A stretch of 64,000 nt of DNA from Amycolatopsis sp. FDAARGOS 1241 (lineage in GTDB: Bacteria > Actinomycetota > Actinomycetes > Mycobacteriales > Pseudonocardiaceae), in contig NZ_CP069526.1 in NCBI RefSeq assembly GCF_016889705.1, forward strand, positions 2,294,001-2,358,000. Reading direction: 5' to 3'. Below, piece after piece: positions 1-64,000 of this stretch. Below the pieces are notes generated by a model. The model saw only the letters and a list, made by a program, of their open reading frames with translations, had not been told where the DNA came from and did not search any database. A program made the position numbers and the translations under genes. The stretch's first letter is position 1; the number at the start of each line of letters is the position of its first letter.

Positions 1-4
1 GCCG

Positions 5-1030
5 GTGGCCAACACGGACGAGCGTCGCTTCGAGGTGCTGCGCGCGATCGTCGCCGACTACGTCTCGAACCAGGAGCCGGTCGGTTCCAAGACGATCGTC
101 GAGCGCCACAACCTGGGCGTGTCGAGCGCGACCGTGCGCAACGACATGGCCGCGCTCGAGGAAGAGGGGTACATCGCCCAGCCGCACACGAGCGCGGGCC
201 GGATCCCGACCGACAAGGGCTACCGGCTGTTCGTCGACCGGCTCTCGGAGATCAAGCCGCTCTCGCCCGCCGAGCGCCGCGCGATCACGAGCTTCCTCGA
301 CTCGGGGACCGACCTCGACGACGTGCTCCGCCGCTCGGTCCGGCTGCTGGCGCAGCTCACCCGGCAGGTCGCCGTGGTGCAGTACCCGATGCTGACCAAC
401 GCTGCGGTCCGGCACCTCGAAGTGGTCCCGCTCACGCCGGCCCGCCTCATGCTGGTCCTCATCACCGACTCCGGCCGCGTCGACCAGCGAACGGTGGACC
501 TCGGCGACGTCCTCACGGAGGAGAGCGTGCTGCGCCTGCGCACGGTCCTCAACGGGGCGCTCGCCGGCCGCCGGCTCGCTGAGGCAGCCGCGCGGGTCGC
601 GGAGCTGCCAGAGGTGGCGCCCACTGAGCTGCGCGACGCGCTCACCCGCATCTGCACGGTGCTGGTGGAGTCGCTCGTCGAACACCCGGAAGAACGCCTG
701 GTGCTCGGCGGCACGGCCAACCTCACCCGCAACGTCGGGGACTTCCCCGGTTCGCTGCGCCAGGTCCTCGAAGCGCTCGAGGAACAGGTGGTCGTGCTCA
801 AGCTGCTCGCCGCGGTGCGCAACCCCGGTACGGTCACCGTCCGCATCGGCGAGGAAAATGAGGACGAGCAGATGCGCAGCACCTCGGTCGTGTCGATCGG
901 CTACGGCCGGGAGGACATGCTGCTGGGGGGCATGGGCGTCGTCGGACCCACCCGGATGGACTACCCGGGCACCATCGCGGCCGTGCGCGCCGTGGCCAAC
1001 TACGTGGGGCAGATCCTGTCCGGCCGCTGA
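5..1030 (+). CDS. hrcA: HrcA heat-inducible transcription repressor
   Basis: HrcA represses chaperone operons by binding CIRCE operators and is kept active by GroEL. The 341 residues match the usual family length. An N-terminal winged-helix region (about residues 25-60, with [19 protein letters not shown]) is followed by the effector domain and the conserved C-terminal block around [15 protein letters not shown] (about 307-322). It starts at a GTG four bases into the window, so its promoter and any CIRCE site lie outside. dnaJ follows after 35 bases, the usual actinobacterial hrcA-dnaJ order. Confidence 0.97.
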
Positions 1031-1065
1031 GGCCCGGGCGGAGCAGAAGGAGAAGGCAGAAGAAC

Positions 1066-2232
1066 GTGGCGAGGGACTACTACGGGATCCTCGGGGTGGC
1101 CAAGAACGCGTCGGATCAGGAGATCAAGCGCGCGTACCGCAAGCTGGCCCGTGAGCTGCACCCCGACGTGAACCCGTCGGAGGACGCGCAGCACAAGTTC
1201 GGCGAGGTGACCACCGCCTACGAGGTGCTCTCCGACCCGCAGAAGCGCAAGATCGTCGACCTCGGCGGCGACCCGATGGACTCGGGCAGCCGGGGCGGCG
1301 GTGGCGGCGACCCGTTCGCCGGCTTCGGCGGGCTCGGCGACATCATGGACGCGTTCTTCGGAGCCTCCGGTGGCGGCGGCGGCGGCCGGGGCCGGGGCCC
1401 GCGCAGCCGCGTGCAGCCGGGCTCCGACGCGCTCATCCGGCTGGCGCTCACGCTCGAGGAGTGCGCCACTGGCGCCGACCGCGAGATCACCGTCGACACC
1501 GCCGTCGTCTGCGACCTGTGCCGCGGCGCCGGCACGGCGGAGGGCACCACCACCAAGACGTGCGACACGTGCGGCGGTGCCGGTGAGGTCCAGTCGGTGC
1601 AGCGTTCGTTCCTCGGCCAGGTCGTCACGGCCCGTCCGTGCCCGGTCTGCCGCGGCTTCGGCGAGGTCATCCCCGACCCGTGCCGCCAGTGCGGTGGCGA
1701 CGGGCGCATCCGCGCGCGCCGCAACGTCACGGCGAAGATCCCGCCGGGCGTCGGCGACGGCATGCGGATCCGGCTCTCGGGCCAGGGCGAGGTCGGCCCC
1801 GGCGGCGGTCCCGCGGGTGACCTCTACGTGGAGATCGACGAGCTGCCCCACGAGGTGTTCGTCCGCGAAGGCAACGAGCTGCACTGCAACTTCCGCATCC
1901 CGATGACCACGGCGGCGCTCGGCGCGACCGTGCCCATCACCACGCTCGTCGACGGCGACTACGAGCTCGACGTCGAACCCGGCACGCAGCCCAACACCGA
2001 GCTCGTGCTCACCGGCAAGGGCATGCCGCGGCTGCGCTCGTCCGGGCGCGTCGACGGCCGCGGCGACCTCCACGTGCACATCGACGTGGTCGTCCCGACC
2101 AAGCTCGACGAAGCGCAGCGCGACCTGCTCGTGGAGCTGGCCCAGCAGCGCGGCGAAGAAGTGCCCACGCTGGCGGCCAACGGCAGCAAGCACGGCGGCC
2201 TGTTCTCCAAGCTGCGCGCGAAGAACCGCTGA
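1066..2232 (+). CDS. dnaJ: Chaperone protein DnaJ (type I, zinc-finger containing)
   Basis: This is the Hsp40 co-chaperone that delivers substrates to DnaK and stimulates its ATPase. The J-domain has the HPD tripeptide at residues 32-34. A long Gly-rich linker (about 75-125) follows, then four CxxCxGxG-type zinc modules starting near residue 149 ([32 protein letters not shown]) and the C-terminal substrate-binding domains. It has 388 residues and a GTG start, with an AG-rich ribosome site just upstream. It is probably cotranscribed with hrcA, giving a repressor-chaperone feedback loop. Confidence 0.97.
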
Positions 2233-2234
2233 CC

Positions 2235-2987
2235 GTGCCCGACACCACGCTGCCGGTTTTCCTCGCCACGGCGGTGCCGGACCGCGGCTCGGCCGTGCTC
2301 GACGGCGAGGAGGCCCGGCACGCCGCGACCGTGCGCCGGCTGCGCGTGGGGGAGCAGCTCGTGCTCTCCGACGGGGCCGGCGCCATGGCCCGCTGCGTCG
2401 TCGACGCCGTCCAGACCGGCCGCGACGCGTCGCTCACGCTCACCGTCGTCGAACGCTGGACGGAGGAGGCGCCGGCACTGCGCGTGCACGTCGCGCAAGC
2501 GCTGGCCAAGGGCGACCGCGGCGAACTCGCCGTCGAGCTCGCGACCGAGGCCGGCGCCGACGCGATCGTGCCCTGGCGCGCGGCCCGCAGCGTCGCGCGC
2601 TGGGACGACGGTGCCCGCGGCGACAAGGCACTCACCCGCTGGCGCGCCACCGCACGTGCGGCCGCCAAGCAGGCGCGGCGCGCCCACGTACCCGAAGTCA
2701 CCGAACCCGTCAGCACCCGCGAACTCACGCAGCTCGCCGCCACGATGTCGCGCACCCTCGTCCTCGAGTCCGGCGTGACCAGCCGGCTGACCGACGTCCC
2801 CCTCCCGGACACCGGGGACATCCTGCTGGTCGTCGGACCCGAAGGCGGCATCACCGACGAAGAACTCGGCACCCTCGAAGCCGCCGGCGCCATCGCCGTC
2901 CGGCTCGGCCCGACGGTGCTGCGCACGTCGACCGCAGCCGCCGTCGCCCTCGGCGCACTGGGTGCGCTCACCAGCCGCTGGACCTGA
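2235..2987 (+). CDS. rsmE: 16S rRNA (uracil(1498)-N3)-methyltransferase RsmE
   Basis: RsmE methylates N3 of U1498 in helix 44 of 16S rRNA using S-adenosylmethionine. The 250-residue protein has the N-terminal PUA-like region with GEEARHAATVRRLRVGE (about 23-39) and the C-terminal SPOUT knot with VVGPEGGITDEE near residue 200 and LRTSTAAAVALGAL near the end. Its GTG lies two bases after the dnaJ stop, so translation is probably coupled. dnaJ-rsmE is a common actinobacterial pair. Confidence 0.95.
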   Translation: MPDTTLPVFLATAVPDRGSAVLDGEEARHAATVRRLRVGEQLVLSDGAGAMARCVVDAVQTGRDASLTLTVVERWTEEAPALRVHVAQALAKGDRGELAVELATEAGADAIVPWRAARSVARWDDGARGDKALTRWRATARAAAKQARRAHVPEVTEPVSTRELTQLAATMSRTLVLESGVTSRLTDVPLPDTGDILLVVGPEGGITDEELGTLEAAGAIAVRLGPTVLRTSTAAAVALGALGALTSRWT

Positions 2988-3166
2988 CCCCACCACACAA
3001 AACAGCCCCATTTTGCGGGTAGTCATGGCGCGATCACACTCCGAGCAGCTACGCTCGTCACCAACGCGCAACACGACGTTTCGGCGCGCCACTGGGTGGG
3101 TAACACCGTCGCGCGTACCCGAACCCCGCCGGGCACCTCCCCCCTCGGTCCGGCGGAGCCGCGGCT

Positions 3167-3275
3167 GCGGTGGAGCGACCCCCAGGCTCCACCGCGCCGC
3201 GGCGTCTTCGGGGGTGCTTCGCATGCCCCCTCGCCGAGCGCGGTTTCGCGTGTTTCCCGGGGGCCGAGCCCCCGG
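3167..3275. repeat. Two perfect GC-rich inverted repeats (stem-loops)
   Basis: The first stem-loop pairs GCGGTGGAGC (3167-3176) with GCTCCACCGC (3186-3195) around a nine-base loop. The second pairs CCGGGGGC (3257-3264) with GCCCCCGG (3268-3275) around CGA. A third imperfect hairpin with a TTC loop lies between them near 3210-3232. None has a T-tract. They could be actinobacterial terminators or parts of a dispersed palindromic element. Confidence 0.6.
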
Positions 3276-3292
3276 ACCCCCGCGGTGCCATC

Positions 3293-3347
3293 GGTGGCTG
3301 ACCCAGCATGGTTACCCTGCGGTGGTGGCTGACCCGGCGTGGTTGCC
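3293..3347. repeat. Imperfect 24-base direct repeat, two copies
   Basis: Copy one lies at 3293-3316 and copy two at 3324-3347. Both begin GGTGGCTGACCC and differ at three positions, all A/G changes. The period is 31 bases. No function is evident; it could be a small tandem duplication within the spacer element. Confidence 0.6.
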
Positions 3348-3437
3348 GTGCCGCGGTGGATGGTGGCGATGCAGTGTGGTCGCCGTCGCGGTGTGGGGGG
3401 TGCTGGCGGTGCGTGGGCAGCGCTTAGGGTGGGGCGC

Positions 3438-3794
3438 ATGAGTGATGCGGAGACGTTGTTCGAGCGGGTGATCGCCGGGGAGATTCCGGCGGACGTCGTG
3501 TACGAGGACGACAAGACGTTTGCGTTCCGGGACATCAATCCGCAGGCCAAGGTGCACGTGCTGGTGGTGCCGAGGAAGCGGTACCGGAACGTGGGGGAAC
3601 TGGCGGCCGCCGACCCCGAGTTGCTGAGCTCGGTGGTGCTCGCGGCGCGGAAGGTCGCGGAGCTGGAGGGCATCGCGGAGTCCGGGTACCGGGTGGTGTT
3701 CAACACCGACGCGGATGCGGGACAGACCGTGTTCCACGTTCACGCGCACGTGCTGGGCGGCGAGCAGCTGGGGTTGTTCGGCCGACACGCCTGA
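3438..3794 (+). CDS. HIT domain protein (HinT-like nucleotide hydrolase)
   Basis: Histidine-triad proteins hydrolyse purine nucleoside phosphoramidates and aminoacyl adenylates. The 118-residue product carries the triad HVHAH at residues 100-104 and the family's N-terminal FERVIAGEIPADVVYEDD stretch. I chose the ATG at 3438 because the protein then begins as HinT proteins do, although the frame stays open upstream. It lies just before the phoH-ybeY block, as in mycobacteria. Confidence 0.93.
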   Translation: MSDAETLFERVIAGEIPADVVYEDDKTFAFRDINPQAKVHVLVVPRKRYRNVGELAAADPELLSSVVLAARKVAELEGIAESGYRVVFNTDADAGQTVFHVHAHVLGGEQLGLFGRHA

Positions 3795-3903
3795 GCGAGG
3801 CCGAAACCGACCTGCGGCGGGGTTCGGGGAGCAAGTAGCATCGATGGGGTCCAGAAGTCCGTAAGCAGCGTGCCGGAAGCGCAGAAAGCAGGCCAGAGGC
3901 CAC

Positions 3904-4995
3904 GTGGCCGGAACCGCACAGGGTGGAGCCGCCCGTCCCGACGCCGACGTCAGCAAGGCGTCACAGTCCAAAGCGGCACAGTCGAAGAACGACGACGCCA
4001 CCCCCGTGGCCCAGTCCCGATTCCCCATCCCCGACGCAGCCGCGCTGAGCCTGCTGGGCTCGCGTGACGAGAACCTGCGCGTCGCCGAGGAGCTCCTCGC
4101 CGCGGACGTCCACGTGCGGGGCAACGAGGTCACCCTCACCGGCACGCCCGCCGACGTGGCGTTCGCTGAGCGCGTGTTCACCGACCTCGTTCAGCTCGCC
4201 ACCGGTGGCCAGCAGGTCGGGCCCGACACGGTCCGCCGCACCATCGGCATGCTGTCGTCCGGCGACGCCTCCCCGGCCGAGGTCCTGAGCCTCAACATCG
4301 TCTCGCGCCGCGGCAAGACGATCCGGCCCAAGACGCTCAACCAGAAGCGCTACGTCGACGCCATCGACAAGCACACCGTCGTCTTCGGCATCGGCCCCGC
4401 CGGCACTGGCAAGACGTACCTCGCCATGGCCAAGGCCGTGCAGGCGCTGCAGGCCAAGCAGGTCACCCGCATCGTGCTCACCCGCCCGGCCGTCGAAGCC
4501 GGCGAGCGGCTCGGCTACCTGCCGGGCACGCTCAACGAGAAGATCGACCCGTACCTGCGCCCGCTCTACGACGCGCTGCACGACATGGTCGAACCCGAGT
4601 CCATCCCCCGCCTCATGCAGGCCGGGACCATCGAGATCGCGCCGCTCGCCTACATGCGCGGCCGCACCCTCAACGACGCCTTCATCATCCTCGACGAGGC
4701 CCAGAACACCACGCCCGAGCAGATGAAGATGTTCCTCACCCGCCTCGGCTTCGGCTCGAAGATCGTCGTCACCGGCGACATCACCCAGGTCGACCTGCCC
4801 ACCGGGCAGAAGAGCGGCCTGCGCGTGGTCCGCGAGATCCTCGACGGCGTCGAGGACCTCCACTTCGCCGAGCTCACCAGTCAAGACGTGGTGCGCCACC
4901 GGCTCGTCGGCGACATCGTCGACGCGTACGAGAAGTGGCAGGCGGTGCAGGACGCCCAGGAACCGCAGGGCGGCTGGAAAGGCAACCGCCGATGA
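3904..4995 (+). CDS. PhoH-like ATPase (YbeZ family)
   Basis: This P-loop ATPase family is thought to work with YbeY in RNA maturation. Walker A is GPAGTGKT at residues 164-171, and Walker B is FIILDEAQN near 260. An N-terminal RNA-binding-like segment (about 45-100) precedes the ATPase domain. The first 40 residues are Ala/Ser/Lys-rich and poorly conserved, so the GTG at 3904 is only the likeliest start. The gene ends in an ATGA overlap with ybeY, which supports joint expression and function. Confidence 0.94.
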
Positions 4996-5555
4996 GCATC
5001 GAGATCGCCAACGAATCCGGCGTCACCGTCGACGAGACGTCCATCGTCTCGGCCGCGCGCTTCGCGCTCGACAAGATGGAGGTCAGCCCGCTGGCGGAGC
5101 TGTCCATCCTGCTCGTCACCCTCGAGGTGATGGAAGACCTGCACGAACGGTGGATGGACCTGCCCGGCCCCACCGACGTGATGGCCTTCCCGATGGACGA
5201 GCTCGACTCGTCGCGCCGCCCCGACGCGCCCGACGCGTCGCCGGCCCTGCTCGGCGACATCGTGCTGTGCCCGGCGTTCGCGAAGGACCAGGCCAAAACC
5301 GCCGGCCACGCGCTGATCGACGAGCTGCACCTGCTTACCGTCCACGGCGTGCTGCACCTGCTCGGCTACGACCACGCCGAGCCCGCCGAGGAACGCGAGA
5401 TGTTCGGGCTGCAGAAGCGCATCCTCGGCGAGTTCCAGTCCGCCGTGGCCGCTCTCGACCGCCGCAACGCGCAGCGCAACGCCGACGACCGGGTGCTCGG
5501 CATCGCGGGCCTCGACGCCTCGGCCGCGCCGAACCCGGCCGAGGAAACGTCCTAG
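4992..5555 (+). CDS. ybeY: Endoribonuclease YbeY (rRNA maturation factor)
   Basis: YbeY is a zinc-dependent single-strand endoribonuclease in 16S rRNA 3'-end maturation and ribosome quality control. The metal motif [11 protein letters not shown] gives ligands H118, H122 and H128. The conserved [10 protein letters not shown] lies at 61-70. Starting at the ATG that overlaps the phoH-like stop gives 187 residues. The C-terminal tail after about residue 150 is a variable actinobacterial extension. Confidence 0.96.
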
Positions 5556-5564
5556 GCAGCGATC

Positions 5565-6914
5565 ATGGGCAGTCCCACGGCACAGCTCGTCGTCGCGGTG
5601 GCGCTGGTGCTGCTGGCCGGGGTGTTCGCGGCCGCCGACGCGGCCGTCAGCACCGTCTCCCAGGCCCGCACCGAAGGGCTAGTGCGCATCGGCCGCGCCG
5701 GCGCGCGCCAGCTCGCCGCCGTCGTCGCCGAACGCCGCCGCCACATCAACCTGCTCCTGCTGCTGCGCCTCGGGTGCGAGCTCACGGCCACGGTGCTCGT
5801 CACCGTGTCGTTCCTCGCCTGGTTCGGCGAGCTGTGGCTCGCCGTACTCGTCTCCGCCGTGGTGATGGTGGTGGTGAGCTACGTGCTCATCGGCGTCGGC
5901 CCGCGCACCTTCGGCCGCCAGCACCCCTACCGCGTCGGCACGATCGTCGCCGGGCCCGTGCGCGTCCTCGGCCACGTCCTCGGCCCGCTGTCCCGGCTGC
6001 TGATCGTCATCGGTAACGCGATCACCCCCGGCCAGGGTTTCCGCGAAGGCCCGTTCACCTCGGAAGTCGAACTGCGCGAACTCGTCGACCTCGCGCAGGA
6101 ACGCGGAGTGGTCGAGGACTCCGAACGCGAGATGATCCACTCGGTGTTCGAGCTCGGCGACACGGTCGCGCGCGAGGTCATGGTGCCGCGCACCGAAATC
6201 GTCTGGATCGAGCGCACCAAGACCGTGCGCCAGGCGCTGGCGCTGGCCCTGCGCACCGGGTTCACGCGCGTGCCGGTGATCGACGAGTCCGTGGACGACA
6301 TCGTCGGCGTGGTCAACATCAAGGACCTGATGCCGGCGTACATGGACCCGGACGGGTCGGGCACGGTCGTCGACCAGGTCATGAACCCGGCGAGTTTCGT
6401 GCCCGACTCCAAGCGGCTCGACGAGCTGCTCAAGGAGATGCAGCTGACCCACAACCACATGGCGATCGCGGTCGACGAGTACGGCGGCACGGCGGGGCTG
6501 CTGACCATCGAGGACATCCTCGAGGAGATCGTCGGCGAGATCACCGACGAGTCCGACACCGACGAACGCCCCGAGGTCGAGGAACTCGAGGGCGGCGCGG
6601 TGCGCGTGTCGTCGCGGCTGAGCGTCGACGACCTCGGCGAGCTGTTCGGCATCGACCTCGAAGACCACGACGTGGAGACCGTGGGCGGGCTGCTCGCGGA
6701 ACGACTGGGTAGGGTCCCGCTGCCGGGGGCCGAAGCCGAGGTCGCCGGTCTTCGGCTGTTCGCCGAAGGGGGCAAGGACCGCCGCGGCCGCATGCGGATC
6801 ACGTCGGTCGTCGTCCACCCGGCCGACGCCGACGCGGTGACCGACTCCGGCAACCGCCGGCGCACCCGCGTGCCCCAGCCCGAAGACCACGACAGGAGAG
6901 TCGAACATGCCTGA
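5565..6914 (+). CDS. Hemolysin/CorC-family membrane protein with CBS pair
   Basis: The 449-residue protein has an N-terminal DUF21/CNNM membrane domain with about four hydrophobic segments (residues 1-150), a CBS pair (about 205-345, including RVPVIDESVDDIVGVVNIKDL) and a C-terminal CorC/HlyC transporter-associated domain. The family is linked to magnesium or cobalt transport or its control; the hemolysin label is historical. The position between ybeY and era is conserved in mycobacteria. It overlaps the next gene by eight bases. Confidence 0.92.
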   Translation: MGSPTAQLVVAVALVLLAGVFAAADAAVSTVSQARTEGLVRIGRAGARQLAAVVAERRRHINLLLLLRLGCELTATVLVTVSFLAWFGELWLAVLVSAVVMVVVSYVLIGVGPRTFGRQHPYRVGTIVAGPVRVLGHVLGPLSRLLIVIGNAITPGQGFREGPFTSEVELRELVDLAQERGVVEDSEREMIHSVFELGDTVAREVMVPRTEIVWIERTKTVRQALALALRTGFTRVPVIDESVDDIVGVVNIKDLMPAYMDPDGSGTVVDQVMNPASFVPDSKRLDELLKEMQLTHNHMAIAVDEYGGTAGLLTIEDILEEIVGEITDESDTDERPEVEELEGGAVRVSSRLSVDDLGELFGIDLEDHDVETVGGLLAERLGRVPLPGAEAEVAGLRLFAEGGKDRRGRMRITSVVVHPADADAVTDSGNRRRTRVPQPEDHDRRVEHA

Positions 6915-7242
6915 CCTCGACGCCGAGGACCAGAAGCTCGTCACACTGGCCCGCTCGGCGCGCGCCCGCACCGGCGCGGAGGAGGGCGCCGCCGTGCGCG
7001 ACACCGACGGCCGCACGTACAGCGCGGCGACGGTCGACCAGCCGTCGTTCAAGCTCACCGCCGTGCAGGCTGCCGTGGCCGCCGCGCTCTCCAGCGGCGC
7101 CGAAGGACTCGAGGCCGCCGCGGTGGTCACCACCGATGCGCTGGTGCAGGAGGCGTCGGTGCACGCGGTGCGCGACGTCACGAAGGCAGCTCCGATCATC
7201 CTCGCCGACCCGAAGGGCGACGTCGTCGAGGTGCTCAGCTGA
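6907..7242 (+). CDS. Cytidine-deaminase-fold protein lacking the zinc site
   Basis: This 111-residue protein sits between the CBS-domain gene and era, the same place as a conserved mycobacterial hypothetical. Its pattern of blocks (SFKLTAVQAAVAAALSSGAEG, AAVVTTDALVQEASVHAVRDV, APIILADPKGDVVE) resembles small cytidine deaminases. The catalytic HAE and PCxxC motifs are absent, and it contains no Cys. It may bind a nucleoside or act as a partner of Era or the membrane protein. No enzymatic role can be assigned. Confidence 0.8.
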   Translation: MPDLDAEDQKLVTLARSARARTGAEEGAAVRDTDGRTYSAATVDQPSFKLTAVQAAVAAALSSGAEGLEAAAVVTTDALVQEASVHAVRDVTKAAPIILADPKGDVVEVLS

Positions 7243-8141
7243 TGGCGCAGCCGCACCGCTCCGGCTTCGCGTGCTTCGTCGGCCGGCCCAACGCCGGCAA
7301 ATCGACACTCACCAACGCGCTCGTGGGCTCGAAGGTGGCCATCACCTCCAGCAAGCCGCAGACGACGCGCCACGCGATCCGCGGCATCGTGCACCGCGAC
7401 GACGCGCAGCTGGTCATCATCGACACACCCGGTCTGCACCGCCCGCGGACGCTGCTCGGCGAGCGGCTCAACGACATCGTGCACGAGACGTGGTCCGAAG
7501 TGGACGTCGTCGGGTTCTGCGTGCCGGCCGACGAGAAGGTGGGTCCCGGCGACCGGTTCATCGCCGCGGAGCTGAAGAAGATCGCCCGGCGCACCCCGGT
7601 GATCGGCGTGGTCACCAAGACCGACCTCGTGAAGCCCGAGCAGGTCGCCGAGCAGCTGCTCGCCCTGCAGGACGTGATGGAGTTCGCCGACCTCGTGCCG
7701 GTGTCCGCTGTGGACGGTTTCCAGGTGCGGACGGTGGCCGACCTGCTCGTGGCGCGGCTGCCCGAGGGCCCGCAGCTCTACCCCGGCGGCGAGCTCACCG
7801 ACGAACCCGAGCAGACGCTCGTGGCCGAGCTCATCCGCGAGGCCGCGCTCGAGGGCGTGCGCGACGAGCTGCCGCACTCCATCGCCGTGACGGTCGAGGA
7901 GATGCTGCCGCGCGAAGGGCGCGACGACCTCGTCGACGTCCACGCGCTGCTGTACGTGGAGCGGCCCAGCCAGAAGGGCATCATCCTCGGCCACAAGGGT
8001 GAACGCCTGCGCGAGGTCGGTGCGACCGCGCGCCGGCACATCGAAAGCCTGTTGGGCTCGAAGGTGTACCTCGACCTGCACGTGAAGGTCGCCAAGGACT
8101 GGCAGCGCGACCCGAAGCAGCTGCGCCGCCTCGGCTTTTGA
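7242..8141 (+). CDS. era: GTPase Era, ribosome assembly factor
   Basis: Era binds the 3' end of 16S rRNA and couples GTP hydrolysis to 30S maturation. The 299-residue protein has G1 GRPNAGKS (14-21), G3 DTPG, G4 TKTD and a C-terminal KH domain with SQKGIILGHKGERLREVG. Its ATG shares one base with the preceding TGA. With ybeY, rsmE and the PhoH-like gene it makes a small-subunit rRNA maturation cluster. Confidence 0.97.
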   Translation: MAQPHRSGFACFVGRPNAGKSTLTNALVGSKVAITSSKPQTTRHAIRGIVHRDDAQLVIIDTPGLHRPRTLLGERLNDIVHETWSEVDVVGFCVPADEKVGPGDRFIAAELKKIARRTPVIGVVTKTDLVKPEQVAEQLLALQDVMEFADLVPVSAVDGFQVRTVADLLVARLPEGPQLYPGGELTDEPEQTLVAELIREAALEGVRDELPHSIAVTVEEMLPREGRDDLVDVHALLYVERPSQKGIILGHKGERLREVGATARRHIESLLGSKVYLDLHVKVAKDWQRDPKQLRRLGF

Positions 8142-8201
8142 GCGGCGGCCGCGCCCGGTAGCGTCAGCACGTACGCAGCACCGCACGAGCAGGGGGACGC
8201 G

Positions 8202-8540
8202 ATGACCGGCCCGTACCCGCCACCCCCGGGTGGCTCGTACTACTACGGCGGCCCGCCGCCGAACTACGGGCCGCCGCCGGACAACCGGATGGTGTGGGCG
8301 ATCCTGACCACGATCTTCTGCTGCCTGCCCTTCGGCATCGTGGCGATCGTGAAGGCCTCCGAAGTCAACTCCTTGTGGTACCAAGGCCGGTTCGCCGAAG
8401 CGCACCGGGCCGCGGACCAGGCGGGCAAGTGGGCCATGTGGTCGGCGCTGTCGATCGCCATCGGCATCGGGGCGTACCTGCTGTTCCTGCTGATCGTGTT
8501 CCTGATCGCGGGCACCGCCTCCGGGATGTTCCCGTCGTGA
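8202..8540 (+). CDS. CD225/dispanin-family small membrane protein
   Basis: The 112-residue product has a Pro/Gly/Tyr-rich head (residues 1-27), then a membrane segment with the Cys pair FCCLPFGIVAIV, a polar loop with Lys, Arg and Gln, and a second membrane segment near the C-terminus. This is the two-helix topology of bacterial CD225 (interferon-induced transmembrane-like) proteins, whose role is unknown. It overlaps the next gene by GTGA, and a second CD225 gene lies at 10458-10904. Confidence 0.85.
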   Translation: MTGPYPPPPGGSYYYGGPPPNYGPPPDNRMVWAILTTIFCCLPFGIVAIVKASEVNSLWYQGRFAEAHRAADQAGKWAMWSALSIAIGIGAYLLFLLIVFLIAGTASGMFPS

Positions 8541-8986
8541 GCACCGTCTACACGGGAGTCCCGGTGCGGGGCCTGCGGGCCACCGCGCGGGCCCTGTCCG
8601 GCCCGGCGGCCGCGGTCGCCGGGCTCGGCGTGTGTTGCGCGGCGGTGTGGCTCGGCGACCCGACCACCCCCGGCGGCCCGTTGCCGGTTTGTCCCACGAA
8701 GTTCCTCTTCGGCATCGACTGCCCCGGTTGCGGCGGTATGCGGATGGCCTACAGCCTCATGCACGGGGACCTCGCCGGCGCGGTGCACTACAACGCGGTG
8801 GCGCTGGTCTTCGTGGCGCTCTTCGCCTGGAGCGGCGTCGCGTGGACCGCCGGGCGGCTGCGCGGGCGCGCGGTGCGCTCGTGGCTGCACTGGCGCTGGA
8901 CCCCGATCACCGTTGCCGTGGTGTTCGCCCTCTGGTTCGTGGTGCGCAACCTGCCCTTCGCGCCGTTCACCTCGCTGTCCGTCTGA
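8537..8986 (+). CDS. DUF2752 membrane protein
   Basis: The GTG start overlapping the previous stop gives 149 residues with three to four hydrophobic segments. The motif CPGCGGMRMAYSLMHGD follows an upstream PVCPTKFLFG, and the CxxC-GG-R pattern is the mark of DUF2752. No biochemical role is established. The Cys residues could bind metal or be redox active at the membrane. Translational coupling to the CD225 gene suggests a shared function. Confidence 0.88.
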   Translation: MSTVYTGVPVRGLRATARALSGPAAAVAGLGVCCAAVWLGDPTTPGGPLPVCPTKFLFGIDCPGCGGMRMAYSLMHGDLAGAVHYNAVALVFVALFAWSGVAWTAGRLRGRAVRSWLHWRWTPITVAVVFALWFVVRNLPFAPFTSLSV

Positions 8987-9182
8987 ATTCCCTTCGCGGG
9001 GAACCGGTTCGGGCCCCGCCGCGTCGGAGGGTTCCGGGCCGTCACCCGATGCGGACGCCTACCTGGGCCGAGTGCGCTCTGACCGGGTACGCTCCCGCGC
9101 ACCGGCCCCGTCCACGTAGGACTCGGCCGGTTCTCGCGCGTCGACTCGCGCGCGAGCCACGACGAACGAGGGGGAGAACCCG

Positions 9183-10391
9183 ATGACCGACCCCTACGGC
9201 GGGCCCACCGGGCAGCCGCAGGGCCAGCCGCCCTTCGGACAATCCGGTTCAGGGCAGCAGCCGTTCGGACACCAGCCCGGCGGCTTCGGCCAGCAATCGC
9301 CCTCGGGCGGGTTCCCCCAGCAACCCGACGGTGCCGGGCAGGCCCCGGCGGGTTTTGGCCAGCCCGCGCCGGTCGGGGCCGCGCCGCAGCCCGGTTTCGG
9401 CCGGCAGCCCGGCGGGTTCGGCCAGGCACCGGGCCAGCCCGGGTTCGGCCAGCAGGGCGCGGGTGGTTTCGGCCAGCCCCCGGCGTACGGGCAGCCCGGC
9501 GGCTTCGGTCAGCCGAGCCCGTACGGCCCGCCTGGTGGCGGCTACGCGAACTGGGGCCAGCGCGCCGGTGCCTATTTGATCGACTTCGGGCCGTTCCTCG
9601 TCGTCGTGATCATCGCGGCGCTGATCTCGATCGCGTCGCCGACCGTGGGCGGAATCCTGTACTGGCTGGCGATCCTGGGCAACATCGGCTGGACGATCTA
9701 CAACCGGTGGATCACCGCCGGCAACACGGGCCAGTCGCTGGGCAAGCGGGTCGTCGGCATCAAGCTGATCAGCGAGTCCACGGGGCAGCCGATCGGTGCC
9801 GGCATGGCCTTCGTGCGTGACCTCGCGCACGCCCTGGACAACGTCGCGTGCGCCATCGGCTTCCTGTGGCCGCTGTGGGACGACAAGTCGCAGACGTTCT
9901 CGGACAAGATCATCGGCACGGTCGTGATTCCGGCCGGCGCAGCGCCCGCCGGTCAGAGCGGGCAGTTCGGGCAGCCGGGCTTCGGCCAGCCGCAGCCGTT
10001 CGGCGGCGGGTTCCCGCCCACCGGGCAGCAGCCGGGCGGCCTCGGCCAGCAGCCGAGCGGGTTCGCGCCGCAGTCCGGTGGGTTCGGCCAGCCGCAGCAG
10101 CCGGCTCCGGGCGGGTTCGGCCAGCCCGGCGGCTTCGGCCAGCCGCCGGGCGCCCCGGGTACCGGCGGGTTCGCGCAGCCGGCCACCGGTCAGCCGGCCG
10201 GAGCCAGTGCGCTCGAGCAGGCCGAGCCGACGCAGATGCTCAAGCCGGGTGGCGCTCAGCCCGAGAGCGGCGCGTTCGACGGCGCCGAGCGCACGCAGAT
10301 GCTGCAGCCGGGCTCGGCGACTCCGGCGCAGCCCGAGGCGACGCAGAAGATCCAGCCGGGCGAGTTCGGTCAGCAGCCGCCGCAGCACTGA
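9183..10391 (+). CDS. RDD-family membrane protein with GFGQ-rich tails
   Basis: A central RDD domain (about residues 120-250: GQRAGAYLIDFGPFLVVVI, later NTGQSLGKRVVGIKLI) carries the membrane segments. The flanks, about residues 1-120 and 255-402, are low-complexity Gly/Phe/Gln/Pro repeats such as GFGQ and QPGGFGQ. The C-terminal tail also holds three ATQ/PTQ/RTQ-M/K-like elements (PTQMLKPG, RTQMLQPG, ATQKIQPG), which resemble Thr phosphosites for Ser/Thr kinases. RDD proteins are membrane proteins of mostly unknown function, some linked to ion exchange. 402 residues. Confidence 0.85.
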   Translation: MTDPYGGPTGQPQGQPPFGQSGSGQQPFGHQPGGFGQQSPSGGFPQQPDGAGQAPAGFGQPAPVGAAPQPGFGRQPGGFGQAPGQPGFGQQGAGGFGQPPAYGQPGGFGQPSPYGPPGGGYANWGQRAGAYLIDFGPFLVVVIIAALISIASPTVGGILYWLAILGNIGWTIYNRWITAGNTGQSLGKRVVGIKLISESTGQPIGAGMAFVRDLAHALDNVACAIGFLWPLWDDKSQTFSDKIIGTVVIPAGAAPAGQSGQFGQPGFGQPQPFGGGFPPTGQQPGGLGQQPSGFAPQSGGFGQPQQPAPGGFGQPGGFGQPPGAPGTGGFAQPATGQPAGASALEQAEPTQMLKPGGAQPESGAFDGAERTQMLQPGSATPAQPEATQKIQPGEFGQQPPQH

Positions 10392-10457
10392 CCCATTGCC
10401 CGCTAGACCCGCGGCGGGGGAGCTCGCCGGGAACCACGAGGAGTTTGGGGAACCGTC

Positions 10458-10904
10458 ATGACCAATCCGTACGGCCAGCCGCAGCCGCCCTACGGCCAGC
10501 AGGGCTACGGCACGCCCTCCGGCGGCATGCCCGCGCCCTACGGCCAGCAGGGCCAGTACGGCCAGCAGGCGCCGTTCGGGCAGCCCGGTTACGGCCCGGG
10601 CATGGGCATGCCGGGTGGCGACATCAACGCCATCAAGGAGTACAAGGGCTGGGCGATCGGCTGCATCTTCCTGATGTGGATCCTCGCGATCTTCGCGATC
10701 ATGAAGTCGAACGAGGTCCGCACGTTCAAGATGCAGGGCAACTACGCAATGGCCCAGCAGGCGTCGCAGACCACGAAGACGCTGTGCCTGATCGCCACGA
10801 TCATCGGCAGCATCGGCTACGCCAGCGCGATCATCTTCCTCGTCATCGCGATCATCGCGGCGGCTTCGGTCACCACGTACCACTGCACGGGTTACTACTG
10901 CTGA
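10458..10904 (+). CDS. CD225/dispanin-family protein with Gln/Tyr/Gly-rich head
   Basis: The 148-residue protein starts with about 50 residues of YGQQ-type low complexity, resembling the head of the RDD protein upstream. Two membrane segments separated by SNEVRTFKMQGNYAMAQQAS follow, as in CD225 proteins, and the C-terminus has CTGYYC. It probably acts in the same membrane assembly as the RDD and first CD225 proteins. A good ribosome site (GAGGAG-like) precedes the ATG. Confidence 0.85.
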   Translation: MTNPYGQPQPPYGQQGYGTPSGGMPAPYGQQGQYGQQAPFGQPGYGPGMGMPGGDINAIKEYKGWAIGCIFLMWILAIFAIMKSNEVRTFKMQGNYAMAQQASQTTKTLCLIATIIGSIGYASAIIFLVIAIIAAASVTTYHCTGYYC

Positions 10905-10953
10905 ACCAGGGTGTCACCGCCCCGTCGCCGGCCCGTGGTGGGACGATGGCGGG

Positions 10954-11733
10954 GTGGTGAACCTCTACCGCGACACCGGAGTGGTGCTGCGCACGCACAA
11001 GCTGGGTGAAGCCGACCGGATCGTCACCCTGCTGACCCGCCGGCACGGCAAGGTCCGTGCCGTGGCCAAGGGCGTGCGCCGCACCTCGTCGCGGTTCGGG
11101 GCGCGGCTGGAGCCCTTCGGGCACGTGGACGTGCAGTTCTACACCGGTCGCACCCTCGACGTGATCACCCAGGTCGAGACCGTCGACGCGTTCGCCCTGC
11201 CGCTGGTGGCCGACTACCAGCGCTACACCGCGGCGAGCGCGATCGCCGAGACCGCCGACCGGCTCTCGGCCGAAGAGGGCGAGCCGGTCCTGAAGCTGTA
11301 CCTGCTGGTCGTCGGCGCTTTGCGCGCGCTCGCGGCCGGCGAACGCGACGCGTCGCTCGTCCTCGACGCGTTCTTCCTGCGGGCCATGGCCTACGCTGGC
11401 TGGGCGCCCGCCATCACCGAGTGCGCCCGCTGCGGCCTGCCCGGCCCGCACGCCGCGTTCAACGTCGCCGCGGGCGGGTCGATGTGCCCGGACTGCCGGA
11501 TCGCGGGCTCCGTGCACCCCGCGCCCGAGGTGCTGACCCTGCTCGAAGCCCTGTTGCACGGCGAGTGGGACGTCGCCGAGGCCACCCACGGCGTGACCCG
11601 GCGCGACGCGTCGGGCCTGGTCGCGGCCCACCTGCAGTGGCACCTGGAACGCCAGTTGCGCTCGCTGCCGCTCGTCGAGCGGCGGGCCCGGGAGGCCGTC
11701 GCGGCGGAAAGGATCGGGCGCCCGGCTTCGTGA
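10954..11733 (+). CDS. recO: DNA repair protein RecO
   Basis: RecO helps load RecA onto SSB-coated single-stranded DNA in RecFOR recombination. The 259-residue protein has the N-terminal OB fold (LYRDTGVVLRTHKLGEADRI), the conserved TLLTRRHGKVRAVAKGVRR stretch and a C-terminal zinc site (CARC near 155-160, later CPDC). The start is GTG-GTG in tandem; the first is used here. recO followed by uppS is standard in actinobacteria. Confidence 0.95.
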   Translation: MVNLYRDTGVVLRTHKLGEADRIVTLLTRRHGKVRAVAKGVRRTSSRFGARLEPFGHVDVQFYTGRTLDVITQVETVDAFALPLVADYQRYTAASAIAETADRLSAEEGEPVLKLYLLVVGALRALAAGERDASLVLDAFFLRAMAYAGWAPAITECARCGLPGPHAAFNVAAGGSMCPDCRIAGSVHPAPEVLTLLEALLHGEWDVAEATHGVTRRDASGLVAAHLQWHLERQLRSLPLVERRAREAVAAERIGRPAS

Positions 11734-11816
11734 CGCCGGACGAGCGCCGTCAAGCCGCCGACCCGCGACAAGTAGGGTCTGCCGGGTAAGGAATTCACTC
11801 TTCCAGGAGGCGCGAA

Positions 11817-12635
11817 GTGCTGCGCAGGGGACGCGAGGTCAAGGCGTCGGGGTACGAGCTGCGGGCACCGGATCCGCACCCTTCGGGAGCCAAGCCGCCG
11901 GAGATCCCCGCCGAGCTGGTGCCGAAGCACGTGGCGCTGGTGATGGACGGCAACGGACGCTGGGCCAACCAGCGCGGCCTGCCGCGGATCGAGGGGCACA
12001 AGCGCGGCGAGGCCGTGATGATCGACGTCGCGAGCGGCGCGGTCGAGCTGGGCGTCAAGTGGCTCTCGGTCTACGCGTTCTCCACCGAGAACTGGAAGCG
12101 CAGCCCCGAAGAGGTGCGCTTCCTCATGGGCTTCAACCGCGACACCATCCGCCGCCAGGTCGACTACCTCGGCTCGATCGGCGTGCGCATCCGCTGGGCC
12201 GGGCGCCGGCCGAAGCTGTGGGCCAGCGTGATCAAGGAGCTGCAGATCGCGGAGGAGAAGACCAAGAACAACACCAAGCTCAACATGACCATGTGCGTCA
12301 ACTACGGCGGCCGCGCCGAACTGGGTGACGCGATGCGCCGGATCGCGCAGGAGGTCGCGGCGGGCAAGCTCAACCCGGAGAAGATCGACGAGCGGACCGT
12401 GGCGAAGTACCTGTACCAGCCCGAGATGCCGGACGTCGATCTGTTCCTGCGGCCCTCGGGTGAGCAGCGGACGTCGAACTTCATGCTGTGGCAATCGGCC
12501 TACGCGGAGATGGTCTACCAGGACACGTTGTTCCCGGACTTCGACCGCACGCGCCTGTGGGACGCCTGCCTCGAGTTCGCCAAGCGCGACCGCCGCTTCG
12601 GCGCCGCGATCGACCGGGCCGAAGGGAAGTCGTGA
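11817..12635 (+). CDS. uppS: Cis-prenyl transferase (undecaprenyl/decaprenyl diphosphate synthase)
   Basis: This enzyme extends prenyl diphosphates with isopentenyl diphosphate to make the lipid carrier for cell-wall synthesis. MDGNGRWA at 43-50 contains the catalytic Asp44. The family blocks [15 protein letters not shown] and [20 protein letters not shown] are present. The length is 272 residues from GTG, with an AGGAGGCG ribosome site. Chain length (C50 or C55) cannot be told from sequence alone. It overlaps the following gene by GTGA. Confidence 0.95.
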
Positions 12636-13057
12636 GCACCGTGAGCACCTCCGAGGCAGCCGACACCGCCAACCTGCTCGCCCTCGCCCGCGAGTCGCTC
12701 GAGCGCTACCTCGAGGTCCACGTCGACGACGACGGCGCGATCACCTTCCGGCACGCGGAAGTCCCGTGCGTCATCCAGGCCACGCGGCTGGCCGATGGCC
12801 TGACCGTCCTCAGCCTGACCTGCGTCGTCGCCTGGGACCTGCCCGACGACCCGGCGATCGCGGTCGCGGTCGCCGAGCGGGCCGGCCAGGGCCTCTTCGG
12901 CACGCTGGGGGTCGGGCACACCGACAGCGGGGTCGACGTGACCCTGCGCTACGCGTTCCCGGCCGAGGGCATGGACCCGGCGGCGCTGGGCACCCTGCTG
13001 ATGCTCGTGGTGTCGACGGCGTCGCAGGTGCGGACGGAGCTGCCAGGTCTCAGCTGA
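12632..13057 (+). CDS. YbjN-like conserved actinobacterial protein
   Basis: The 141-residue product has no signal peptide or membrane segment. Its alternating beta-rich pattern and length resemble the YbjN or type III chaperone-like fold. Two in-frame GTG codons lie nine bases apart; the first overlaps the uppS stop and is chosen. The function is unknown. A weak inverted repeat (GTTTTCGG 13073-13080 with CCGAAAAC 13103-13110) follows the stop and may end the recO-uppS transcript. Confidence 0.7.
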
Positions 13058-13180
13058 GGCCTGGTTCGTCCGGTTTTCGGGGGAGCGAACGGCGGATTCC
13101 GGCCGAAAACGGTCCGAGCGGTCCACTCGCGCCACGTCCCGCTGTGATCACGTCGGTGCGGGCTGGCATCATCGGGCCTT

Positions 13181-14197
13181 GTGAAAACGCTTGTCGACAA
13201 CCCACCTGAGCGCAGGCGCGCGCGGCGGATCCGGATCAGCTCGATCGAGCTCCTCTGCGCCGTGCTGCTCGTCGCGATCCTCGCGCAGGGCAAGCTGCAG
13301 GACCTGTTCGACGTGCCCGCGCTGCGCACCGGTTCGACGGTGTTCGTGGCCGTGTGCGTGCAGGCGCTGCCGTTCCTCGTGCTCGGCGTGCTGATCAGCG
13401 GGGCGATCGCCGCGTTCGTGCCCGCCCGGGTGCTGGAGCGCGTGCTGCCCCGGCGCGCGGGGGCAGCGGTGGGTGTCGCGGGCCTCGCCGGGGTCGCGCT
13501 GCCGGGGTGCGAGTGCGCGTCGGTGCCCGTGGCGCGGCGGCTGATCGGCCAGGGGGTCGCGCCGGCGGCGGCGCTGACGTTCCTGCTGGCCGCGCCGGCG
13601 GTGAACCCGGTCGTGCTGGTGGCCACGGCCGTCGCGTTCCCCGGGCGGCCGGAGATGGTGCTGGCGCGGTTCGCCGGGTCGCTGGGGACCTCGATGGTGA
13701 TGGGCTGGATCTGGGCGCGCTGGGGCAAGCTTTCGTGGATCACCGAACGCGCCTTGCGGAGGCTGCCCGACGTCGAGCCCGGACAGCGGTGGCGGGTCTT
13801 CGCGAAGACCGCCCGCACGGACCTCGTCGAAGCGGGCGGGTTCCTGGTCCTCGGTGCGCTGATCTCGGCGACGCTCAACGTGCTCGTGCCCGCCAAGTGG
13901 TTCGGGGTGCTGGCCGACCAAGCGGTGGTCGGCGTGCTCGTGATGGCGGTGCTGGCCGTGGTCCTGGCGCTGTGCAGTGAGGCCGACGCGTTCGTCGCGG
14001 CTTCGCTCACGGCCGTGCCCCTGCTACCGAAGCTGGTGTTCCTCGTGGTCGGCCCGGCAATCGACGTGAAGCTGTTCGCGCTGCAGGCGGGCACGTTCGG
14101 GAAGTCGTTCGCAGTGCGGTTCGCGCCGGTGACCTTCGTGGTGGCCGTCGCGTGCGGCACGGTCGCCGGAGTTCTGCTGCTCGGGGGTATGCGGTGA
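13181..14197 (+). CDS. DUF318-type permease (YcgR/ArsP-like family)
   Basis: The 338-residue membrane protein has eight or more hydrophobic segments and the family motif GCECASVPVARRLIGQG starting at residue 109, followed by AAPAVNPVVL. Such permeases are typically paired with a TIGR03943-type partner, as here through a GTGA overlap. The divergent zinc-regulator pair just downstream and the partner's His-rich loop suggest transport of a metal, perhaps zinc. The substrate is unproven. Confidence 0.87.
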   Translation: MKTLVDNPPERRRARRIRISSIELLCAVLLVAILAQGKLQDLFDVPALRTGSTVFVAVCVQALPFLVLGVLISGAIAAFVPARVLERVLPRRAGAAVGVAGLAGVALPGCECASVPVARRLIGQGVAPAAALTFLLAAPAVNPVVLVATAVAFPGRPEMVLARFAGSLGTSMVMGWIWARWGKLSWITERALRRLPDVEPGQRWRVFAKTARTDLVEAGGFLVLGALISATLNVLVPAKWFGVLADQAVVGVLVMAVLAVVLALCSEADAFVAASLTAVPLLPKLVFLVVGPAIDVKLFALQAGTFGKSFAVRFAPVTFVVAVACGTVAGVLLLGGMR

Positions 14198-15030
14198 GGC
14201 GCGAAACGCAGAACGTGCTGCTGATCCTGCTCGGCGGCGCGCTGGTGAAGATCGCGGTGAACCGCGACTACCTGCGCTACGTCAAGCCGGCCCAGCAGCC
14301 GTGGATCATCGCGGGCGGCGTGGTGATGCTGGTGCTCGGTGCGGTCGCGATCCTGCGCGATCTGTTCGCGGCGCGCGCGGCGGGCAGGGCGGAGCCCGGG
14401 CCCGAGTTGGTCGCAACCGCTGCGCACCATGGGCACGAGCACGGTGGTCTCGACCCCGCCGGGTCCGAGCACGGCGCCGACCTCGCGTTCGAAGCGCCCG
14501 AGCACGACGACGGCCACGGCCACGCGCACCCGGCGCGGTCGGCGTGGCTGCTGGTCGTGCCGGTGCTCGCGGTGTTCCTGGTGGCCCCGCCGGCGCTCGG
14601 CGCCGATTCGGTCACCCGCACCGAGGCACGCGTGCCGCAGAGCGCGGCGACCACGTCGGCGGCCGCGTTCCCGCCACTGCCCGCGGGGAAGGTCGTGGAC
14701 CTGCCGGTGAACGAGGTCGTCACGCGTGCGGGCTGGGACTCCAACGGGACGCTCAACGGACGCACCATCGGCATGTCCGGGTTCGTCGTGCACACCGACG
14801 GCCGCACCTTGCTGGCGCGACTGGTGATCAGCTGCTGCGCAGCCGATGCGGCCCCCGTCACCGTGCGCTTGAAGGGAGGTGCTGCCGACCGGTTCCCCAG
14901 CGACACGTGGCTGGAGGTCACCGGGACCGTCGTGCCCGGCACGGCGAACGAAGCCAACGGGTACACGCCCGATTTCGTCCCCGCGACCGTCGAACGGATC
15001 GCCGCGCCGCAGGACCCCTACGAGTACTGA
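14194..15030 (+). CDS. TIGR03943-family permease partner with His-rich loop
   Basis: Two N-terminal membrane segments (about residues 7-60) lead into a cytoplasmic or exposed loop (about 75-112) with HHGHEHGG, EHGADL and EHDDGHGHAH. A third membrane segment and a C-terminal globular domain (about 160-278) with GRTIGMSGFVV and ISCCAADAAPV follow. The family is the constant partner of DUF318 permeases (YcgQ in Bacillus). The His cluster is a plausible zinc-binding site. Starting at the GTG in the GTGA overlap gives 278 residues. Confidence 0.87.
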   Translation: MRRETQNVLLILLGGALVKIAVNRDYLRYVKPAQQPWIIAGGVVMLVLGAVAILRDLFAARAAGRAEPGPELVATAAHHGHEHGGLDPAGSEHGADLAFEAPEHDDGHGHAHPARSAWLLVVPVLAVFLVAPPALGADSVTRTEARVPQSAATTSAAAFPPLPAGKVVDLPVNEVVTRAGWDSNGTLNGRTIGMSGFVVHTDGRTLLARLVISCCAADAAPVTVRLKGGAADRFPSDTWLEVTGTVVPGTANEANGYTPDFVPATVERIAAPQDPYEY

Positions 15031-15048
15031 GCCGTCGGCGCCCGGTGG

Positions 15049-15468
15049 TCACTGGGCGTGGGACGCGCAGGTGCCGGTGATCTCGACGGTGTGGCTGACG
15101 TCGGAGAAGCCGTTCTCGGCGGCGATCTTCTCGGCCCAGCGCTCGACAGCGGGGCCCTCGACTTCCACCGTGCGCCCGCACACACGGCACACGAGGTGAT
15201 GGTGGTGATGGGTGGAGCAGCGGCGGTAGATGGCCTCGCCCGAGTCGGTGCGCAGCACGTCGATCTCGCCGGCCTCCGACAGCGACTGCAGCGTGCGGTA
15301 GACGGTGGTCAGGCCGATGCCGTCGCCGCGCTTGCGCAGCTCGTCGTGCAGCTCCTGGGCGGAGCGGAAGTCGTCGACGGTGTTGAGCAGGTCGACCACG
15401 GCCGCTCGCTGCTTGGTCGAGCGGCGGCCGGGCACCGGGGCGGGGGTGGGGGCCGAAGCCGAGGTCAT
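15049..15468 (-). CDS. zur: Fur-family zinc uptake regulator (Zur)
   Basis: The 139-residue Fur-family repressor has a winged helix (residues about 14-85, TTVYRTLQSLSEAGEIDVL), the His-rich sensing stretch CSTHHHHHLVCRVCG and a C-terminal TCASH. These match Zur/FurB, which represses zinc uptake when zinc is bound. It lies directly behind an SmtB-like gene, the mycobacterial smtB-zur order. An alternative GTG start two codons upstream would overlap the SmtB stop. Confidence 0.93.
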   Translation of the reverse strand: MTSASAPTPAPVPGRRSTKQRAAVVDLLNTVDDFRSAQELHDELRKRGDGIGLTTVYRTLQSLSEAGEIDVLRTDSGEAIYRRCSTHHHHHLVCRVCGRTVEVEGPAVERWAEKIAAENGFSDVSHTVEITGTCASHAQ

Positions 15469-15470
15469 GG

Positions 15471-15953
15471 TCACTTCCCTTCCTGCACGTGGGCGACCGC
15501 GTCGACGACGATGTGGGCCAGGTGGTCGTCCACCAGCCGGTAGACGACCTCGCGCCCGCGGCGCTCGCCCTGCACCACCCCCGCCGTCTTGAGCACCCGC
15601 AGGTGCTGGCTGATCAGCGGCTGCGCGAAGTCCAGCGCGTCCACCAGCTCGTGGACGCACCGATCCGCCTCCCGCAGCTGCAGCACGATCGCGATCCGCA
15701 CCGGGGCGGCCAGCGCGCGCAGCAGGTCGCCGGCATCGGCCAGGGCCGAGTTCGACGCGGTGAGCGGACGGGTCACGCTACCGGGCGCCGCGCCGGGCCG
15801 GCGGGCCGCCTCGTGCGGGGCCGCGGGTGAGCCGGTGTCCTCTTCGGACACCGGGGAGCCGGTGGTCGTGCCGGCGGCGGCCCGCGGGTCAGCGACCGGG
15901 CCGCCGGCCGTGCCCGGGCCGGTCGAAAGGGCGCCCGTGCTCGGCGGTGCCAT
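15471..15953 (-). CDS. ArsR/SmtB-family zinc-sensing repressor
   Basis: The HTH region (about residues 65-135) includes CVHELVDALDFAQPLISQHL. The last helix carries D142, H144, H155 and E158 in a D-x-H-x10-H-x2-E arrangement, the alpha-5 zinc site of SmtB. Such proteins release DNA when zinc binds. The first 60 residues are Ala/Pro/Gly/Thr-rich; a GTG at 15776 would give a more typical 101-residue protein, so the 5' end is uncertain. It forms an operon with zur. Confidence 0.9.
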   Translation of the reverse strand: MAPPSTGALSTGPGTAGGPVADPRAAAGTTTGSPVSEEDTGSPAAPHEAARRPGAAPGSVTRPLTASNSALADAGDLLRALAAPVRIAIVLQLREADRCVHELVDALDFAQPLISQHLRVLKTAGVVQGERRGREVVYRLVDDHLAHIVVDAVAHVQEGK

Positions 15954-16043
15954 GGTTGCCTCCCCGGTTGCGTACCACTGAAAAGCCCTGAAAAACCGCT
16001 GCGGGCCACCCGCCGACGAGGTGGGTTCCGAAGTCGGATGTCA

Positions 16044-16053
16044 TTGTCGACAA
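16044..16053. promoter_or_regulatory. Palindrome TTGTCGACAA in the smtB / 16261 intergenic region
   Basis: This ten-base perfect palindrome lies between the divergent smtB-like gene and the secreted-protein gene. It may be an operator for one of the metal regulators, but a ten-base palindrome can occur by chance. Confidence 0.25.
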
Positions 16054-16117
16054 CGGTCACCGCCATCGTAGTGTTCCCGCGCGCGACCCCCGACGGAGCC
16101 CGGTCCCACGCACCGGG

Positions 16118-16135
16118 CTCACCCGATCGGGTGAG
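16118..16135. promoter_or_regulatory. 18-base perfect palindrome, candidate operator
   Basis: CTCACCCGATCGGGTGAG is a gapless 18-base palindrome. It lies 126 bases before the ATG at 16261 and 165 bases before the smtB-like start at 15953. Its length makes chance occurrence unlikely. I did not see a second copy in this window. Confidence 0.5.
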
Positions 16136-16260
16136 TTCGTGGGGAATCGGCACTTCGGCTTCGCAAGTCGTGGCCGACGGTGCAAGGTTGTCGCGGGGGC
16201 GTTTCGTCGCTTCTCGTACGCTGACGACCCGCTCGTAGTGAGCGGAGGCAGTGGGGAGAC

Positions 16261-17385
16261 ATGACTCGTTTCGTGACGCAGGCGGCGAAGACGGCGATCG
16301 CGGCTGTGCTGGTGCTGCCGGTGCTCGCGCCGGCCGCGACTGCGCAGACAACGCAGACAACGCAAACGGCGCAGGCGGTGGACGAGAAGACCGGGCCGGT
16401 GTCGTTCGCCAACGTGGCGTCGGTGCGCCTGGGGTCCGATCCACAGCACAGCGGATCGCTGATCACCGAGACCCAGCGCTCGCCGCTCGCCCCCGGCCAG
16501 TCGAAGCTCGGCACCGCCCGCGTGGCCGTGCCCAAGGACACCGGCGAACGCTCGACCTTCGGCGGCAACTGGGAAATCGACCTCGGCAAGTTCGCGAACG
16601 CCACCGAGAGCCCGTACCCGGCCGGCATCGCGAGCCGGGACCACAACGTCGTCGCGGCGCTGCAGCCGACGAACGTGCCGAGTGCGGTCGCCGAGACCAA
16701 CTACGCCCTACGCGACAACGTGCGAGAAGGCGCCAAGCCGTCCGACGACACGATGCTGGTGCTCGAAAACGCCCGCAGCAGCGTCGAGTGCTCGGCCCCG
16801 AACAAAGCCATCGGCAGCACCACGCTCACCCGGCTCTGGGTCCGCGGCGAGGACGACGCGCTGCGCCAGGTCGCGATGCCCGCGAGCCCGGCCTCGCTGC
16901 GCCTGAGCAACCTCCGCATGGGCGCGCCGGGCGATGTCCCGGACGCCGACCACGGCAAGACCCTCTCGGACGTCGTCGTGTCGCGCGTGACGTCGTTCGA
17001 CCAGCTGATCAAGCAGGCCGGCTGGCGCTCCGGCGACGTCACGGCGCAGGCCGGCTGGGTCGTCGACGTCACCACCCACGTGAAAAACGCGGCCGGCACC
17101 CCGCTGCAGGACGTGCGGACCACGATGGTGCTCGGCGGCGTGAGCTGCTCGATCCCGAAGAACTTCGTGGCGAAGGCCGGCAACGGCACCGGCAACGGCG
17201 GCGCGGCGACGCAGCCGCCCGTGCCGACCGAGGTGCCCGCCGGGTACGCCGGTTCCGCCGTCGCCGCGCCGCAGAGCGACTACCGGATGCCGCTGGGCCT
17301 CGGCCTGCTGGTCGCCGGGCTGGTCTTCGGCGGGCTCGCGATCGGGCTCGGCCGCCGGCGCGCGGCGCGCTCGCGCGGCGAGTAG
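16261..17385 (+). CDS. Secreted protein with C-terminal membrane anchor
   Basis: The 374-residue protein begins with a Sec signal peptide (hydrophobic core to about residue 24, then ATAQ), followed by a short Thr/Gln repeat. It ends with one membrane helix (about 342-362) and an Arg-rich tail, so it should be anchored facing outward. Two Cys (about 178 and 299) could form a disulfide. No LPXTG-type sorting signal is visible. It lies six bases before a class F sortase gene, but a substrate link is unproven. The function is unknown. Confidence 0.7.
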   Translation: MTRFVTQAAKTAIAAVLVLPVLAPAATAQTTQTTQTAQAVDEKTGPVSFANVASVRLGSDPQHSGSLITETQRSPLAPGQSKLGTARVAVPKDTGERSTFGGNWEIDLGKFANATESPYPAGIASRDHNVVAALQPTNVPSAVAETNYALRDNVREGAKPSDDTMLVLENARSSVECSAPNKAIGSTTLTRLWVRGEDDALRQVAMPASPASLRLSNLRMGAPGDVPDADHGKTLSDVVVSRVTSFDQLIKQAGWRSGDVTAQAGWVVDVTTHVKNAAGTPLQDVRTTMVLGGVSCSIPKNFVAKAGNGTGNGGAATQPPVPTEVPAGYAGSAVAAPQSDYRMPLGLGLLVAGLVFGGLAIGLGRRRAARSRGE

Positions 17386-17391
17386 GCCGCC

Positions 17392-18030
17392 GTGGTGCGC
17401 ACCGCGATGGCCGTCGTTTCGGCGGTGGTCGCCGTGCTCGCGCTCGCCGCGGGCGTCATCGTGCTGACCTGGGGTCCGGCGCCGGCGCTGATCGCCACCG
17501 CGGAACCGCCTCCGGGCTCGCTGCCGGGCGAGGACGGTGCGCCCGCCGAGCTGCCGGCGGACGGCGCCCCTATTGGCGTGCAGCGCCCCGGCAGCGTGCG
17601 GCTGCCCGACGGGTCCGAAGCCCGGCTCGTGCGCACCGAGGTGACGCGCGACGGCATCCTGCCCATCCCGCGCGGCCTCGGCGACGCCGCCTGGTGGGGC
17701 GCCCGCCTCGGCGCCACGCAGGGCGCGGCCGTGTTGTCGGGCCACGTGAACTGGGCCGGCACGAAGGGACCGTTCGACGACCTCTGGCGCGTCAGGACCG
17801 GCGACAACGTCAGCATCGTCGACTCCTCCGGCGGCCGGTGGCTCTACCGCGTGACGGGTGCCGCGACCCTGCGCAAGGAACAGCTCCCGGCGCAGGCCCC
17901 GCAGTGGTTCGCCCAGACGGGCCCGCACCGGCTGGTGCTCGTCACCTGCGGCGGCGACTACCTCGGCGGCACCGAGGGCTACGACGAGAACCGCATCGTC
18001 ACGGCGAACCTCATCTCGCGCCCCGACTGA
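17392..18030 (+). CDS. Class F sortase
   Basis: Sortases are membrane-bound cysteine transpeptidases that attach proteins to the cell wall or to each other. The 212-residue product has an N-terminal membrane anchor (about residues 5-28), catalytic His118 in LSGHVNWAG, Cys186 in LVTCGGDY and Arg201 in EGYDENR. The short length and sequence fit the actinobacterial class F group. It follows a secreted anchored protein by six bases and is followed by a second, frameshifted sortase of the same class. Confidence 0.93.
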   Translation: MVRTAMAVVSAVVAVLALAAGVIVLTWGPAPALIATAEPPPGSLPGEDGAPAELPADGAPIGVQRPGSVRLPDGSEARLVRTEVTRDGILPIPRGLGDAAWWGARLGATQGAAVLSGHVNWAGTKGPFDDLWRVRTGDNVSIVDSSGGRWLYRVTGAATLRKEQLPAQAPQWFAQTGPHRLVLVTCGGDYLGGTEGYDENRIVTANLISRPD

Positions 18031-18109
18031 GCCGGCTCAACTCCGGGCAACCCCTGCCGCCGCCCGCAGCATGTCTCCCTGCGCACGACACGCCGGAGCA
18101 GGGAGCACG

Positions 18110-18750
18110 ATGCAAGGGACTCGAGCACGGGCCGCGCGGACGACGTGGGTACTGGCCGCCGTCGGGGCCGTGGTGGTGACGGCTTTCGTCGCCGCGCTGC
18201 TGATCTTCACCGGTAAGGATGAGCCGACGTTCGCGAGCGGGACCGCGCCGGTCTCCGCGGAACAGCACCCGGCCCGGGCCGCGGGAAAGCCGGCCGACCC
18301 GGGCCGCACGCCCGCCACCGTCGTCCTGCCCGCGGGCGGCACGGCGAAGCTCGTGGCCGAGCAGGTCGGCGACGACGGCGCCCTGCCGATCCCGCAGGGC
18401 CTCGGCGAAGCCGCGTGGTGGGGCTCGGGCCTCGGCGCCGACCACGGCGTCACGCTGTTGTCCGGCCACGTGAACCGGCAGGGCCGCACCGGTCCGTTCG
18501 ACCGGCTCTGGCGGATGACGCAGGGGCAGACCGTGACCGTCACGGACACGTCCGGCGGCCGGTGGAGGTACCGCGTCGACGAGGTCCGCACGATCCCGAA
18601 GGCCGGCCTGGCGGGGAGTCCGCGAAGCTGTTTTCGCCGGACGGGCCGCACGAACTGGTGCTCGTGACGTGCGGCGGGGACTACGTCGGTGGCACCGAGG
18701 GCTACGACGACAACCGGGTCGTGACGGCGTCGCTGACCGGCCGCCCGTGA
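18110..18750 (+). pseudogene. Second class F sortase, frameshifted by one base
   Basis: The N-terminal frame from ATG 18110 encodes a membrane anchor and the catalytic His120 (LSGHVNRQG). It then runs out of frame and stops at 18667. The catalytic Cys (LVTCGGDYVGG) and Arg (GYDDNR) lie in another frame that ends at 18750. One extra G in the run at 18613-18616 would restore a sortase of about 213 residues. Either the strain has lost this enzyme or the assembly has a one-base error. It is a close paralogue of the preceding sortase. Confidence 0.85.
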
Positions 18751-18844
18751 GCTCGGCTCACCTCGCCCGAAGCACCGCGGGGGCGGCCGGATAGGCTGGA
18801 CGTCCTAGTCAGACAACCGTCCCCGCATGCTTCCGGAGCGTGGA

Positions 18845-20233
18845 GTGCCCGCCAACACCATCGAAACCGTCGTCAGTTTGTGCAAGCGCCGTGGCTTCGT
18901 CTTCCCGTCGGGAGAGATCTACGGCGGCACCAGGTCGGCGTGGGACTACGGGCCGCTCGGCGTGGAGCTGAAGGACAACATCAAACGCCAGTGGTGGAAG
19001 ACCATGGTGCAGGGCCGCGAGGACGTCGTCGGCCTCGACTCGTCCGTGATCCTGCCGCGCCAGGTCTGGGTGGCCTCCGGCCACGTGAACGTGTTCACCG
19101 ACCCGCTGATCGAGTGCCTCCACTGCCACAAGCGCTTCCGCGCCGACCAGCTGGCCGAGGACTACGAGGCGCGCACGGGCAAGCAGACGTCCGAGGACGA
19201 CCTGTCCGACGTGCCGTGCCCCAACTGCGGCACGCGCGGCCGCTACACCGCGCCGCGCGACTTCAACATGATGCTCAAGACCTACCTCGGCCCGGTCGAG
19301 TCCGAGGAAGGCCTGCACTACCTGCGCCCGGAGACCGCGCAGGGCATCTTCATCAACTTCCTCAACGTGCAGCAGGCGTCGCGCAAGAAGCCGCCGTTCG
19401 GCATCGGCCAGATCGGCAAGTCGTTCCGCAACGAGATCACGCCGGGCAATTTCATCTTCCGCACGCGCGAGTTCGAGCAGATGGAGATGGAGTTCTTCGT
19501 CGAGCCGGGCGAGGACGAGCGCTGGCACCAGTACTGGATCGACCAGCGCACCGAGTGGTACAAGGACCTCGGCATCAAGCCGGAGAACCTGCGCCACTTC
19601 GAGCACCCGAAGGAAAAGCTCTCGCACTACGCGAAGCGCACCGTCGACATCGAGTACCGGTTCGACTTCAACGCCGGCCAGGAGTGGGGAGAGCTCGAAG
19701 GCATCGCCAACCGCACCGACTTCGACCTCACCACGCACTCGAACCACTCAGGCGTGGATCTGTCGTTCTTCGACCAGGCGTCGGGCCAGCGCTACCGCCC
19801 GTTCGTGATCGAGCCGGCGGCCGGCGTGGGCCGCTCGATGATGGCGTTCCTCGTCGACTCCTACGACGAGGAAGAGGTCTCCAACGCCAAGGGCGGCACC
19901 GACAAGCGCACCGTGCTGCACCTCGACCCGCGGCTCGCGCCGTTCAAGGCCGCGGTGCTGCCCCTCTCGCGCAACGCCGACCTCTCGCCCAAGGCGCGCG
20001 ACCTGGCGGCCACCCTGCGCAAGCACTGGAACGTCGACTTCGACGACGCGCAGGCCATCGGCCGCCGCTACCGCCGCCAGGACGAGATCGGCACGCCGTA
20101 CTGCGTCACCGTGGACTTCGACACCCTCGACGACCAGGCCGTCACGGTCCGCGAGCGCGACAGCATGACCCAGGAGCGCATCGCGATCGACAAGGTCGAG
20201 GAGTACCTGGCTCCGCGCCTGCTCGGCTGCTGA
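18845..20233 (+). CDS. glyS: Glycyl-tRNA synthetase (class II, homodimeric)
   Basis: This enzyme charges tRNA-Gly. The protein has [25 protein letters not shown] near the N-terminus, class II motif 2 around [20 protein letters not shown], motif 3 near [13 protein letters not shown] and the C-terminal anticodon-binding domain. I chose the GTG at 18845 because GGAG lies five bases upstream and gives the usual N-terminus (462 residues). An ATG at 18827 would add six residues and has no clear ribosome site. Confidence 0.95.
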
Positions 20234-20251
20234 GCGGCCCCCGCCTGACCA

Positions 20252-20282
20252 CGGCCCTTCCCCGCCTCCCGGGGGAGGGCCG
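20252..20282 (+). terminator. Strong hairpin terminator after glyS
   Basis: CGGCCCT (20252-20258) pairs with AGGGCCG (20276-20282), and an inner CCCC-GGGG stem joined by a T-G wobble surrounds a seven-base loop. It lies 18 bases past the glyS stop and has no U-tract, which is common for actinobacterial terminators. Confidence 0.7.
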
Positions 20283-20376
20283 TCGTGCTGTGCGTAGCGA
20301 CCCCTGACACCTGTCACGGTCACGACGTGACGCTCGACCTGCGGACGGTGCGCGCCGCAGCGGCAGGCTTCAGTGC

Positions 20377-21339
20377 ATGGAATCCACACAGGCAACGCGA
20401 GGGGCGCGGGACTTGGCGGCGGGGGCCGCCGTCCGGTTGAGCGGGCTGAAGAAGCACTACGGCCCGGTGCGGGCCGTAGACGGGGTCGACCTGACGATCG
20501 CGCCGGGGGAGGTCGTGGCGCTGCTCGGGCCCAACGGCGCGGGCAAATCGACCACCGTCGACATGATCCTGGGGCTCAGCAAGCCCGACGCGGGCGAGGT
20601 CACGGTCTTCGGCAAGACCCCCGGCGACGCGGTGCGCGCCGGGATGATCGGGGCGATGCTGCAGGGCGGTGCGCTGCTCGACGACCTCACGGTGCGCGAG
20701 ACCGTGCGCATGGTCGCGAAGCTGCACCGCACGCCGATGCCGCTCGCGCAGGCCCTGGCGAGCGCGGGCATCGAGGACATCGCCGACCGGCGGGCGAACA
20801 AGCTGTCCGGCGGACAGAAGCAGCGCGTGCGGTTCGCCGTCGCGCTCGTGTCGGACCCCGACCTGCTGGTGCTCGACGAGCCGACGGCCGCCATGGACGT
20901 GGGCACGCGCCGCGAGTTCTGGAAGTCCATGTACTCCTTCACCGACACCGGCCGCACCGTGCTGTTCGCGACGCACTACCTGGAGGAGGCCGAGGAGTTC
21001 GCCGACCGCGTGGTGGTGATGCGGTCCGGCCGCGTCGTCGCCGACGGGTCGGTCGCCCAGGTGCGCGCGCTCGCCGGCGGCCGCACCATCCGCGCGGTGC
21101 TGCTGGGCGCCACCGAGGCGACCGAACGCCTCGTGGCGACGCTGCCCGCCCTCACCGGCTTCGAGCTGCGCGGTGACCGCGTCGCCATCTGCAGCAGCGA
21201 CTCGGACACCACCTTGCGCGCGCTCATGGCCGCTGTCCCGGCCGTGCGCGACATCGAGATCGGCGCCGTCGGCCTCGAAGGCGCGTTCCTGTCCCTCACC
21301 TCCGATGACGACACCGAAGCGGAAGAAGCAGCCCGATGA
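20377..21339 (+). CDS. ABC transporter ATP-binding protein (ABC-2 exporter type)
   Basis: The 320-residue ATPase has Walker A GPNGAGKST, the Q-loop region MLQGGALLDDLTVRE, signature LSGGQKQR and Walker B LLVLDEPTAAMD. A DrrA-like C-terminal extension (about 225-320) follows. It overlaps the permease gene by ATGA. Together with the downstream histidine kinase and response regulator it looks like a self-contained sensing and export unit for a drug, lipid or antimicrobial peptide. The substrate is unknown. Confidence 0.93.
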   Translation: MESTQATRGARDLAAGAAVRLSGLKKHYGPVRAVDGVDLTIAPGEVVALLGPNGAGKSTTVDMILGLSKPDAGEVTVFGKTPGDAVRAGMIGAMLQGGALLDDLTVRETVRMVAKLHRTPMPLAQALASAGIEDIADRRANKLSGGQKQRVRFAVALVSDPDLLVLDEPTAAMDVGTRREFWKSMYSFTDTGRTVLFATHYLEEAEEFADRVVVMRSGRVVADGSVAQVRALAGGRTIRAVLLGATEATERLVATLPALTGFELRGDRVAICSSDSDTTLRALMAAVPAVRDIEIGAVGLEGAFLSLTSDDDTEAEEAAR

Positions 21340-22076
21340 ACCCGTCCTACCTCGCCGTCGAGATTCGCCGGCTGTTGCGCTCCGTGCGGTTCCTCATCTT
21401 CGTCGTCGCCTTCCCCGTGCTGATGTTCCTGTTGCAGGCCAACGTCTTCACCAAGGCGAGCGATCCGGACCACGCCGCGATCGTGGCCGTGGTCATGATC
21501 AACATGATGGCGTTCGGCACGTTCGCCGCCGCCACGACCAACGGCACCCGGCTCGCTCTCGAACGCGCCACCGGGTGGCAGCGGCAGCTGCGGCTCACCC
21601 CGCTCTCGGGCGCGTCCTACCTCGGCGGCAAGGCCGTGTCCGGCCTGCTCGTGGGCCTGCCCGCGCTGCTGCTGGTGCCGCTCGTCGCGATCTTCGTCGA
21701 GCACGTCCACCTCGGCGGCGGCGACTGGCTGCGCATAATCGCCGGTCTGTGGCTCGGCACCATCCCGCTGGTGCTGCTGGGCCTGCTGCTCGGCCAGCTG
21801 GGCACATCTGAGTCGATGCAGCCGATTTCGATGATCGTGATGCTCGGCATGGGTTTCCTCGGCGGCCTGTGGATCCCGATCGAGAGCATGCCCTCGTGGA
21901 TGCACGACGTCGCGCAGCTGCTGCCCACCTACTGGCTGATCGGCCTGGTGCGCCCGGCCGTGACCAACGAGCTCCTGGTGAGTTTCCCGGCCGCGATGGC
22001 GGTACTGGCGGGCTGGACCATTGTGCTCGGGGCGTTCGTGATCAGGCGTTACCGTAAGGACAGCGCCCAGGTCTGA
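21336..22076 (+). CDS. ABC-2 type transporter permease
   Basis: The 246-residue protein has six hydrophobic segments and the ABC-2 pattern: a first helix near residues 20-40, LERATGWQRQLRLTPLSG in the middle and GFLGGLWIPIESMPSWM near the last loop. It pairs with the upstream ATPase through ATGA overlap. It ends 21 bases before the histidine kinase gene, so all four genes probably share one transcript. Confidence 0.92.
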   Translation: MNPSYLAVEIRRLLRSVRFLIFVVAFPVLMFLLQANVFTKASDPDHAAIVAVVMINMMAFGTFAAATTNGTRLALERATGWQRQLRLTPLSGASYLGGKAVSGLLVGLPALLLVPLVAIFVEHVHLGGGDWLRIIAGLWLGTIPLVLLGLLLGQLGTSESMQPISMIVMLGMGFLGGLWIPIESMPSWMHDVAQLLPTYWLIGLVRPAVTNELLVSFPAAMAVLAGWTIVLGAFVIRRYRKDSAQV

Positions 22077-22097
22077 CCGGGACGGGAGGGAACGACG

Positions 22098-23327
22098 GTG
22101 CAGCGCAAGAGGGAAGAGCCCGGGTCGATCGCGGTCACGCGGTTCCGGTTCGCGCTCGGTGATGCGGCCTCGTGGTGGGACGACCCGATGATCGGGCACC
22201 GGGGCGGCCCCCACAAGATCGGCTGGCCGATCTTCGCGGCGCTCTTCCTGCTGCCGTTCTTCGTCCCGGCGACCCGTCGGCTCGTCGAGGGCCAGGGCCC
22301 GGCGGCGGTGCGGGTGCTGCTGGCGCTGATGATGTACGCGTACGGCGCCTGTTACGTGGTCTTCCCGGTCGTGTTCGGCAAGCCGCGCCGGATCAAGCTC
22401 ACCTTCGGGGTGGTGATGCTGGCGCTGGGCCTGCTCTCGACACTGCTGCTGGATTCGAGCCCGTACATCCTGCTCTACGCGACCGCCACGCTCGCCTTCC
22501 TCTTCCCGGCGGGCTGGGCGGTGATCCTCGACGCGCTGGCGCTGGGCTCGATCGCGATCGTGCTGCTGGTCGACGGCCGGCTCGACGCCGACGGCGGCGA
22601 CCTGATCTCCGTCGGCGGGATCACGCTGGCGATGTTCTTCATGGCCAACCTGATCCGGGCGGTCCGCCGGCTCGAGCGCGCCAATGAGGAGATCGCGACG
22701 CTGGCCGTGGCCAACGAGCGCCAGCGCGTGGCGCGCGACCTGCACGACCTGCTGGGCCACAGCCTCACCACGATCACCGTGAAGGCCGGCTTGGCCCGGC
22801 GCGTGCTGGAGAGCTCGGGTGACGTCGGTCGGGCGGTCGAGGAGATCCGCGAGGTGGAGACGCTGACCCGCAGCGCGTTGTCCGACGTGCGCCTGACCGT
22901 GTCGGAGTACCGCGAGGTGTCACTGGCCGCCGAGCTCGCCGGAGCGCGCGCGGCGCTGCGGGCCGGGGAGATCGACGCGGACCTGCCCTACGCCGTGGAC
23001 AACGTGCTGCCGCAGCTGCAGAGCACCTTCGGGTACGTGCTGCGTGAGGCCGTCACCAACGTGCTCCGGCACTCGGGAGCCAAGCGGGTGCGCGTGCGGC
23101 TGGGCCGCGACTGGCTGGAGATCGACGACGACGGCACGGGGGCCGACGCCGCGCCCGGTAACGGGCTGCGCGGGCTCACCGAGCGGGTCGGCGTGGTCGG
23201 CGGGACCTTGCGCAGCGGTCCGCGGCCCGGGGGAGGGTGGGTCGTCCGCGCGGAGGTGCCGGCCCCTGGTCCGGCACCGGTGGCCGCCCCGGCGGTGCGT
23301 GCCGAACCCGCGGGAGGACTGGCGTGA
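22098..23327 (+). CDS. Sensor histidine kinase (NarL/DesK-type, HisKA_3)
   Basis: The 409-residue kinase has an N-terminal membrane region of about five helices (residues 40-190) and little extracellular sequence, suggesting sensing within the membrane. The dimerization motif RDLHDLLGHSLTTI places the phospho-acceptor His near residue 216. An HATPase domain with REAVTNVLRHSGAKRV and DDDGTG follows. The start is GTG. It overlaps its response regulator by GTGA. Control of the ABC exporter upstream is the likely output. Confidence 0.93.
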   Translation: MQRKREEPGSIAVTRFRFALGDAASWWDDPMIGHRGGPHKIGWPIFAALFLLPFFVPATRRLVEGQGPAAVRVLLALMMYAYGACYVVFPVVFGKPRRIKLTFGVVMLALGLLSTLLLDSSPYILLYATATLAFLFPAGWAVILDALALGSIAIVLLVDGRLDADGGDLISVGGITLAMFFMANLIRAVRRLERANEEIATLAVANERQRVARDLHDLLGHSLTTITVKAGLARRVLESSGDVGRAVEEIREVETLTRSALSDVRLTVSEYREVSLAAELAGARAALRAGEIDADLPYAVDNVLPQLQSTFGYVLREAVTNVLRHSGAKRVRVRLGRDWLEIDDDGTGADAAPGNGLRGLTERVGVVGGTLRSGPRPGGGWVVRAEVPAPGPAPVAAPAVRAEPAGGLA

Positions 23328-23929
23328 TCCGCGTGCTGCTGGCCGACGACCAGGCGATGGTGCGGGGGGCGCTGGCCACCGTGCTCGACCTGGAGTCGGA
23401 CATCGAGGTCGTCGGGCAGGTCGGCTCGGGCGACGAGGTGCTGGCCGCGGCCAAGGAGACCTCGCCCGACGTCGCGTTGCTCGACGTGCAGATGCCCGGC
23501 AAGGACGGTCTCAGGGCGGCGGCGGAGCTGCACGCGGCGCTGCCCTCGTGCCGGGTGATCATCTGCACCACGTTCGGCCGGCCGGGGTACCTGGCCCGCG
23601 CGATGGCCGCGGGGGCGTCGGGGTTCGTGGTGAAGGACGCGCCGCCGGAGCAGCTCGTGGAAGCCGTGCGTCGCGTCCACAGTGGACTGCGCGTGGTGGA
23701 CCCCGCCCTGGCGGCCGAATCGCTGGCGACGGGGGCGAGTCCGCTCACCGCGCGCGAGCGCGACGTCCTGTCGACCGCGCGCGACGGCAGCACGGTCGCC
23801 GACATCGCAAAGACGTTGTTCCTGTCCGAAGGCACGGTGCGCAACCACTTGTCGGCCGCGATCGGCAAAACGGGCGCGCGGACGCGGGCCGAAGCCGTGC
23901 GGCTGGCCGAAGAACGCGGCTGGCTCTGA
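23324..23929 (+). CDS. LuxR/NarL-family response regulator
   Basis: The 201-residue regulator has a receiver domain with the acidic pair DD at 8-9, phospho-acceptor Asp54 (LLDVQMPGKDG) and Lys near 104. A C-terminal LuxR HTH follows (LTARERDVLSTARDGSTVADIAKTLFLSEGTVRNHL, split across about 140-180). The GTG start overlaps the kinase stop. It probably regulates the adjacent ABC transporter genes. Confidence 0.94.
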   Translation: MIRVLLADDQAMVRGALATVLDLESDIEVVGQVGSGDEVLAAAKETSPDVALLDVQMPGKDGLRAAAELHAALPSCRVIICTTFGRPGYLARAMAAGASGFVVKDAPPEQLVEAVRRVHSGLRVVDPALAAESLATGASPLTARERDVLSTARDGSTVADIAKTLFLSEGTVRNHLSAAIGKTGARTRAEAVRLAEERGWL

Positions 23930-23971
23930 CGCCGGGGTGCCTGCGCCGGGAACGCGTCCGGCTCTGAAAAG

Positions 23972-24631
23972 ATGGCGGGCATGAACGCCGTGAGGACCCC
24001 GCCGACCAAGGTGAGCTGGCTGCGCCGGATCGCGTTCGGTCTGGTGCTCGTGGTGCTGGCTCTGGTCGGCGGCACGGCGTTTCGCGTATGGCAGGTCGCG
24101 CGGGACAACGACCGCACGCCGGCCGACGTGATCGTCGTGCTCGGTGCCGCGCAGTACAACGGCAAACCGTCGGACATCTTCTCGGCGCGCCTGGAGAAGG
24201 CGCGGCAGCTCTACGCCGCCGGCGTCGCGAAGACCGTGGTGACCGCCGGCGGCAAGAAGGAAGCCGACAACTACACCGAGGCGGCGGCCGGCGCGCGGTG
24301 GCTGACGCAGCACGGCGTGCCGCGCTCGGCGACGCTCGCGGTCGGGGAGGGCAGCGACACGCTGCGGAGCCTGCGGGCCGTCGCCGAGCAGGTACAGGCG
24401 CGCGGCTGGCACACCGTGGTGCTCGTGAGCGACCCGTGGCACTCCTACCGCGCGCGGACGATGACCGAGGACCTCGGGCTCGACGCGTGGGTCGCGCCTA
24501 CGCACAGCGGGCCGATCGTGCAGGAGCGCAGCACGCAGGTGCGCTACATCGTGCGCGAGACCGGGGCGCTGCTGTTCTACGAGCTCACGAACTCGCCGGC
24601 CGACGAGTTGTTCGACACCGTGCTCGGCTGA
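23972..24631 (+). CDS. YdcF/SanA-like DUF218 membrane-anchored protein
   Basis: The 219-residue protein has one N-terminal membrane helix (about 18-42) and a DUF218 domain beginning ADVIVVLGAAQYNGKPSDIFSARL. It continues with VVTAGGKKEADNY, LVSDPWHSYRARTM and a C-terminal conserved helix. DUF218 proteins such as SanA and YdcF are linked to envelope barrier function or S-adenosylmethionine binding, but no reaction is established. Two Met codons lie near the start; the first is used. Confidence 0.85.
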   Translation: MAGMNAVRTPPTKVSWLRRIAFGLVLVVLALVGGTAFRVWQVARDNDRTPADVIVVLGAAQYNGKPSDIFSARLEKARQLYAAGVAKTVVTAGGKKEADNYTEAAAGARWLTQHGVPRSATLAVGEGSDTLRSLRAVAEQVQARGWHTVVLVSDPWHSYRARTMTEDLGLDAWVAPTHSGPIVQERSTQVRYIVRETGALLFYELTNSPADELFDTVLG

Positions 24632-24661
24632 ACTGTCGGTGGCCGCGCTTAAGCTGGCTGA

Positions 24662-25939
24662 GTGAGTGAGGGGTACGCCGAGCACGACCGCGCCCGGGTG
24701 CTGGCCGAGGCACCCAAGGGCGCGGCGCTGGCGGGCGCGCGGCCGGACGGGCGCAGCGACTTCGCGCGCGACCGCGCCCGCGTGCTGCACTCGGCGGCGC
24801 TGCGGCGGCTCGCCGGCAAGACGCAGGTGGTCGGTCCCGGAGAGGGAGCAGAGGTCAGCGGGGTGCCGCGTACGCGGCTCACGCATTCGCTGGAGGTCGC
24901 GCAGATCGGCCGCGGGATCGCCGAGGAGCTGGGGGCGGACCCGGACCTCGTCGACACCGCGGGGCTCGCGCACGACATCGGGCACCCGCCCTTCGGGCAC
25001 AACGGCGAGCAGGCCCTCGACGAGGTCGCCCAGGCGTGCGGCGGGTTCGAGGGCAACGCGCAGACGCTGCGCATCCTCACCCGGCTCGAGCCGAAGGCCG
25101 TCGACGACTCCGGCGAGGCCGCGGGCTTGAACCTCACGCGCGCGTGCCTCGACGCGACCACGAAGTACCCGTGGCAGCGCCGGCCGGGGCAGCCGAAGTA
25201 CGGCGTGTACACCGACGACGTGCCGGTGTTCGAGTGGGCGCGCGAGGGCGCGCCCGGCGAGCGGCGGTGTCTCGAGGCGCAGATCATGGATTGGTCCGAC
25301 GATGTCGCGTACTCAGTGCACGACGTCGAGGACGGCGTGCTGGCGGGGCGCATCTCGCTCAGCGTGCTGGCCGACCCGGACGAGCGCGCCGCCGTCGCCG
25401 AAGCCGCGGCGCGGCACTTCTCCACGCTCTCGGCGTCCACTTTGGAGGGCGCGGCCAAGGAGCTGCTCGACCTGCCCTTGGTGGCTTCGCTGGTCCGCAC
25501 GGCGCCCGACGGCTCGCTGCGCGGTCAGGTGGCGTTGAAGCGCCTGACGAGCGAGCTGGTGGGCCGCTTCGCAACCGCGGCCGTCACCGGAACCCGCGGC
25601 GTTTACGGCGAAGGCCCCCTGACCCGCTACGGCGCCCGCCTGGCCGTCCCCGACCAGGTCGCGGCCGAGGTCGCGCTGCTCAAAGCCCTGGCGCTGCGCT
25701 ATGTCATGAGCGACCGCCGCCGCCTCGCCATGCAGGACGGTCAGCGCGAGCTCGTCGCCCAGCTGGTGGCCGCACTGGGCCGTCGCGCGCCGGAATCCCT
25801 GGACCCGCTGTTCGTCCCCTCCTGGCACGCGGCCCCCGACGACGCCGCGCGGCTGCGAGTGCTGGTCGACCAGGTCGCGTCCCTCACCGACGCCCAGGCC
25901 CACGAATGGCACCGCTGGCACGTCGGCCGGCACCCCTGA
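24662..25939 (+). CDS. dgt: Deoxyguanosinetriphosphate triphosphohydrolase-like protein
   Basis: dNTP triphosphohydrolases split dNTPs to deoxynucleosides and tripolyphosphate, controlling dNTP pools. The 425-residue protein has the HD-domain ligands H75 ([13 protein letters not shown]) and H104-D105 ([15 protein letters not shown]), and the family start [20 protein letters not shown]. The start is GTG. The position upstream of dnaG, with only a few genes between, is typical of actinobacteria, where dgt and dnaG are often neighbours. Confidence 0.93.
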
Positions 25940-26070
25940 CGCCGGCCTGACGCAGCGTTCGGGCGCCGTGCACACCCCGCGATCGAGCGCCGCTTCGCCG
26001 AAAGTCGCAGCTGGGTCCCGGGTGATCGGTTCCGTGCCGCGGGAACCACCCGGTCGGGTACGGTCGCGAC

Positions 26071-27159
26071 ATGGCCGTGGACAGCCACTTGGACTTCACG
26101 CTCGCCCTGTGCCGGGCCGCGGCGGGGGGCGGGGACGACGCGTGTTTTTCGCCGTACTCGGCCGCGAGCGCGCTGGGGCTCGCGGCGCGGGCGGCGCGGG
26201 GGCGGACCGCCGACGAGCTGCGGGCCCTCCTGGCGTCGGGCAGCCAAGACCTCGACGCGCACGCCGCCGTGCTGCGCGAAGCCGGCGCGCTGGACGACGA
26301 CGCGCAGCTCGCCGTCGCGAACACGCTGTGGGCGTCGGACGCCGTCACGGTCGAGGGGACGTTCCTCGCACAGCTCGTCACCTGGCCCGGCGGCAAGGCC
26401 GAAACCGCGCCGTTCGCCACGGACCCCGAGGCCGCGCGTGAGCTGATCAACACCGATGTGGAGCGGACCACCCACGGGCTCATCCCGGAGCTCCTGCAGC
26501 CCGGCGCCGTGCACACCGACACGCGCGCCAGCCTCGTCAACGCGCTCTACCTCAAGACCGCGTGGCGCCACCCGTTCCCCGAAGGCGCCACCGCGCCCGC
26601 CGACTTCCACAGCCCCGGCGGCCCGCGGCGCGTGCCGACCATGCGCCTGGAAGCGACCGTCGGGTACCAGCGCCACGACGGCTGGCAGGTCGTCAGCCTC
26701 CCGGCCCACGGTGGGGTCGAGGCCGCGCTCCTGCTGCCCGACGGTGACCTCGAACCCGCCGAAGCCGCGCTGGACACGGCCAAGCTCGCGACGTTGGTGG
26801 AGCGCCCCCGGCGCCGGCTGCTCAGGCTCACCCTGCCCAAGATCAAGCTCGACGTGCGCACCGACCTCGACGCCGCCCTGCGCGGCCTCGGCGTGCGCGA
26901 GCTGTTCACCCAGGACGCCGACCTCACCGGGCTCACCGATTACCGCCCGCTGTGGGTGGACAGCGTCGTGCACCAGGCCGTGCTGCGCCTCGACGAGCAG
27001 GGCCTCGAAGGCGCGGCCGCCACCGCCATCCAGATGCGCACGCTGTCGATGTCCCCGGCCGAGCCGCTCGAAGTGCGGGTCGATCGGCCGTTCCTGCTGC
27101 TCGTCCGGCACGCCCGCACCGGTGCGGTGTACTTCTTCGCTCGGGTGGTGCGCCCGTAG
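26071..27159 (+). CDS. Serpin-family protease inhibitor
   Basis: Serpins trap serine or cysteine proteases by a suicide mechanism. The 362-residue length fits a minimal serpin core. The hinge DEQGLEGAAATAIQ starts near residue 308 and keeps the small residues needed for loop insertion. Aligned with antitrypsin spacing, P1-P1' is Leu325-Ser326, implying a chymotrypsin- or elastase-like target. The C-terminal VDRPFLLLVRHARTGAVYFFARV matches the family. No signal peptide is seen, so it may act inside the cell. It overlaps the next gene by one base. Confidence 0.92.
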   Translation: MAVDSHLDFTLALCRAAAGGGDDACFSPYSAASALGLAARAARGRTADELRALLASGSQDLDAHAAVLREAGALDDDAQLAVANTLWASDAVTVEGTFLAQLVTWPGGKAETAPFATDPEAARELINTDVERTTHGLIPELLQPGAVHTDTRASLVNALYLKTAWRHPFPEGATAPADFHSPGGPRRVPTMRLEATVGYQRHDGWQVVSLPAHGGVEAALLLPDGDLEPAEAALDTAKLATLVERPRRRLLRLTLPKIKLDVRTDLDAALRGLGVRELFTQDADLTGLTDYRPLWVDSVVHQAVLRLDEQGLEGAAATAIQMRTLSMSPAEPLEVRVDRPFLLLVRHARTGAVYFFARVVRP

Positions 27160-28991
27160 TGAGCCTCTTCCAACCGGAAGCGAGAACCGAGCTGATCTCC
27201 GCTGTCCCCCAGCCGACCGCGCCGGCCACCGAGCCGCGGGTGCGCCCGTCGTGGGCCGACGCCGGCATCATCGCCGCGTACCTGGCGTTCGCGTTCGTGC
27301 TCTTCGGCGGCCTGTGGGCCGACCTCGGCACCGGGTACCTGTGGAACAGCGCGTCGGACCAGAACCTGTGGGAGTGGTTCTTCGACGTCACGGCGAAGTC
27401 GGTGCTGCACCTGCAGAACCCGCTCACCTCGGGCCTGCAGAACTACCCGCTCGGCGTGAACATGATGGCCAACACGGCCATGCTCGGCGTCGGCGTGCCG
27501 CTCGCGCCGATCACGCTCGCGTTCGGCCCCACCGTCACGTGGGCCATCGCGCTGACCGGCAGCCTCGCCGGCACCGCCGCCGCGTGGTACTGGGTGTTCT
27601 CGCGCCACCTCGTGCGGCGCCGCGCACCCGCCGCGATCGGCGGCGCGGTGGCCGGCTTCGCGCCGTCGATGATTTCGCACGCCAACGCGCACCCCAACTT
27701 CGTCGCGTGGTTCGTGTTGCCGTTCCTGGCGCTCAAGGTGATCCACCTCGCGCAGGGCCGCAAGGTCGTGCGCAACGGCATCTGGCTCGGCGTGCTCACG
27801 GCGTACCAGATCTTCCTCGGCGAAGAGCCGCTGCTGATCTTCGCGCTGGGCTTCGTGATCTTCAGCGTCGCCTACGTTCTGTCGCGCCCGCGCGAGATCA
27901 AGGCGATGGTGCGGCCGCTGCTGCTCGGCGGCGGGCTCGCCGTGGTGGTCGCGGGCGTGCTCGTGGTCTACCCCCTGTGGTGGCAGTTCTTCGGCCCGCA
28001 GAGCTACTCCGGGCTGGAGCACGGCCAGGTCGGCAACGACCTCGCCGCGTTCACGCGCTTCGCCACTCAGTCGATCGCCGGCCAGCCCGCCGAGGCCGCC
28101 GACGTGTCGATGAACCGCACCGAGGAGAACGCGTTCTTCGGCTGGCCGCTCATCGTGCTCATGGTCGTGGTCACGGTCTGGCTGTGGCGCGAAGTGGTGG
28201 CGCGCTCGATCGCCGTCTCGATGTTCCTCATGGCGTGGCTGTCGATGGGCGTCGAGATCGTGGTGGTGCACAAGAACTCCGACGTGCCCGGCCCGTGGGA
28301 GCTGCTGGCGAACCTGCCGCTGTTCGAATCGCTGCTGGAATCGCGCCTGGCGATGGCGTGCGTGCCGGCGATCGGCGCGCTGCTCGCGATAGCGACCGAC
28401 CGCGTGTTCGCGACGGCCGAGACGCTGCCCGAACCGGAGCCGGGCAAGCACCGCCTGCCGCTGCGGCTGCTGTGGCTCGGCGCGGTGATCGCGGTGGTCC
28501 TGCCGATCGCCCCCACCCAGCTGATCGTGAAGGACCGGCCGCCCACACCCGCGTTCTTCGCGGACGGCACGTGGCGCACTTACGTCGCACCCGGCGGCAC
28601 CGTCGTGCCCGTGCCGCTGCCCGGGTCGGGCGAGTCGGAACCACTGCACTGGCAGATGGCCGCCGGCCTGGACTACGCGATGCCCGAGGGCTACTTCGTC
28701 GGCCCGAGCGGACCGGGCGACAAGCGCGGCCGCTACGGCTCGTTCCAGGTGCCGACGTCGACGATGCTGGACCGCGTCCGCGACACCGGCGAGGTGCAGG
28801 CCGTGACCGACGCCGATCGTGACCAGACGATCAAGGATCTGCGCTACTGGAACGCCAGCGTGCTCGTGCTCATCCCGCGCGACCACGCCGACGCCTACCG
28901 CGCCACCGTCGACCTGCTGCTGCGCAAGCCGGCGCAGTTCGTCGACGGGGTGTGGATCTGGGACGTGCGGGCCGTCACGGCGCGCCGCTAG
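27159..28991 (+). CDS. Polytopic membrane protein, GT-C glycosyltransferase-like
   Basis: The GTG sharing one base with the serpin TAG gives 610 residues. There are about ten hydrophobic segments between residues 28 and 450 and a C-terminal soluble domain (about 455-610) with GDKRGRYGSFQVPTSTMLD. The layout resembles GT-C membrane glycosyltransferases of actinobacteria, which use polyprenyl-phosphate sugars, but no catalytic motif could be confirmed. The tight coupling to the serpin is odd and may reflect only operon packing. Confidence 0.65.
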   Translation: MSLFQPEARTELISAVPQPTAPATEPRVRPSWADAGIIAAYLAFAFVLFGGLWADLGTGYLWNSASDQNLWEWFFDVTAKSVLHLQNPLTSGLQNYPLGVNMMANTAMLGVGVPLAPITLAFGPTVTWAIALTGSLAGTAAAWYWVFSRHLVRRRAPAAIGGAVAGFAPSMISHANAHPNFVAWFVLPFLALKVIHLAQGRKVVRNGIWLGVLTAYQIFLGEEPLLIFALGFVIFSVAYVLSRPREIKAMVRPLLLGGGLAVVVAGVLVVYPLWWQFFGPQSYSGLEHGQVGNDLAAFTRFATQSIAGQPAEAADVSMNRTEENAFFGWPLIVLMVVVTVWLWREVVARSIAVSMFLMAWLSMGVEIVVVHKNSDVPGPWELLANLPLFESLLESRLAMACVPAIGALLAIATDRVFATAETLPEPEPGKHRLPLRLLWLGAVIAVVLPIAPTQLIVKDRPPTPAFFADGTWRTYVAPGGTVVPVPLPGSGESEPLHWQMAAGLDYAMPEGYFVGPSGPGDKRGRYGSFQVPTSTMLDRVRDTGEVQAVTDADRDQTIKDLRYWNASVLVLIPRDHADAYRATVDLLLRKPAQFVDGVWIWDVRAVTARR

Positions 28992-29011
28992 CCCGGCTGT
29001 CCCTTCGGGCT

Positions 29012-29038
29012 TGTCACATCGGGCATGACCGTCTCGTC
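29012..29038 (+). promoter_or_regulatory. ECF41-type promoter (TGTCACA-N16-CGTC)
   Basis: TGTCACA (29012-29018) and CGTC (29035-29038) are separated by 16 bases and lie 38 bases before the ATG of the carboxymuconolactone decarboxylase gene. This matches the published ECF41 consensus, and the cognate sigma factor gene is adjacent. Confidence 0.75.
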
Positions 29039-29075
29039 CCACCTCCGAAGAACCCGACCCGAGGAGGAGACGACG

Positions 29076-29642
29076 ATGTCCCGGATTCCCGCGAAGCGCA
29101 CCACCGAGGCCGGCCCGCTGCTGAAGCTCTTCTACCGGCTGGCCGGGCGGCGCTACGGGGCCGTGCCCGAGCCGATGGCCGTCGTGGCGCACCACCCGGG
29201 GCTGCTGCGCACGACCGTCGTGCACGAGATGCTGGCGCAGCGGGCGTCGACGAAGCTGCCCGCGACCGTGCGCGAACTCGCGGTCTACCGCGTGGCCACG
29301 CGCATCGGCTGCTCGTGGTGCGTGGACTTCGGCACGATGCTGCAGCTGCACGAGGGGCTCGACATCGAGCGGCTGCACCACATCGACGACTACGCCACCT
29401 CGCCGGCGTTCACGCGCCCCGAGCGGCTCGCCCTGGCCTACGCCGACGCGATGACCGGCGAGCAGGTGACCGTCACCGATGAGCAGGTCGCCGAGCTCGA
29501 GGCCGAGTTCGGGCGCGCCGGGGTGGTCGAGCTGACCTACCAGATCGGCCTCGAGAATTCCCGCGCCCGCGTGAACAGCGCACTGGGCATCGTCGACCAG
29601 GGCTTCACCTCGGGCGACGCGTGCCGCGTGCCGATGCCGTGA
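29076..29642 (+). CDS. Carboxymuconolactone decarboxylase-family protein (ECF41 target)
   Basis: The 188-residue protein has the AhpD/CMD signature RELAVYRVATRIGCSWCVDFG, with the CxxC pair near residues 78-81, and the following hydrophobic helix. Such proteins are thiol peroxidase- or decarboxylase-like; its real substrate is unknown. I chose the ATG at 29076 because GAGGAGGA lies ten bases upstream. The gene has an ECF41-type promoter and converges on the ECF41 sigma gene with a four-base gap, the classic ECF41 neighbourhood. Confidence 0.9.
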   Translation: MSRIPAKRTTEAGPLLKLFYRLAGRRYGAVPEPMAVVAHHPGLLRTTVVHEMLAQRASTKLPATVRELAVYRVATRIGCSWCVDFGTMLQLHEGLDIERLHHIDDYATSPAFTRPERLALAYADAMTGEQVTVTDEQVAELEAEFGRAGVVELTYQIGLENSRARVNSALGIVDQGFTSGDACRVPMP

Positions 29643-29646
29643 CGGT

Positions 29647-30585
29647 TCAGGCGGGGCGCGTGATGCCGGTGAGCTTGTCGGGGTTCACGATGTCGTAGAT
29701 GGCCACGATGCGGCCGTCGCGCACGCTCATCGACTGCACGTGCTCGTCCACGGCCAGGAACCCGTCGCGCCCGGGCATCGGCGGCAGCCACACGCCGAGG
29801 TCGCCGTTGACGAACACCGGCGCGCCGCGCGTCATCACGCCCGGCTCGTACTTCTGGACCAGGCCCAGGAAGAAGCGGGTGAGCTTGTCGGCGCCGACCA
29901 TGATCTGGCGCGTCGTGCGGCCCTTGCCGTCGGAGTCGCCGATGAGGACGACGTCCGGGTGCAGCACCTCGGTCATCGCGTGGACGTCGCCGGCCAGCAG
30001 CGCGGTGAGGAACTTCTCCAGCAGCTGCTGCTGCTCGGCCAGCTCGGCGCGCGGCGGCGGGTCGGCGTGGTCGACCGCGCGCCGCGCCCGGGAGGCGTGC
30101 TGGCGCGCGGCGTCGGCCGACACGCCGAGGATGTCGGCGATCTCGGCGAACGGCAGCGAGAACGCGTCGTGCAGCACGAACGCCACGCGCTGCTCGGGGG
30201 TGAGCTTGTCGAGCACCACGAGCGCGGCCATCCGGATGCCGTCGTCGCGCACGGCGGCCTCCAGCGGGTCCTCGCTCGCCGGCGCCCCGAACGGCGTCAC
30301 GATCGGCTCCGGCAGCCACTGGCCCACGTACTGCTCCCGGCGCGCGGGCGCCGACCGCAGCCGGTCGAGGCAGATCCGGCCGACGACCGTGGTCAGCCAC
30401 GCGCGCAGGTCGCGGATCCCGGCGCGCCCGGCGTCGTCGAGCGCGGCCAGGCGCAGCCACGCCTCCTGCACCGCGTCCTCCGCGTCCGACCTCGTGCTCG
30501 TGAGCCGGTACGCCACCCCGATCAGGTGGCCGCGGTGCGCGGCGAACTCCGTCGCGTAGTCGTCCAGAGCGGTCGATGTCCCCAT
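29647..30585 (-). CDS. ECF41-family RNA polymerase sigma factor with SnoaL-like tail
   Basis: The 312-residue sigma factor has region 2 (DYATEFAAHRGHLIGVAYRL, then SDAEDAVQEAWLRL) and region 4 (LTPEQRVAFVLHDAFSLPF, then AEIADILGVSADAARQHASRA). The C-terminal SnoaL-like domain of about 120 residues replaces a separate anti-sigma factor. The ECF41 marks WLPEP (in the linker) and NPDKL (near the end) are both present. The tail is known to modulate activity in this group. The target promoter lies before the adjacent CMD gene. Confidence 0.95.
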   Translation of the reverse strand: MGTSTALDDYATEFAAHRGHLIGVAYRLTSTRSDAEDAVQEAWLRLAALDDAGRAGIRDLRAWLTTVVGRICLDRLRSAPARREQYVGQWLPEPIVTPFGAPASEDPLEAAVRDDGIRMAALVVLDKLTPEQRVAFVLHDAFSLPFAEIADILGVSADAARQHASRARRAVDHADPPPRAELAEQQQLLEKFLTALLAGDVHAMTEVLHPDVVLIGDSDGKGRTTRQIMVGADKLTRFFLGLVQKYEPGVMTRGAPVFVNGDLGVWLPPMPGRDGFLAVDEHVQSMSVRDGRIVAIYDIVNPDKLTGITRPA

Positions 30586-30628
30586 GAGGCCGAGTGTGCC
30601 GCAAAGCCACCGGGGAGGGAGAACTATT

Positions 30629-32554
30629 GTGGTTTCCGTGGCAGGACGGATTCGGGAGAGCGACATCGCGGAGGTGCGTGAGCGCAACCGGATCGACGAG
30701 GTCGTGGGGGAGTACGTCGCGCTGCGGCGCGCCGGGGGCGGCAGCCTGAAGGGGCTGTGCCCGTTCCACAACGAGAAGACCCCGTCGTTCAACGTGCGCC
30801 CCACCCACGGCACCTTCCACTGCTTCGGTTGTGGCGAGGGCGGCGACGTCATCAAGTTCATCCAGAAGATCGACCTGGTCTCGTTCGTCGAGGCGGTCGA
30901 GCGCCTCGCCGACCGGGTCGGCATCCGGCTGAACTACGAGGGCGGCGGCGGGAGCGTTCAGCGCGATCGCGGCACGCGCGCGCGGCTCATCGAGGCGCAC
31001 CGCGCGGCGAGCGAGTTCTACATCGAGCAGCTGGTGACCGACGAGGCGCGCCCGGCGCGCGATTTCCTGTCCGAGCGCGGGTTCGACGCGGCGGCGGCCA
31101 GGCAGTTCGGCTGCGGCTACGCCCCGGGCGGCTGGGACAAGCTCACGAAGCACCTGCTCAACCGCGGGTTCGAGGTCAAGGAGCTGATCGCGTCGGGGCT
31201 GTCCAAGGAGGGCCAGCGCGGCCCGATGGACCGCTTCCACCGGCGCCTGGTCTGGCCGATCCGCGACGTCGGCAACGACGTGGTGGGCTTCGGTGCGCGG
31301 CGGCTCTACGACGACGACCGCATCGAGGCGAAGTACCTCAACACCGCGGAGACGCAGATCTACAAGAAGTCGCAGGTCCTGTTCGGTCTCGACCAGGCCA
31401 AGCGCGAGATCGCGAAGCGGCACCAGGTGGTGGTGGTCGAGGGCTACACCGACGTGATGGCGATGCACGCCGCCGGCGTGCCCACGGCCGTCGCCTCGTC
31501 GGGCACCGCCTTCGGCGAAGACCACATGAAGGTGCTGCGCCGGCTGATGATGGACGACGACGCCTTCCGCGGCGAAGTGATCTTCACCTTCGACGGCGAC
31601 GAGGCGGGCCAGAAGGCGGCGCTCAAGGCGTTCGAAGGAGACCAGACCTTCGCCGGGCAGACCTACATCGCGGTCGCGCCCGACGGCATGGATCCGTGCG
31701 AGCTGCGGATCGCCAAGGGCGACGCCGCCGTGAAGGACCTGGTGGCGCGCCGGACTCCGCTGTTCGAGTTCGTGATCAAGAGCACGCTGAAGCAATTCGA
31801 CCTCGACTCGGTCGACGGCCAGGTGGCCGCGCTGCAGAAGACCGTGCCGATGGTCGCGGCGATCAAGGACCGCGCGAGCCGCGACGGCTACGCGTCGAAG
31901 CTCGCCTGGTGGGTCGGCTGGCAGGACGTGGCGCAGGTGGTCAACCGCGTGCGCGGTGCCGCCGGGGCCGCGGCCAAGCGCGGCGGGCAGCCCGCTCAGC
32001 AGCTGCGTCCGTCCGCGCGGCAGCAGCAGGCGGCCGCCCCGGCCGCTTCCGACCAGGACCTGCCGCGGCCCGCGCCGATCGACCCGCGGTTCATCGGGCA
32101 GCGTGAGGCGCTCAAGGCCGCGTTGCAGCAGCCCGCGATCGCGGGTCCGGAGTACGACTCGCTGCCCGAGGAGGCGTTCACACACCCCGTGTACGTCGCC
32201 GTGCACCTGGCCGTGCTCAAAGCCGGCGGGGCTGCGTCCGGGCTCACCGGGCCGGCGCTGCTGGACGCCGCGGCTCAGCACTGTCCCCAAGGGACGGTGC
32301 GGCGCGTGCTCAGCGAGCTGGCCGTGGAACCGTTGCGCGCCAAGGGTGAAGTCGACTCGCGCTACATCTCCGGGGTGCTCGCGGGCGTGCAGGAGAACCT
32401 GGTGGGCCGGCAGATCGGCGAGATCAAGTCGAAGCTGCAGCGGCTCTCCCCGGTCGAGGCGCCCGACGACTACCGCGCGCTGTTCGGCGACCTCGTCGCG
32501 CTCGAGCAGTACCGCAAGGCGCTGCGCGAGCAGGCCGCGTCCGGGTGGGACTGA
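30629..32554 (+). CDS. dnaG: DNA primase DnaG
   Basis: DnaG lays down RNA primers at the replication fork. The protein has the CHC2 zinc finger (C44, H47, C65, C68), the catalytic core and the TOPRIM domain with VVVVEGYTDVMAMH and FDGDEAGQKAA. The C-terminal helicase-binding region follows a Gln/Ala-rich linker (about 455-480). The GTG at 30629 is eight bases after GGGAGGGA and gives 641 residues; a GTG at 30638 would match the usual MAGRIRESDI start but is far from that site. Confidence 0.95.
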   Translation: MVSVAGRIRESDIAEVRERNRIDEVVGEYVALRRAGGGSLKGLCPFHNEKTPSFNVRPTHGTFHCFGCGEGGDVIKFIQKIDLVSFVEAVERLADRVGIRLNYEGGGGSVQRDRGTRARLIEAHRAASEFYIEQLVTDEARPARDFLSERGFDAAAARQFGCGYAPGGWDKLTKHLLNRGFEVKELIASGLSKEGQRGPMDRFHRRLVWPIRDVGNDVVGFGARRLYDDDRIEAKYLNTAETQIYKKSQVLFGLDQAKREIAKRHQVVVVEGYTDVMAMHAAGVPTAVASSGTAFGEDHMKVLRRLMMDDDAFRGEVIFTFDGDEAGQKAALKAFEGDQTFAGQTYIAVAPDGMDPCELRIAKGDAAVKDLVARRTPLFEFVIKSTLKQFDLDSVDGQVAALQKTVPMVAAIKDRASRDGYASKLAWWVGWQDVAQVVNRVRGAAGAAAKRGGQPAQQLRPSARQQQAAAPAASDQDLPRPAPIDPRFIGQREALKAALQQPAIAGPEYDSLPEEAFTHPVYVAVHLAVLKAGGAASGLTGPALLDAAAQHCPQGTVRRVLSELAVEPLRAKGEVDSRYISGVLAGVQENLVGRQIGEIKSKLQRLSPVEAPDDYRALFGDLVALEQYRKALREQAASGWD

Positions 32555-32555
32555 C

Positions 32556-33077
32556 ATGGGTGTGCTGAGCCGCCTGTTCGGCAGCGGGCTTCCGCCGGGG
32601 TTCCCCGGCCGGCTCGAGCGTGGCGAGAACGTGGTCGCGGTCGCGGCCGTCGAGGGTGGCGGCCACCTCGTGGTGACCAGCCTCGGCCTGTGGATCCCCG
32701 CAGACGGCGGCGCCCGTCGCGTCGGCTGGCACCTCGTGGGCAAGGCGAGCTGGGGCGACGGCGAGTTCGTGCTCACGGAGTCGGAGGAAACGGGAAACTT
32801 CGGCGACGTCGTCGTGCTCATCGACCGCGCGCCGGTGCGATACCGGCTGCCGGCTCCGGGCAAGGTGCCGCACCAGGTGCACCTGCGCGTCGACGGATCG
32901 GTGCGCTCGCGCCACCGCCAGGAGCTCGGCACCGGGGGTGCGTGGTTCGTGCAGCGCAAGCTCCCCGGCCGCGACGGCGTGGTGATCCAGGTGCGCCCCG
33001 ATCCGGGCACCGATCTGGCGCTCGTGGAGGCGATCGCGGGCGAAGTCGCCGCGAAGCTGGCCAACCCGGGGGAGTGA
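32556..33077 (+). CDS. Conserved actinobacterial protein downstream of dnaG
   Basis: The 173-residue soluble protein starts one base after the dnaG stop and is probably cotranslated. It contains two Trp-rich beta stretches (GGHLVVTSLGLWIPADGG, RVGWHLVGKASWGDGEF) and no membrane segment. It is a familiar actinobacterial companion of dnaG, without known function. No catalytic motif is visible. Confidence 0.8.
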   Translation: MGVLSRLFGSGLPPGFPGRLERGENVVAVAAVEGGGHLVVTSLGLWIPADGGARRVGWHLVGKASWGDGEFVLTESEETGNFGDVVVLIDRAPVRYRLPAPGKVPHQVHLRVDGSVRSRHRQELGTGGAWFVQRKLPGRDGVVIQVRPDPGTDLALVEAIAGEVAAKLANPGE

Positions 33078-33080
33078 GCA

Positions 33081-33107
33081 GTACGCTCGTACTCAGTACG
33101 GGCGTAC
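33081..33107. promoter_or_regulatory. TetR-like operator upstream of tam
   Basis: GTACGCTCGTAC (33081-33092) and GTACGGGCGTAC (33096-33107) form a 12-base inverted repeat with one mismatch around TCA. It ends 27 bases before the tam ATG. The geometry resembles TetR-family operators, but no TetR gene is next to it. Confidence 0.5.
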
Positions 33108-33133
33108 GGTTTGCCTAACCGGGAGGTTCACAC

Positions 33134-33904
33134 ATGTGGGATCCGGCCAAGTACCTCGACTACGCGGACCTGCGGGCCCGTCCGTTCCACGACCTCATCG
33201 CGCGGATTCCGGCCGACGCGCCCCGCCGCGTCGTCGACCTGGGCTGCGGGCCGGGCAACCTGACCCTCGACCTGGGCCGTCGCTGGCCCGGCGCCGCGCT
33301 GGAGGCCCTGGACAGCTCGCCGGAGATGGTCGCCGCCGCCCGCGAGCGCGGCGTGGACGCCCGCATCGAGGACGTGCGCTCGTGGTCCCCGCGGCCCGAC
33401 ACCGACGTCGTCGTCTCCAACGCCGTGCTCCAGTGGGTGCCCGGCCACGACGAGCTCCTGCGCCGGTGGGTCTCGCAGCTGCCGCCGGGCGCCGTGCTGG
33501 CCGTCCAGGTCCCGGGCAACTTCGGCGCCCCGTCGCACCGCATCACGCGCGAACTCGCGGGCTCGCCGGCCTGGTCGTCGCGCCTCGGCACCCTGGTCCT
33601 GCGCGAGGACGAGGCGGTTTCGTCGCCGCTGGAATACGCGTCCCTGCTGGCCGACGCGGGCTGCCTCGTGGACGCCTGGGAGACCACGTACATGCAGCGC
33701 CTGGCCGGCGAGCGCGCCGTGCTGGAGTGGATCACCGGCACCGCCCTGCGGCCCATCCGCGCCGCCCTTCCGGACCCCGAGTGGGCCCGCTTCCGCGACG
33801 AACTGGCCCCGCTGCTCGACGAGGCCTACCCGCCCCGCCCCGACGGCACGACGTGGTTCGAGTTCCGGCGGATCTTCTTCGTCGCCCGGATCCCGGAAGC
33901 CTGA
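33134..33904 (+). CDS. tam: Trans-aconitate 2-methyltransferase
   Basis: Tam methylates trans-aconitate, a spontaneous inhibitor of aconitase, using S-adenosylmethionine. The 256-residue protein starts MWDPAKYLDYADLRARPFHD, has the SAM motif VVDLGCGPGNLT (about residues 35-46) and ends with the family's WFEFRRIFFVAR. Length and start match the family. An inverted repeat upstream may control it, and a hairpin terminator follows. Confidence 0.9.
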   Translation: MWDPAKYLDYADLRARPFHDLIARIPADAPRRVVDLGCGPGNLTLDLGRRWPGAALEALDSSPEMVAAARERGVDARIEDVRSWSPRPDTDVVVSNAVLQWVPGHDELLRRWVSQLPPGAVLAVQVPGNFGAPSHRITRELAGSPAWSSRLGTLVLREDEAVSSPLEYASLLADAGCLVDAWETTYMQRLAGERAVLEWITGTALRPIRAALPDPEWARFRDELAPLLDEAYPPRPDGTTWFEFRRIFFVARIPEA

Positions 33905-33912
33905 TCGCTTTC

Positions 33913-33947
33913 GCCGGGCGCCCCGGTCCGGCCGGAAGGCGCCCGGC
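33913..33947 (+). terminator. Hairpin terminator after tam
   Basis: GCCGGGCGCC (33913-33922) and GGCGCCCGGC (33938-33947) form a perfect ten-base stem with a 15-base loop, starting nine bases after the tam stop. No U-tract is present. The following 200 bases to 34153 show no gene. Confidence 0.65.
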
Positions 33948-34153
33948 TGAACGGGCCGCGCCCTGTCGCCAGTTCGGCGTAGCTGCCATGGCCTCGCGGG
34001 CATCCGGGCCGGTCCCGAGACGCTCGCCGCCGGCTTGTGGGCGACCGCTCGCCGGCCGGTGGTCTGGCCGCGGATCGGGTGCCCGGGCGCGGCGGGCCGA
34101 GCGTGCTCACCGCTTTCGGGCACGCTCACGACCCCCGCGCCGGCGCGGGCGCG

Positions 34154-34333
34154 TCAGCCGCGGCCCCGCCCGAACTTCTCGCCGACCTTGGCCCGCGCCA
34201 CCCCGGCCGCCCCCTGGACCATCGGGTGATCGATCACCTTGCGGTAGGTGCGCACGATCTGCTCGTAGCGTCCCCGGCCGGCCTTGGTCCCCAGCACGTA
34301 TCCCAGACCCACGCCCAGCAGGAACTTCTTCAT
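34154..34333 (-). CDS. Small YtxH-like envelope protein (59 aa)
   Basis: The product begins MKKFLLGVGLGYVLGTKAGR, with the Gly-x3-Gly short hydrophobic helix and following basic residues typical of YtxH-like small proteins. A conserved amphipathic stretch (YEQIVRTYRKVIDHP) follows. I chose the ATG; an in-frame GTG three codons upstream is also possible. The function is unknown. Confidence 0.65.
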   Translation of the reverse strand: MKKFLLGVGLGYVLGTKAGRGRYEQIVRTYRKVIDHPMVQGAAGVARAKVGEKFGRGRG

Positions 34334-34501
34334 CAGCGCCACGCCTCTCGTTTCGTCGGACCCCCGACTCTCCATTGTCCAGCAATCCGGCGCCCCGGGG
34401 GCGTGATCCCGGCACAGGGGCCCCCTGTTCGGGTGGCCGCAGGCGTGCGCTAAAGTTCTTTCCATCGGCCGGAGCGATCCGGCCACCACAACGAAATACG
34501 A

Positions 34502-34574
34502 TCCCCTGTAGCTCAACTGGCAGAGCATTCGGCTGTTAACCGGAGGGTTCTTGGTTCGAGTCCAAGCGGGGGAG
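34502..34574 (+). tRNA. tRNA-Asn (GTT)
   Basis: A full cloverleaf can be drawn: acceptor TCCCCTG paired with CGGGGGA (one G-U pair), D arm GCTC/GAGC, anticodon stem TTCGG/CCGGA around loop CTGTTAA with anticodon GTT, and TTCGAGT in the T loop. The discriminator base is G and CCA is not encoded. It stands between backbone genes and the accessory region to the right. Confidence 0.96.
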
Positions 34575-34576
34575 CA

Positions 34577-34601
34577 AAGCCCAGGTCTGCGACCTGGGCT
34601 T
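34577..34601 (+). terminator. Rho-independent terminator of tRNA-Asn
   Basis: AAGCCCAGGTC (34577-34587) and GACCTGGGCTT (34591-34601) form a perfect 11-base stem around TGC, followed by CTTCGTGTT. It lies directly behind the tRNA. Confidence 0.85.
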
Positions 34602-34696
34602 CTTCGTGTTCCAGACCACTGGCTCGCCATGAACTCGACTTACGCGCGGTCGGCGACGTCGAACAGCTGTCCCAGGGCCAAGTCTCGCGCGAGGCC

Positions 34697-34936
34697 GTGG
34701 CGTCGGTGCTTGACGATTCCGGACTGCCGATGGGTGCAGGACTCACCCGTGAAGCTTGGCGAGCCGGCGCCGGACGGCGGGTCGCGGAGTTCGCAGAGGT
34801 GGCGGAAATAGACCCGGAACGGGTTTGCCGATGGGTCCAGGCCAGGGCAACGGAGTCGGCGGTGTGGTCACGCCACCTGCGCGAACCGGCGGCCGTCGCC
34901 ACGGTCGTCGGCACGTTGGCCTCACTGCTTAGGTGA
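34697..34936 (+). CDS. Short hypothetical protein, possible gene remnant
   Basis: A GTG start gives 79 residues (ending ATVVGTLASLLR). The same frame stays open upstream past the tRNA terminator with plausible codon usage (ELDLRAVGDVEQLSQGQ), so this may be the 3' end of a lost gene, for example a DNA-binding protein. The segment RRVAEFAEVAEIDPERVCRW could be helix-turn-helix-like. No family is recognised. It sits next to a tRNA, a usual site for inserted and decaying DNA. Confidence 0.3.
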   Translation: MASVLDDSGLPMGAGLTREAWRAGAGRRVAEFAEVAEIDPERVCRWVQARATESAVWSRHLREPAAVATVVGTLASLLR

Positions 34937-35052
34937 ACGAGCGGGCTTCGCGCACAAAACTTCGGCCCGCCGACCCGAGTCGAAGCGGATCGCAGCTACT
35001 GGTAGCGCGTGGTGTTCGGGCAGGTGCTGTGCAGCCTGCGCTGGGCCGGGTC

Positions 35053-35649
35053 CTACCAGTCGAACGCTCCGCCTTCGACGAGGATGAGCAGGCCGATGCC
35101 GATGAGCACCGCCGGAAGCAGGAGGTGGCCCCCGCGGGCGAGGGCGGTGGCGATGGCGGGCCGGGTCGCGAAGTGGCGTCCGGCCGCGATCCACAGCCCG
35201 AGCAGGAGGAGGAACACGATCACGTAGCCGGCCATGCCGCCCGGGCCGGCGGTGGCGAACACCGGCACGTAGACGCCGATGTTGTCGCCGCCGTTGGCGA
35301 AGGTGACCGCGGCGACCTCGAGGGACTTCGGCCCGCGGTTGCGAGTGGTGTGTTCGTCGTCGGTGTCGTGCCGGTGCCGCCAGGCCTGGCCGGCCGCCCT
35401 GATGCCGAGCGCGAGCGGCAGCAACCCGAGGTAGGGGATCAGCCACTCAGGCAAGAAGGTGGCCCCGAAGGCTGCGGCCACGGCGACCGCGAGGATGGCG
35501 ATGAAGCCCAGGTACTGGCCGAGGGCGACGCGTCGAGTCGCGCCGCGGTGCCCGGCGCCCTGGGCGAAGAACAGCGCCAAGACGAGGACGTCGTCGATGT
35601 TGGTCACGGCGAACAAGCCGACGGCCTGGCCGATGACGCTGAGGTTCAT
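35053..35649 (-). CDS. CadD-like cadmium/cation resistance transporter
   Basis: The 198-residue membrane protein has five to six hydrophobic segments and the CadD-family marks VTNIDDVLVLALFFAQG near the start and FANGGDNIGVYVPVF in the middle. CadD proteins give cadmium resistance, and the wider family overlaps LysE-type exporters. The Asp pairs in membrane segments are typical. It is transcribed away from the gene at 35737; no metal regulator is adjacent. Confidence 0.87.
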   Translation of the reverse strand: MNLSVIGQAVGLFAVTNIDDVLVLALFFAQGAGHRGATRRVALGQYLGFIAILAVAVAAAFGATFLPEWLIPYLGLLPLALGIRAAGQAWRHRHDTDDEHTTRNRGPKSLEVAAVTFANGGDNIGVYVPVFATAGPGGMAGYVIVFLLLLGLWIAAGRHFATRPAIATALARGGHLLLPAVLIGIGLLILVEGGAFDW

Positions 35650-35736
35650 GGTCGCCTCGTTCGCTGCGTGGTCTCCGGCGGCGAGGCGATCGCGCGTCGT
35701 CGGCGGTCCTCGTCCCGCTGATGGCATCCTGCGGTG

Positions 35737-36210
35737 ATGCGAACGAGGAGGTCCCGCCGGGGGCCGGACTGGACTGGGCTCGCCCGCGCGGGGCAGACCG
35801 CGTGGCTGTGCGGCAACCTGTACGAGGCCGTGGTCGATGTGCCCGGCCTCCAGGCAGTCGCGCGGCGCGGTTCCGGTGTGCTGGGGCACGGCAGTCCGGT
35901 GCGCTACTACCTGCCGGTGATTCCGTTGTCCCCGGGCGCGACGGCCGGTGCGCTGGTGTCCGGCTGGCGCTCCGGCGGCGACCGGCGGATGGTCGGCGTC
36001 ACCGCGACGACTCTGGCGAGTGCGATCGGCTGCACCGCTTACCTCGTGCGGACGGTGAACGTCCGGCTGCTGCGGGACGAGCCGCCCCCGACGGACGAGC
36101 AGCGCCGGCAACTGGTCAGGACGCGGCACCGGTGGAACGCAGCCCGGCTGGCGGCGCTGGCGTGCGGCATGGCTGCCTTCGGACGCGCTTGTCCGCCCCG
36201 GTCGCGCTGA
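35737..36210 (+). CDS. Hypothetical membrane protein
   Basis: The product (157 residues from ATG, or one more from the overlapping GTG at 35734) has hydrophobic segments near residues 15-35, 55-75, 85-105 and at the C-terminus. It also has a central YYLPVIPLSPGATAGALVSGW. The pattern suggests a four-helix membrane protein distantly like DUF1772. I do not recognise it. It is followed by a 16-base inverted repeat. Confidence 0.6.
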   Translation: MRTRRSRRGPDWTGLARAGQTAWLCGNLYEAVVDVPGLQAVARRGSGVLGHGSPVRYYLPVIPLSPGATAGALVSGWRSGGDRRMVGVTATTLASAIGCTAYLVRTVNVRLLRDEPPPTDEQRRQLVRTRHRWNAARLAALACGMAAFGRACPPRSR

Positions 36211-36321
36211 CCGAAAACCGGCGCGGGGTGTTCCTGAGCCGGCCCTGGGATGCCCGCGTCCACCGAGGCGCCCGCGTCTTGGGCCGGGGAGTTACCGGGC
36301 GCACACTGGCTCGGGTGCGGT

Positions 36322-36363
36322 GACCACCGACGTTCTCGAAGCTGCGGGAGAACGTCGGTGGTC
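36322..36363. repeat. 16-base perfect inverted repeat (strong stem-loop)
   Basis: GACCACCGACGTTCTC (36322-36337) and GAGAACGTCGGTGGTC (36348-36363) are exact reverse complements separated by ten bases. The element ends 16 bases before the GTG at 36380 and begins 112 bases past the upstream stop. It could be a factor-dependent terminator, an operator or an mRNA structure controlling the next gene. Confidence 0.75.
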
Positions 36364-36379
36364 GCCGCATACTGGTCGG

Positions 36380-36694
36380 GTGAGCGCTGAACCAATCCCG
36401 TTGTTCCCGGTGCACCGGGTGGACCCGCCGGGGTTCGCCGCGGCGCAGCACCGCATATTCGCTGGGATGAACCTGCGGATCGGCACGTCGGAGACGGTGC
36501 ACGGGGTGATCTGGCGGGACTGGATCAATGGCCTGACGTTGCCCGCGCCGGCCTGCCGGCAGGGCTGGTCCGGCCTCGGGGCGGCGGGGGAGCTGCAGGC
36601 GACCGCGCACGAGGTCACCTGCCGTAAATGCCGGCGAATCGTCGGTGCCGACGTCGCCCGCCAGGAACAGGCTGCGCTGTTCGAACTGGGCTGA
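36380..36694 (+). CDS. Hypothetical protein with Cys-x2-Cys zinc-like site
   Basis: The 104-residue product ends with a possible metal site, PACRQGW followed by HEVTCRKCRRIVG, where Cys, His and CxxC could form a zinc knuckle. The start is uncertain. A GTG at 36320 would read through the inverted repeat and add 20 residues, so I prefer 36380, which starts MSAEPIPLFPVHRVDPPGF. The family is not recognised. It may be a small DNA- or protein-binding factor. Confidence 0.55.
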   Translation: MSAEPIPLFPVHRVDPPGFAAAQHRIFAGMNLRIGTSETVHGVIWRDWINGLTLPAPACRQGWSGLGAAGELQATAHEVTCRKCRRIVGADVARQEQAALFELG

Positions 36695-36769
36695 GCACCC
36701 GCGGTCCGAAACCGCCAGGCAGACAACGGTGGTGTGGTGACCAGCATCGGCAGGGGCTTGCCCGGCGCG

Positions 36770-37550
36770 TCAGTCGAACTGCGGCCCGAGGAACACGCCA
36801 CCGGTGGCGTCGATCACCTGGCCGGTCACCCAGCGCGCGTCGCCCGAGACGAGGAAGGCCACGATGGCGGCGACCTCGGCGACGTCGGCGGGTTCCGCGG
36901 TTCGGCCGAGTGCCGAAGCCGCCGCGGTCGCGGCCCGGATCCGCTCGTCGGCGAACAGGTGCGCGGTGCGGTCGGTGGGGCCGGGGGCGACGGTGCTCAC
37001 GGTGATGTCCCGCCGGCCGAGTTCCTGGGCCAGGCTTCGGCCGAACACGTCGAGCGCGCCTTTCGTCATGCTGTAGGCCAGTTTCAAGGGCAGGGCGATC
37101 CGGGTGTCCGCGGAGGAGATGTTGACGATGCGGCCGCCGTCCCGCAGCACGGGCAGGGCGTTCTGGACGATGAAGAAGGGCGCCTTCACGTTGACGGCGA
37201 ACACCTTGTCGAACTCCTCCGGCGTCGTGGTGGAGATCGAACCGGCGCCGGTCGCGGCGTTGTTGACCACGATGTCGAGGCGAAACTCCCCGGTGCGTTC
37301 ACGCAGTCGCGTTTCCAGTCCGGCGAACAACCTGGCCACGTCGCCGTCAGCGCCGAGTGCGGCGGGCACGGCGAAAGCCCGCCCCCCCGGTCTGTTCGAT
37401 CGCCGCGACCGTCTCCTTCGCCGCGGTTTCGTCGAGGCCGTAGTGGACCACGACCAGCGCGCCGGCTCGGGCCAGCCGGGCCGCGATGGCCCTGCCGCTA
37501 CCCTTGCTGCCGCCGGTGACCAGTGCGATCTTGCGGTCGAGGTGCGCCAC
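36770..37550 (-). pseudogene. Short-chain dehydrogenase/reductase, frameshifted
   Basis: The N-terminal 57 residues carry the SDR cofactor motif LVTGGSKGSGRAIA. The rest, in another frame, carries DIVVNNAATGAG, the Ser and YSMTK catalytic elements (NISSADTRIALPLKLAYSMTK is split here as IVNISSAD and LAYSMTKGAL) and a normal C-terminus with VTGQVIDATGGVFLG. One extra base in the seven-C run at 37382-37388 (G7 on the coding strand) breaks the frame. Removing it gives a normal SDR of about 260 residues. This is either real loss or a homopolymer error. Confidence 0.88.
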
Positions 37551-37825
37551 ATCGGGTCTCCCGTTCCTTCGGTGGTGAGATCTTGTGCCACCAACCTCCA
37601 GGGACCCGCTGACCGTTCACGCACCGGACGCTGACCGCCCGAGCACGAACCCCGGATCCGTTCCGCACGCCTTCGAACCTCCTGCGCCCGGCACTTGTCG
37701 ACCGCTGGACCGGTTGCCGCCGAGCTCGAAGAACCTTGGTGGCGACCGCCTACGCTCGAACCCGGCGACGACTGCACGGGCGCGGCGATCAGTTCCGGTC
37801 GCGGGCAGGTGTCGGGACCTTTGGA

Positions 37826-38210
37826 TCATGAACCGGAGAGCAGGAGGGGGCCACGCGTGATCGGCTCGCGGTCCATCGAAATCGGCTCATGGACGGGCTG
37901 AGCCCGGCTCGTCAGGCTCGACCACTCGATCGGGAGCATCGAGCCGTCGCGACGGAAGAACCAGTCATGGTCGCTGTGCGCTATTTTTCCACCACGGCGC
38001 GAGGGCAGCATCCGGCATTGCGCGGAGCGGAACCGGGAGCCGCCGGCCCAGTGGTGGTGCACCGTTTCGTGGCTACTGGCGTCCGCGCAGCTCGGCCACG
38101 TCGTCGTAACCGAGCACGGCCACGGCCGCGGGGTTGGCGTAGGCGATCGCACCATCGTGGTCGATCACCCAGACCGGCTGCGGAACCCTTTCCAGGATCA
38201 GTTCGAGCAC
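37826..38210 (-). pseudogene. PAS-domain sensor remnant
   Basis: One frame reads LELILERVPQPVWVIDHDGA and then NPAAVAVLGYDDVAELRGRQ before a stop. The continuation (SHETVHHHWAGGSRFR, then DHDWFFRRDGSMLPIEW) lies in a second frame ending at 37826. Together they make a degraded PAS domain with truncated C-terminus. No output domain is left. The 270 bases between this and the SDR gene show no other gene. Confidence 0.65.
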
Positions 38211-38391
38211 CGAGCGGCTAGCTTAGTTCGGCATTTCGCGTTCTGCCATGGCTTTCTCCTGTTCTCGGCGGTCCGGGGTCGGCTCGTGCCCTCGGTGCGC
38301 AGCCGAACCATCGAGCTGTCACCACGGCCCGTCAGGGTCCGGTGGGGGGTAAACGCCACATCAGCCGGGTCAGTGGGCATAGCTGCGCCGT

Positions 38392-38871
38392 ATGCGGGTA
38401 CGCGACGGCATGGAAACCAGACAAGCCGGGCACCGCACCAGCGCGACGCACGATGTGCTCAGCGAGCGTCACCGAGGGACTTTTCCTCACGTGTTGCATC
38501 TGCGCCGGCCGGCCCGCCTCGGGGAAGCCACTGCTCTGCGGCATGCCTTGGGGGACTGGGCACTCGCCCGGCGCTTACCCGCGGATCTGATCGCCGATCT
38601 TCAGCTGGCCGGCTACGAAGCGATGACCAACGTCGTGGAGCACGCCTATGCCGCCGGCTCCGCAGGCCATCTCGATCTGCATGCTCAACACGGCATCCGC
38701 GCCGTGCGCGTCACCGTCACCGACCGTGGCCGGTGGCGCCTTCAACCTGACCCGGCCCCCGGCCGTGGTCTCCCGCTGATCCACCTGCTCGCCGATCACA
38801 GCGATGTCACCCCCACCCCGAAGGGCACAGTCGTCGCCATGTCCTGGCAACTGCCGTACCAGCCCTCGTAG
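38392..38871 (+). CDS. RsbW/SpoIIAB-like ATP-binding regulatory protein
   Basis: The 159-residue protein has a GHKL ATPase fold: the N-box YEAMTNVVEHAYA, a beta strand with VRVTVTDRGRW and the G-box GRGLPLIHLLADHSDV. Single-domain proteins of this type are anti-sigma-factor kinases or serine kinases that phosphorylate STAS antagonists. STAS genes lie 5 kb downstream, so a partner-switching role is plausible. ATG 38410 is an alternative start. Confidence 0.85.
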   Translation: MRVRDGMETRQAGHRTSATHDVLSERHRGTFPHVLHLRRPARLGEATALRHALGDWALARRLPADLIADLQLAGYEAMTNVVEHAYAAGSAGHLDLHAQHGIRAVRVTVTDRGRWRLQPDPAPGRGLPLIHLLADHSDVTPTPKGTVVAMSWQLPYQPS

Positions 38872-39118
38872 CGACTGATCCGCGACCGCGCGGCGGATCG
38901 GCGAACGGCCCGTCCGACTTGACCCGGATCGCTCCCGCGCCGGTCTCGACCCGCTCACCCGCGGCGATCTCCGTCAGCGGCCAGTTCCAGTTCCGCGCCG
39001 TGTCGTGGCTACGTTGGGTAGCGACGGTGATGAAAAGTGGCGCGCCCACTCGTCTCGGCGGACGTCGCGTGGCAGGCAAAGCTTGAACGCCGCGGCGGCG
39101 GAGGCGGACGATCACTGC

Positions 39119-39545
39119 ATGATCGGGGACCGGTGGGGTGTGAGCGACAGCGAGATCGCGCGCTTCTACCTGTGCGACGCCTTCATCACCTCGCCCGCGC
39201 TGGAGGCATGGCGGGGCGTGAGTGTCCGGGCACCGCTCGCCCCGTGAGCTGGTGGATCTCCCTGAACCACACGTCGGTGACAAGTTCACGACCGCCTGCG
39301 GGCGCAGGCTGGGCCACATCGTTTCGGTCGACCCGGGGGAACAGCTGACCGGCACCATCCTGGGCGCCGTCATGTCCTACGTCCTCGTGCCCGAGGATCA
39401 CAACGCGACGCGGCTGTTGTTCGAACTCGTCATGCGAACCAGCCGATGGGTGGCGCTCGGGGTGTGCGTCGGCGATCTGATCATGGCTCGACGGCAGTTG
39501 CTCAACCTGAAGCTGCTCGCCGAGCAGCACCGCGCCCAGCTGTGA
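39119..39545 (+). pseudogene. SRPBCC-family protein with internal deletion
   Basis: The first frame, from ATG 39119, encodes MIGDRWGVSDSEIARFYLCD and continues to GVSVRAP, then stops at 39247. The second frame continues with RSPRELVDLPEPHVGDKFTT and ends LLNLKLLAEQHRAQL at 39545. From memory of the family, intact members have about 25 residues between these parts (a WPWL-type segment). The join therefore looks like a deletion plus frameshift rather than a sequencing slip. The gene is probably dead. Confidence 0.7.
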
Positions 39546-39851
39546 CGACGCGGGCCGAGCAACGGTGAGTGAACAAGGGCGGAGCTCGTTCCCGGTGGAC
39601 GCGGCGTCCGGCAGGGTCAGGTCGCCGTCCCCACCCGGGCACACCCGGCCCGCTTCTGCCCGGCCCGCAGCACAGTGCGCTTGGTGCTCAAGGTGGTGGC
39701 GGGTGGAGCCGGCCGGCCTCGGCACGGCAAGCCGCAGCAGCCGGTTTTGGCCTGTCACCTCGAAAAACACGGCGTGCCACCGCGGTCGGAAAAAGCGTAA
39801 AATCGGCTACCGGTTCGAAACTTCAGGAGGGTGAAACGGCGAGGGCAGACG
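39546..39851. other. Intergenic region before the GAF-ANTAR gene
   Basis: No gene is supported in these 306 bases. The right end is locally A/T-rich (around 39790-39805) and carries AGGAGG at 39825-39830, too far from the chosen ATG at 39852 and too close to a GTG at 39831 to settle the start. No SigB-like box was found. Confidence 0.4.
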
Positions 39852-40631
39852 ATGACTGGGCCGCCGAGTGTGGACGAGGTCCCGGTCGGCGCGCTGCTGT
39901 ACGCGCTGCTGACCCGCATCTGTGACGACATCCCAGGGGGCCTCGGGGCCGCCGTCAGCGTGCATCACGGCGACGAGCCGCTTGCCGTCCTCGTGGCCGC
40001 CGGGATCGCCGGGCACCTCGCGCCTGCCCAGATCCAGCTGTTCGGGGGCCCGATCGTCACCGCCGCCGAGACCGGCGAAACCGTCGTCACCGCCGACGCG
40101 TTCACCGACCCGCGCTGGCCGAAACTCACGCGAGAAGCGGTCACCGAGCAGTTTCCTGAGCGGGCCGCCACGTGGCGCGCGCTGCGGGGCTTCGTCGCTC
40201 GCCCCTCGCCGTTCGATTGCGACAGCACTCTCGTGCTGTCCGCCTCGCTGGCGCACTCCTGCACCGACGAAGCGCTCCACGTGCTGGCCCGTTACGAGCG
40301 GCTCGTCTGCAACACAATTGTGGTGATCCAGACCGACATCGCGGCCGGCTCGGAGCAGATGATCGCTCTCCTGCGCTCGCACGCGGTGATCGAACAGGCC
40401 AAAGGCGCGATCGTGGCGGTCCGGGGGTGCAGCGCGGACGAGGCGTGGGAGACGCTGCGCCGGGCCAGCCAGGAGTTCAACGTCAAGGCCCGCGACTTGG
40501 CCGCGGCGCTGGTCGAGCACCTCGGCCACGCACAGGTGACCACGCCGGAAGGCCTGCCACAGATCGTGCCGCCGGAGCCGGCTCGCTACGCCGCCGCGCT
40601 GGTGTGGGCCGCGCTCGCCACACCCGAGTAA
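39852..40631 (+). CDS. GAF-ANTAR regulatory protein
   Basis: ANTAR domains bind dual-hairpin RNA and prevent transcription termination. The 259-residue protein has a GAF-like N-terminal half and a C-terminal ANTAR domain with LRSHAVIEQAKGAIVAVRG followed by [27 protein letters not shown] 39852 is preceded by GAGG at a proper distance; a GTG at 39831 would add seven residues. It is one of three ANTAR proteins in this region, with those at 45538-45888 and 50025-51180. Confidence 0.87.
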   Translation: MTGPPSVDEVPVGALLYALLTRICDDIPGGLGAAVSVHHGDEPLAVLVAAGIAGHLAPAQIQLFGGPIVTAAETGETVVTADAFTDPRWPKLTREAVTEQFPERAATWRALRGFVARPSPFDCDSTLVLSASLAHSCTDEALHVLARYERLVCNTIVVIQTDIAAGSEQMIALLRSHAVIEQAKGAIVAVRGCSADEAWETLRRASQEFNVKARDLAAALVEHLGHAQVTTPEGLPQIVPPEPARYAAALVWAALATPE

Positions 40632-40768
40632 CCGCACCCCGCCGGCTGGTGCCGGCCCATGGTGGCCACCGTGCCTTCCGAGGTCGAGCCGCCGTTGTGC
40701 GTCCGTTGTTGCGAGGAAGCAGGATCGGGCTGCAGACACGGCGAATTCGCCCGGCGTGCTGGGCGTGG

Positions 40769-41452
40769 TCAGCCTGTTTCGTCGGTGATGTGGTGTTCGG
40801 CGCCGACGGGTTTCGATTCGGGGGAGCCGCGCTGGCGGAGGTAGACGCTGAAGATCGCCATGCAGCCGATGGCGAGGAACTCCGACTGCCAGTTCTGCAG
40901 CGTCCTGTTCCAGAAGTCGGCGGACAGCAGGTATTCGCCCCAGCTGACGGGGTCGCCGAAGTCGCTGAGCTGCTGGGCGTTGTAGGCGCTGACGCCGGCG
41001 ACGGACTGGGCCAACCACGAGAGCAGGAAGATCGCGCCCATGACGAGACCGAGCGACCGGGAGAACACGGCGGTGCGCCAGCCGCCCGCCTGCGCCCAGC
41101 GGGGAGACCCGTCGCGGAGGTGACCGTCGAGCAGTTGCTCCTGATCGCTTTCCAGACCGACTTTGCGCATCGGCTTGGATTCGGGGGACCCGCGCTGCAC
41201 GAGCCAGACGGTGGCGAAGACGTAGAGGAAGAACTGCAGGTATTCCGACTGCCAGTTCTCGGCGACGTCGACCGCGAACGAGGACGAGGTGAGGTAGTCC
41301 AGCAGCCCCACGGGTGGGGTGCCGCGGGCCAGCTCTTGGTTGTTGAAGTCGACGAGGCCGGACCAGGCTTGGCCGGCCAGGCTGAGCAGGAACAGCGCGC
41401 CAAAGGCGAGTGAGAGGCCGTTGTTGCGCAGGTGGATCCGGATCGCGCTCAT
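40769..41452 (-). CDS. DUF6766-type membrane protein with internal duplication
   Basis: The 227-residue protein consists of two similar halves. Each has a hydrophobic segment ending in QxWSG/SVAG-like sequence, a loop, then ENWQSEYLQFFLYVF or QNWQSEFLAIGCMAIF and the shared tail QRGSPESKP. Four membrane helices are predicted. The function is unknown. Its ATG overlaps the stop of the 29-residue peptide gene by ATGA, so it is translated from a three-gene operon. Confidence 0.85.
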   Translation of the reverse strand: MSAIRIHLRNNGLSLAFGALFLLSLAGQAWSGLVDFNNQELARGTPPVGLLDYLTSSSFAVDVAENWQSEYLQFFLYVFATVWLVQRGSPESKPMRKVGLESDQEQLLDGHLRDGSPRWAQAGGWRTAVFSRSLGLVMGAIFLLSWLAQSVAGVSAYNAQQLSDFGDPVSWGEYLLSADFWNRTLQNWQSEFLAIGCMAIFSVYLRQRGSPESKPVGAEHHITDETG

Positions 41453-41538
41453 CGCCCCAACGCTCCGAGGGCGATGAAGTACGCGAGCCCGGCGGCGATG
41501 AGCACCAGGTAGGCGGCGAACACGAAACGGGCTTTCAT
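41449..41538 (-). CDS. 29-residue single-pass membrane peptide
   Basis: The sequence starts MKARFVFAAYLVLIAAGLAY and ends FIALGALGR, one hydrophobic helix with basic ends. Both its start and stop lie in ATGA overlaps, with the lipoprotein gene upstream and the DUF6766 gene downstream. This argues strongly that the frame is translated. It may be a small accessory subunit of the DUF6766 protein. Confidence 0.7.
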   Translation of the reverse strand: MKARFVFAAYLVLIAAGLAYFIALGALGR

Positions 41539-41915
41539 CGCCCACCGACCGTGCAGTCGTAGACCTGCTCGTTGCGCGGGTGGCAGCCGGCGCCGGTGAT
41601 GCGCCAGCCTTCGGGGAATTGGTGCAGGAAGAGGGTGTCGGCATCGGAACGGGCTTGGGCTTCGCCGCCCCACACGGACGCGGAGACGACGGGTGCGCGC
41701 GGCACGGTCGCGAGCATCGGTGGGCAACCGGCCGGGCCGAGACCGTCTCGTGCGCGTGGCGCGAGCAGAGCACAGGCCTCGACCGAGGCGCCCGTTGCGG
41801 CAGCGGTGACGAACGCCTGAGCAGCTGCCTGCGCGTCCGGGGAATCGGCGGCGCTGCACGCGCCGGTCGAAATCAGGAGCGCCCCTGCGATCACGCCGAC
41901 GATGAGTTTCCGCAC
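41535..41915 (-). CDS. Putative secreted lipoprotein
   Basis: The 126-residue product has a lipoprotein signal peptide (MRKLIVGVIAGALLISTGACSA, with lipobox STGAC and Cys at about residue 20). A small domain with three more Cys follows (ACALLAP, GCPPML, GCHP, DCTV) and ends VYDCTVGGR. It is the first gene of the operon with the 29-residue peptide and DUF6766 protein. The GTG start lies only eight bases from a GGGTAT box, so the transcript may be nearly leaderless. Confidence 0.75.
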   Translation of the reverse strand: MRKLIVGVIAGALLISTGACSAADSPDAQAAAQAFVTAAATGASVEACALLAPRARDGLGPAGCPPMLATVPRAPVVSASVWGGEAQARSDADTLFLHQFPEGWRITGAGCHPRNEQVYDCTVGGR

Positions 41916-41923
41916 GGGTCGGT

Positions 41924-41948
41924 ATACCCGCTCGTCGCGGCTTTACAC
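41924..41948 (-). promoter_or_regulatory. SigB/SigF-like promoter of the lipoprotein operon
   Basis: On the minus strand GTGT (41948-41945), 15 bases and GGGTAT (41929-41924) fit the actinobacterial general-stress consensus (GTTT-like, N14-17, GGGTAT). The start site expected about seven bases downstream would almost coincide with the GTG at 41915. Confidence 0.5.
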
Positions 41949-41957
41949 CCGAGCTGG

Positions 41958-42896
41958 TCAGCCCAGCTGCGGCGTGTCACCGGGGAAGCTGATCGGAAGT
42001 TCGGAGAGCCCACGGGCACTGCGGCCGCCGGAAAGCCAGCCGTGAAAGAAGATGTGGCCGTCGGCGACGTCCGCGACGCCCGGTGTGTCCACCCGGCCGC
42101 CCAGGAGATCCGTGGAGAGGAACTGGCTGTCGGCCTTCACGAACGGACCGGACAACGTCGGCGCGGTGGCGTAGCACGTGTGGTAGCCGCTACTCGTGAA
42201 GGTGTCCGCGGAGTAGAAGAGCAAGTATCGGGACAGGGTCTTCACCACCGACGGCGCTTCCACGACACCCTTCTCAGCGGTGAGGTCGGCCCGGATTAGC
42301 TCACTGTGCGTGCCGGCGAGGGTGCGGCCGTCAGGGCTGAGTTTCTGCGACCAGATCGCGGCGGGCGGCCCGGTGGGTGTGCCGTCGCTCTTGTAGAGCA
42401 GGTAGCGGGTTCCGTCGGAGTCGAGAAACGTCTGCGGGTCGATGTCGCCGCCGTCGCCGGCCGCGCAGCCGATCGGCTGGTCGCCGCTCGGCTGGTAGGG
42501 GCCGTCGGGTTCGCTCGCGGTGGCGGTGCCGAGGCACATCTGGCCGCTCGCGCCGACGGTGGAGGCGAAGTACAGGACGAAGGTGCCATCCGGCAACGTG
42601 GTGACGTCCGGTGCCCAGAACCCGCCGCCTGGCTTCGCCCACGGCGGCGGTGTGGCGAGCGCGTCGCCGGTCCCGCGCCACGGGCCGTCGGGCGCCGGCG
42701 CCGCAGCCACGGGCACCTTGACCTGTCCGGTGCTCGTGGAGAACGCGAAGTAGCAGGCGCCGGTTTTCACCACGTCGGGGTCGGGAAAGTCCTGGTTGAT
42801 CAACAACCGTCGTGCACTGATGGCCTGGGCAGGTGCGCAGGGCCGCCAGGCCAGGACCGAGACGGCGATCACCACAGTGAGCCGGCGACACTTCAT
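41958..42896 (-). CDS. Secreted glycoside hydrolase family 43 protein
   Basis: GH43 enzymes are inverting arabinofuranosidases, xylosidases or arabinanases with a five-blade propeller. The 312-residue product has a signal peptide (MKCRRLTVVIAVSVLAW to about residue 26), the catalytic-base region DFPDPDVVK, the DGGDIDPQTF Asp and the likely acid in VVEAPSVVK. No carbohydrate-binding module is present. ATG 42896 is chosen because it directly starts the signal peptide. It is transcribed toward the lipoprotein operon end without visible coupling. Confidence 0.85.
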   Translation of the reverse strand: MKCRRLTVVIAVSVLAWRPCAPAQAISARRLLINQDFPDPDVVKTGACYFAFSTSTGQVKVPVAAAPAPDGPWRGTGDALATPPPWAKPGGGFWAPDVTTLPDGTFVLYFASTVGASGQMCLGTATASEPDGPYQPSGDQPIGCAAGDGGDIDPQTFLDSDGTRYLLYKSDGTPTGPPAAIWSQKLSPDGRTLAGTHSELIRADLTAEKGVVEAPSVVKTLSRYLLFYSADTFTSSGYHTCYATAPTLSGPFVKADSQFLSTDLLGGRVDTPGVADVADGHIFFHGWLSGGRSARGLSELPISFPGDTPQLG

Positions 42897-43154
42897 GATC
42901 GATTCTCGGCGCGCGACACCGTGGTAACGCAAGGCTGCCGGCTGAAAGCACTGGGCTGGGTGCCTGCGACGCGGCTCGAGGTGGTGAACTCACGCGCTGA
43001 CCGCTTTGAGGACCACCGTTGCCGGGCAGCCGATCGCTGACTCGAAGGTCGTGGCGATGCTATTTCTCGTGGCGCGGCACCCGGCGATCCCGCTGTCCGA
43101 CGCGGACTCGGCCGAGGAGCGACCCGGTGACTCTGCCTGACGCACCGTGTTCGG

Positions 43155-43613
43155 CTAGCTGCTCAGCGGCCTCGACGCGGGGGTGTACGCCCCCGGCCCA
43201 GCCGATCGTCGCCTGCGTGCGGCGCGGGTGGTCGCCGGCTGGATTCGGGGGCGCCCGGTGGATCCGCGTGCGGACAGCGACGGACGCCATTGGTTGGCCA
43301 GGTCGTTGAGCGCAGTGCGGAAGCGGCGGGCCACCACGGTGGGGGCCGGTCGCGTGGGTTGCGGCCACGCCGCGAGTACCACCGGTGCTTCCGCGCACTC
43401 CGGTTCGAGCGCCAGGCTCCAGCCGCTCTCGCTGCTCCATTGCGCCATCAGCAAGCGTCCCGGGTAACACGAAACCTGCTCGGCGAGGGCGATGTATGCG
43501 GTCGACGGGCTGCCCTCTTCGCTCCACGACGCTTCGGGCTCGACTCGGAGGAGGCCGGCGATCGACTCGACGTAGCCACGCAGAGGCGAAACGTGACCAC
43601 GCTCCGATTTCAT
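43155..43613 (-). CDS. DUF6292-like protein
   Basis: From ATG 43613 the product has 152 residues. The conserved part (about 1-110) includes GYVESIAGLLRVEPEASW, YIALAEQV and LLMAQWSSESGWSLALEPE, which fit the DUF6292 family of Pseudonocardiaceae. The last 40 residues are Arg/Pro-rich and may follow a lost stop codon. The function is unknown. A SigB-like promoter lies 52 bases upstream. Confidence 0.65.
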   Translation of the reverse strand: MKSERGHVSPLRGYVESIAGLLRVEPEASWSEEGSPSTAYIALAEQVSCYPGRLLMAQWSSESGWSLALEPECAEAPVVLAAWPQPTRPAPTVVARRFRTALNDLANQWRPSLSARGSTGRPRIQPATTRAARRRRSAGPGAYTPASRPLSS

Positions 43614-44033
43614 CGTTGTACCTCCCTCGCAACCGCCGGCCGCGACCAGGACCCGCTCGATCGCTGTACCCGTTTTCCCGCCTGTCCGAACGGCGTTCGG
43701 CGTGGATTCCGGTGGGAATCCACTGCGGGGGCCCAAGAGTGTCGGTGCGGCGGGTGGGGACCTGCTAGTCCCGAAACATGCGGACGCCGTACGGGCGCGA
43801 TGAGCCGTGACCGTCGCGGGTGGACAGTCACCTCGCCGACGCGGTGAGCCCGGACGATGGCGCGTAGCGTCGCCGTGCTGCATTGCAACGGCGACGGCCG
43901 CGTCCTGGTGGTCGCCGGCGCTGCTCGAACTCGCGAGCCGCCGTCACCCCAGGACGCCGCGCCGGTTGAACGCGCTGGTGAAGATCCTTTCGACGCAGGT
44001 CCTCACCAGCTGAGCGAGCTTCGCGTTGCACCC
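43614..44033. other. Intergenic region between DUF6292 and STAS genes
   Basis: No gene is supported in these 420 bases. The left part holds the SigB-like promoter of the DUF6292 gene (43666-43691). Reading frames in the rest are short and biased toward Arg/Ala/Pro, as expected from non-coding high-GC DNA. Confidence 0.4.
43666..43691 (-). promoter_or_regulatory. SigB-like promoter of the DUF6292 gene
   Basis: On the minus strand GTTC (43691-43688), 16 bases and GGGTAC (43671-43666) match the actinobacterial SigB-type pattern. The -10 box ends 52 bases before the ATG. Confidence 0.45.
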
Positions 44034-44420
44034 TCATCCGTCGTCGGCCGCCAGGGCTTCCTCGACGGAGGTGAACAGCTCGAAAACCCCTTCGAGGCCG
44101 ATCAGCTTGAGGGTGCGGTCCAGGTAGGGGGCGACGGCCAGGCGCAGCGCTGTCTGCTCGCCGGCCAGCTGGCGTGCCTCGACCAGCGCCGCGATCGCGG
44201 CCGAGCCGAAGAACGTGACCCGAGTGAGGTCGACCACCAACGCCTCGGGGGCCTTCTCGAAGGTCTGCTGGATCGCGGTCTGCAGCTGAGGAGTGGTCAG
44301 CGCGTCGAACTCGCCGTGCGTGGTGAGCACGGCCGTGGAACCGTTGCGGTCCAGTGAGACGCCGGTATCGATCTTGTGCCCTTCGGCGTCCTGCGTGGGG
44401 TCGGGGTCTGAGGCCTGCAT
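44034..44420 (-). CDS. STAS-domain anti-sigma factor antagonist
   Basis: The 128-residue protein is a single STAS domain with GEFDALTTPQLQTAIQQTF and VVDLTRVTFFGSAAIAALVE, in which Ser in FFGSAA is the likely phosphorylation site of SpoIIAA/RsbV proteins. Unphosphorylated antagonists release sigma factors by binding RsbW-type kinases; a candidate kinase is encoded at 38392-38871. A broken second copy follows upstream on the same strand. Confidence 0.88.
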   Translation of the reverse strand: MQASDPDPTQDAEGHKIDTGVSLDRNGSTAVLTTHGEFDALTTPQLQTAIQQTFEKAPEALVVDLTRVTFFGSAAIAALVEARQLAGEQTALRLAVAPYLDRTLKLIGLEGVFELFTSVEEALAADDG

Positions 44421-44567
44421 GCCCCGATCTTCGCGCACACGCCGCCTGCGCGCACGGCTCTCGAATGCCTCGAGACGGTCGAGAGTGGCCTGCCCGTGGC
44501 GGCGCCCGGAGTCGACCGAACCGATTTTCGGCAGGCAAGTCCAGCTTGGCGAAACCGTGGTGCGCTC

Positions 44568-44587
44568 GGGCAGGGCAGGGCAGGGCA
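44568..44587. repeat. Pentanucleotide tandem repeat (GGGCA)x4
   Basis: Four exact GGGCA units are followed by a shortened GGCA and GGC. The repeat lies between the two STAS genes, outside any supported coding sequence. It may arise by slippage. Confidence 0.7.
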
Positions 44588-44620
44588 GGCAGGCGAACCA
44601 CTCGGCCGTCGTTCCCGGGA

Positions 44621-44925
44621 TCAGTCGGCGGCAACCGCGGAACTCACCGTGTCGTGGAGAACGAACTGCCGGTCCAGACCGAGCAGGCCCAGCAAACGGC
44701 GGTTGGAGTGGGGGGACCAGCCGCACCGAAGAACGCGGTCTCGGTCAGGTCGATCACGAGGACGGCGGGTGGGTCGACGAAGACTTCGGCGATGGCGTCG
44801 TGCAGGTCCGGGGACGTGACCGCGTCGAAATCGCCACGGGCGGTGATCACCACACCCGGACCGCCCCGGTGCACACTGATCTCCGCCGCGGAGGCGGCCG
44901 CGCCGGCCGCGCCGTCCGGGGTGGT
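44621..44925 (-). pseudogene. Second STAS-domain gene, internally deleted
   Basis: One frame encodes GVVITARGDFDAVTSPDLHD and continues to VLVIDLTETAFFGAAG. The C-terminal part, NRRLLGLLGLDRQFVLHD followed by TVSSAVAAD, lies in another frame ending at 44621. The segment that should join them, including the helix after the phosphosite, is missing. The expected Ser is also replaced by Ala in FFGAAG. This is a decayed tandem paralogue of the intact STAS gene. No good start codon was found. Confidence 0.7.
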
Positions 44926-45039
44926 GTCGGATTATCGCGGCCTGGTAATCCACTGGGCGCGACCTTGACCAGCTGGTTCGATTGCGTGGTGGTGTGCAAC
45001 GGACCGGCGGTTCACCGCCCGACCTGCGGACAGGCTGTG

Positions 45040-45372
45040 TCACCGGCCCAGTGCCTGCTGGAGCTCCTGTTTGGACATCTTGGAACGGCCGTTGATATTG
45101 CGCTTTTTCGCCTCGTTGTAGAGCTGGTCCTTGGTCGGCCCACCCGGGCCCTGCCGGTCGCCCGAGCGTTTTCCGCCGCGCTTCTGCGGGCTCGTGTCCC
45201 GGGTCGAACTCTTGCTCGCGGTCTTCGACTCCCCTGATTGCGCCCGGTTCTTGTTGACCGTCCGGGCCGCGATCTCCTTGGCCCGCGACGTGCTCGCCCC
45301 GCGCTTCTTCTGCGAGTCTTTGATGTGCTCGTACTGGCGTTCGCGCTTCCCGCTCCCATTGCTTTGCGGCAT
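45040..45372 (-). CDS. Small basic protein with Rho-N-like C-terminal domain
   Basis: The 110-residue protein is rich in Lys, Arg, Ser and Gln (GSGKRERQYEHIKDSQKKRG at the start), with a C-terminal Rho-N/SAP-like helix-extended-loop-helix, TKDQLYNEAKKRNINGRS followed by KMSKQELQQAL. Such proteins bind nucleic acids and are often labelled plasmid stabilization. ATG 45372 has GGAGG at an ideal distance. A near-perfect SigB-type promoter lies 27 bases upstream, so it is probably a stress protein. Confidence 0.85.
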   Translation of the reverse strand: MPQSNGSGKRERQYEHIKDSQKKRGASTSRAKEIAARTVNKNRAQSGESKTASKSSTRDTSPQKRGGKRSGDRQGPGGPTKDQLYNEAKKRNINGRSKMSKQELQQALGR

Positions 45373-45398
45373 GGCGCCTCCTTCGTCGTGACCCGCAG

Positions 45399-45424
45399 AT
45401 ACCCGCGGTGAGCACCGGCAAAAC
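45399..45424 (-). promoter_or_regulatory. SigB/SigF-type stress promoter (GTTT-N16-GGGTAT)
   Basis: On the minus strand GTTT (45424-45421), 16 bases and GGGTAT (45404-45399) exactly match the mycobacterial SigF / Streptomyces SigB-type consensus. It is placed correctly for the small Rho-N-like gene. Confidence 0.7.
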
Positions 45425-45537
45425 CGCTGCGTCGGGCCGGCTAAGGCGAGCGCCGGCGTTCGCGCCCCTGCCCGCCGTCCGGCCCCTCGAACCGCCTCGA
45501 CGCGGACGGACCTTGCCCGGTGGCGCAGCGGCGCCGC

Positions 45538-45888
45538 TCAGCGCGTCGGCTCGCCCTCCGGTGGTGGCTGGTCAGCCCGAGCGGGTGCCGCGCGGCATTC
45601 GGCGTGGAACTCGTCGAGGAACGCCCGGGCGACATCACGCAGCTTGGTGTTGGTGTCTTTCGACAGCTTCGTCAGCAATGCGAATGCTTCATCCCGTTCG
45701 CAGTGGCGCTGGCCCATCAGCACACCGGTGGCTTGCGCGATCAGCTCGCGGGTCTGCAGCGCCCGGCGGAGCTGGTCGTTTTCCTCGGTGAGGGACTCCA
45801 TGAGCTGTTCGAAGTCGTTGTCATCGCCGGAAGCGGGCGCGCACTTCGTCGGCTCGCGGTCAGGTGACTCAACCCCCGAGATGACCAT
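45538..45888 (-). CDS. ANTAR-domain protein
   Basis: The 116-residue product has a short coiled-coil-like start (DFEQLMESLTEENDQLRRAL) followed by ANTAR (ELIAQATGVLMGQRHCERDE, then AFALLTKLSKDTNTKLRDVA). It lacks a GAF or receiver domain, so a partner protein may provide sensing. The ATG at 45888 is the best start, though the frame is open further upstream. A Pro-rich tail of about 15 residues ends the protein. Confidence 0.82.
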   Translation of the reverse strand: MVISGVESPDREPTKCAPASGDDNDFEQLMESLTEENDQLRRALQTRELIAQATGVLMGQRHCERDEAFALLTKLSKDTNTKLRDVARAFLDEFHAECRAAPARADQPPPEGEPTR

Positions 45889-46046
45889 TCCCCTCCGGCC
45901 GACCCTCAGCGTGAACAAAAATAGCTCAACCGGTAGTGCAGCTGCACCAGAGTCCGGACAGTGGGCAACGGACCGGGAGGTGCCGTGTCGGCAATGCACT
46001 TGATGGTGGGCTCGGCCGGGAGAACACAGCGTCGGGCGTCGAGGTT

Positions 46047-47060
46047 TCAGTCGACCGGCTTCTCGAGCTCCAAGAGCGCGGCCATGGCCTGCTCGCCCAG
46101 GCTCAGCGGGTTGACCTGGAGGGCCGGGTCGTCCACGGCGAGCGCGTCGAGAAGGGTGAGCAGGACACCGTCGCGGGTCGACCACGGGCAGATGGCCATG
46201 GTCCCGCCGGTGATGGTCAGCAGGGCTTCGGCGACCACGGCGCCGCCGAGGGCCTGCCGGGCGCGCTGACGCGAGATGCCCGGCAGCTTCGCGCGCTTGG
46301 CCGTCGGCATGGCGGCCAGGCGCGGGATCCACACGCGCAGGTCGTCCAGGTGCAGCTCCCGGCCCCGCCCCGGACGGTCACCGGCGAGGCGTGCCAGCTG
46401 GCGCAGCACCTTCGAACAGCCGACCACGCGATGATCGGCGATCTCGGCGGTCACGTCACCCAGCGCGCCGCGCACCTGCGCCAGCACGTACTCACGCAGG
46501 GCCCGCACCTTCTTCGACCGCACCGGCGGATCCGTGGGCAGCCAGTCACGGGTGACCGACCGGGCCCCCAACGGCAGCGACCGCGCGAACTCGGCCTGGG
46601 AACCGCGTCCGGCCGACAACTCCACCGTCCCACCACCGATGTCGAGAACCAGCAGCGGACCGGCGGCCGCACCATACCAGCGCCGAGCGCCCACATAGGT
46701 CAGCTCGGCTTCGCGGCGCCCCGACAAGAACTGCAGCTCGACACCCGTGTCACGGCGAACCGTGCGCACCACCTCATCCGCATTGGCCGCATCCCGGATC
46801 GAGGACGTCGCAAAGGGGAACACATCGTGCACACCGTGGCGAGCGGCCACGGCCATCCCCTCGGCGACCGCCGCCGAGATGGCGGCGATCCCCCGGTCGC
46901 CCAACCGGCACTCGTCGTCGAGTTCACGGTCCAGCCGCAGCCGGCTCTGGTGGCTCAGCGCGGGCTCGAGCGGCGTACCGCCGGGCTCGAGCACCACGAG
47001 CCGAGCGCTGAACGAACCCACATCCAGCACACCCACAGCCGGCCCCGAAGTAGCGTGCAC
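46047..47060 (-). CDS. Ppx/GppA-family exopolyphosphatase-like protein
   Basis: The 337-residue protein has the ASKHA fold of Ppx/GppA enzymes, which hydrolyse polyphosphate or pppGpp: VGVLDVGSFSARLVVLE at the start, ATSSIRDAAN, the LSGRREAELTYVGA motif and LLVLDIGGGTVELS. It is shorter than Ppx of enterobacteria, as is normal for the actinobacterial Ppx group. The start is GTG. It may adjust polyphosphate or alarmone levels, consistent with the stress genes around it. Confidence 0.92.
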   Translation of the reverse strand: MHATSGPAVGVLDVGSFSARLVVLEPGGTPLEPALSHQSRLRLDRELDDECRLGDRGIAAISAAVAEGMAVAARHGVHDVFPFATSSIRDAANADEVVRTVRRDTGVELQFLSGRREAELTYVGARRWYGAAAGPLLVLDIGGGTVELSAGRGSQAEFARSLPLGARSVTRDWLPTDPPVRSKKVRALREYVLAQVRGALGDVTAEIADHRVVGCSKVLRQLARLAGDRPGRGRELHLDDLRVWIPRLAAMPTAKRAKLPGISRQRARQALGGAVVAEALLTITGGTMAICPWSTRDGVLLTLLDALAVDDPALQVNPLSLGEQAMAALLELEKPVD

Positions 47061-47299
47061 GGTGAGTTCACCTCATTTCCGCTCGCCGTGGTGTTCCCCG
47101 GAATGCCGCTGCTACACCTCACAAGCGCATTACGACGCTGAACTGGCTCTTCTCCCGCAGGGCGCCTTGCGGCCTCGACTGGAGCACCTCCCGCGGGGTC
47201 CGGCCCGCTCATGGTCAGGCCCGCTCAAGGCTCCGGGGCATGCTGGTGGTTCCGGCCAGAATGGAACTGCGCCCGGGCAGGACGGGAGGGTCGTGTTGT

Positions 47300-49306
47300 C
47301 TACTGCCTGGGGAGGTCCACGCGGGTTTGGGCGAGGCCGGCGAGGAGGTCACCGTGTTCGGCCACGCGGGGCAGGACGTCGTCGGCGGTGAAAGTCAGGT
47401 CGGCGGGGCTACGGCAGGCGCGGACTTCGTCCCAGGTGATCGGGGTGGAGACGGTGGGGAGGTCGCGCCCGCGCAGGGAATACGGCGCGATGGTGGTTTT
47501 GTGGGGGTTGTTCTGCGACCAGTCGATGAACACGCGTCCGGAGCGGTGGGCCTTCGCCATCACCGCGGTCACCCTGCCGGGCGTTTGCGCGGCGAGCTGC
47601 CGGGCCAGCCGCTTCGCGTAAACCGACGGGGCCGCGGGGTCGTCGGTGGAGATGGCGCAGTAGAGCTGCATGCCTTTGGCGCCACTGGTTTTCGCGAACG
47701 GAGTGAGCCCGTCCGCGACGAGCACCTCCCGCAGCCGCTCGGCGACCCGGCAGCACTCGACGATCGTCGTACCTTCGCCGGGGTCGAGGTCGAACACCAG
47801 CCGGTCCGGCGGCGTTCGCCGGTCGTCGGCGGTGGCGGTCCACTGTGGAATGTGGAGTTCCAGTGCGGCGATGTTGGCGGCCCACACCAGGCTCGGCAGG
47901 TCTTCGAGCAGGGGGTAGGTGATCGTTCTGGGCCCCTTTCCACTGCGGGTGCCCGAGCTGGGCAGAACCGCGGTGCGAATCCACTCCGGAGCGCCGCGGG
48001 GGAGGTTCTTCTCGAACCACTGCCCGTCGTCGACGCCGTCGGGGTAGCGGATGAACGTCACCGGCCGCCCCGCCAGGTGCGGCAACAAGACCGGCGCGAT
48101 GCGGGAGTAGTAGTTGAGGACCTCGCCTTTGGTGAACCCGTTCGCGGGATACAACACTTTGTCCAGATTGGACAAAACCAGTTGCCGATCGCCCGCTTGG
48201 ACGGTGATCCGCTGACCTGCCGCAGCCGAAAGGGCAGGCGCCGGTGGCGCGGGAGAACGGTGCAACGGGCGCGGCGCGACCACGTCGGCGGGCTTCTTGT
48301 CGGCGCGCAGTCCGCGCCAGGCGGTGTGCCGCAGCCGGCCGGCGCCCCGGGTGAAGGTGCGGTACACCACGTCGCCGACCAGCTTCGGCTCGGCCCACCG
48401 CACGCCACGGACATCCTCGCGGGGCGGTGTGGTCGCGAACGGATGGGCCCGCCGTTCGAGCTTCGCCAGGTCGGCCTGAAGCGACGCCCGGGTGGCCTGG
48501 CTGAAACCCGTTCCCACGTCGCCGACGTACTCCAGCGCGCCGGTGTCCGGGTCGTGCGCGCCGAGGACCAGGCCGCCGAGCGTGCCGGCGAAGCCGCGTT
48601 GTCCGGGCCGCCACCCGCAGACGACAACCTCGGCGGTGTGGAGGAGCGGGTGCTTCAGCCACGTGTCGCTGCGGGCGCCGGGGTGGTAGGCCCCCGTGCG
48701 CACCTTGGCGATCAGCCCTTCCATGCCCGCGGCCGCTGCCTGCTCGAGAAAGTCACCCGGAGTGCGACCGTCGCCGGCGAGCTGCTCGAAGGTGCACGCC
48801 GGAACCACCGCGATCCGGTCCGGGTCGAGCACCGGCAGGTCCTCGAGCCGGCGGCGACGTTCGTCGTACGGTTCGGCGAGCAGGGCCTTGGCCCCCCGGC
48901 GCAACAGGTCGAACGCGAGGAACCGGACCGGCACGTCGTCCAACGATTCGTTGCGCCGCAGCGAGCCGCGCTGGGTCTGGTAACGACCGCGGCGCTGCTG
49001 GAGGGCTTCGAAGTCCGGCCGGCCGTGCTCGTCGAGGGCCACGATCTCGCCGTCGAGCACGAGTGCCTCGCCGTCTGGGGCGGTGGTGACCACGTCGGCG
49101 ATCTCGGCGAACTCGGCGGTGAGTTCGATGTTGTTGCGGCTGGTCAGGACCGTCGTGCCGTCCGCCGCGATCCGCAGGCAGCAGCGGTAGCCGTCCACTT
49201 TGTACTCGTAGGCCCAGCGCGGGCCGGACGGGAGCCGCCCGCCGTCGGACTTGGCCAGCATCGGCTCGACCCAGGCCGGTACCCGGGCGGCTGCTGCACG
49301 GACCAT
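47300..49306 (-). CDS. ligD: LigD-type ATP-dependent DNA ligase with LIG-POL architecture
   Basis: The 668-residue protein has an N-terminal ATP-dependent ligase domain with the adenylated Lys36 in YEYKVDGYR, motif III-like VRFLAFDLL and motif IV EGLIAKVRTG. A linker near residues 355-375 leads to a C-terminal primase/polymerase domain with VFDLDPGEGT and KTSGAKGMQLY. There is no phosphoesterase domain, and no Ku gene lies in this window. The enzyme should take part in non-homologous end joining if Ku is encoded elsewhere. Confidence 0.93.
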   Translation of the reverse strand: MVRAAAARVPAWVEPMLAKSDGGRLPSGPRWAYEYKVDGYRCCLRIAADGTTVLTSRNNIELTAEFAEIADVVTTAPDGEALVLDGEIVALDEHGRPDFEALQQRRGRYQTQRGSLRRNESLDDVPVRFLAFDLLRRGAKALLAEPYDERRRRLEDLPVLDPDRIAVVPACTFEQLAGDGRTPGDFLEQAAAAGMEGLIAKVRTGAYHPGARSDTWLKHPLLHTAEVVVCGWRPGQRGFAGTLGGLVLGAHDPDTGALEYVGDVGTGFSQATRASLQADLAKLERRAHPFATTPPREDVRGVRWAEPKLVGDVVYRTFTRGAGRLRHTAWRGLRADKKPADVVAPRPLHRSPAPPAPALSAAAGQRITVQAGDRQLVLSNLDKVLYPANGFTKGEVLNYYSRIAPVLLPHLAGRPVTFIRYPDGVDDGQWFEKNLPRGAPEWIRTAVLPSSGTRSGKGPRTITYPLLEDLPSLVWAANIAALELHIPQWTATADDRRTPPDRLVFDLDPGEGTTIVECCRVAERLREVLVADGLTPFAKTSGAKGMQLYCAISTDDPAAPSVYAKRLARQLAAQTPGRVTAVMAKAHRSGRVFIDWSQNNPHKTTIAPYSLRGRDLPTVSTPITWDEVRACRSPADLTFTADDVLPRVAEHGDLLAGLAQTRVDLPRQ

Positions 49307-49440
49307 CGCGGCCTCCCGTCGATGCACCGAGCCGCACCCGGGCCCGGACACTACCCATCGACGGTAACCCGTTCGGCGTAACTCCGCCCGATCGCGCCTG
49401 GTTGCGACCGCTGCCTCGTCGCTTGTGGGACAGTGGCCGG

Positions 49441-49779
49441 ATGAGCGGGCCCGACGATCCTGGCGTCGCCGCCGTCGAAGCGGCGCGGCACGCTGCGGCA
49501 CGGGTGCACAGTGCGGCCCAGCGGCGGAGCGCTCTGCAGATGCCCGCCGCGTCGGAGGGCTCCGCCACCGTTGACCCCGATGCCGGCGAGCACGAGCGCC
49601 GGAGCACCGTGTCGGCGGCTCGCGCTGCGTTGTCGCACGCACGTCGACGCGAAGCGCCAGCCCGTACTCGTCTCCGGAACGGATTGCTCAGTTCGGCGCG
49701 CGCTCACGACAGCGCCGCTGTTCAGCACGAGGAATTCGCCTACCGCGGCGGTGCCGCAGCGGTAGGCGAGCACCAGTAG
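49441..49779 (+). CDS. Small Ala/Arg-rich hypothetical protein
   Basis: The 112-residue product is Ala-, Arg- and His-rich and probably helical (EAARHAAARVHSAAQRRSAL). It ends with ARAHDSAAVQHEEFAYRGG, a pattern seen in small actinobacterial hypothetical proteins. It is divergent from ligD. Composition close to random high-GC translation makes this call uncertain. Confidence 0.4.
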   Translation: MSGPDDPGVAAVEAARHAAARVHSAAQRRSALQMPAASEGSATVDPDAGEHERRSTVSAARAALSHARRREAPARTRLRNGLLSSARAHDSAAVQHEEFAYRGGAAAVGEHQ

Positions 49780-50024
49780 AAGGCCAACACCCACCGCGTG
49801 AATGCGGACGCCGACCGCTCTCGCGCCGCCGGATTCGAGGCCACCGGTCCCCGCGGCTGACACCGGCAGTCGGGCGGCTGCCTCGCATGCCTGTTGGGCT
49901 GGACTGCTTCGTTTGGTGGCGGCCGGATGGCGGTACCCGTTCCGGGAAGGTGTGAGCGTCTGCGGCCGCGAGCAATGGTGACGGCGTTCCCGCTGAGGCC
50001 CGTGGTGGCGATGAAGGGACGAGG

Positions 50025-51180
50025 ATGGCCGACGCCGAGGTGTTGATCAGCCCGTCGAATGTGGATTCCGCGCTCGTGCTGCGGCTGGCCGGCCCGCTGG
50101 TCGGCGGCGCCGTGGCGTCGGCGCAGGAGAAGCTCACCGACATCAGCGCGGCCGTGCCCCCGCCGCATCTCGTCGTGCCGGACCTGCGTGCCGTCTCCGG
50201 GCTCTCGGCCGCCGGTGCCCGGGTGCTGAGCCGCTTCGTGACGGCTCAAGCCGAGCGGAGTGCGCGGACGGCCGCGGTCGTCGAGGACGGCGGTGTCGTC
50301 TTCCGCGTGTTGCGGACCGCGACTCCGGTGGGGCAGCTGCGGGTGTATGGCACGGTCGACGCGGCCATGGCGTTCGAACCGCACCCGTCCGCCGAGGTCG
50401 ACGAGCTCGGCGGACGGCTCGCGGCGCTGAGTCGAGTGCTCCTCGACGCCACCACCCTTGAGCAGGCGCTGCGCCCGATCGTAGCGGCCACCGTGGTGAT
50501 CATTCCCCACGCTCAGGTGGTCAATGTGACGCTGCGGGATCCGGCCGGGCGGTTCTTCACCCCGAACGAAACCGACGGCGTCGCCGCGGTCCTCGACCAG
50601 GCCCAGTACGCGGCCGGGAGCGGTCCGTGCGTCGACGCCGCGCGTCCGGACGGTCCTGGGTACGCCCTCGCCCTCGACCTCACTGCGGCCACGGCGTGGC
50701 CGCAGTTCGCCGCCGTCGCCGCCCAGCCACGGCCTGGGCTCGCTGCTGCCGACGGCCCTGCAGCCGCCGTCGGGCGACGGCGCCGGTGCGAGGCGCGCTC
50801 AACATCTACAGCCACCGCGAAGCGTTCCTTGCCGCGGACCGCCACCGGGCGCTGCTGCTGGCGACCTACACGTCGCTCGCGCTGGCGCGCAACACCGCGG
50901 CGGAGGTCGCCGAGCTGCGCTCCACCGAGCTGCGCCGGGCCCGTCGAGTCCCGGGACGTCATCGGGCAGGCCAAGGGCATCCTCATGGCCCGCCAGGGCC
51001 TGACGGCGGACGAGGCATTCGACCTGCTGCGCCGCACGTCGCAAACGCTCAACCTCAAGCTCGCGCAGCTCGCCGCGACGCTCGTCGAACGCCACGGCGA
51101 ACTCGCCTCGCCGGGGTTAGCCGGGACAGGGGCTTCGATGGTGACGCTGAGCGGGCCCCCATTCACGCCCGCCCGTGAGG
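50025..51180 (+). pseudogene. STAS/GAF/ANTAR protein broken by several frameshifts
   Basis: From ATG 50025 one frame encodes a STAS-like start (NVDSALVLRLAGPLVGGAVA) and the first part of a GAF domain to about 50728. Further GAF sequence lies in a second frame (GLGSLLPTALQPPSGD) and a third (GALNIYSHREAFLAADR to STELRRA). The first frame resumes with the ANTAR domain (SRDVIGQAKGILMARQGLTA). At least three one- or two-base changes between 50725 and 50955 are needed to restore it. Either the gene is dead or the assembly is poor here. Confidence 0.8.
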
Positions 51181-51184
51181 CAGG

Positions 51185-51406
51185 TCATCCGCCCGCGGTG
51201 TCCTCGGCCTCCCACCGCAGCAGGTCGCCCGGCTGGCACTCGAGCACCTCGCAGAGCGCGGCGAGCGTCGTGAAGCGCACTGCCTTGGCGCGGCCGTTCT
51301 TGAGCACCGCCAGGTTGGCCGGGGTGATCCCCACGCGGTCGGCGAGCTCGCCCACGGACATCTTCCGCTTGGCCAGCATCACGTCGATGTCGACGGCGAT
51401 CGGCAT
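51185..51406 (-). CDS. XRE-family HTH regulator (YozG-like), partner of DUF2975
   Basis: The 73-residue protein is almost only a Cro/CI-type HTH: DVMLAKRKMSVGELADRVGI, then TPANLAVLKNGRAKAVRF and ALCEVLECQPGDLLRWE. It is encoded directly after a DUF2975 membrane protein with a one-base TGATG overlap, the usual pairing. It probably represses its own operon. A candidate operator (51923-51939) lies before the DUF2975 gene. Confidence 0.92.
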   Translation of the reverse strand: MPIAVDIDVMLAKRKMSVGELADRVGITPANLAVLKNGRAKAVRFTTLAALCEVLECQPGDLLRWEAEDTAGG

Positions 51407-51891
51407 CAGATGACCTCGTCCAGCTCGGCCCGCATTTGCGCCGCTTCGCCGTCGCGCGCGACCGCCTGGGCGAGCAGCATCCGCAGCACGAGCACGATGA
51501 GCGCGACCCCCAGGATGGCCACGCCGATCCCGCCCATGATGAGGGTGACGCCAGGGTCCTCCCGCTGGCCCGGCGCGTTGATGGCCGTGACCGCGAACCA
51601 CACGAGGGCCGCCGCCACGATCGCGCCGATCACGCCGTCCACGTAGCGGAAGGCGGCGTGGGAGAACACGGTTCCGCGTCGCACCATCGTCACCAGGCGC
51701 CACACGCAGACCACCGCGACCTCGACCGACAGCATGCCCAGGATCGTGACCACGCGCAGCGGCGTCAGCGGGAGCGACCCGGTCACCGGTTTGGCGGCCA
51801 GCGCCCACACCATCGACACCTGCACGAACACCGTGCCGGCGAGCACCACCACGAGCACGGCCCGCAGCGTCTGCACAGTCAGCTTTCCCAT
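51406..51891 (-). CDS. DUF2975 membrane protein
   Basis: The 161-residue protein has four hydrophobic segments (about 10-32, 45-70, 85-110 and 118-142) with the short linker RRGTVFSHAAFRYVDG before the third. This is the DUF2975 layout. Such proteins pair with YozG-type HTH regulators, as here, and may relay a membrane signal to them. ATG 51891 is chosen; a good palindromic operator sits 32 bases upstream. Confidence 0.87.
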   Translation of the reverse strand: MGKLTVQTLRAVLVVVLAGTVFVQVSMVWALAAKPVTGSLPLTPLRVVTILGMLSVEVAVVCVWRLVTMVRRGTVFSHAAFRYVDGVIGAIVAAALVWFAVTAINAPGQREDPGVTLIMGGIGVAILGVALIVLVLRMLLAQAVARDGEAAQMRAELDEVI

Positions 51892-51922
51892 GGCCCTCTT
51901 TCCATCGAGTTGCGATGGGAAT

Positions 51923-51939
51923 CTATCGAATATCGATAG
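51923..51939. promoter_or_regulatory. Operator-like inverted repeat CTATCGA-N3-TCGATAG
   Basis: Seven-base perfect arms with the spacer ATA lie 32 bases upstream of the DUF2975 ATG, in an unusually A/T-rich patch. It is a good candidate for autoregulation by the HTH protein of the operon. Confidence 0.6.
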
Positions 51940-52159
51940 GCAGGGCAACCGGCTTGGTGCCGCTCTCCGGGGGCACGGCAGTCGCTGCTCCGAATTGTGG
52001 TGACAAGGTCGGCCGGCTCGACGACGTGAGACTTCGCGGCGGCGACTGTGGTGCAGTGTCCTTAGTGGACAGAACCCGTGCAGGGCCCGGCTGCCGGAGC
52101 AGGCGAGGAACACCGGAGCGCGCAGCGCTCCGGTCGGCCTGGATTGCGCTGCATATTCG

Positions 52160-52310
52160 GTTGCCGGTCGGCCACGGCCGCGACTACGTCGCCGCGGCCC
52201 GCGGCGCCGGGGATCCCGTGGAATACCTCGAGTTGCCCGACGTCGGGCCACTTCGAGACCCGAACCACCGCGGCTGGACCGCGGTACGACTGATTGCGGG
52301 ACAACGTTCG
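52160..52310 (+). pseudogene. Alpha/beta hydrolase C-terminal remnant
   Basis: The frame encodes LPVGHGRDYVAAARGAGDPV followed by EYLELPDVG, typical of the region before the catalytic His of small alpha/beta hydrolases. The His itself (GHFE) appears only in a neighbouring frame. No N-terminal half is found. The rest of the 51892-52410 spacer holds the DUF2975 operator and otherwise no recognisable gene. Confidence 0.5.
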
Positions 52311-52410
52311 CCCACCGCGACCATCCACTCAGGCCAGCCGGCGGCCGTGGCGATGCGGTGTCGCCTCCTCGTCGAGATCGACGTCGTGAGGCGCACCAGC
52401 CGGCAACGCC

Positions 52411-52809
52411 TCAGGTCAGGGCGTGGTCCTTGCTCGCGGTGTTAACTGACTTGACGCTGAGAACCTTTTGCAGGTAATCGGCGACCGCGTCTCTGTTGCG
52501 GGTCAGGAATTCGATGCGTTCGGACAGCCGGGCCTGTTCGCGTTGCAGGGTGGTGATCATTTCCGGGGTCACGTCGGGGACGTAGATGGTCTCCGGCCTG
52601 TCCAGGCACGGCAGGAGCTGCTCGATGATCCGGGTCGGGAGCCCGGCGTCGAGCAGACCCTTGATCTGCAGCACGACGTCCACGTGTGACTCGCCGAATT
52701 CGCGGTAGCCGTTGTCGGCGCGGCTGGGCGCGATCAGCCCTTGTTCCTCGTAGTAACGCAGTAGCCGAGGGGATACGCCGGTGCGCTGCGCGAGCTCGCC
52801 GATTCTCAT
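52411..52809 (-). CDS. MerR-family transcriptional regulator
   Basis: The 132-residue protein has the MerR winged helix at the N-terminus (MRIGELAQRTGVSPRLLRYY, then EEQGLIAPSRADNGYREF). A dimerization coiled coil follows (about 80-115: TTLQREQARLSERIEFLTR). No Cys-based metal site is visible, so an organic effector is likely. It is divergent from a truncated LLM oxidoreductase gene, with a palindrome between them. Confidence 0.92.
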   Translation of the reverse strand: MRIGELAQRTGVSPRLLRYYEEQGLIAPSRADNGYREFGESHVDVVLQIKGLLDAGLPTRIIEQLLPCLDRPETIYVPDVTPEMITTLQREQARLSERIEFLTRNRDAVADYLQKVLSVKSVNTASKDHALT

Positions 52810-52827
52810 GTGCTCCAGGCTACCTTG

Positions 52828-52849
52828 ACCTTCACATGGGTGTGAATGT
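52828..52849. promoter_or_regulatory. MerR-type operator between merR and the LLM fragment
   Basis: TTCACA (52831-52836) and TGTGAA (52841-52846) form an inverted repeat around TGGG, extended by two more matching pairs on each side after one mismatch. TTGACC (52825-52830) could be the -35 box of the rightward gene. Confidence 0.55.
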
Positions 52850-52914
52850 TTGCGAATCGCTCTACGGCCCGGCCCGGTTCCTCCGGGGGCCACGACGATC
52901 ACCGGAGGGTTCAA

Positions 52915-53103
52915 GTGAGACTTGGACTCCGTCTGCCCCAGCGGCTGGGTGTGGACCTGGCAAAACGGCGTCGTCGAGAGGCCAGAACGGCGGAAGCGGC
53001 CGGGTACCCCAGCGTGTGGACGTACGAACGGCTGCTCTTCCCCGAGACGCCCGCCGACCGGCCTGTGCCGTTGATCCGGGACGTGGGCACAGGCCGGCAG
53101 CGT
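52915..53103 (+). pseudogene. Truncated LLM-class (F420/flavin) oxidoreductase
   Basis: From GTG 52915 about 50 residues resemble the start of LLM-class oxidoreductases (RLGLRLPQRLGVDLAK, then EARTAEAAGYPSVWTYERLL and FPETPAD). After this the reading turns into unrelated Arg/Gly-rich sequence, and the remaining barrel is missing. The gene was probably the divergent target of the MerR regulator before most of it was deleted. Confidence 0.65.
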
Positions 53104-53263
53104 CATGGAGGCTCGAGAGCAATGGGCGCCTCCGTGAAGCGGTTCAGCTCCTCCCTGAGGGCCGCCGATCACGAACGGCGGCCCTCAGCGGGAGCAGCAA
53201 GCCTCTACCCGGCAGGATGCGGTTCACCAGGAGGATGGCCCGGCTGGCTCGGGTCAGGTCGCG

Positions 53264-53890
53264 TCACGAAGCACCGTCGACGCGCACGACGCCCGGTGTC
53301 GCCGAACCGCCGAGCCAGCCGCGGCCCTCGTCGTACAGCACTTCGACCGAGTGCCCGCGCAGCCCGGGCAGGTCGCGCATGACCCGGTACCCGTTGTCCT
53401 CCTGGAGGTAGCCGAGGTGGCGGTAACCGGGTGGGAAGCTCGCCAGCGCCGCGGCGTCGAGCTTGAGCGACGCCGCGGGATCGACGACGTCCATCCGGTC
53501 CGACTCGTAGATCGGCTGCCGGCGCACGATGCCCCAGCGCCCGTCGCGGCGTTCGAGGAAGTCGTAGAACCGCCCGGTGCACGTCACGTCGACTAGCGTG
53601 CCGTGGACCGGCGCGCGCTGCTCGATCTTCATCTTCGTCTGGGCGATCGCCCGGGCGCCCGAGACCTCGCACGTGAAGCCGCCGAGGAAGTGCAGGATCT
53701 GGCCGCCCGCGTCGAAGGCCGCGCGGCTCACCTCGATGAAATCGGTGAAGGGACCTTGGAACCACGTCGCGGTCATCCAGCCGTCGCTGTGCCAGACCGT
53801 CGCGAACTCCTCCCACCGCGCGGAGTCGCGGTAGAGGGCCCAGTCCTCGACGACCTTGCGGATCTGCTCGTACTCGGGGTGAAGAGGCAA
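53264..53890 (-). CDS. SnoaL/NTF2-like protein
   Basis: The 208-residue product has an N-terminal SnoaL-like alpha+beta barrel (about 5-140: IRKVVEDWALYRDSARWEEF, FATVWHSDGWM, LHFLGGFTCEV) and a C-terminal extension of about 65 residues. Such proteins can be small hydroxylases, cyclases or binding proteins. I chose the TTG at 53890 because AGG lies at a normal distance; a TTG at 53899 is too close to that site. It shares strand with the MFS transporter upstream, suggesting a catabolic role. Confidence 0.8.
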   Translation of the reverse strand: MPLHPEYEQIRKVVEDWALYRDSARWEEFATVWHSDGWMTATWFQGPFTDFIEVSRAAFDAGGQILHFLGGFTCEVSGARAIAQTKMKIEQRAPVHGTLVDVTCTGRFYDFLERRDGRWGIVRRQPIYESDRMDVVDPAASLKLDAAALASFPPGYRHLGYLQEDNGYRVMRDLPGLRGHSVEVLYDEGRGWLGGSATPGVVRVDGAS

Positions 53891-54046
53891 TGTGCCCAAC
53901 CTTTCTCGCTGTAACGGGTGAAGCAGCCGCGTCGACGAGTGAGCGCCGTGCTCCGATCGTGGCGCCGGCCGCTACCGGCGCGCAACGCCGGTGGCGGCTT
54001 GGAACCGAGGACGGGCCAGGAAGGCCGCGCCCGCGGTCCTCTGTGG

Positions 54047-55450
54047 TCAGTCGGCCGAGGCGGATTCCTGCCGTGGCTGCGCTGCGCTCGCGGCGCACGA
54101 GTCCCCGGCTCGAACCGAACGGGAAACCTTGGCCAGCGCCAGCACTGCGCCGCTGGCCACCAGGAACATCGCGCCCATCACCACGAACACGGTGCGGGGC
54201 GCCGCCCCGCCGCCCAGGGCGAAGCCGACCAGCAGCGGACCCAGGATGCCGCCGATGCGGCCGATGCCCAGCGCCCAGCCGACCCCGGTCGGGCGGATCC
54301 GCGGCGGGTAGAGCACCGTCGCCAGCGCGACCACGCTCATCTGGCCGCCGGTGACGCAGGTACCGGCGAGGAACGCCGCGCCCAGCACCAGCCAGCTCTG
54401 CCCGGTGACCGCGAACGCGAGCACCGACACGAACACCGCGCCGAGGAGGTAGACCACGCCGAGCGTGCCGAACGGCCCGCGCCGGTCCATCAGGGGCCCG
54501 ATCACCAGCGCCGCGGCGATCCCGCCGATCGTCGTCAGCGCCGTGGCCAGGACGGCCGTCGAGGGGGCGTGTCCGAGCCGGCCCAGGATCGTGGGCAGCC
54601 AGCTCTGCACGGCGTAGAACACGCCCAGGTTGAGCATGAACGCGAGCCACAGCAGCGCGGTGCTGGCGAGCCAGTGCCGCCGGAGCAGCTCGACCAGCGG
54701 GGACCGGACCTTCACCGGCGAACCGGCGCGCTCGGCCGGCAGCACCTGCGTCTGCGGGTCGAGCTGAGGGTCGACGCGGCACAGCGTGGCGTGGGCGCGG
54801 GCGGCGTCACGCGGCAGCAGATAACTCGGGGAGTCGGGCAGGAAGCCCAGCAGCACGACCGCGAGGAGCAGCGGCAGGACACCGCCGAGCACGAACATCG
54901 GCCGCCAGCCCCAGCTCGGGATGACCGCTCCGGAGATCAGGCTCGCGGCGACGAAGCCCAAGGCCAGCCAGCAGTAGATGAACATGACGAATGTGGAGCG
55001 GCGCCGGGCCGGCGCGAACTCACTGGCCAGCGCCACGGCGCTCGGGATGGCCGCACCGAGCCCGGCGCCGGTGAGCAGCCGCAGCACGATCAGCTGCGTC
55101 TCGTTCCCGGCCAGCGCGCACAGCACGGTGAACACCCCGAACAACGCCGTGGAGACGATGACGAGCTTGCGGTGCCCGACCCGGTTCGCCAGGGGCGAGA
55201 GCACCAGGTAGCCGATCATCAGGCCCACGATCGACGCGGAGAAGATCGGGCCGAGAGCGGCAACGGGCAGCGACCACTCCTTGGCGACGGCCGGGGCGAC
55301 GAAGCTGATCGCCTGGGTGTCGAGGCCGTCGAGGAACATGACCAAACCGGTCAGGGCCAGGACCAGGAAGTGGAAGCCGCCGACCGGCCGCCCGTCGATC
55401 AGCTCGTCCAGGCGCACGGTGCGGCGCGGTTGCGAAAGTTGAGAAGGCAC
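54047..55450 (-). CDS. MFS aromatic acid transporter (AAHS family, PcaK/BenK-like)
   Basis: The 467-residue protein has 12 membrane helices and the AAHS mark DGLDTQ at residues 41-46 in the first helix, where Asp residues couple protons to aromatic acid import. The loop 2-3 motif SPLANRVGHRKLV is present. The GTG at 55450 gives a normal N-terminus; longer frames add unrelated sequence. Together with the nitroreductase and PnbB-like genes upstream, 4-nitrobenzoate or a similar acid is the likely substrate. Confidence 0.9.
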   Translation of the reverse strand: MPSQLSQPRRTVRLDELIDGRPVGGFHFLVLALTGLVMFLDGLDTQAISFVAPAVAKEWSLPVAALGPIFSASIVGLMIGYLVLSPLANRVGHRKLVIVSTALFGVFTVLCALAGNETQLIVLRLLTGAGLGAAIPSAVALASEFAPARRRSTFVMFIYCWLALGFVAASLISGAVIPSWGWRPMFVLGGVLPLLLAVVLLGFLPDSPSYLLPRDAARAHATLCRVDPQLDPQTQVLPAERAGSPVKVRSPLVELLRRHWLASTALLWLAFMLNLGVFYAVQSWLPTILGRLGHAPSTAVLATALTTIGGIAAALVIGPLMDRRGPFGTLGVVYLLGAVFVSVLAFAVTGQSWLVLGAAFLAGTCVTGGQMSVVALATVLYPPRIRPTGVGWALGIGRIGGILGPLLVGFALGGGAAPRTVFVVMGAMFLVASGAVLALAKVSRSVRAGDSCAASAAQPRQESASAD

Positions 55451-55630
55451 GGCGGTATCGCCTTTCGTATGTGATGCACGGCCCCCCGAAGATGTGGGCG
55501 TGACCCGGGAAAGTCCCGGTGGGAACGGGGGAATTCCTGAACGCCTCCCCTGGTACTCAGGCCGTTCCCCGTACGGCCGAAGAGAAAAGGCCGGCACGGA
55601 AGGGGTTTTACGCGAGTCTGACCTGAGGGG

Positions 55631-56398
55631 TCAGCAGGATTCGTCGCTGTAGAAGGTGGTGAAGGTGCTGACCGGTTCGCGCGCAGTCCGATGACGACTG
55701 AGGCGGTGCTCCGGGTCGGCGTAGCCGAGGGCGAGTCCGCAGACGATGAGCTGATCGTCCGGGATCTTCAGGTGCCGGCGCAGAACCGGGTAGAAATCGA
55801 TGAACGACGCCTGCGGGCAGGTGTCGAGCCCGGCGTGGCGGGCCACGAGCATGAGCGCCTGCAGGAACAGCCCGGCGTCGACGAGCGCGCTCGCGAGCGG
55901 AGCCCGGCTGACCGTGAGGACCAAACCCACCGGGGCGCCGAAGAAATCGTAGTTCCGCCGGTGGTGTGCCTGGCGGCCTTCGGTGTCGTGCGGGGCGATC
56001 CCGAGCGTGTCGCGGTAGAGGCCTTCACCGAAGGCCCGGCGGCGGGTCCGAAACGGCTCTTCCCAGTCTTCCGGCGCCGGCTGGTACGGGTACTCCCGCT
56101 CGGCGACCCGGCCGTCTCCGTCCAGTGCCTGCCAGAGCGCGTCGGTCAACCGGCGTTTCGGTTCGCCGGTCAGGACGTGGACGTGCCACGGCTGGCCGTT
56201 GGAGTTGCTTGCCGACCGCGCGGCGAGCGCCAGCAGGCTCTCCACCTCCGCGCGCGAAACGGGCGTGGGCAAGAACGCCCGCACGCTGCGGCGCGTCAGC
56301 AAGGCCTCGACGACGGTCACGGCCGGCGGTGCCGCACCGGCCGGGGGCGCGACTTTCGTGGTGGTGTTGTCGTTCATCAGCTCGGCGGTTTCGGTCAC
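55631..56398 (-). CDS. Nitroreductase-family protein (PnbA-like)
   Basis: The 255-residue FMN-dependent enzyme has VEALLTRRSVRAFLPTPVSR and SASNSNGQPWHVHVLTG, typical of nitroreductases that reduce nitro groups to hydroxylamines. It also has a C-terminal PDDQLIVCGLALGYADPEH. A hydrophilic N-terminal tail of about 27 residues precedes the domain. The GTG start overlaps the stop of the PnbB-like gene by four bases, so both enzymes are made together. This pairing suggests reduction of 4-nitrobenzoate to 4-hydroxylaminobenzoate; substrate identity is inferred from context. Confidence 0.9.
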   Translation of the reverse strand: MTETAELMNDNTTTKVAPPAGAAPPAVTVVEALLTRRSVRAFLPTPVSRAEVESLLALAARSASNSNGQPWHVHVLTGEPKRRLTDALWQALDGDGRVAEREYPYQPAPEDWEEPFRTRRRAFGEGLYRDTLGIAPHDTEGRQAHHRRNYDFFGAPVGLVLTVSRAPLASALVDAGLFLQALMLVARHAGLDTCPQASFIDFYPVLRRHLKIPDDQLIVCGLALGYADPEHRLSRHRTAREPVSTFTTFYSDESC

Positions 56399-56958
56399 TG
56401 CCCGTCGGCCGCGGACATCCGGTAGCCGTCGGGGACCATGAATTCGTAGTCCTCGGGAACCGTGATGTCGTAGGAAATGCGGCCTGCGGGCAGGTAGAAC
56501 AGGGCGATCAGCGACCCGCCCACGACCTCGGGGTAGTGGTGGCTGCCCGGCTCGGGCGACGTCCAACCCGGACCCTGCCAACCGCGCGGCCCGCGCAGCA
56601 GCGCACCCTCGTCCAGCGGGATGACCATGTTGATCTCGCCGTAGGGGTGCTGGTGGTATTCACCGCAAAAGAGCGTCTCGCTGTTCAAGTAGACGGCCGT
56701 GATGCTGAACCAGTTCAGCCGCTCGCTCGGCTCGACGATCCGGCTCCGGCGGTAGTTCGGACCGTCGACCTCGACGTTCGCGGCCCAGCCGTCGGCGACC
56801 CCGTCCTTGATGATGCGGGCGAGGTCGTCCCACAGCTCGGAACCGGGACCGCGGTGCTCGTTGAGCCAGGTTTCCAGCTCGACTCCGGCCGTGCGGTTCT
56901 TGATCTCGTTGATGAACGGGATGCTGCGCTCGATCAGATCTTCGGGTGTCGCGCTCAT
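56395..56958 (-). CDS. pnbB: 4-hydroxylaminobenzoate lyase (PnbB, DUF4863 family)
   Basis: PnbB converts 4-hydroxylaminobenzoate to protocatechuate with release of ammonia. The 187-residue protein keeps the cupin-type metal motif H102-x-H104-x3-E108 (YHQHPYGEINMVIPL) and PEPGSHHYPEV with H140/H141. It also has the family stretch NYRRSRIVEPSERLNWFSIT and the C-terminal FYLPAGRISYDITVPEDYEF. ATG 56958 is chosen on homology and has AGGAGACAG upstream. It is the first gene of an operon with the nitroreductase and faces a TetR gene. Confidence 0.85.
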   Translation of the reverse strand: MSATPEDLIERSIPFINEIKNRTAGVELETWLNEHRGPGSELWDDLARIIKDGVADGWAANVEVDGPNYRRSRIVEPSERLNWFSITAVYLNSETLFCGEYHQHPYGEINMVIPLDEGALLRGPRGWQGPGWTSPEPGSHHYPEVVGGSLIALFYLPAGRISYDITVPEDYEFMVPDGYRMSAADGQ

Positions 56959-57024
56959 GTTCTGTCTCCTGCTGGCGTCGTTGCCGGAGCGGGAAGCCCC
57001 GCGCTCGAAACGGTAAGATAGGCG

Positions 57025-57051
57025 AACGTTACAGTCAATAGCTGTAACGTT
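57025..57051. promoter_or_regulatory. TetR operator between pnbB and its regulator
   Basis: AACGTTACAG (57025-57034) and CTGTAACGTT (57042-57051) are perfect ten-base arms with a seven-base spacer. The core GTTACA-N9-TGTAACGT recurs at 58453-58475. Confidence 0.85.
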
Positions 57052-57095
57052 TGAGGTAAGCGGCGGACTTGGCCCCAGGCCCCGATAATCGAGCC

Positions 57096-57737
57096 ATGAC
57101 GGACTCACGCAAGGCGGACCCCGAAGCCGGACAAGCGACGGCCCCGTCGCGCGGTGGCCGGCCGTTGGATCCCGGGCGCGACGAAGCGATCATCACGGCC
57201 GCGCGCCGGCGGCTGGTCCTCGACGGTTATTCGAGGATGACGATCGCGGACATCGCCACCGACGCCGGCGTGTCACGGCCGACGGTCTACCGGCGCTGGT
57301 CGGGCAAGCTCGAACTCACCATCGAGGCGATCGACTACGGGTTCCGCGCGCAGCGCGACGCCTACCCCGCTCTGGAGCTCGCGGACCTCCCGGCTCCCGA
57401 AGCGCTGGCGGAGGCCGTCCGGCGGCTGGATCCCTGTTACTACAACCCCGACGCGATGGTCCTGATGGGCAACTTCATGAGCGAGACAACGCGAACGCCG
57501 GAACTGCTCGCGATCGTGCTGGAGCACGCCGTCGAGCCCCGGCTCGCGCACCTCGAAGGCGTCCTCGCCGATCTGCAGGAGCGCGGCGAGGTGCGGTCCG
57601 ACCTCGATCGGCACACCATCGCCACGATGTGCTTCGGCAGCTACTTCGCGGCGTTCCTGCGCGCTGAGCACGACCGCAGTGGTCTCGCCGAGCAGGTCGT
57701 CGCCGTGCTGTGGCCGGGGATCGCGGCGCGGCGGTGA
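57096..57737 (+). CDS. TetR-family regulator of the nitrobenzoate genes
   Basis: The 213-residue protein has the TetR HTH (ARRRLVLDGYSRMTIADIA, then TDAGVSRPTVYRRWSGK) and an effector domain with CYYNPDAMVLMGNFMSET. It is divergent from the pnbB-nitroreductase operon and shares a palindromic operator with it, so an aromatic acid or hydroxylamine effector is likely. It is a close paralogue of the TetR gene at 57757-58407, which converges on it. Confidence 0.93.
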   Translation: MTDSRKADPEAGQATAPSRGGRPLDPGRDEAIITAARRRLVLDGYSRMTIADIATDAGVSRPTVYRRWSGKLELTIEAIDYGFRAQRDAYPALELADLPAPEALAEAVRRLDPCYYNPDAMVLMGNFMSETTRTPELLAIVLEHAVEPRLAHLEGVLADLQERGEVRSDLDRHTIATMCFGSYFAAFLRAEHDRSGLAEQVVAVLWPGIAARR

Positions 57738-57756
57738 CCGCCCGGTGCGTTCGGGA

Positions 57757-58407
57757 TCAGCGCTGTCCCGGGGCGGGTCTTCTTTCGAGGGTGGGCCAGA
57801 GCACGGAGGCGACCGATTCGGCGACGTCCACTTCGGACCCGCCGCGGTAGAAGGCCGCGAGGTAGCTGCCGAAGCACAGCGTCGCGACGGTGCACTTGTC
57901 GATGTCGTCGCGCACGGCGCGGCGGTGCTGGAGCCGGGTCAGCACGCTCTGCACGAGCTCGACCCGGGGTTCGACCGCGTGCTTGCGCAGGACCTCGAGC
58001 AGTTCGGGCGTGTGGCTCGATTCGCCGGCGAAGCTGCCCATCAGCACCATCGCGTCCGGGTTGTAGTACGTCGGGTCCAGCCGCCGGAGGACCTCCACGA
58101 ACGCGGCCCGCGGCTCGAGTCCGCTCAGGTCCAGTTCGTACATGTCGTGCTGCTTGCGGAACCCGTAGTCGAGCGCGTCGACGACGAGCTCGAACTTGGT
58201 GCTCCAGCGCCGGTACAAGGTGGGCCGCCCGACCTTCGCGTCGGCGGCGATGTCGCCGAGCGTCAAGCGGGAATAGCCCCGCTCCACCAGGCGGCGTCGG
58301 GTCGCGAGGATGATCGCCTCGTCGAGCGCGGCGTCGCGGGGCCGGCCGCTCGGGCGTGGACCGTCGTCGGCGGGCCTGGTCGCGGGCAGCGCGCGTGCTC
58401 GAGCCAT
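57757..58407 (-). CDS. Second, paralogous TetR-family regulator
   Basis: The 216-residue protein matches its neighbour in the HTH (SRLTLGDIAADAKVGRPTLY) and in the effector region (TYYNPDAMVLMGSFAGES), so the two arose by duplication. ATG 58407 has GAGGTG at a good distance; a GTG at 58416 is the alternative. It is divergent from the arylamine N-acetyltransferase gene, with a matching operator between them. Confidence 0.92.
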   Translation of the reverse strand: MARARALPATRPADDGPRPSGRPRDAALDEAIILATRRRLVERGYSRLTLGDIAADAKVGRPTLYRRWSTKFELVVDALDYGFRKQHDMYELDLSGLEPRAAFVEVLRRLDPTYYNPDAMVLMGSFAGESSHTPELLEVLRKHAVEPRVELVQSVLTRLQHRRAVRDDIDKCTVATLCFGSYLAAFYRGGSEVDVAESVASVLWPTLERRPAPGQR

Positions 58408-58452
58408 GGGTGACACCTCGCCGAGAATTCGGGCAGCTCTGTAAGCTTGATA

Positions 58453-58475
58453 GTTACATATACTATCTGTAACGT
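58453..58475. promoter_or_regulatory. TetR operator between tetR2 and nat
   Basis: GTTACA (58453-58458), nine bases, TGTAAC (58468-58473) and GT have the same architecture and flanking bases as the pnbB operator. The patch is A/T-rich and also contains GATAGT-N7-ACTATC overlapping it. Confidence 0.8.
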
Positions 58476-58504
58476 AAACCCAGAGTCGTCGGAGGGACGA
58501 GAGC

Positions 58505-59260
58505 GTGGACGTCGAGGGCTACCTCCGCAGGATCGGCGCGGTCCGCCCCGCCGTGCCCGATCTCGCCGCGCTGCGCGAGCTGCAGCGCCGCCACCTCGAA
58601 ACGGTGCCGTTCGAAAACCTCGATCGCTACCTGGGACGGCAGATCGACCTCGCGGAACCCGCGTTGCTCGACAAGATCGTCGGGCAGCGCCGCGGCGGGT
58701 TCTGCTACGAACTCAACGGCGCATTCGGGCTGCTGCTGCACCACCTCGGGTTCGAAGTGCAGCTGCTCGCCGGCCGGGTGTTGCGCCGGGAAGGAGGGTT
58801 CGGCCCGCCGCTCGACCACCTGGCGCTGCGCGTCGACCTGGCCGAGCCGTGGCTGATCGACGTGGGGTTCGGCCGGTTCAGCGTCCGGCCCCTGCGGCTC
58901 GCGACGACCGCGGCCCAGCCGGATCCGGCGGGCCGGTTCACCACCCGGCCCGCGCCACACGGCGACGTCGACGTACTGCACGACGGGGACGTGGTCTACC
59001 GGCTGGAACCGCGCCCGCGCGCCCTGGACGACTTCCACGCCATGGCGTGGTTCCACACGAACTCCCCGCAGTCGCCCTTCGCCCACGGGCCGACGTGCTC
59101 GCTCGTGACCCCCGGCGGGCGCGTGACGATCGCCGGGGGCCGCCTGATCGAAACGACCGGTGCCGAGCGCACTGAGCGCGTGCTCGATGGCGACGACGCG
59201 ATCCTGCGGGCCTACGAGGAACACTTCGGCATCGTCCTCGACCGGGTACCTGCCGGCTGA
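58505..59260 (+). CDS. nat: Arylamine N-acetyltransferase
   Basis: NAT transfers acetyl groups from acetyl-CoA to arylamines and arylhydroxylamines. The 251-residue protein has the full catalytic triad: Cys67 in RGGFCYELN, His105 in PPLDHLALRV and Asp119 in LIDVGFG. The start is GTG with GGAGGGA upstream. Placed behind a TetR operator shared with the nitroreductase operon, it could detoxify aminobenzoate or hydroxylamine side products. Confidence 0.95.
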   Translation: MDVEGYLRRIGAVRPAVPDLAALRELQRRHLETVPFENLDRYLGRQIDLAEPALLDKIVGQRRGGFCYELNGAFGLLLHHLGFEVQLLAGRVLRREGGFGPPLDHLALRVDLAEPWLIDVGFGRFSVRPLRLATTAAQPDPAGRFTTRPAPHGDVDVLHDGDVVYRLEPRPRALDDFHAMAWFHTNSPQSPFAHGPTCSLVTPGGRVTIAGGRLIETTGAERTERVLDGDDAILRAYEEHFGIVLDRVPAG

Positions 59261-59293
59261 CCGGCCGGGTCACCCCGTAGGCGCCGGACCCGA

Positions 59294-60235
59294 TCACCGC
59301 ACGAATTCGGCCGCGAAGGTCCGCAGGGTGTCGGCGTCGAGCGCGTTCTGGAAGCCGATGATCAGCTCGTCCACCCCGGCCTCGCGGTAGGTGTCGAGCC
59401 GATTGCGGATCGTGTCGATCGTGCCGACGAGGCCGTAGCCCGCGAGGTCGCCCGGGAAGACCAGCTGCGCCCACGGCGGGACCGCCGCGCGGGCCTCGTC
59501 GTCAGTGTCGGCGGTGATGCAGTAGGTCGTGGACGTCTTGGTGATCGCCGAGTAGTCGCGGCCCACCGTCTCGCAGTGGCGAGCGAGAATCCCGTACTTG
59601 CGGTGGACCTCGTCCGGCGACTCCTGCACGTTGCAGAGATCGCCGTACAGTGCGACCAGCCGCAGCGTCACCTTCTCCCCACCGCCGGCGACCATCACCG
59701 GCGGGTGCGGCGCCTGGACGCCGGTGGGCAGGTTCACCGCGCCGTCGGTGCTGAAGTAGCGGCCGGCGAAGGTGGCCGGGTTCCCGGTCCACAGTTCGGC
59801 GATGATCTGCAACGACTCTTCGAGCCGGCGCAGGCGCTCGCCGGCGCCGGGGAAGTCGTAGCCGAACGCGCGGTACTCGTCCTCGTACCAGCCGGCGCCG
59901 ATGCCGAAGGTCAACCGCCCGCCGGAGACGACGTCGAGGGTCGAGGCCATCTTGGCCAGCAGGGCGGGGTTGCGGTAGCCGTTGCCGGTGACCAGCTGGC
60001 CGAGCCGGGCGGTCCTGGTTTCGCGAGCCAGCGCCGCCAGGGTCGTCCAGGCTTCGAACACGAACGACCCCGACGGGCCGAACGGGATGAAGTGGTCCGG
60101 GGCCCAGATCGTGGTGAAGCCGGACTCGTCGGCCACCCGGGCCAGTTCGAGAAGCTTGTCGAACGCGACGACCGGGCTGGTGTAGCCCGCGAACTCGTGG
60201 GTCGTCCCGGTGGGCAGGTAATAGCTCAGTTCCAT
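59294..60235 (-). CDS. LLM-class F420-dependent oxidoreductase
   Basis: The 313-residue TIM-barrel protein has the luciferase-like blocks TIWAPDHFIPFGPSG, LGQLVTGNGYRNPALLAKM, VSGGRLTFGIGAGWYEDEY and PPVMVAGGGEKVTLRL. These fit the F420-dependent TIGR03560-type group. The substrate is unknown. It converges on nat and starts 82 bases from a divergent dihydrofolate-reductase-like gene. F420 enzymes in actinobacteria can reduce nitroaromatics, so a link to the cluster is possible. Confidence 0.92.
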   Translation of the reverse strand: MELSYYLPTGTTHEFAGYTSPVVAFDKLLELARVADESGFTTIWAPDHFIPFGPSGSFVFEAWTTLAALARETRTARLGQLVTGNGYRNPALLAKMASTLDVVSGGRLTFGIGAGWYEDEYRAFGYDFPGAGERLRRLEESLQIIAELWTGNPATFAGRYFSTDGAVNLPTGVQAPHPPVMVAGGGEKVTLRLVALYGDLCNVQESPDEVHRKYGILARHCETVGRDYSAITKTSTTYCITADTDDEARAAVPPWAQLVFPGDLAGYGLVGTIDTIRNRLDTYREAGVDELIIGFQNALDADTLRTFAAEFVR

Positions 60236-60316
60236 GGTTTGTGAGACCGCGGGGGATCCGCGAAGGAATCGAGAGCGGACCGATTCCTTTTCGCACCGCG
60301 GGTGGTCCAACTCCTC

Positions 60317-60877
60317 ATGACGAGGGAAACTCCGCGGCGTCTGGTGCTCAGCACGCTGGTGTCGCTCAACGGTGTGATCAGCGAACCGCTGAAGTGGGCG
60401 GGCCCCTACTTCGGCCCGGGCAGTGCGGCCGCCTCACTGGCGGCGCTGCGGGACTGCTCGGCGATGCTGATGGGCCGGCGGACGTACGAAATCTTCTCCC
60501 GGCAGTGGCCGGCGACCCCCGGCGAATACGCGGCGCAGCTCAACGCCCTGCGCAAGTACGTCTTCTCCGGCACCTTGCGGGACCCGCAGTGGACGAACAC
60601 CGCGGTGCTCGGCGACGATGTCGTCGAAACGGTCGCCGCGCTCAAACGGGAGGCGGGTGGGGACTTGATCGTCTACGGCCACGGCCGGCTCGGGCGCACC
60701 CTGACCGGGGCCGGGCTGGTCGACGAGCTGACGATGACCGTCGTGCCGGTGATCGTCCCCGAAGGCGAGCCCTTCTCCTGCGAGGGCGACGCGGGGAGCT
60801 CGTGGGAGCTCATCAGCGCGGCGCCGGGCGCGGACCCCGGCCTGGTGTCCTTGCGCTACCGGCCGGCTCGAGGCTGA
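60317..60877 (+). CDS. Dihydrofolate reductase-family (RibD C-terminal-like) protein
   Basis: The 186-residue protein has the RibD-C/DHFR-like fold: LVLSTLVSLNGVISEP at the start, MLMGRRTYEIFSRQWP, KYVFSGTLRDPQW and DLIVYGHGRLGRTLTGAGLVDE. Stand-alone members are NAD(P)H reductases of unknown substrate, not true folate enzymes. It is followed after five bases by an ECF sigma factor gene, which probably belongs to the same transcript. Confidence 0.9.
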   Translation: MTRETPRRLVLSTLVSLNGVISEPLKWAGPYFGPGSAAASLAALRDCSAMLMGRRTYEIFSRQWPATPGEYAAQLNALRKYVFSGTLRDPQWTNTAVLGDDVVETVAALKREAGGDLIVYGHGRLGRTLTGAGLVDELTMTVVPVIVPEGEPFSCEGDAGSSWELISAAPGADPGLVSLRYRPARG

Positions 60878-60882
60878 CCGCG

Positions 60883-61839
60883 TTGGCCGAACTGTGGGAT
60901 CAGCTGGCGGACTACCGGCCGGAGCTGGTGGCCCTGTGCTACCGCATGACGGGCTCCGTGCAGGAGGCCGAGGACCTGGCGCAGGAAACCTACCTGCGCG
61001 CCTGGCGAAGCCGTGACGCGTTCGAAGGCCGCTCCTCGGTGCGTACGTGGGTGTACCGGATCGCCATGAACGTGTGCCTCACCGCGCTGAAGGGCAGCGG
61101 ACGCCGGGTGCTGCCGGCCGGTCTGGGCGTCCCCGGTCAGGACCCCGACGTTCCGCTGGCCGCGGCTGACGTCCTGTGGCTCGACCCGCTGCCCGAGGAC
61201 CCCGCCCACGTCGCCGAACGGCGGTCGACGCTACGGCTCGCGCTGGTGGCCAGCCTGCAGTACCTGCCGCCGCGGCAGCGGGCCGCGTTCCTGCTGCGGG
61301 AAGTGCTGGCCCTGCCCGCCGACGAGATCGCCGAGGTGCTGGGCACCACCGTGCCCGCGGTGAAAAGCGCCCTCCAGCGCGCCCGGGCCCGGCTCGACGA
61401 AGTGACGCCGACACCCGACGCCTTCGTCGAGCCGGACTCGAGTGCGGCTCGCGCCATCCTGAACACCTACATCGCGGCCTTCGAGACCGCAGACGTTCCG
61501 GCGTTGACGCGGCTGTTGCGCGACGACGCGACCCTGGAGGTCGTCCCGTCGGGTCTTTCCCTTTCCGGCAAGGGCGCTTGTGTGCCCCACCTCGCGGCAC
61601 ACGTGCTCACCGCGCCCGGTCTCTACCGGATGTTCCCGACCGTCGCCAATGGACAACCCGCCGCGGCGGCCTACCACCGCGACCACCTCGACGCGCCGTT
61701 CCGGCCGTTCGGGCTGGCGGTGCTGGCCACCGACGCCACACACCTCGTGGCGATCACGACGTTCCTCGACCCGGCGCTGGTCGGCGCCGCCGGTTTTCCC
61801 GCCGACCCGGCGCACGCCGGTGGCAGCTTCAGGCGTTGA
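60883..61839 (+). CDS. ECF sigma factor with SnoaL-like C-terminal domain
   Basis: The 318-residue protein has sigma region 2 (ALCYRMTGSVQEAEDLAQET) and region 4 (LPPRQRAAFLLREVLALPAD, then EIAEVLGTTVPAVKSALQRA). A SnoaL-like domain follows (about 195-318), as in the SigJ/TIGR02960-type group. No separate anti-sigma gene is visible. The TTG start at 60883 has GAGG nine bases upstream; no better start exists in frame. Its 3' end overlaps the convergent tautomerase gene by 11 bases. Confidence 0.9.
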   Translation: MAELWDQLADYRPELVALCYRMTGSVQEAEDLAQETYLRAWRSRDAFEGRSSVRTWVYRIAMNVCLTALKGSGRRVLPAGLGVPGQDPDVPLAAADVLWLDPLPEDPAHVAERRSTLRLALVASLQYLPPRQRAAFLLREVLALPADEIAEVLGTTVPAVKSALQRARARLDEVTPTPDAFVEPDSSAARAILNTYIAAFETADVPALTRLLRDDATLEVVPSGLSLSGKGACVPHLAAHVLTAPGLYRMFPTVANGQPAAAAYHRDHLDAPFRPFGLAVLATDATHLVAITTFLDPALVGAAGFPADPAHAGGSFRR

Positions 61840-62236
61840 GCTGGGTCACCGCGGTCACGATCTGCGGGTTGTCGGACTGCATGCGCCCGCCGAACCCGGC
61901 GTTCTCGAGGGGGTAGAAGTTCATGAGGACGAGGGTCTCGTCAGTGTTGGCGAGGCCTTTGTACGCCGCGCGGATCGCGGAGTGGATCTTGCTCGACATG
62001 GTCCTGCGCGCGTCGACGCTGTGCAGTTGCGGTGCTTCGAGAAAGCACACGGGACGGATCGGCTCGGCTTGGGTGCGGCCGTCCTGGGCGACGTTTTCCG
62101 CGGGGTATTCGCGCAACCAGACGCGGACGTCCGGGATCCGGTACGCCTCGTCGATGGCGGCGGAGACGTCCCGCATCATCGTCTGCTTGGCCTCGGGCCG
62201 GATGCCCGCCGGCGCTTCGATGAAGAACTGCGGCAT
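61829..62236 (-). CDS. Tautomerase-superfamily protein (4-oxalocrotonate tautomerase-like)
   Basis: The 135-residue protein has Pro as residue 2, the catalytic N-terminal Pro after Met removal, in MPQFFIEAPAGIRPEAKQTM. It appears to be two fused tautomerase units, with a second block around RTMSSKIHSAIRAAYKG. Fused members can be dehalogenases or hydratases. The exact reaction is unknown. Tautomerases act in aromatic degradation, which fits the neighbourhood. GGAGAA lies upstream of the ATG. Confidence 0.85.
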   Translation of the reverse strand: MPQFFIEAPAGIRPEAKQTMMRDVSAAIDEAYRIPDVRVWLREYPAENVAQDGRTQAEPIRPVCFLEAPQLHSVDARRTMSSKIHSAIRAAYKGLANTDETLVLMNFYPLENAGFGGRMQSDNPQIVTAVTQLNA

Positions 62237-62355
62237 GGTGGTTCTCCTGTCGTGTTCGGTCGGGCTTGTGCCCTCAGTACGGGTGACGCGGCGACGGCGC
62301 GGACTCATCGGCCGGGCGACCGATGAGTCCGCGGCGCTCGGTGCGTCACACGGGG

Positions 62356-63402
62356 GTGACGGATGTGACGAGCCCGGCCGGCCCGAGGGCCGCGGTACCG
62401 GACGACGAGGTGGCGGCAGCGCTGGGAGGTGACCAGCGCGCGTACGCGGCACTGGTCGAACGCCATCGCGCCGAACTGCACCTGCACTGCTACCGGTTCA
62501 CGGCGTCGACCCAGGACGCGGAGGACCTGGTCCAGGAGACGTTCTTGCGCGCGGGGGCCAAGCGGGCGAGCTTCCCGGGCCGCTCGACCTTCCACGCGTG
62601 GCTCTACGGGATCGCGACGAACGCGTGCCTCGACGTGCTCCGGCGCCGGCCGAGACGGGTGACGCCGCCGGAAGTCAGCGGCCCGGCTGATCCGAGCCCC
62701 GCCCGCCGACGGACCTCGCGTGGCTGGAGCCCTACCCGGACCGGCTCCTCGAGGACGTCGTGGCGTCCGGAGTCGATCCCGAGGCGATGCTGGTCCGGCG
62801 GGAGGCCCACTGAGCTGGCGTTCCTGGCGGCGATCCAGCACCTGCCCCAGCGGCAACGGGCCGTGCTCATCCTGCGGGACGTGGTCGGGTGGCCGGCCGC
62901 GGAAACGGCCGCCGCACTCGACGTGACGGTGGCGTCGGTGAACAGCGCGCTGCAACGCGCGCGGGAGACGCTCAGGAGGCGCTGGGTGCGAAACGACGCC
63001 GATCGCCGGGCGATCGCCCGGCTCGGCGAGGTCGAACAGGCAATGCTGGCGGGCATGGTCGACGCGTGGGAGCGCACCGACGTCGACGAGGTCGCCGCGC
63101 TGCTGGGCGCTCGGGCCCGGCTCGTCATGCCGCCCATGACGTCCTGGTACGACGGGCGGGAGTCGATCACGCAGTTCCTCGCCTCGCACGCCTTCACGCC
63201 GGGCATGACCGGCCACGTGCGCGCGATGGCGACCGCCGCGAACCGGCAACCCGCTCTGGGGATCTACCTCCGCGACGCGAACGCGCGGTTCCGGCCGTTC
63301 GCCCTGCTCGTCCTCACCGTCGAGCGTGAGGTGATCACGGAGCTGGCCCTGTTCCACCTGCCCCGGCTGTTCCCGCTGTGCGGGCTGCCCGTCGAGTGGT
63401 GA
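62356..63402 (+). CDS. ECF sigma factor (SnoaL-tailed) with compensating frameshifts
   Basis: Region 2 (ALVERHRAELHLHCYRFTAS, then TQDAEDLVQETFLRA) and region 4 (LPQRQRAVLILRDVVGWPAA) with a SnoaL tail are in one frame of 348 residues. Between about 62700 and 62808 the expected linker (TDLAWLEPYPDRLLEDVV, then DPEAMLVRREA) is encoded in another frame. A lost base near 62700 and an extra C near 62807 cancel out. About 36 linker residues are therefore scrambled, so activity is doubtful unless these are sequencing errors. A start at 62323 is possible. Confidence 0.8.
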   Translation: MTDVTSPAGPRAAVPDDEVAAALGGDQRAYAALVERHRAELHLHCYRFTASTQDAEDLVQETFLRAGAKRASFPGRSTFHAWLYGIATNACLDVLRRRPRRVTPPEVSGPADPSPARRRTSRGWSPTRTGSSRTSWRPESIPRRCWSGGRPTELAFLAAIQHLPQRQRAVLILRDVVGWPAAETAAALDVTVASVNSALQRARETLRRRWVRNDADRRAIARLGEVEQAMLAGMVDAWERTDVDEVAALLGARARLVMPPMTSWYDGRESITQFLASHAFTPGMTGHVRAMATAANRQPALGIYLRDANARFRPFALLVLTVEREVITELALFHLPRLFPLCGLPVEW

Positions 63403-63474
63403 CCGAGCGGGCCCGCAACCTCGGCGAACCGCTGCGGGGCGTACGATGAGCCTGATCGGGGGAGGGCTGGAGCG

Positions 63475-63850
63475 GTGGTGCTGAGATGGGGTTTTCCCGT
63501 GGTCGGTGTCACCGACCTCGATCTGCTGCCGCGTTCTGGAATGCCGCTCTCGACCGGGAGGTGGCGCCGGAGTGGTTCAGCGGCACCTGGCGCACGCTCC
63601 GGCGGCGCGGCGGAGTGAGCAGGTCCTGGCGTTGATGCGCGGCGCGTCACCGGCCGAGCCGCGAGCTCGCTTGCACCTCGACCTCTTCGTGGACACGACC
63701 GAAGAACAACGGTCCGAAGTGGACCGTCTCGTCGCGCTGGGCGCGCAGCCGGTCGACCCGCCCGAGCCGGACTTCGTGGTGCTGGCGGATCTTGACGGAA
63801 ACCTGTTTTGCGTTGTCGACCTCAGCTGCGCACCGTCAGGAAGCGCGTGA
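63475..63850 (+). pseudogene. VOC/glyoxalase-like protein, frameshifted
   Basis: Three frames carry consecutive parts of one small VOC protein. The first is WGFPVVGVTDLD from GTG 63475. The second is AAAFWNAALDREVAPEWFSG. The third is EQVLALMRGASPAEPRARLH through DFVVLADLDGNLFCVVDLS to the stop at 63850. At least two one-base changes are needed to join them. An intact gene would encode about 120 residues of the Glyoxalase_6-like type. Confidence 0.7.
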
Positions 63851-63884
63851 GTGCGGGTCAGCGTTCTGGTGTTCGCCGACCTTT

Positions 63885-64000
63885 CTACGCGGCCGCGGCG
63901 AACTCGCCGATCAGGGTGGCGAGTTCCGCCGGCCGCGAGGCGAACGGCGAGTGGTCACTGTCCACAGTGAACACGGGCTCGATCCGGGCCGCCCGGTGCA
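63885..64000 (-). CDS. Alpha/beta hydrolase, C-terminal part (cut by window end)
   Basis: The last 37 codons read FTVDSDHSPFASRPAELATL followed by a short helix and stop. The DHSPF His is the catalytic His of esterase-like alpha/beta hydrolases, close to the C-terminus as in HNL/MES-type members. The rest lies beyond position 64000, so substrate and length are unknown. Confidence 0.75.
   Translation of the reverse strand, partial: HRAARIEPVFTVDSDHSPFASRPAELATLIGEFAAAA

What the first reader, a model, noticed from the sequence alone, without database searches (positions are those of the whole stretch)
54047..57737. Candidate 4-nitrobenzoate-to-protocatechuate operon in an actinomycete
A PnbB-type lyase (H-x-H-x3-E metal motif) is coupled by a four-base overlap to a nitroreductase. 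They lie beside an AAHS-type aromatic acid importer and opposite a TetR gene. PnbA/PnbB are known from Pseudomonas and Ralstonia 4-nitrobenzoate pathways; the set here, with its own importer and regulator, would be a compact actinobacterial version. The ring-cleavage (pca) genes are not in the window.
Basis: partly seen in the sequence, partly recalled or inferred. Interest (0 to 1): 0.75.

Follow-up and report, generated by a model that had tools for sequence, protein, structure and literature searches.

The report
Nitrobenzoate-breakdown genes under one regulator
A soil bacterium carries a probable two-enzyme route that turns nitrobenzoate-like compounds into an ordinary food molecule, and a shared DNA switch appears to tie it to a nearby gene that detoxifies aromatic amines.

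Summary
The genes are as described: a PnbB-family (PF16155) protein, a nitroreductase, an aromatic-acid-type MFS transporter and a divergent TetR gene. The enzyme pair is ordinary: one search gave 1,138 PnbB relatives, and a pnbAB pair is reported in Nocardia testacea CS1. The genome (Amycolatopsis, inferred) has a second pnbB-nitroreductase locus and pcaHG/pcaD elsewhere. The PnbB model is a cupin; H102, H104, E108 and H141 are invariant in an alignment of 44. No characterised PnbA/PnbB sequence was at hand.

New is the control layer. A palindrome, GTTAC-N11-GTAAC, lies between tetR and pnbB, and again between a second tetR and an arylamine N-acetyltransferase gene. It lies within 300 bp upstream of pnbB in 32 of 39 actinobacterial loci (27 exact, 5 with one mismatch) and 0 of 40 proteobacterial loci; shuffles give 0.13 of 39. 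At pnbB it usually carries the -35 box. The genome's five exact copies each precede a gene whose relatives carry the site in other genomes. Best reading: a TetR-repressed nitro-/amino-arene carboxylate regulon, of which the reported operon is one member. Substrate, inducer and repressor binding are inferred.

The parts
56395..56958 (-). pnbB-family gene, 187 aa cupin (PF16155, 4-hydroxylaminobenzoate lyase family); likely metal ligands H102, H104, E108, H141
   Evidence: 211.1 bits vs cut-off 26.9; ligand residues invariant in an alignment of 44; AF2 pLDDT 91.4; cupin matches
55631..56377 (-). nitroreductase (PF00881), pnbA-like; ATG start, or GTG start at 56398 giving a 4-base overlap
   Evidence: 108 bits; 3gr3 174.9 bits; a homologue lies next to pnbB on the same strand in 25 of 39 actinobacterial and 38 of 41 proteobacterial loci
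54047..55450 (-). MFS transporter, closest to aromatic acid/H+ symporters (below the curated cut-off)
   Evidence: TIGR00895 343.2 bits, cut-off 418.55; PcaK 293.9 bits, cut-off 770; homologues with their own operator in other genera
53264..53899 (-). SnoaL_4-domain protein, role unknown; directly downstream of NAT in the similar locus L183
   Evidence: 62.2 bits; L183 5527-6171, 84%
57096..57737 (+). TetR regulator 1, divergent from pnbB
   Evidence: PF00440 43.9 bits; 63% to the TetR of pnb locus 2
57027..57049 (.). operator, perfect inverted repeat CGTTACAG-N7-CTGTAACG between tetR1 and pnbB
57010..57038 (-). predicted pnbB promoter: -35 TTGACT (57038-57033, inside the operator), 17-nt spacer, -10 TACCGT (57015-57010)
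57757..58416 (-). TetR regulator 2, divergent from NAT, paralogue of TetR1 (54%)
58452..58474 (.). second operator AGTTACATATACTATCTGTAACG between tetR2 and NAT
   Evidence: an exact site is also between NAT and tetR2 in L183 at 7023
58505..59260 (+). arylamine N-acetyltransferase (PF00797)
   Evidence: 192.2 bits; solved NATs e.g. 1w6f E 1.8e-31

Best explanation
This is a TetR-repressed cluster for para-nitrobenzoate-type acids. The MFS protein takes up the acid (inferred). The nitroreductase reduces the nitro group to the hydroxylamine (inferred from family). The PnbB cupin, using a metal held by H102, H104, E108 and H141 (inferred from motif, conservation and model), converts the hydroxylamine to protocatechuate and ammonia (family activity, not tested here). 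The chromosomal PcaHG branch then cleaves the ring. TetR1 and TetR2 bind GTTAC-N11-GTAAC (inferred). At pnbB the site overlaps the -35 box, so binding would block transcription until an aromatic ligand releases it (inferred). The same operator would control the neighbouring arylamine N-acetyltransferase, which could acetylate over-reduced arylamine such as 4-aminobenzoate (inferred). Elsewhere in the genome it precedes a second pnbB-nitroreductase locus, an alpha/beta-hydrolase/HD-domain operon and an isochorismatase-fold hydrolase/FUSC-exporter operon, and in one-mismatch form two further nitroreductases.
For: PF16155 and PF00881 full-length. Ligand residues invariant in an alignment of 44. 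Cupin model, pLDDT 91.4. pcaHG, pcaD and a PcaR-type regulator above curated cut-offs. Operator within 300 bp upstream of pnbB: exact in 27 and one mismatch in 5 of 39 actinobacterial loci, 0 of 40 proteobacterial, shuffles 0.13 of 39. Two exact sites in the window, chance mean 0.19 at up to one mismatch. All five exact sites in the genome precede genes whose relatives carry it in other genomes. In 15 other whole genomes 29 of 34 distinct sites fall inside the fetched pnb loci (my count), reversed-pattern control 0 in each. NAT-tetR2-tetR1-pnbB-nitroreductase-MFS is kept in a second genus genome with both operators (L183). NAT lies within 2 kb of pnbB in 4 of 11 genus loci. A Rieske plus GS-like gene pair lies near pnbB in several other genomes, and with a reductase and a GATase near locus 2 here, as in aniline oxidation.
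Against: No enzyme, substrate or binding test exists here. No characterised PnbA/PnbB sequence was in hand. The operator count alone is weak: the genome has 5 exact sites against 2 for the reversed pattern, and 37 against 26 at up to one mismatch; the case rests on position and conservation. 7 of 39 actinobacterial loci lack the site at up to one mismatch. Three Kutzneria loci have the site but no TetR1/2-like hit in the fetched locus. The NAT operator does not contain a -35 box; 23 of 65 tabulated entries lack a 5-of-6 match to TTGACA, and no shuffled control was run for the -35/-10 boxes. The MFS is below the AAHS family cut-off. PnbB occurs in only 9 of 80 genus genomes. NAT is absent from 7 of 11 genus loci.
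Confidence: 0.68

Rival explanations
1. The pair handles a different para-nitroaromatic, for example one arising from chloramphenicol or another natural nitro compound, and serves defence against a toxic arene more than growth on 4-nitrobenzoate. It shares the enzymology of the best explanation, so the two are not fully exclusive.
For: Sites precede a mixture of catabolic and detoxification-type genes: extra nitroreductases, NAT, FUSC exporter, hydrolases, and in a relative a WrbA-like reductase. The pnbAB pair of Nocardia testacea CS1 is proposed to act downstream in chloramphenicol breakdown.
Against: An aromatic-acid-type transporter and pca genes point to an acid that can be fully used. 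I did not look for chloramphenicol-oxidation genes.
Confidence: 0.4
2. The true substrate pool is arylamines (4-aminobenzoate-like). The nitroreductase works on nitroso or nitro by-products and PnbB removes the toxic hydroxylamine formed from the amine.
For: NAT within 2 kb of pnbB in 4 of 11 genus loci. Rieske plus GS-like genes, part of the aniline-oxidation set (review PMC4539516, passages), lie near pnbB in L029, L034, L043/L177, L045, L060, L179, L181 and Methylobacterium L074.
Against: No arylamine N-oxygenase was sought. The Rieske/GS-like set is not in this window, and the GATase was found only at L029. NAT is absent from 7 of 11 genus loci.
Confidence: 0.2
3. The palindrome is a conserved promoter element or the site of an unlinked regulator, not the TetR operator.
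For: TTGACT or a close form is part of 42 of 65 tabulated entries. Three Kutzneria loci lack a nearby TetR1/2-like gene.
Against: Both palindromic arms are kept, including the arm outside the -35. The 4 NAT entries and 4 of 5 isochorismatase entries lack a 5-of-6 -35 match. A TetR1/2-like gene lies in 27 of 39 actinobacterial loci, often divergent with the site in between.
Confidence: 0.1

Closest known systems
pnbA/pnbB 4-nitrobenzoate pathway of Pseudomonas putida TW3 and Ralstonia pickettii YH105 (recalled; the TW3 paper and two related ones were not held)
   Same: Nitroreductase plus PnbB-family lyase; a divergent regulator beside pnbB (recalled); protocatechuate as product (recalled).
   Different: The regulator there is LysR-type PnbR (recalled; a LysR-DUF4863-nitroreductase order with an aromatic-acid MFS is annotated in Cupriavidus pinatubonensis). 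Here it is TetR with a palindromic operator that recurs at NAT.
pnbAB of Nocardia testacea CS1 (PMC13400229; passages and section 4.1 read)
   Same: Actinobacterial pnbAB, proposed to feed protocatechuate and pca genes.
   Different: The paper proposes the IclR regulator ChdR for a chloramphenicol cluster. No TetR, operator or NAT appears in the parts read. Its sequences were not compared.
Actinobacterial pnbB loci in Pseudonocardia, Rhodococcus, Arthrobacter, Streptomyces, Kutzneria, Actinomadura and others
   Same: 66-77% PnbB identity; same operator in 32 of 39; nitroreductase in 28 and TetR in 27 of 39.
   Different: NAT near pnbB is in 1 of these 39 loci, L043, an Amycolatopsis.
Aniline dioxygenase-type clusters (GS-like, GATase, Rieske oxygenase, reductase; review PMC4539516, passages)
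   Same: The same enzyme types stand in a row that ends about 5 kb from pnb locus 2 of this genome (L029).
   Different: Not in this window; beside an aromatic-acid-type transporter; substrate unknown.

Membership tests
PnbB (4-hydroxylaminobenzoate lyase, PF16155) | Full-length match over the curated cut-off | tested here: met
   211.1 bits vs 26.9, profile 2-153 of 153
PnbB (4-hydroxylaminobenzoate lyase, PF16155) | Conserved cupin metal motif H-x-H-x3-E plus distal His | tested here: met
   H102, H104, E108, H141 invariant in an alignment of 44; cupin-like model. That they bind metal is inferred.
PnbB (4-hydroxylaminobenzoate lyase, PF16155) | Close similarity to a biochemically characterised PnbB | not testable with these tools
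   None recognised (120 listed of 1138 and of 1132; two entries carry the name PnbB, origin of the name unknown) or (26 records); papers not held
PnbB (4-hydroxylaminobenzoate lyase, PF16155) | Converts 4-hydroxylaminobenzoate to protocatechuate and ammonium | not testable with these tools
   needs an enzyme assay
PnbA (4-nitrobenzoate reductase) | Nitroreductase-family flavoenzyme encoded beside pnbB | tested here: met
   PF00881 108 bits vs 23.5; gene adjacent. In TW3 the two genes are not adjacent (recalled).
PnbA (4-nitrobenzoate reductase) | Similarity to characterised PnbA, activity on 4-nitrobenzoate | not testable with these tools
   no reference sequence in hand; none of the 120 listed of 6403 is named PnbA (one is named chloronitrobenzene nitroreductase)
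Aromatic acid/H+ symport (AAHS) MFS, TIGR00895 | Score over the curated subfamily cut-off | tested here: not met
   343.2 bits vs 418.55, though the best hit; called AAHS-like only
TetR family regulator | TetR_N domain over cut-off, divergent gene, palindrome in the shared intergenic region | tested here: met
   DNA binding itself not tested
Arylamine N-acetyltransferase | PF00797 over cut-off, with the catalytic Cys, His and Asp (motif recalled) | tested here: met
   192.2 bits vs 22.8; RGGFCYE, DHLALRV and DVGFG seen in the translation. Below the cut-off of the NhoA-type equivalog NF011621 (110 vs 493).
LysR-PnbR-controlled pnb operon | LysR regulator divergent from pnbB (recalled) | tested here: not met
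   the divergent gene is TetR

The most novel reading that the evidence does not exclude
A previously undescribed TetR regulon, conserved across Actinobacteria and marked by GTTAC-N11-GTAAC, that senses nitro- or amino-benzoates and jointly switches on PnbB/nitroreductase catabolism, arylamine acetylation, extra nitro/quinone reductases, an HD-domain hydrolase operon and an isochorismatase-fold hydrolase/FUSC efflux operon: one programme for using an aromatic acid and surviving its toxic intermediates.
Probability: 0.55. Interest if true: 0.6.

Novelty: new variant of a known kind. Interest (0 to 1): 0.5.

Why it matters
If true, it gives the actinobacterial 4-nitrobenzoate-type pathway a testable control mechanism with an exact operator, links an arylamine N-acetyltransferase to nitroaromatic metabolism through that operator, and supplies a simple motif for finding unknown genes of nitro- and amino-arene metabolism in soil actinomycetes. 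The isochorismatase-fold hydrolase and the HD-domain protein are two such unknowns. The window's PnbB has no solved relative by sequence at E up to 1.

Tried and rejected
The first pattern search used the wrong spacer (N13: 0 sites, reversed control 1); corrected to N11. Characterised PnbA/PnbB sequences: none recognised in the listed rows; three papers on pnb genes, nitrobenzoate pathways and hydroxylamine lyase/mutase enzymes not held. The first PnbB model, from 16 sequences, was poor (pLDDT 69.9); replaced by one from 44. I considered using the mere number of operator sites in the genome as evidence and rejected it: counts against the reversed pattern are modest, and genus genomes without a PnbB match also carry exact sites such as GTTACTTAACTTGCCGGTAAC, which I did not examine. 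A resemblance of the regulon to Rut pyrimidine utilisation (TetR, isochorismatase, nitroreductase, LLM; recalled) was considered and dropped: the isochorismatase-fold protein is far below the RutB cut-off (46.3 vs 377.95). No NCBIfam model matched PnbB at E up to 0.001. Fold matches of the PnbB model are distant (best Foldseek TM 0.43-0.50 for DddQ). Paper searches aimed at a TetR-nitroreductase-NAT regulon or TetR control of nitrobenzoate genes (listings only) and at DUF4863 (0 papers) showed no such report; the library holds only open-licence papers, and I did not open the listed papers except as cited.
Full report
1. What is there. On the minus strand: a PF16155 protein (56958..56395, 187 aa, 211.1 bits against a cut-off of 26.9), a nitroreductase (55631-56377, PF00881, 108 bits) and an MFS transporter (54047-55450). 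On the plus strand: a TetR gene (57096-57737). The four-base overlap exists only if the nitroreductase starts at GTG 56398. Its closest database relative has the length that fits ATG 56377, so the overlap is not certain. The MFS scores highest with aromatic acid/H+ symporters but below their cut-off (343.2 vs 418.55), so I call it AAHS-like.

2. Neighbours that appear to belong. Downstream of the MFS is a SnoaL_4 protein (53264-53899 -). Beyond the first tetR are a second, paralogous tetR (57757-58416 -) and a divergent arylamine N-acetyltransferase gene (58505-59260 +). A second genome of the genus keeps NAT, tetR2, tetR1, pnbB, nitroreductase and MFS in the same order; there SnoaL directly follows NAT instead of the MFS (L183).

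4. The rest of the genome. A second locus (L001, L029) has tetR, pnbB (69% identical) and nitroreductase (70%) in the same divergent layout. Protocatechuate 3,4-dioxygenase subunits, PcaD and a PcaR-type regulator are over their curated cut-offs in L032 (C1:7160001-7178000); two CoA-transferase genes there are only weak pcaI/pcaJ matches, and pcaB and pcaC were not sought. In L029 a row of genes that ends about 5 kb from pnbB holds a Rieske oxygenase, a glutamine-synthetase-like gene, a reductase, a glutamine-amidotransferase gene, an amidohydrolase and an AAHS-like transporter, the last again below its cut-off. GS-like, GATase and Rieske enzymes together are the aniline-oxidation set (review PMC4539516, passages). 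I infer an arylamine-carboxylate dioxygenase, untested. Near pnbB in other genomes I found the Rieske and GS-like genes (L034, L043/L177, L045, L060, L179, L181, L074), often with the reductase, but not the GATase (loci are cut at about 6 kb either side, 9 kb for L175-L183).

5. The operator. Between tetR1 and pnbB lies a perfect repeat CGTTACAG-N7-CTGTAACG (57027-57049); a second copy lies between tetR2 and NAT (58452-58474). For GTTAC-N11-GTAAC with up to one mismatch, chance gives 0.19 per window; both sites are exact. Of 80 loci found with a 16-member PnbB alignment (the 80 best kept of 160), 39 are actinobacterial and 41 proteobacterial. Within 300 bp upstream of pnbB the site is exact in 27 of 39, has one mismatch in 5 and two or more in 7 (L033, L034, L056, L059, L060, L062, L070). 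It is absent at up to one mismatch in 40 of 40 proteobacterial loci with enough upstream DNA (1 of the 41 was dropped for lack of it). Shuffles of the same upstream DNA give 0.13 of 39. L060, L062 and L070 carry a symmetric two-mismatch form, ATTAC-N11-GTAAT.

6. Promoter. On the pnbB strand the site reads GTTACAGCTATTGACTGTAAC. TTGACT is followed after 17 bases by TACCGT (57015-57010). I tabulated 65 entries by hand (site and direction; a few sites are entered in both directions and one locus twice). Of these 42 match TTGACA in 5 of 6 positions inside the operator, and 32 have at least 4 of 6 together with a TAnnnT box 16-19 bases on. No shuffled control was run for these boxes. None of the 4 NAT entries and 1 of the 5 isochorismatase entries has the 5-of-6 -35 form.

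7. The regulon. The genome has five exact sites: before pnbB here, before NAT, before pnbB of locus 2, before an alpha/beta-hydrolase/HD-domain/MFS gene set, and before an isochorismatase-fold hydrolase/FUSC-exporter pair. Each of these gene types has the site in other genomes: pnbB; NAT in L183 exactly, and in L181 and L177 with one mismatch; HD or hydrolase-HD in two other genomes, L145 and L146; isochorismatase in Streptomyces L062, L064, L067 and L072. One-mismatch sites at locus 2 precede two further nitroreductases (NR_A, NR_B) and a DsbA-like gene; sites precede NR_B and DsbA homologues in L179 and L181 and NR_A homologues in L061, L064, L068 and L076. The count alone is weak: 5 against 2 for the reversed pattern, 37 against 26 with one mismatch allowed; most of the one-mismatch sites were not examined.

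8. Whole-genome specificity. I searched 15 genomes, chosen from the 39 actinobacterial loci among those that had shown a site, with GTTAC-N5-TTGACTGTAAC and up to one mismatch. After merging both-strand hits I count 34 sites: 29 inside the fetched pnb loci of about 12.5 kb, 2 just outside on the same contig, 3 elsewhere. Two of the three precede HD-type genes (L145, L146); the third was not fetched. The reversed pattern gives 0 in all 15. Because I chose the genomes, the presence of one site in each is not independent; the clustering is.

9. Neighbour counts (tblastn with the window's and genome's proteins). Pnb-type nitroreductase directly downstream on the same strand: 25 of 39 actinobacterial loci; directly upstream or downstream in 38 of 41 proteobacterial loci (33 and 5). 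TetR1/2-like gene in the locus: 27 of 39. NR_A/B-type nitroreductase: 12 of 39. MFS at 50% identity or more: 8 of 39. HD: 5 of 39 and 10 of 41. NAT: 1 of 39. In the window's genus 9 of 80 genomes have PnbB; NAT lies within 2 kb of pnbB in 4 of 11 pnb loci (window, L177, L181, L183). L177, L178, L180 and L182 are then the same loci as L043, L046, L036 and L044.

10. Known and new. PnbB relatives are common (1138 at E up to 0.001, 120 listed). Nocardia testacea CS1 has a reported pnbAB (PMC13400229; passages and section 4.1) with a proposed IclR regulator for its chloramphenicol cluster; nitroreductase and pnbB genes are also reported in a chloramphenicol-degrading consortium (PMC9590159, passages) and pnbA, pnbB and pnbR in Paraburkholderia terrae KU-15 by BLAST (PMC9302171, whole text). 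The LysR-DUF4863-nitroreductase order with an aromatic-acid MFS in Cupriavidus pinatubonensis resembles the LysR-regulated pnb genes that I recall from P. putida TW3. The enzyme pair is therefore a new member of a known kind; the TetR operator regulon with NAT is the new variant. I found no report of it, in an open-licence library only.

11. What is shown and what is inferred. Shown: gene content, families, conserved residues, model fold, operator conservation and placement, pca genes. Inferred: substrate, reaction order, metal binding, TetR binding, inducer, NAT role, transport direction.

Noticed in passing
L029 3377-10928 (G000:C1:1527377-1534928): Rieske oxygenase (LigXa_C), glutamine-synthetase-like, reductase, GATase, amidohydrolase and AAHS-like MFS in a row, aniline-dioxygenase-like. 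The Rieske/GS-like part also lies near pnbB in L034, L043, L045, L060, L179, L181 and Methylobacterium L074.
   Followed up: partly
L030 3547-6335 and L145, L146: Alpha/beta hydrolase, HD-domain protein (weak match to the cyanamide hydratase family, below cut-off) and MFS behind the operator. HD homologues also lie near pnbB in 10 of 41 proteobacterial loci. Function unknown.
   Followed up: partly
L031 4287-7071; L062, L064, L067, L072: Isochorismatase-fold hydrolase and FUSC (fusaric-acid-resistance-like) exporter genes behind the operator; unlinked to pnb here, within the pnb locus in four Streptomyces loci.
   Followed up: partly
L183 12370-13023: A WrbA-like flavodoxin-fold reductase gene (PF03358) with an exact operator about 20 bp upstream in a second genus genome.
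   Followed up: partly
L032 12687-14077: By eye from the translation, an IS30-like transposase beside the CoA-transferase genes near pcaHG; not tested.
   Followed up: no
window 59294-60310: F420-dependent LLM-class oxidoreductase (TIGR03560, 266.9 bits over its cut-off of 231.4) next to NAT; no operator site near it.
   Followed up: no
L170 (Cupriavidus pauculus plasmid), L171 (Polaromonas JS666 plasmid): Distant PF16155-type (DUF4863) proteins, 39-40% identical, beside meta-cleavage genes; possibly a different lyase subfamily.
   Followed up: no
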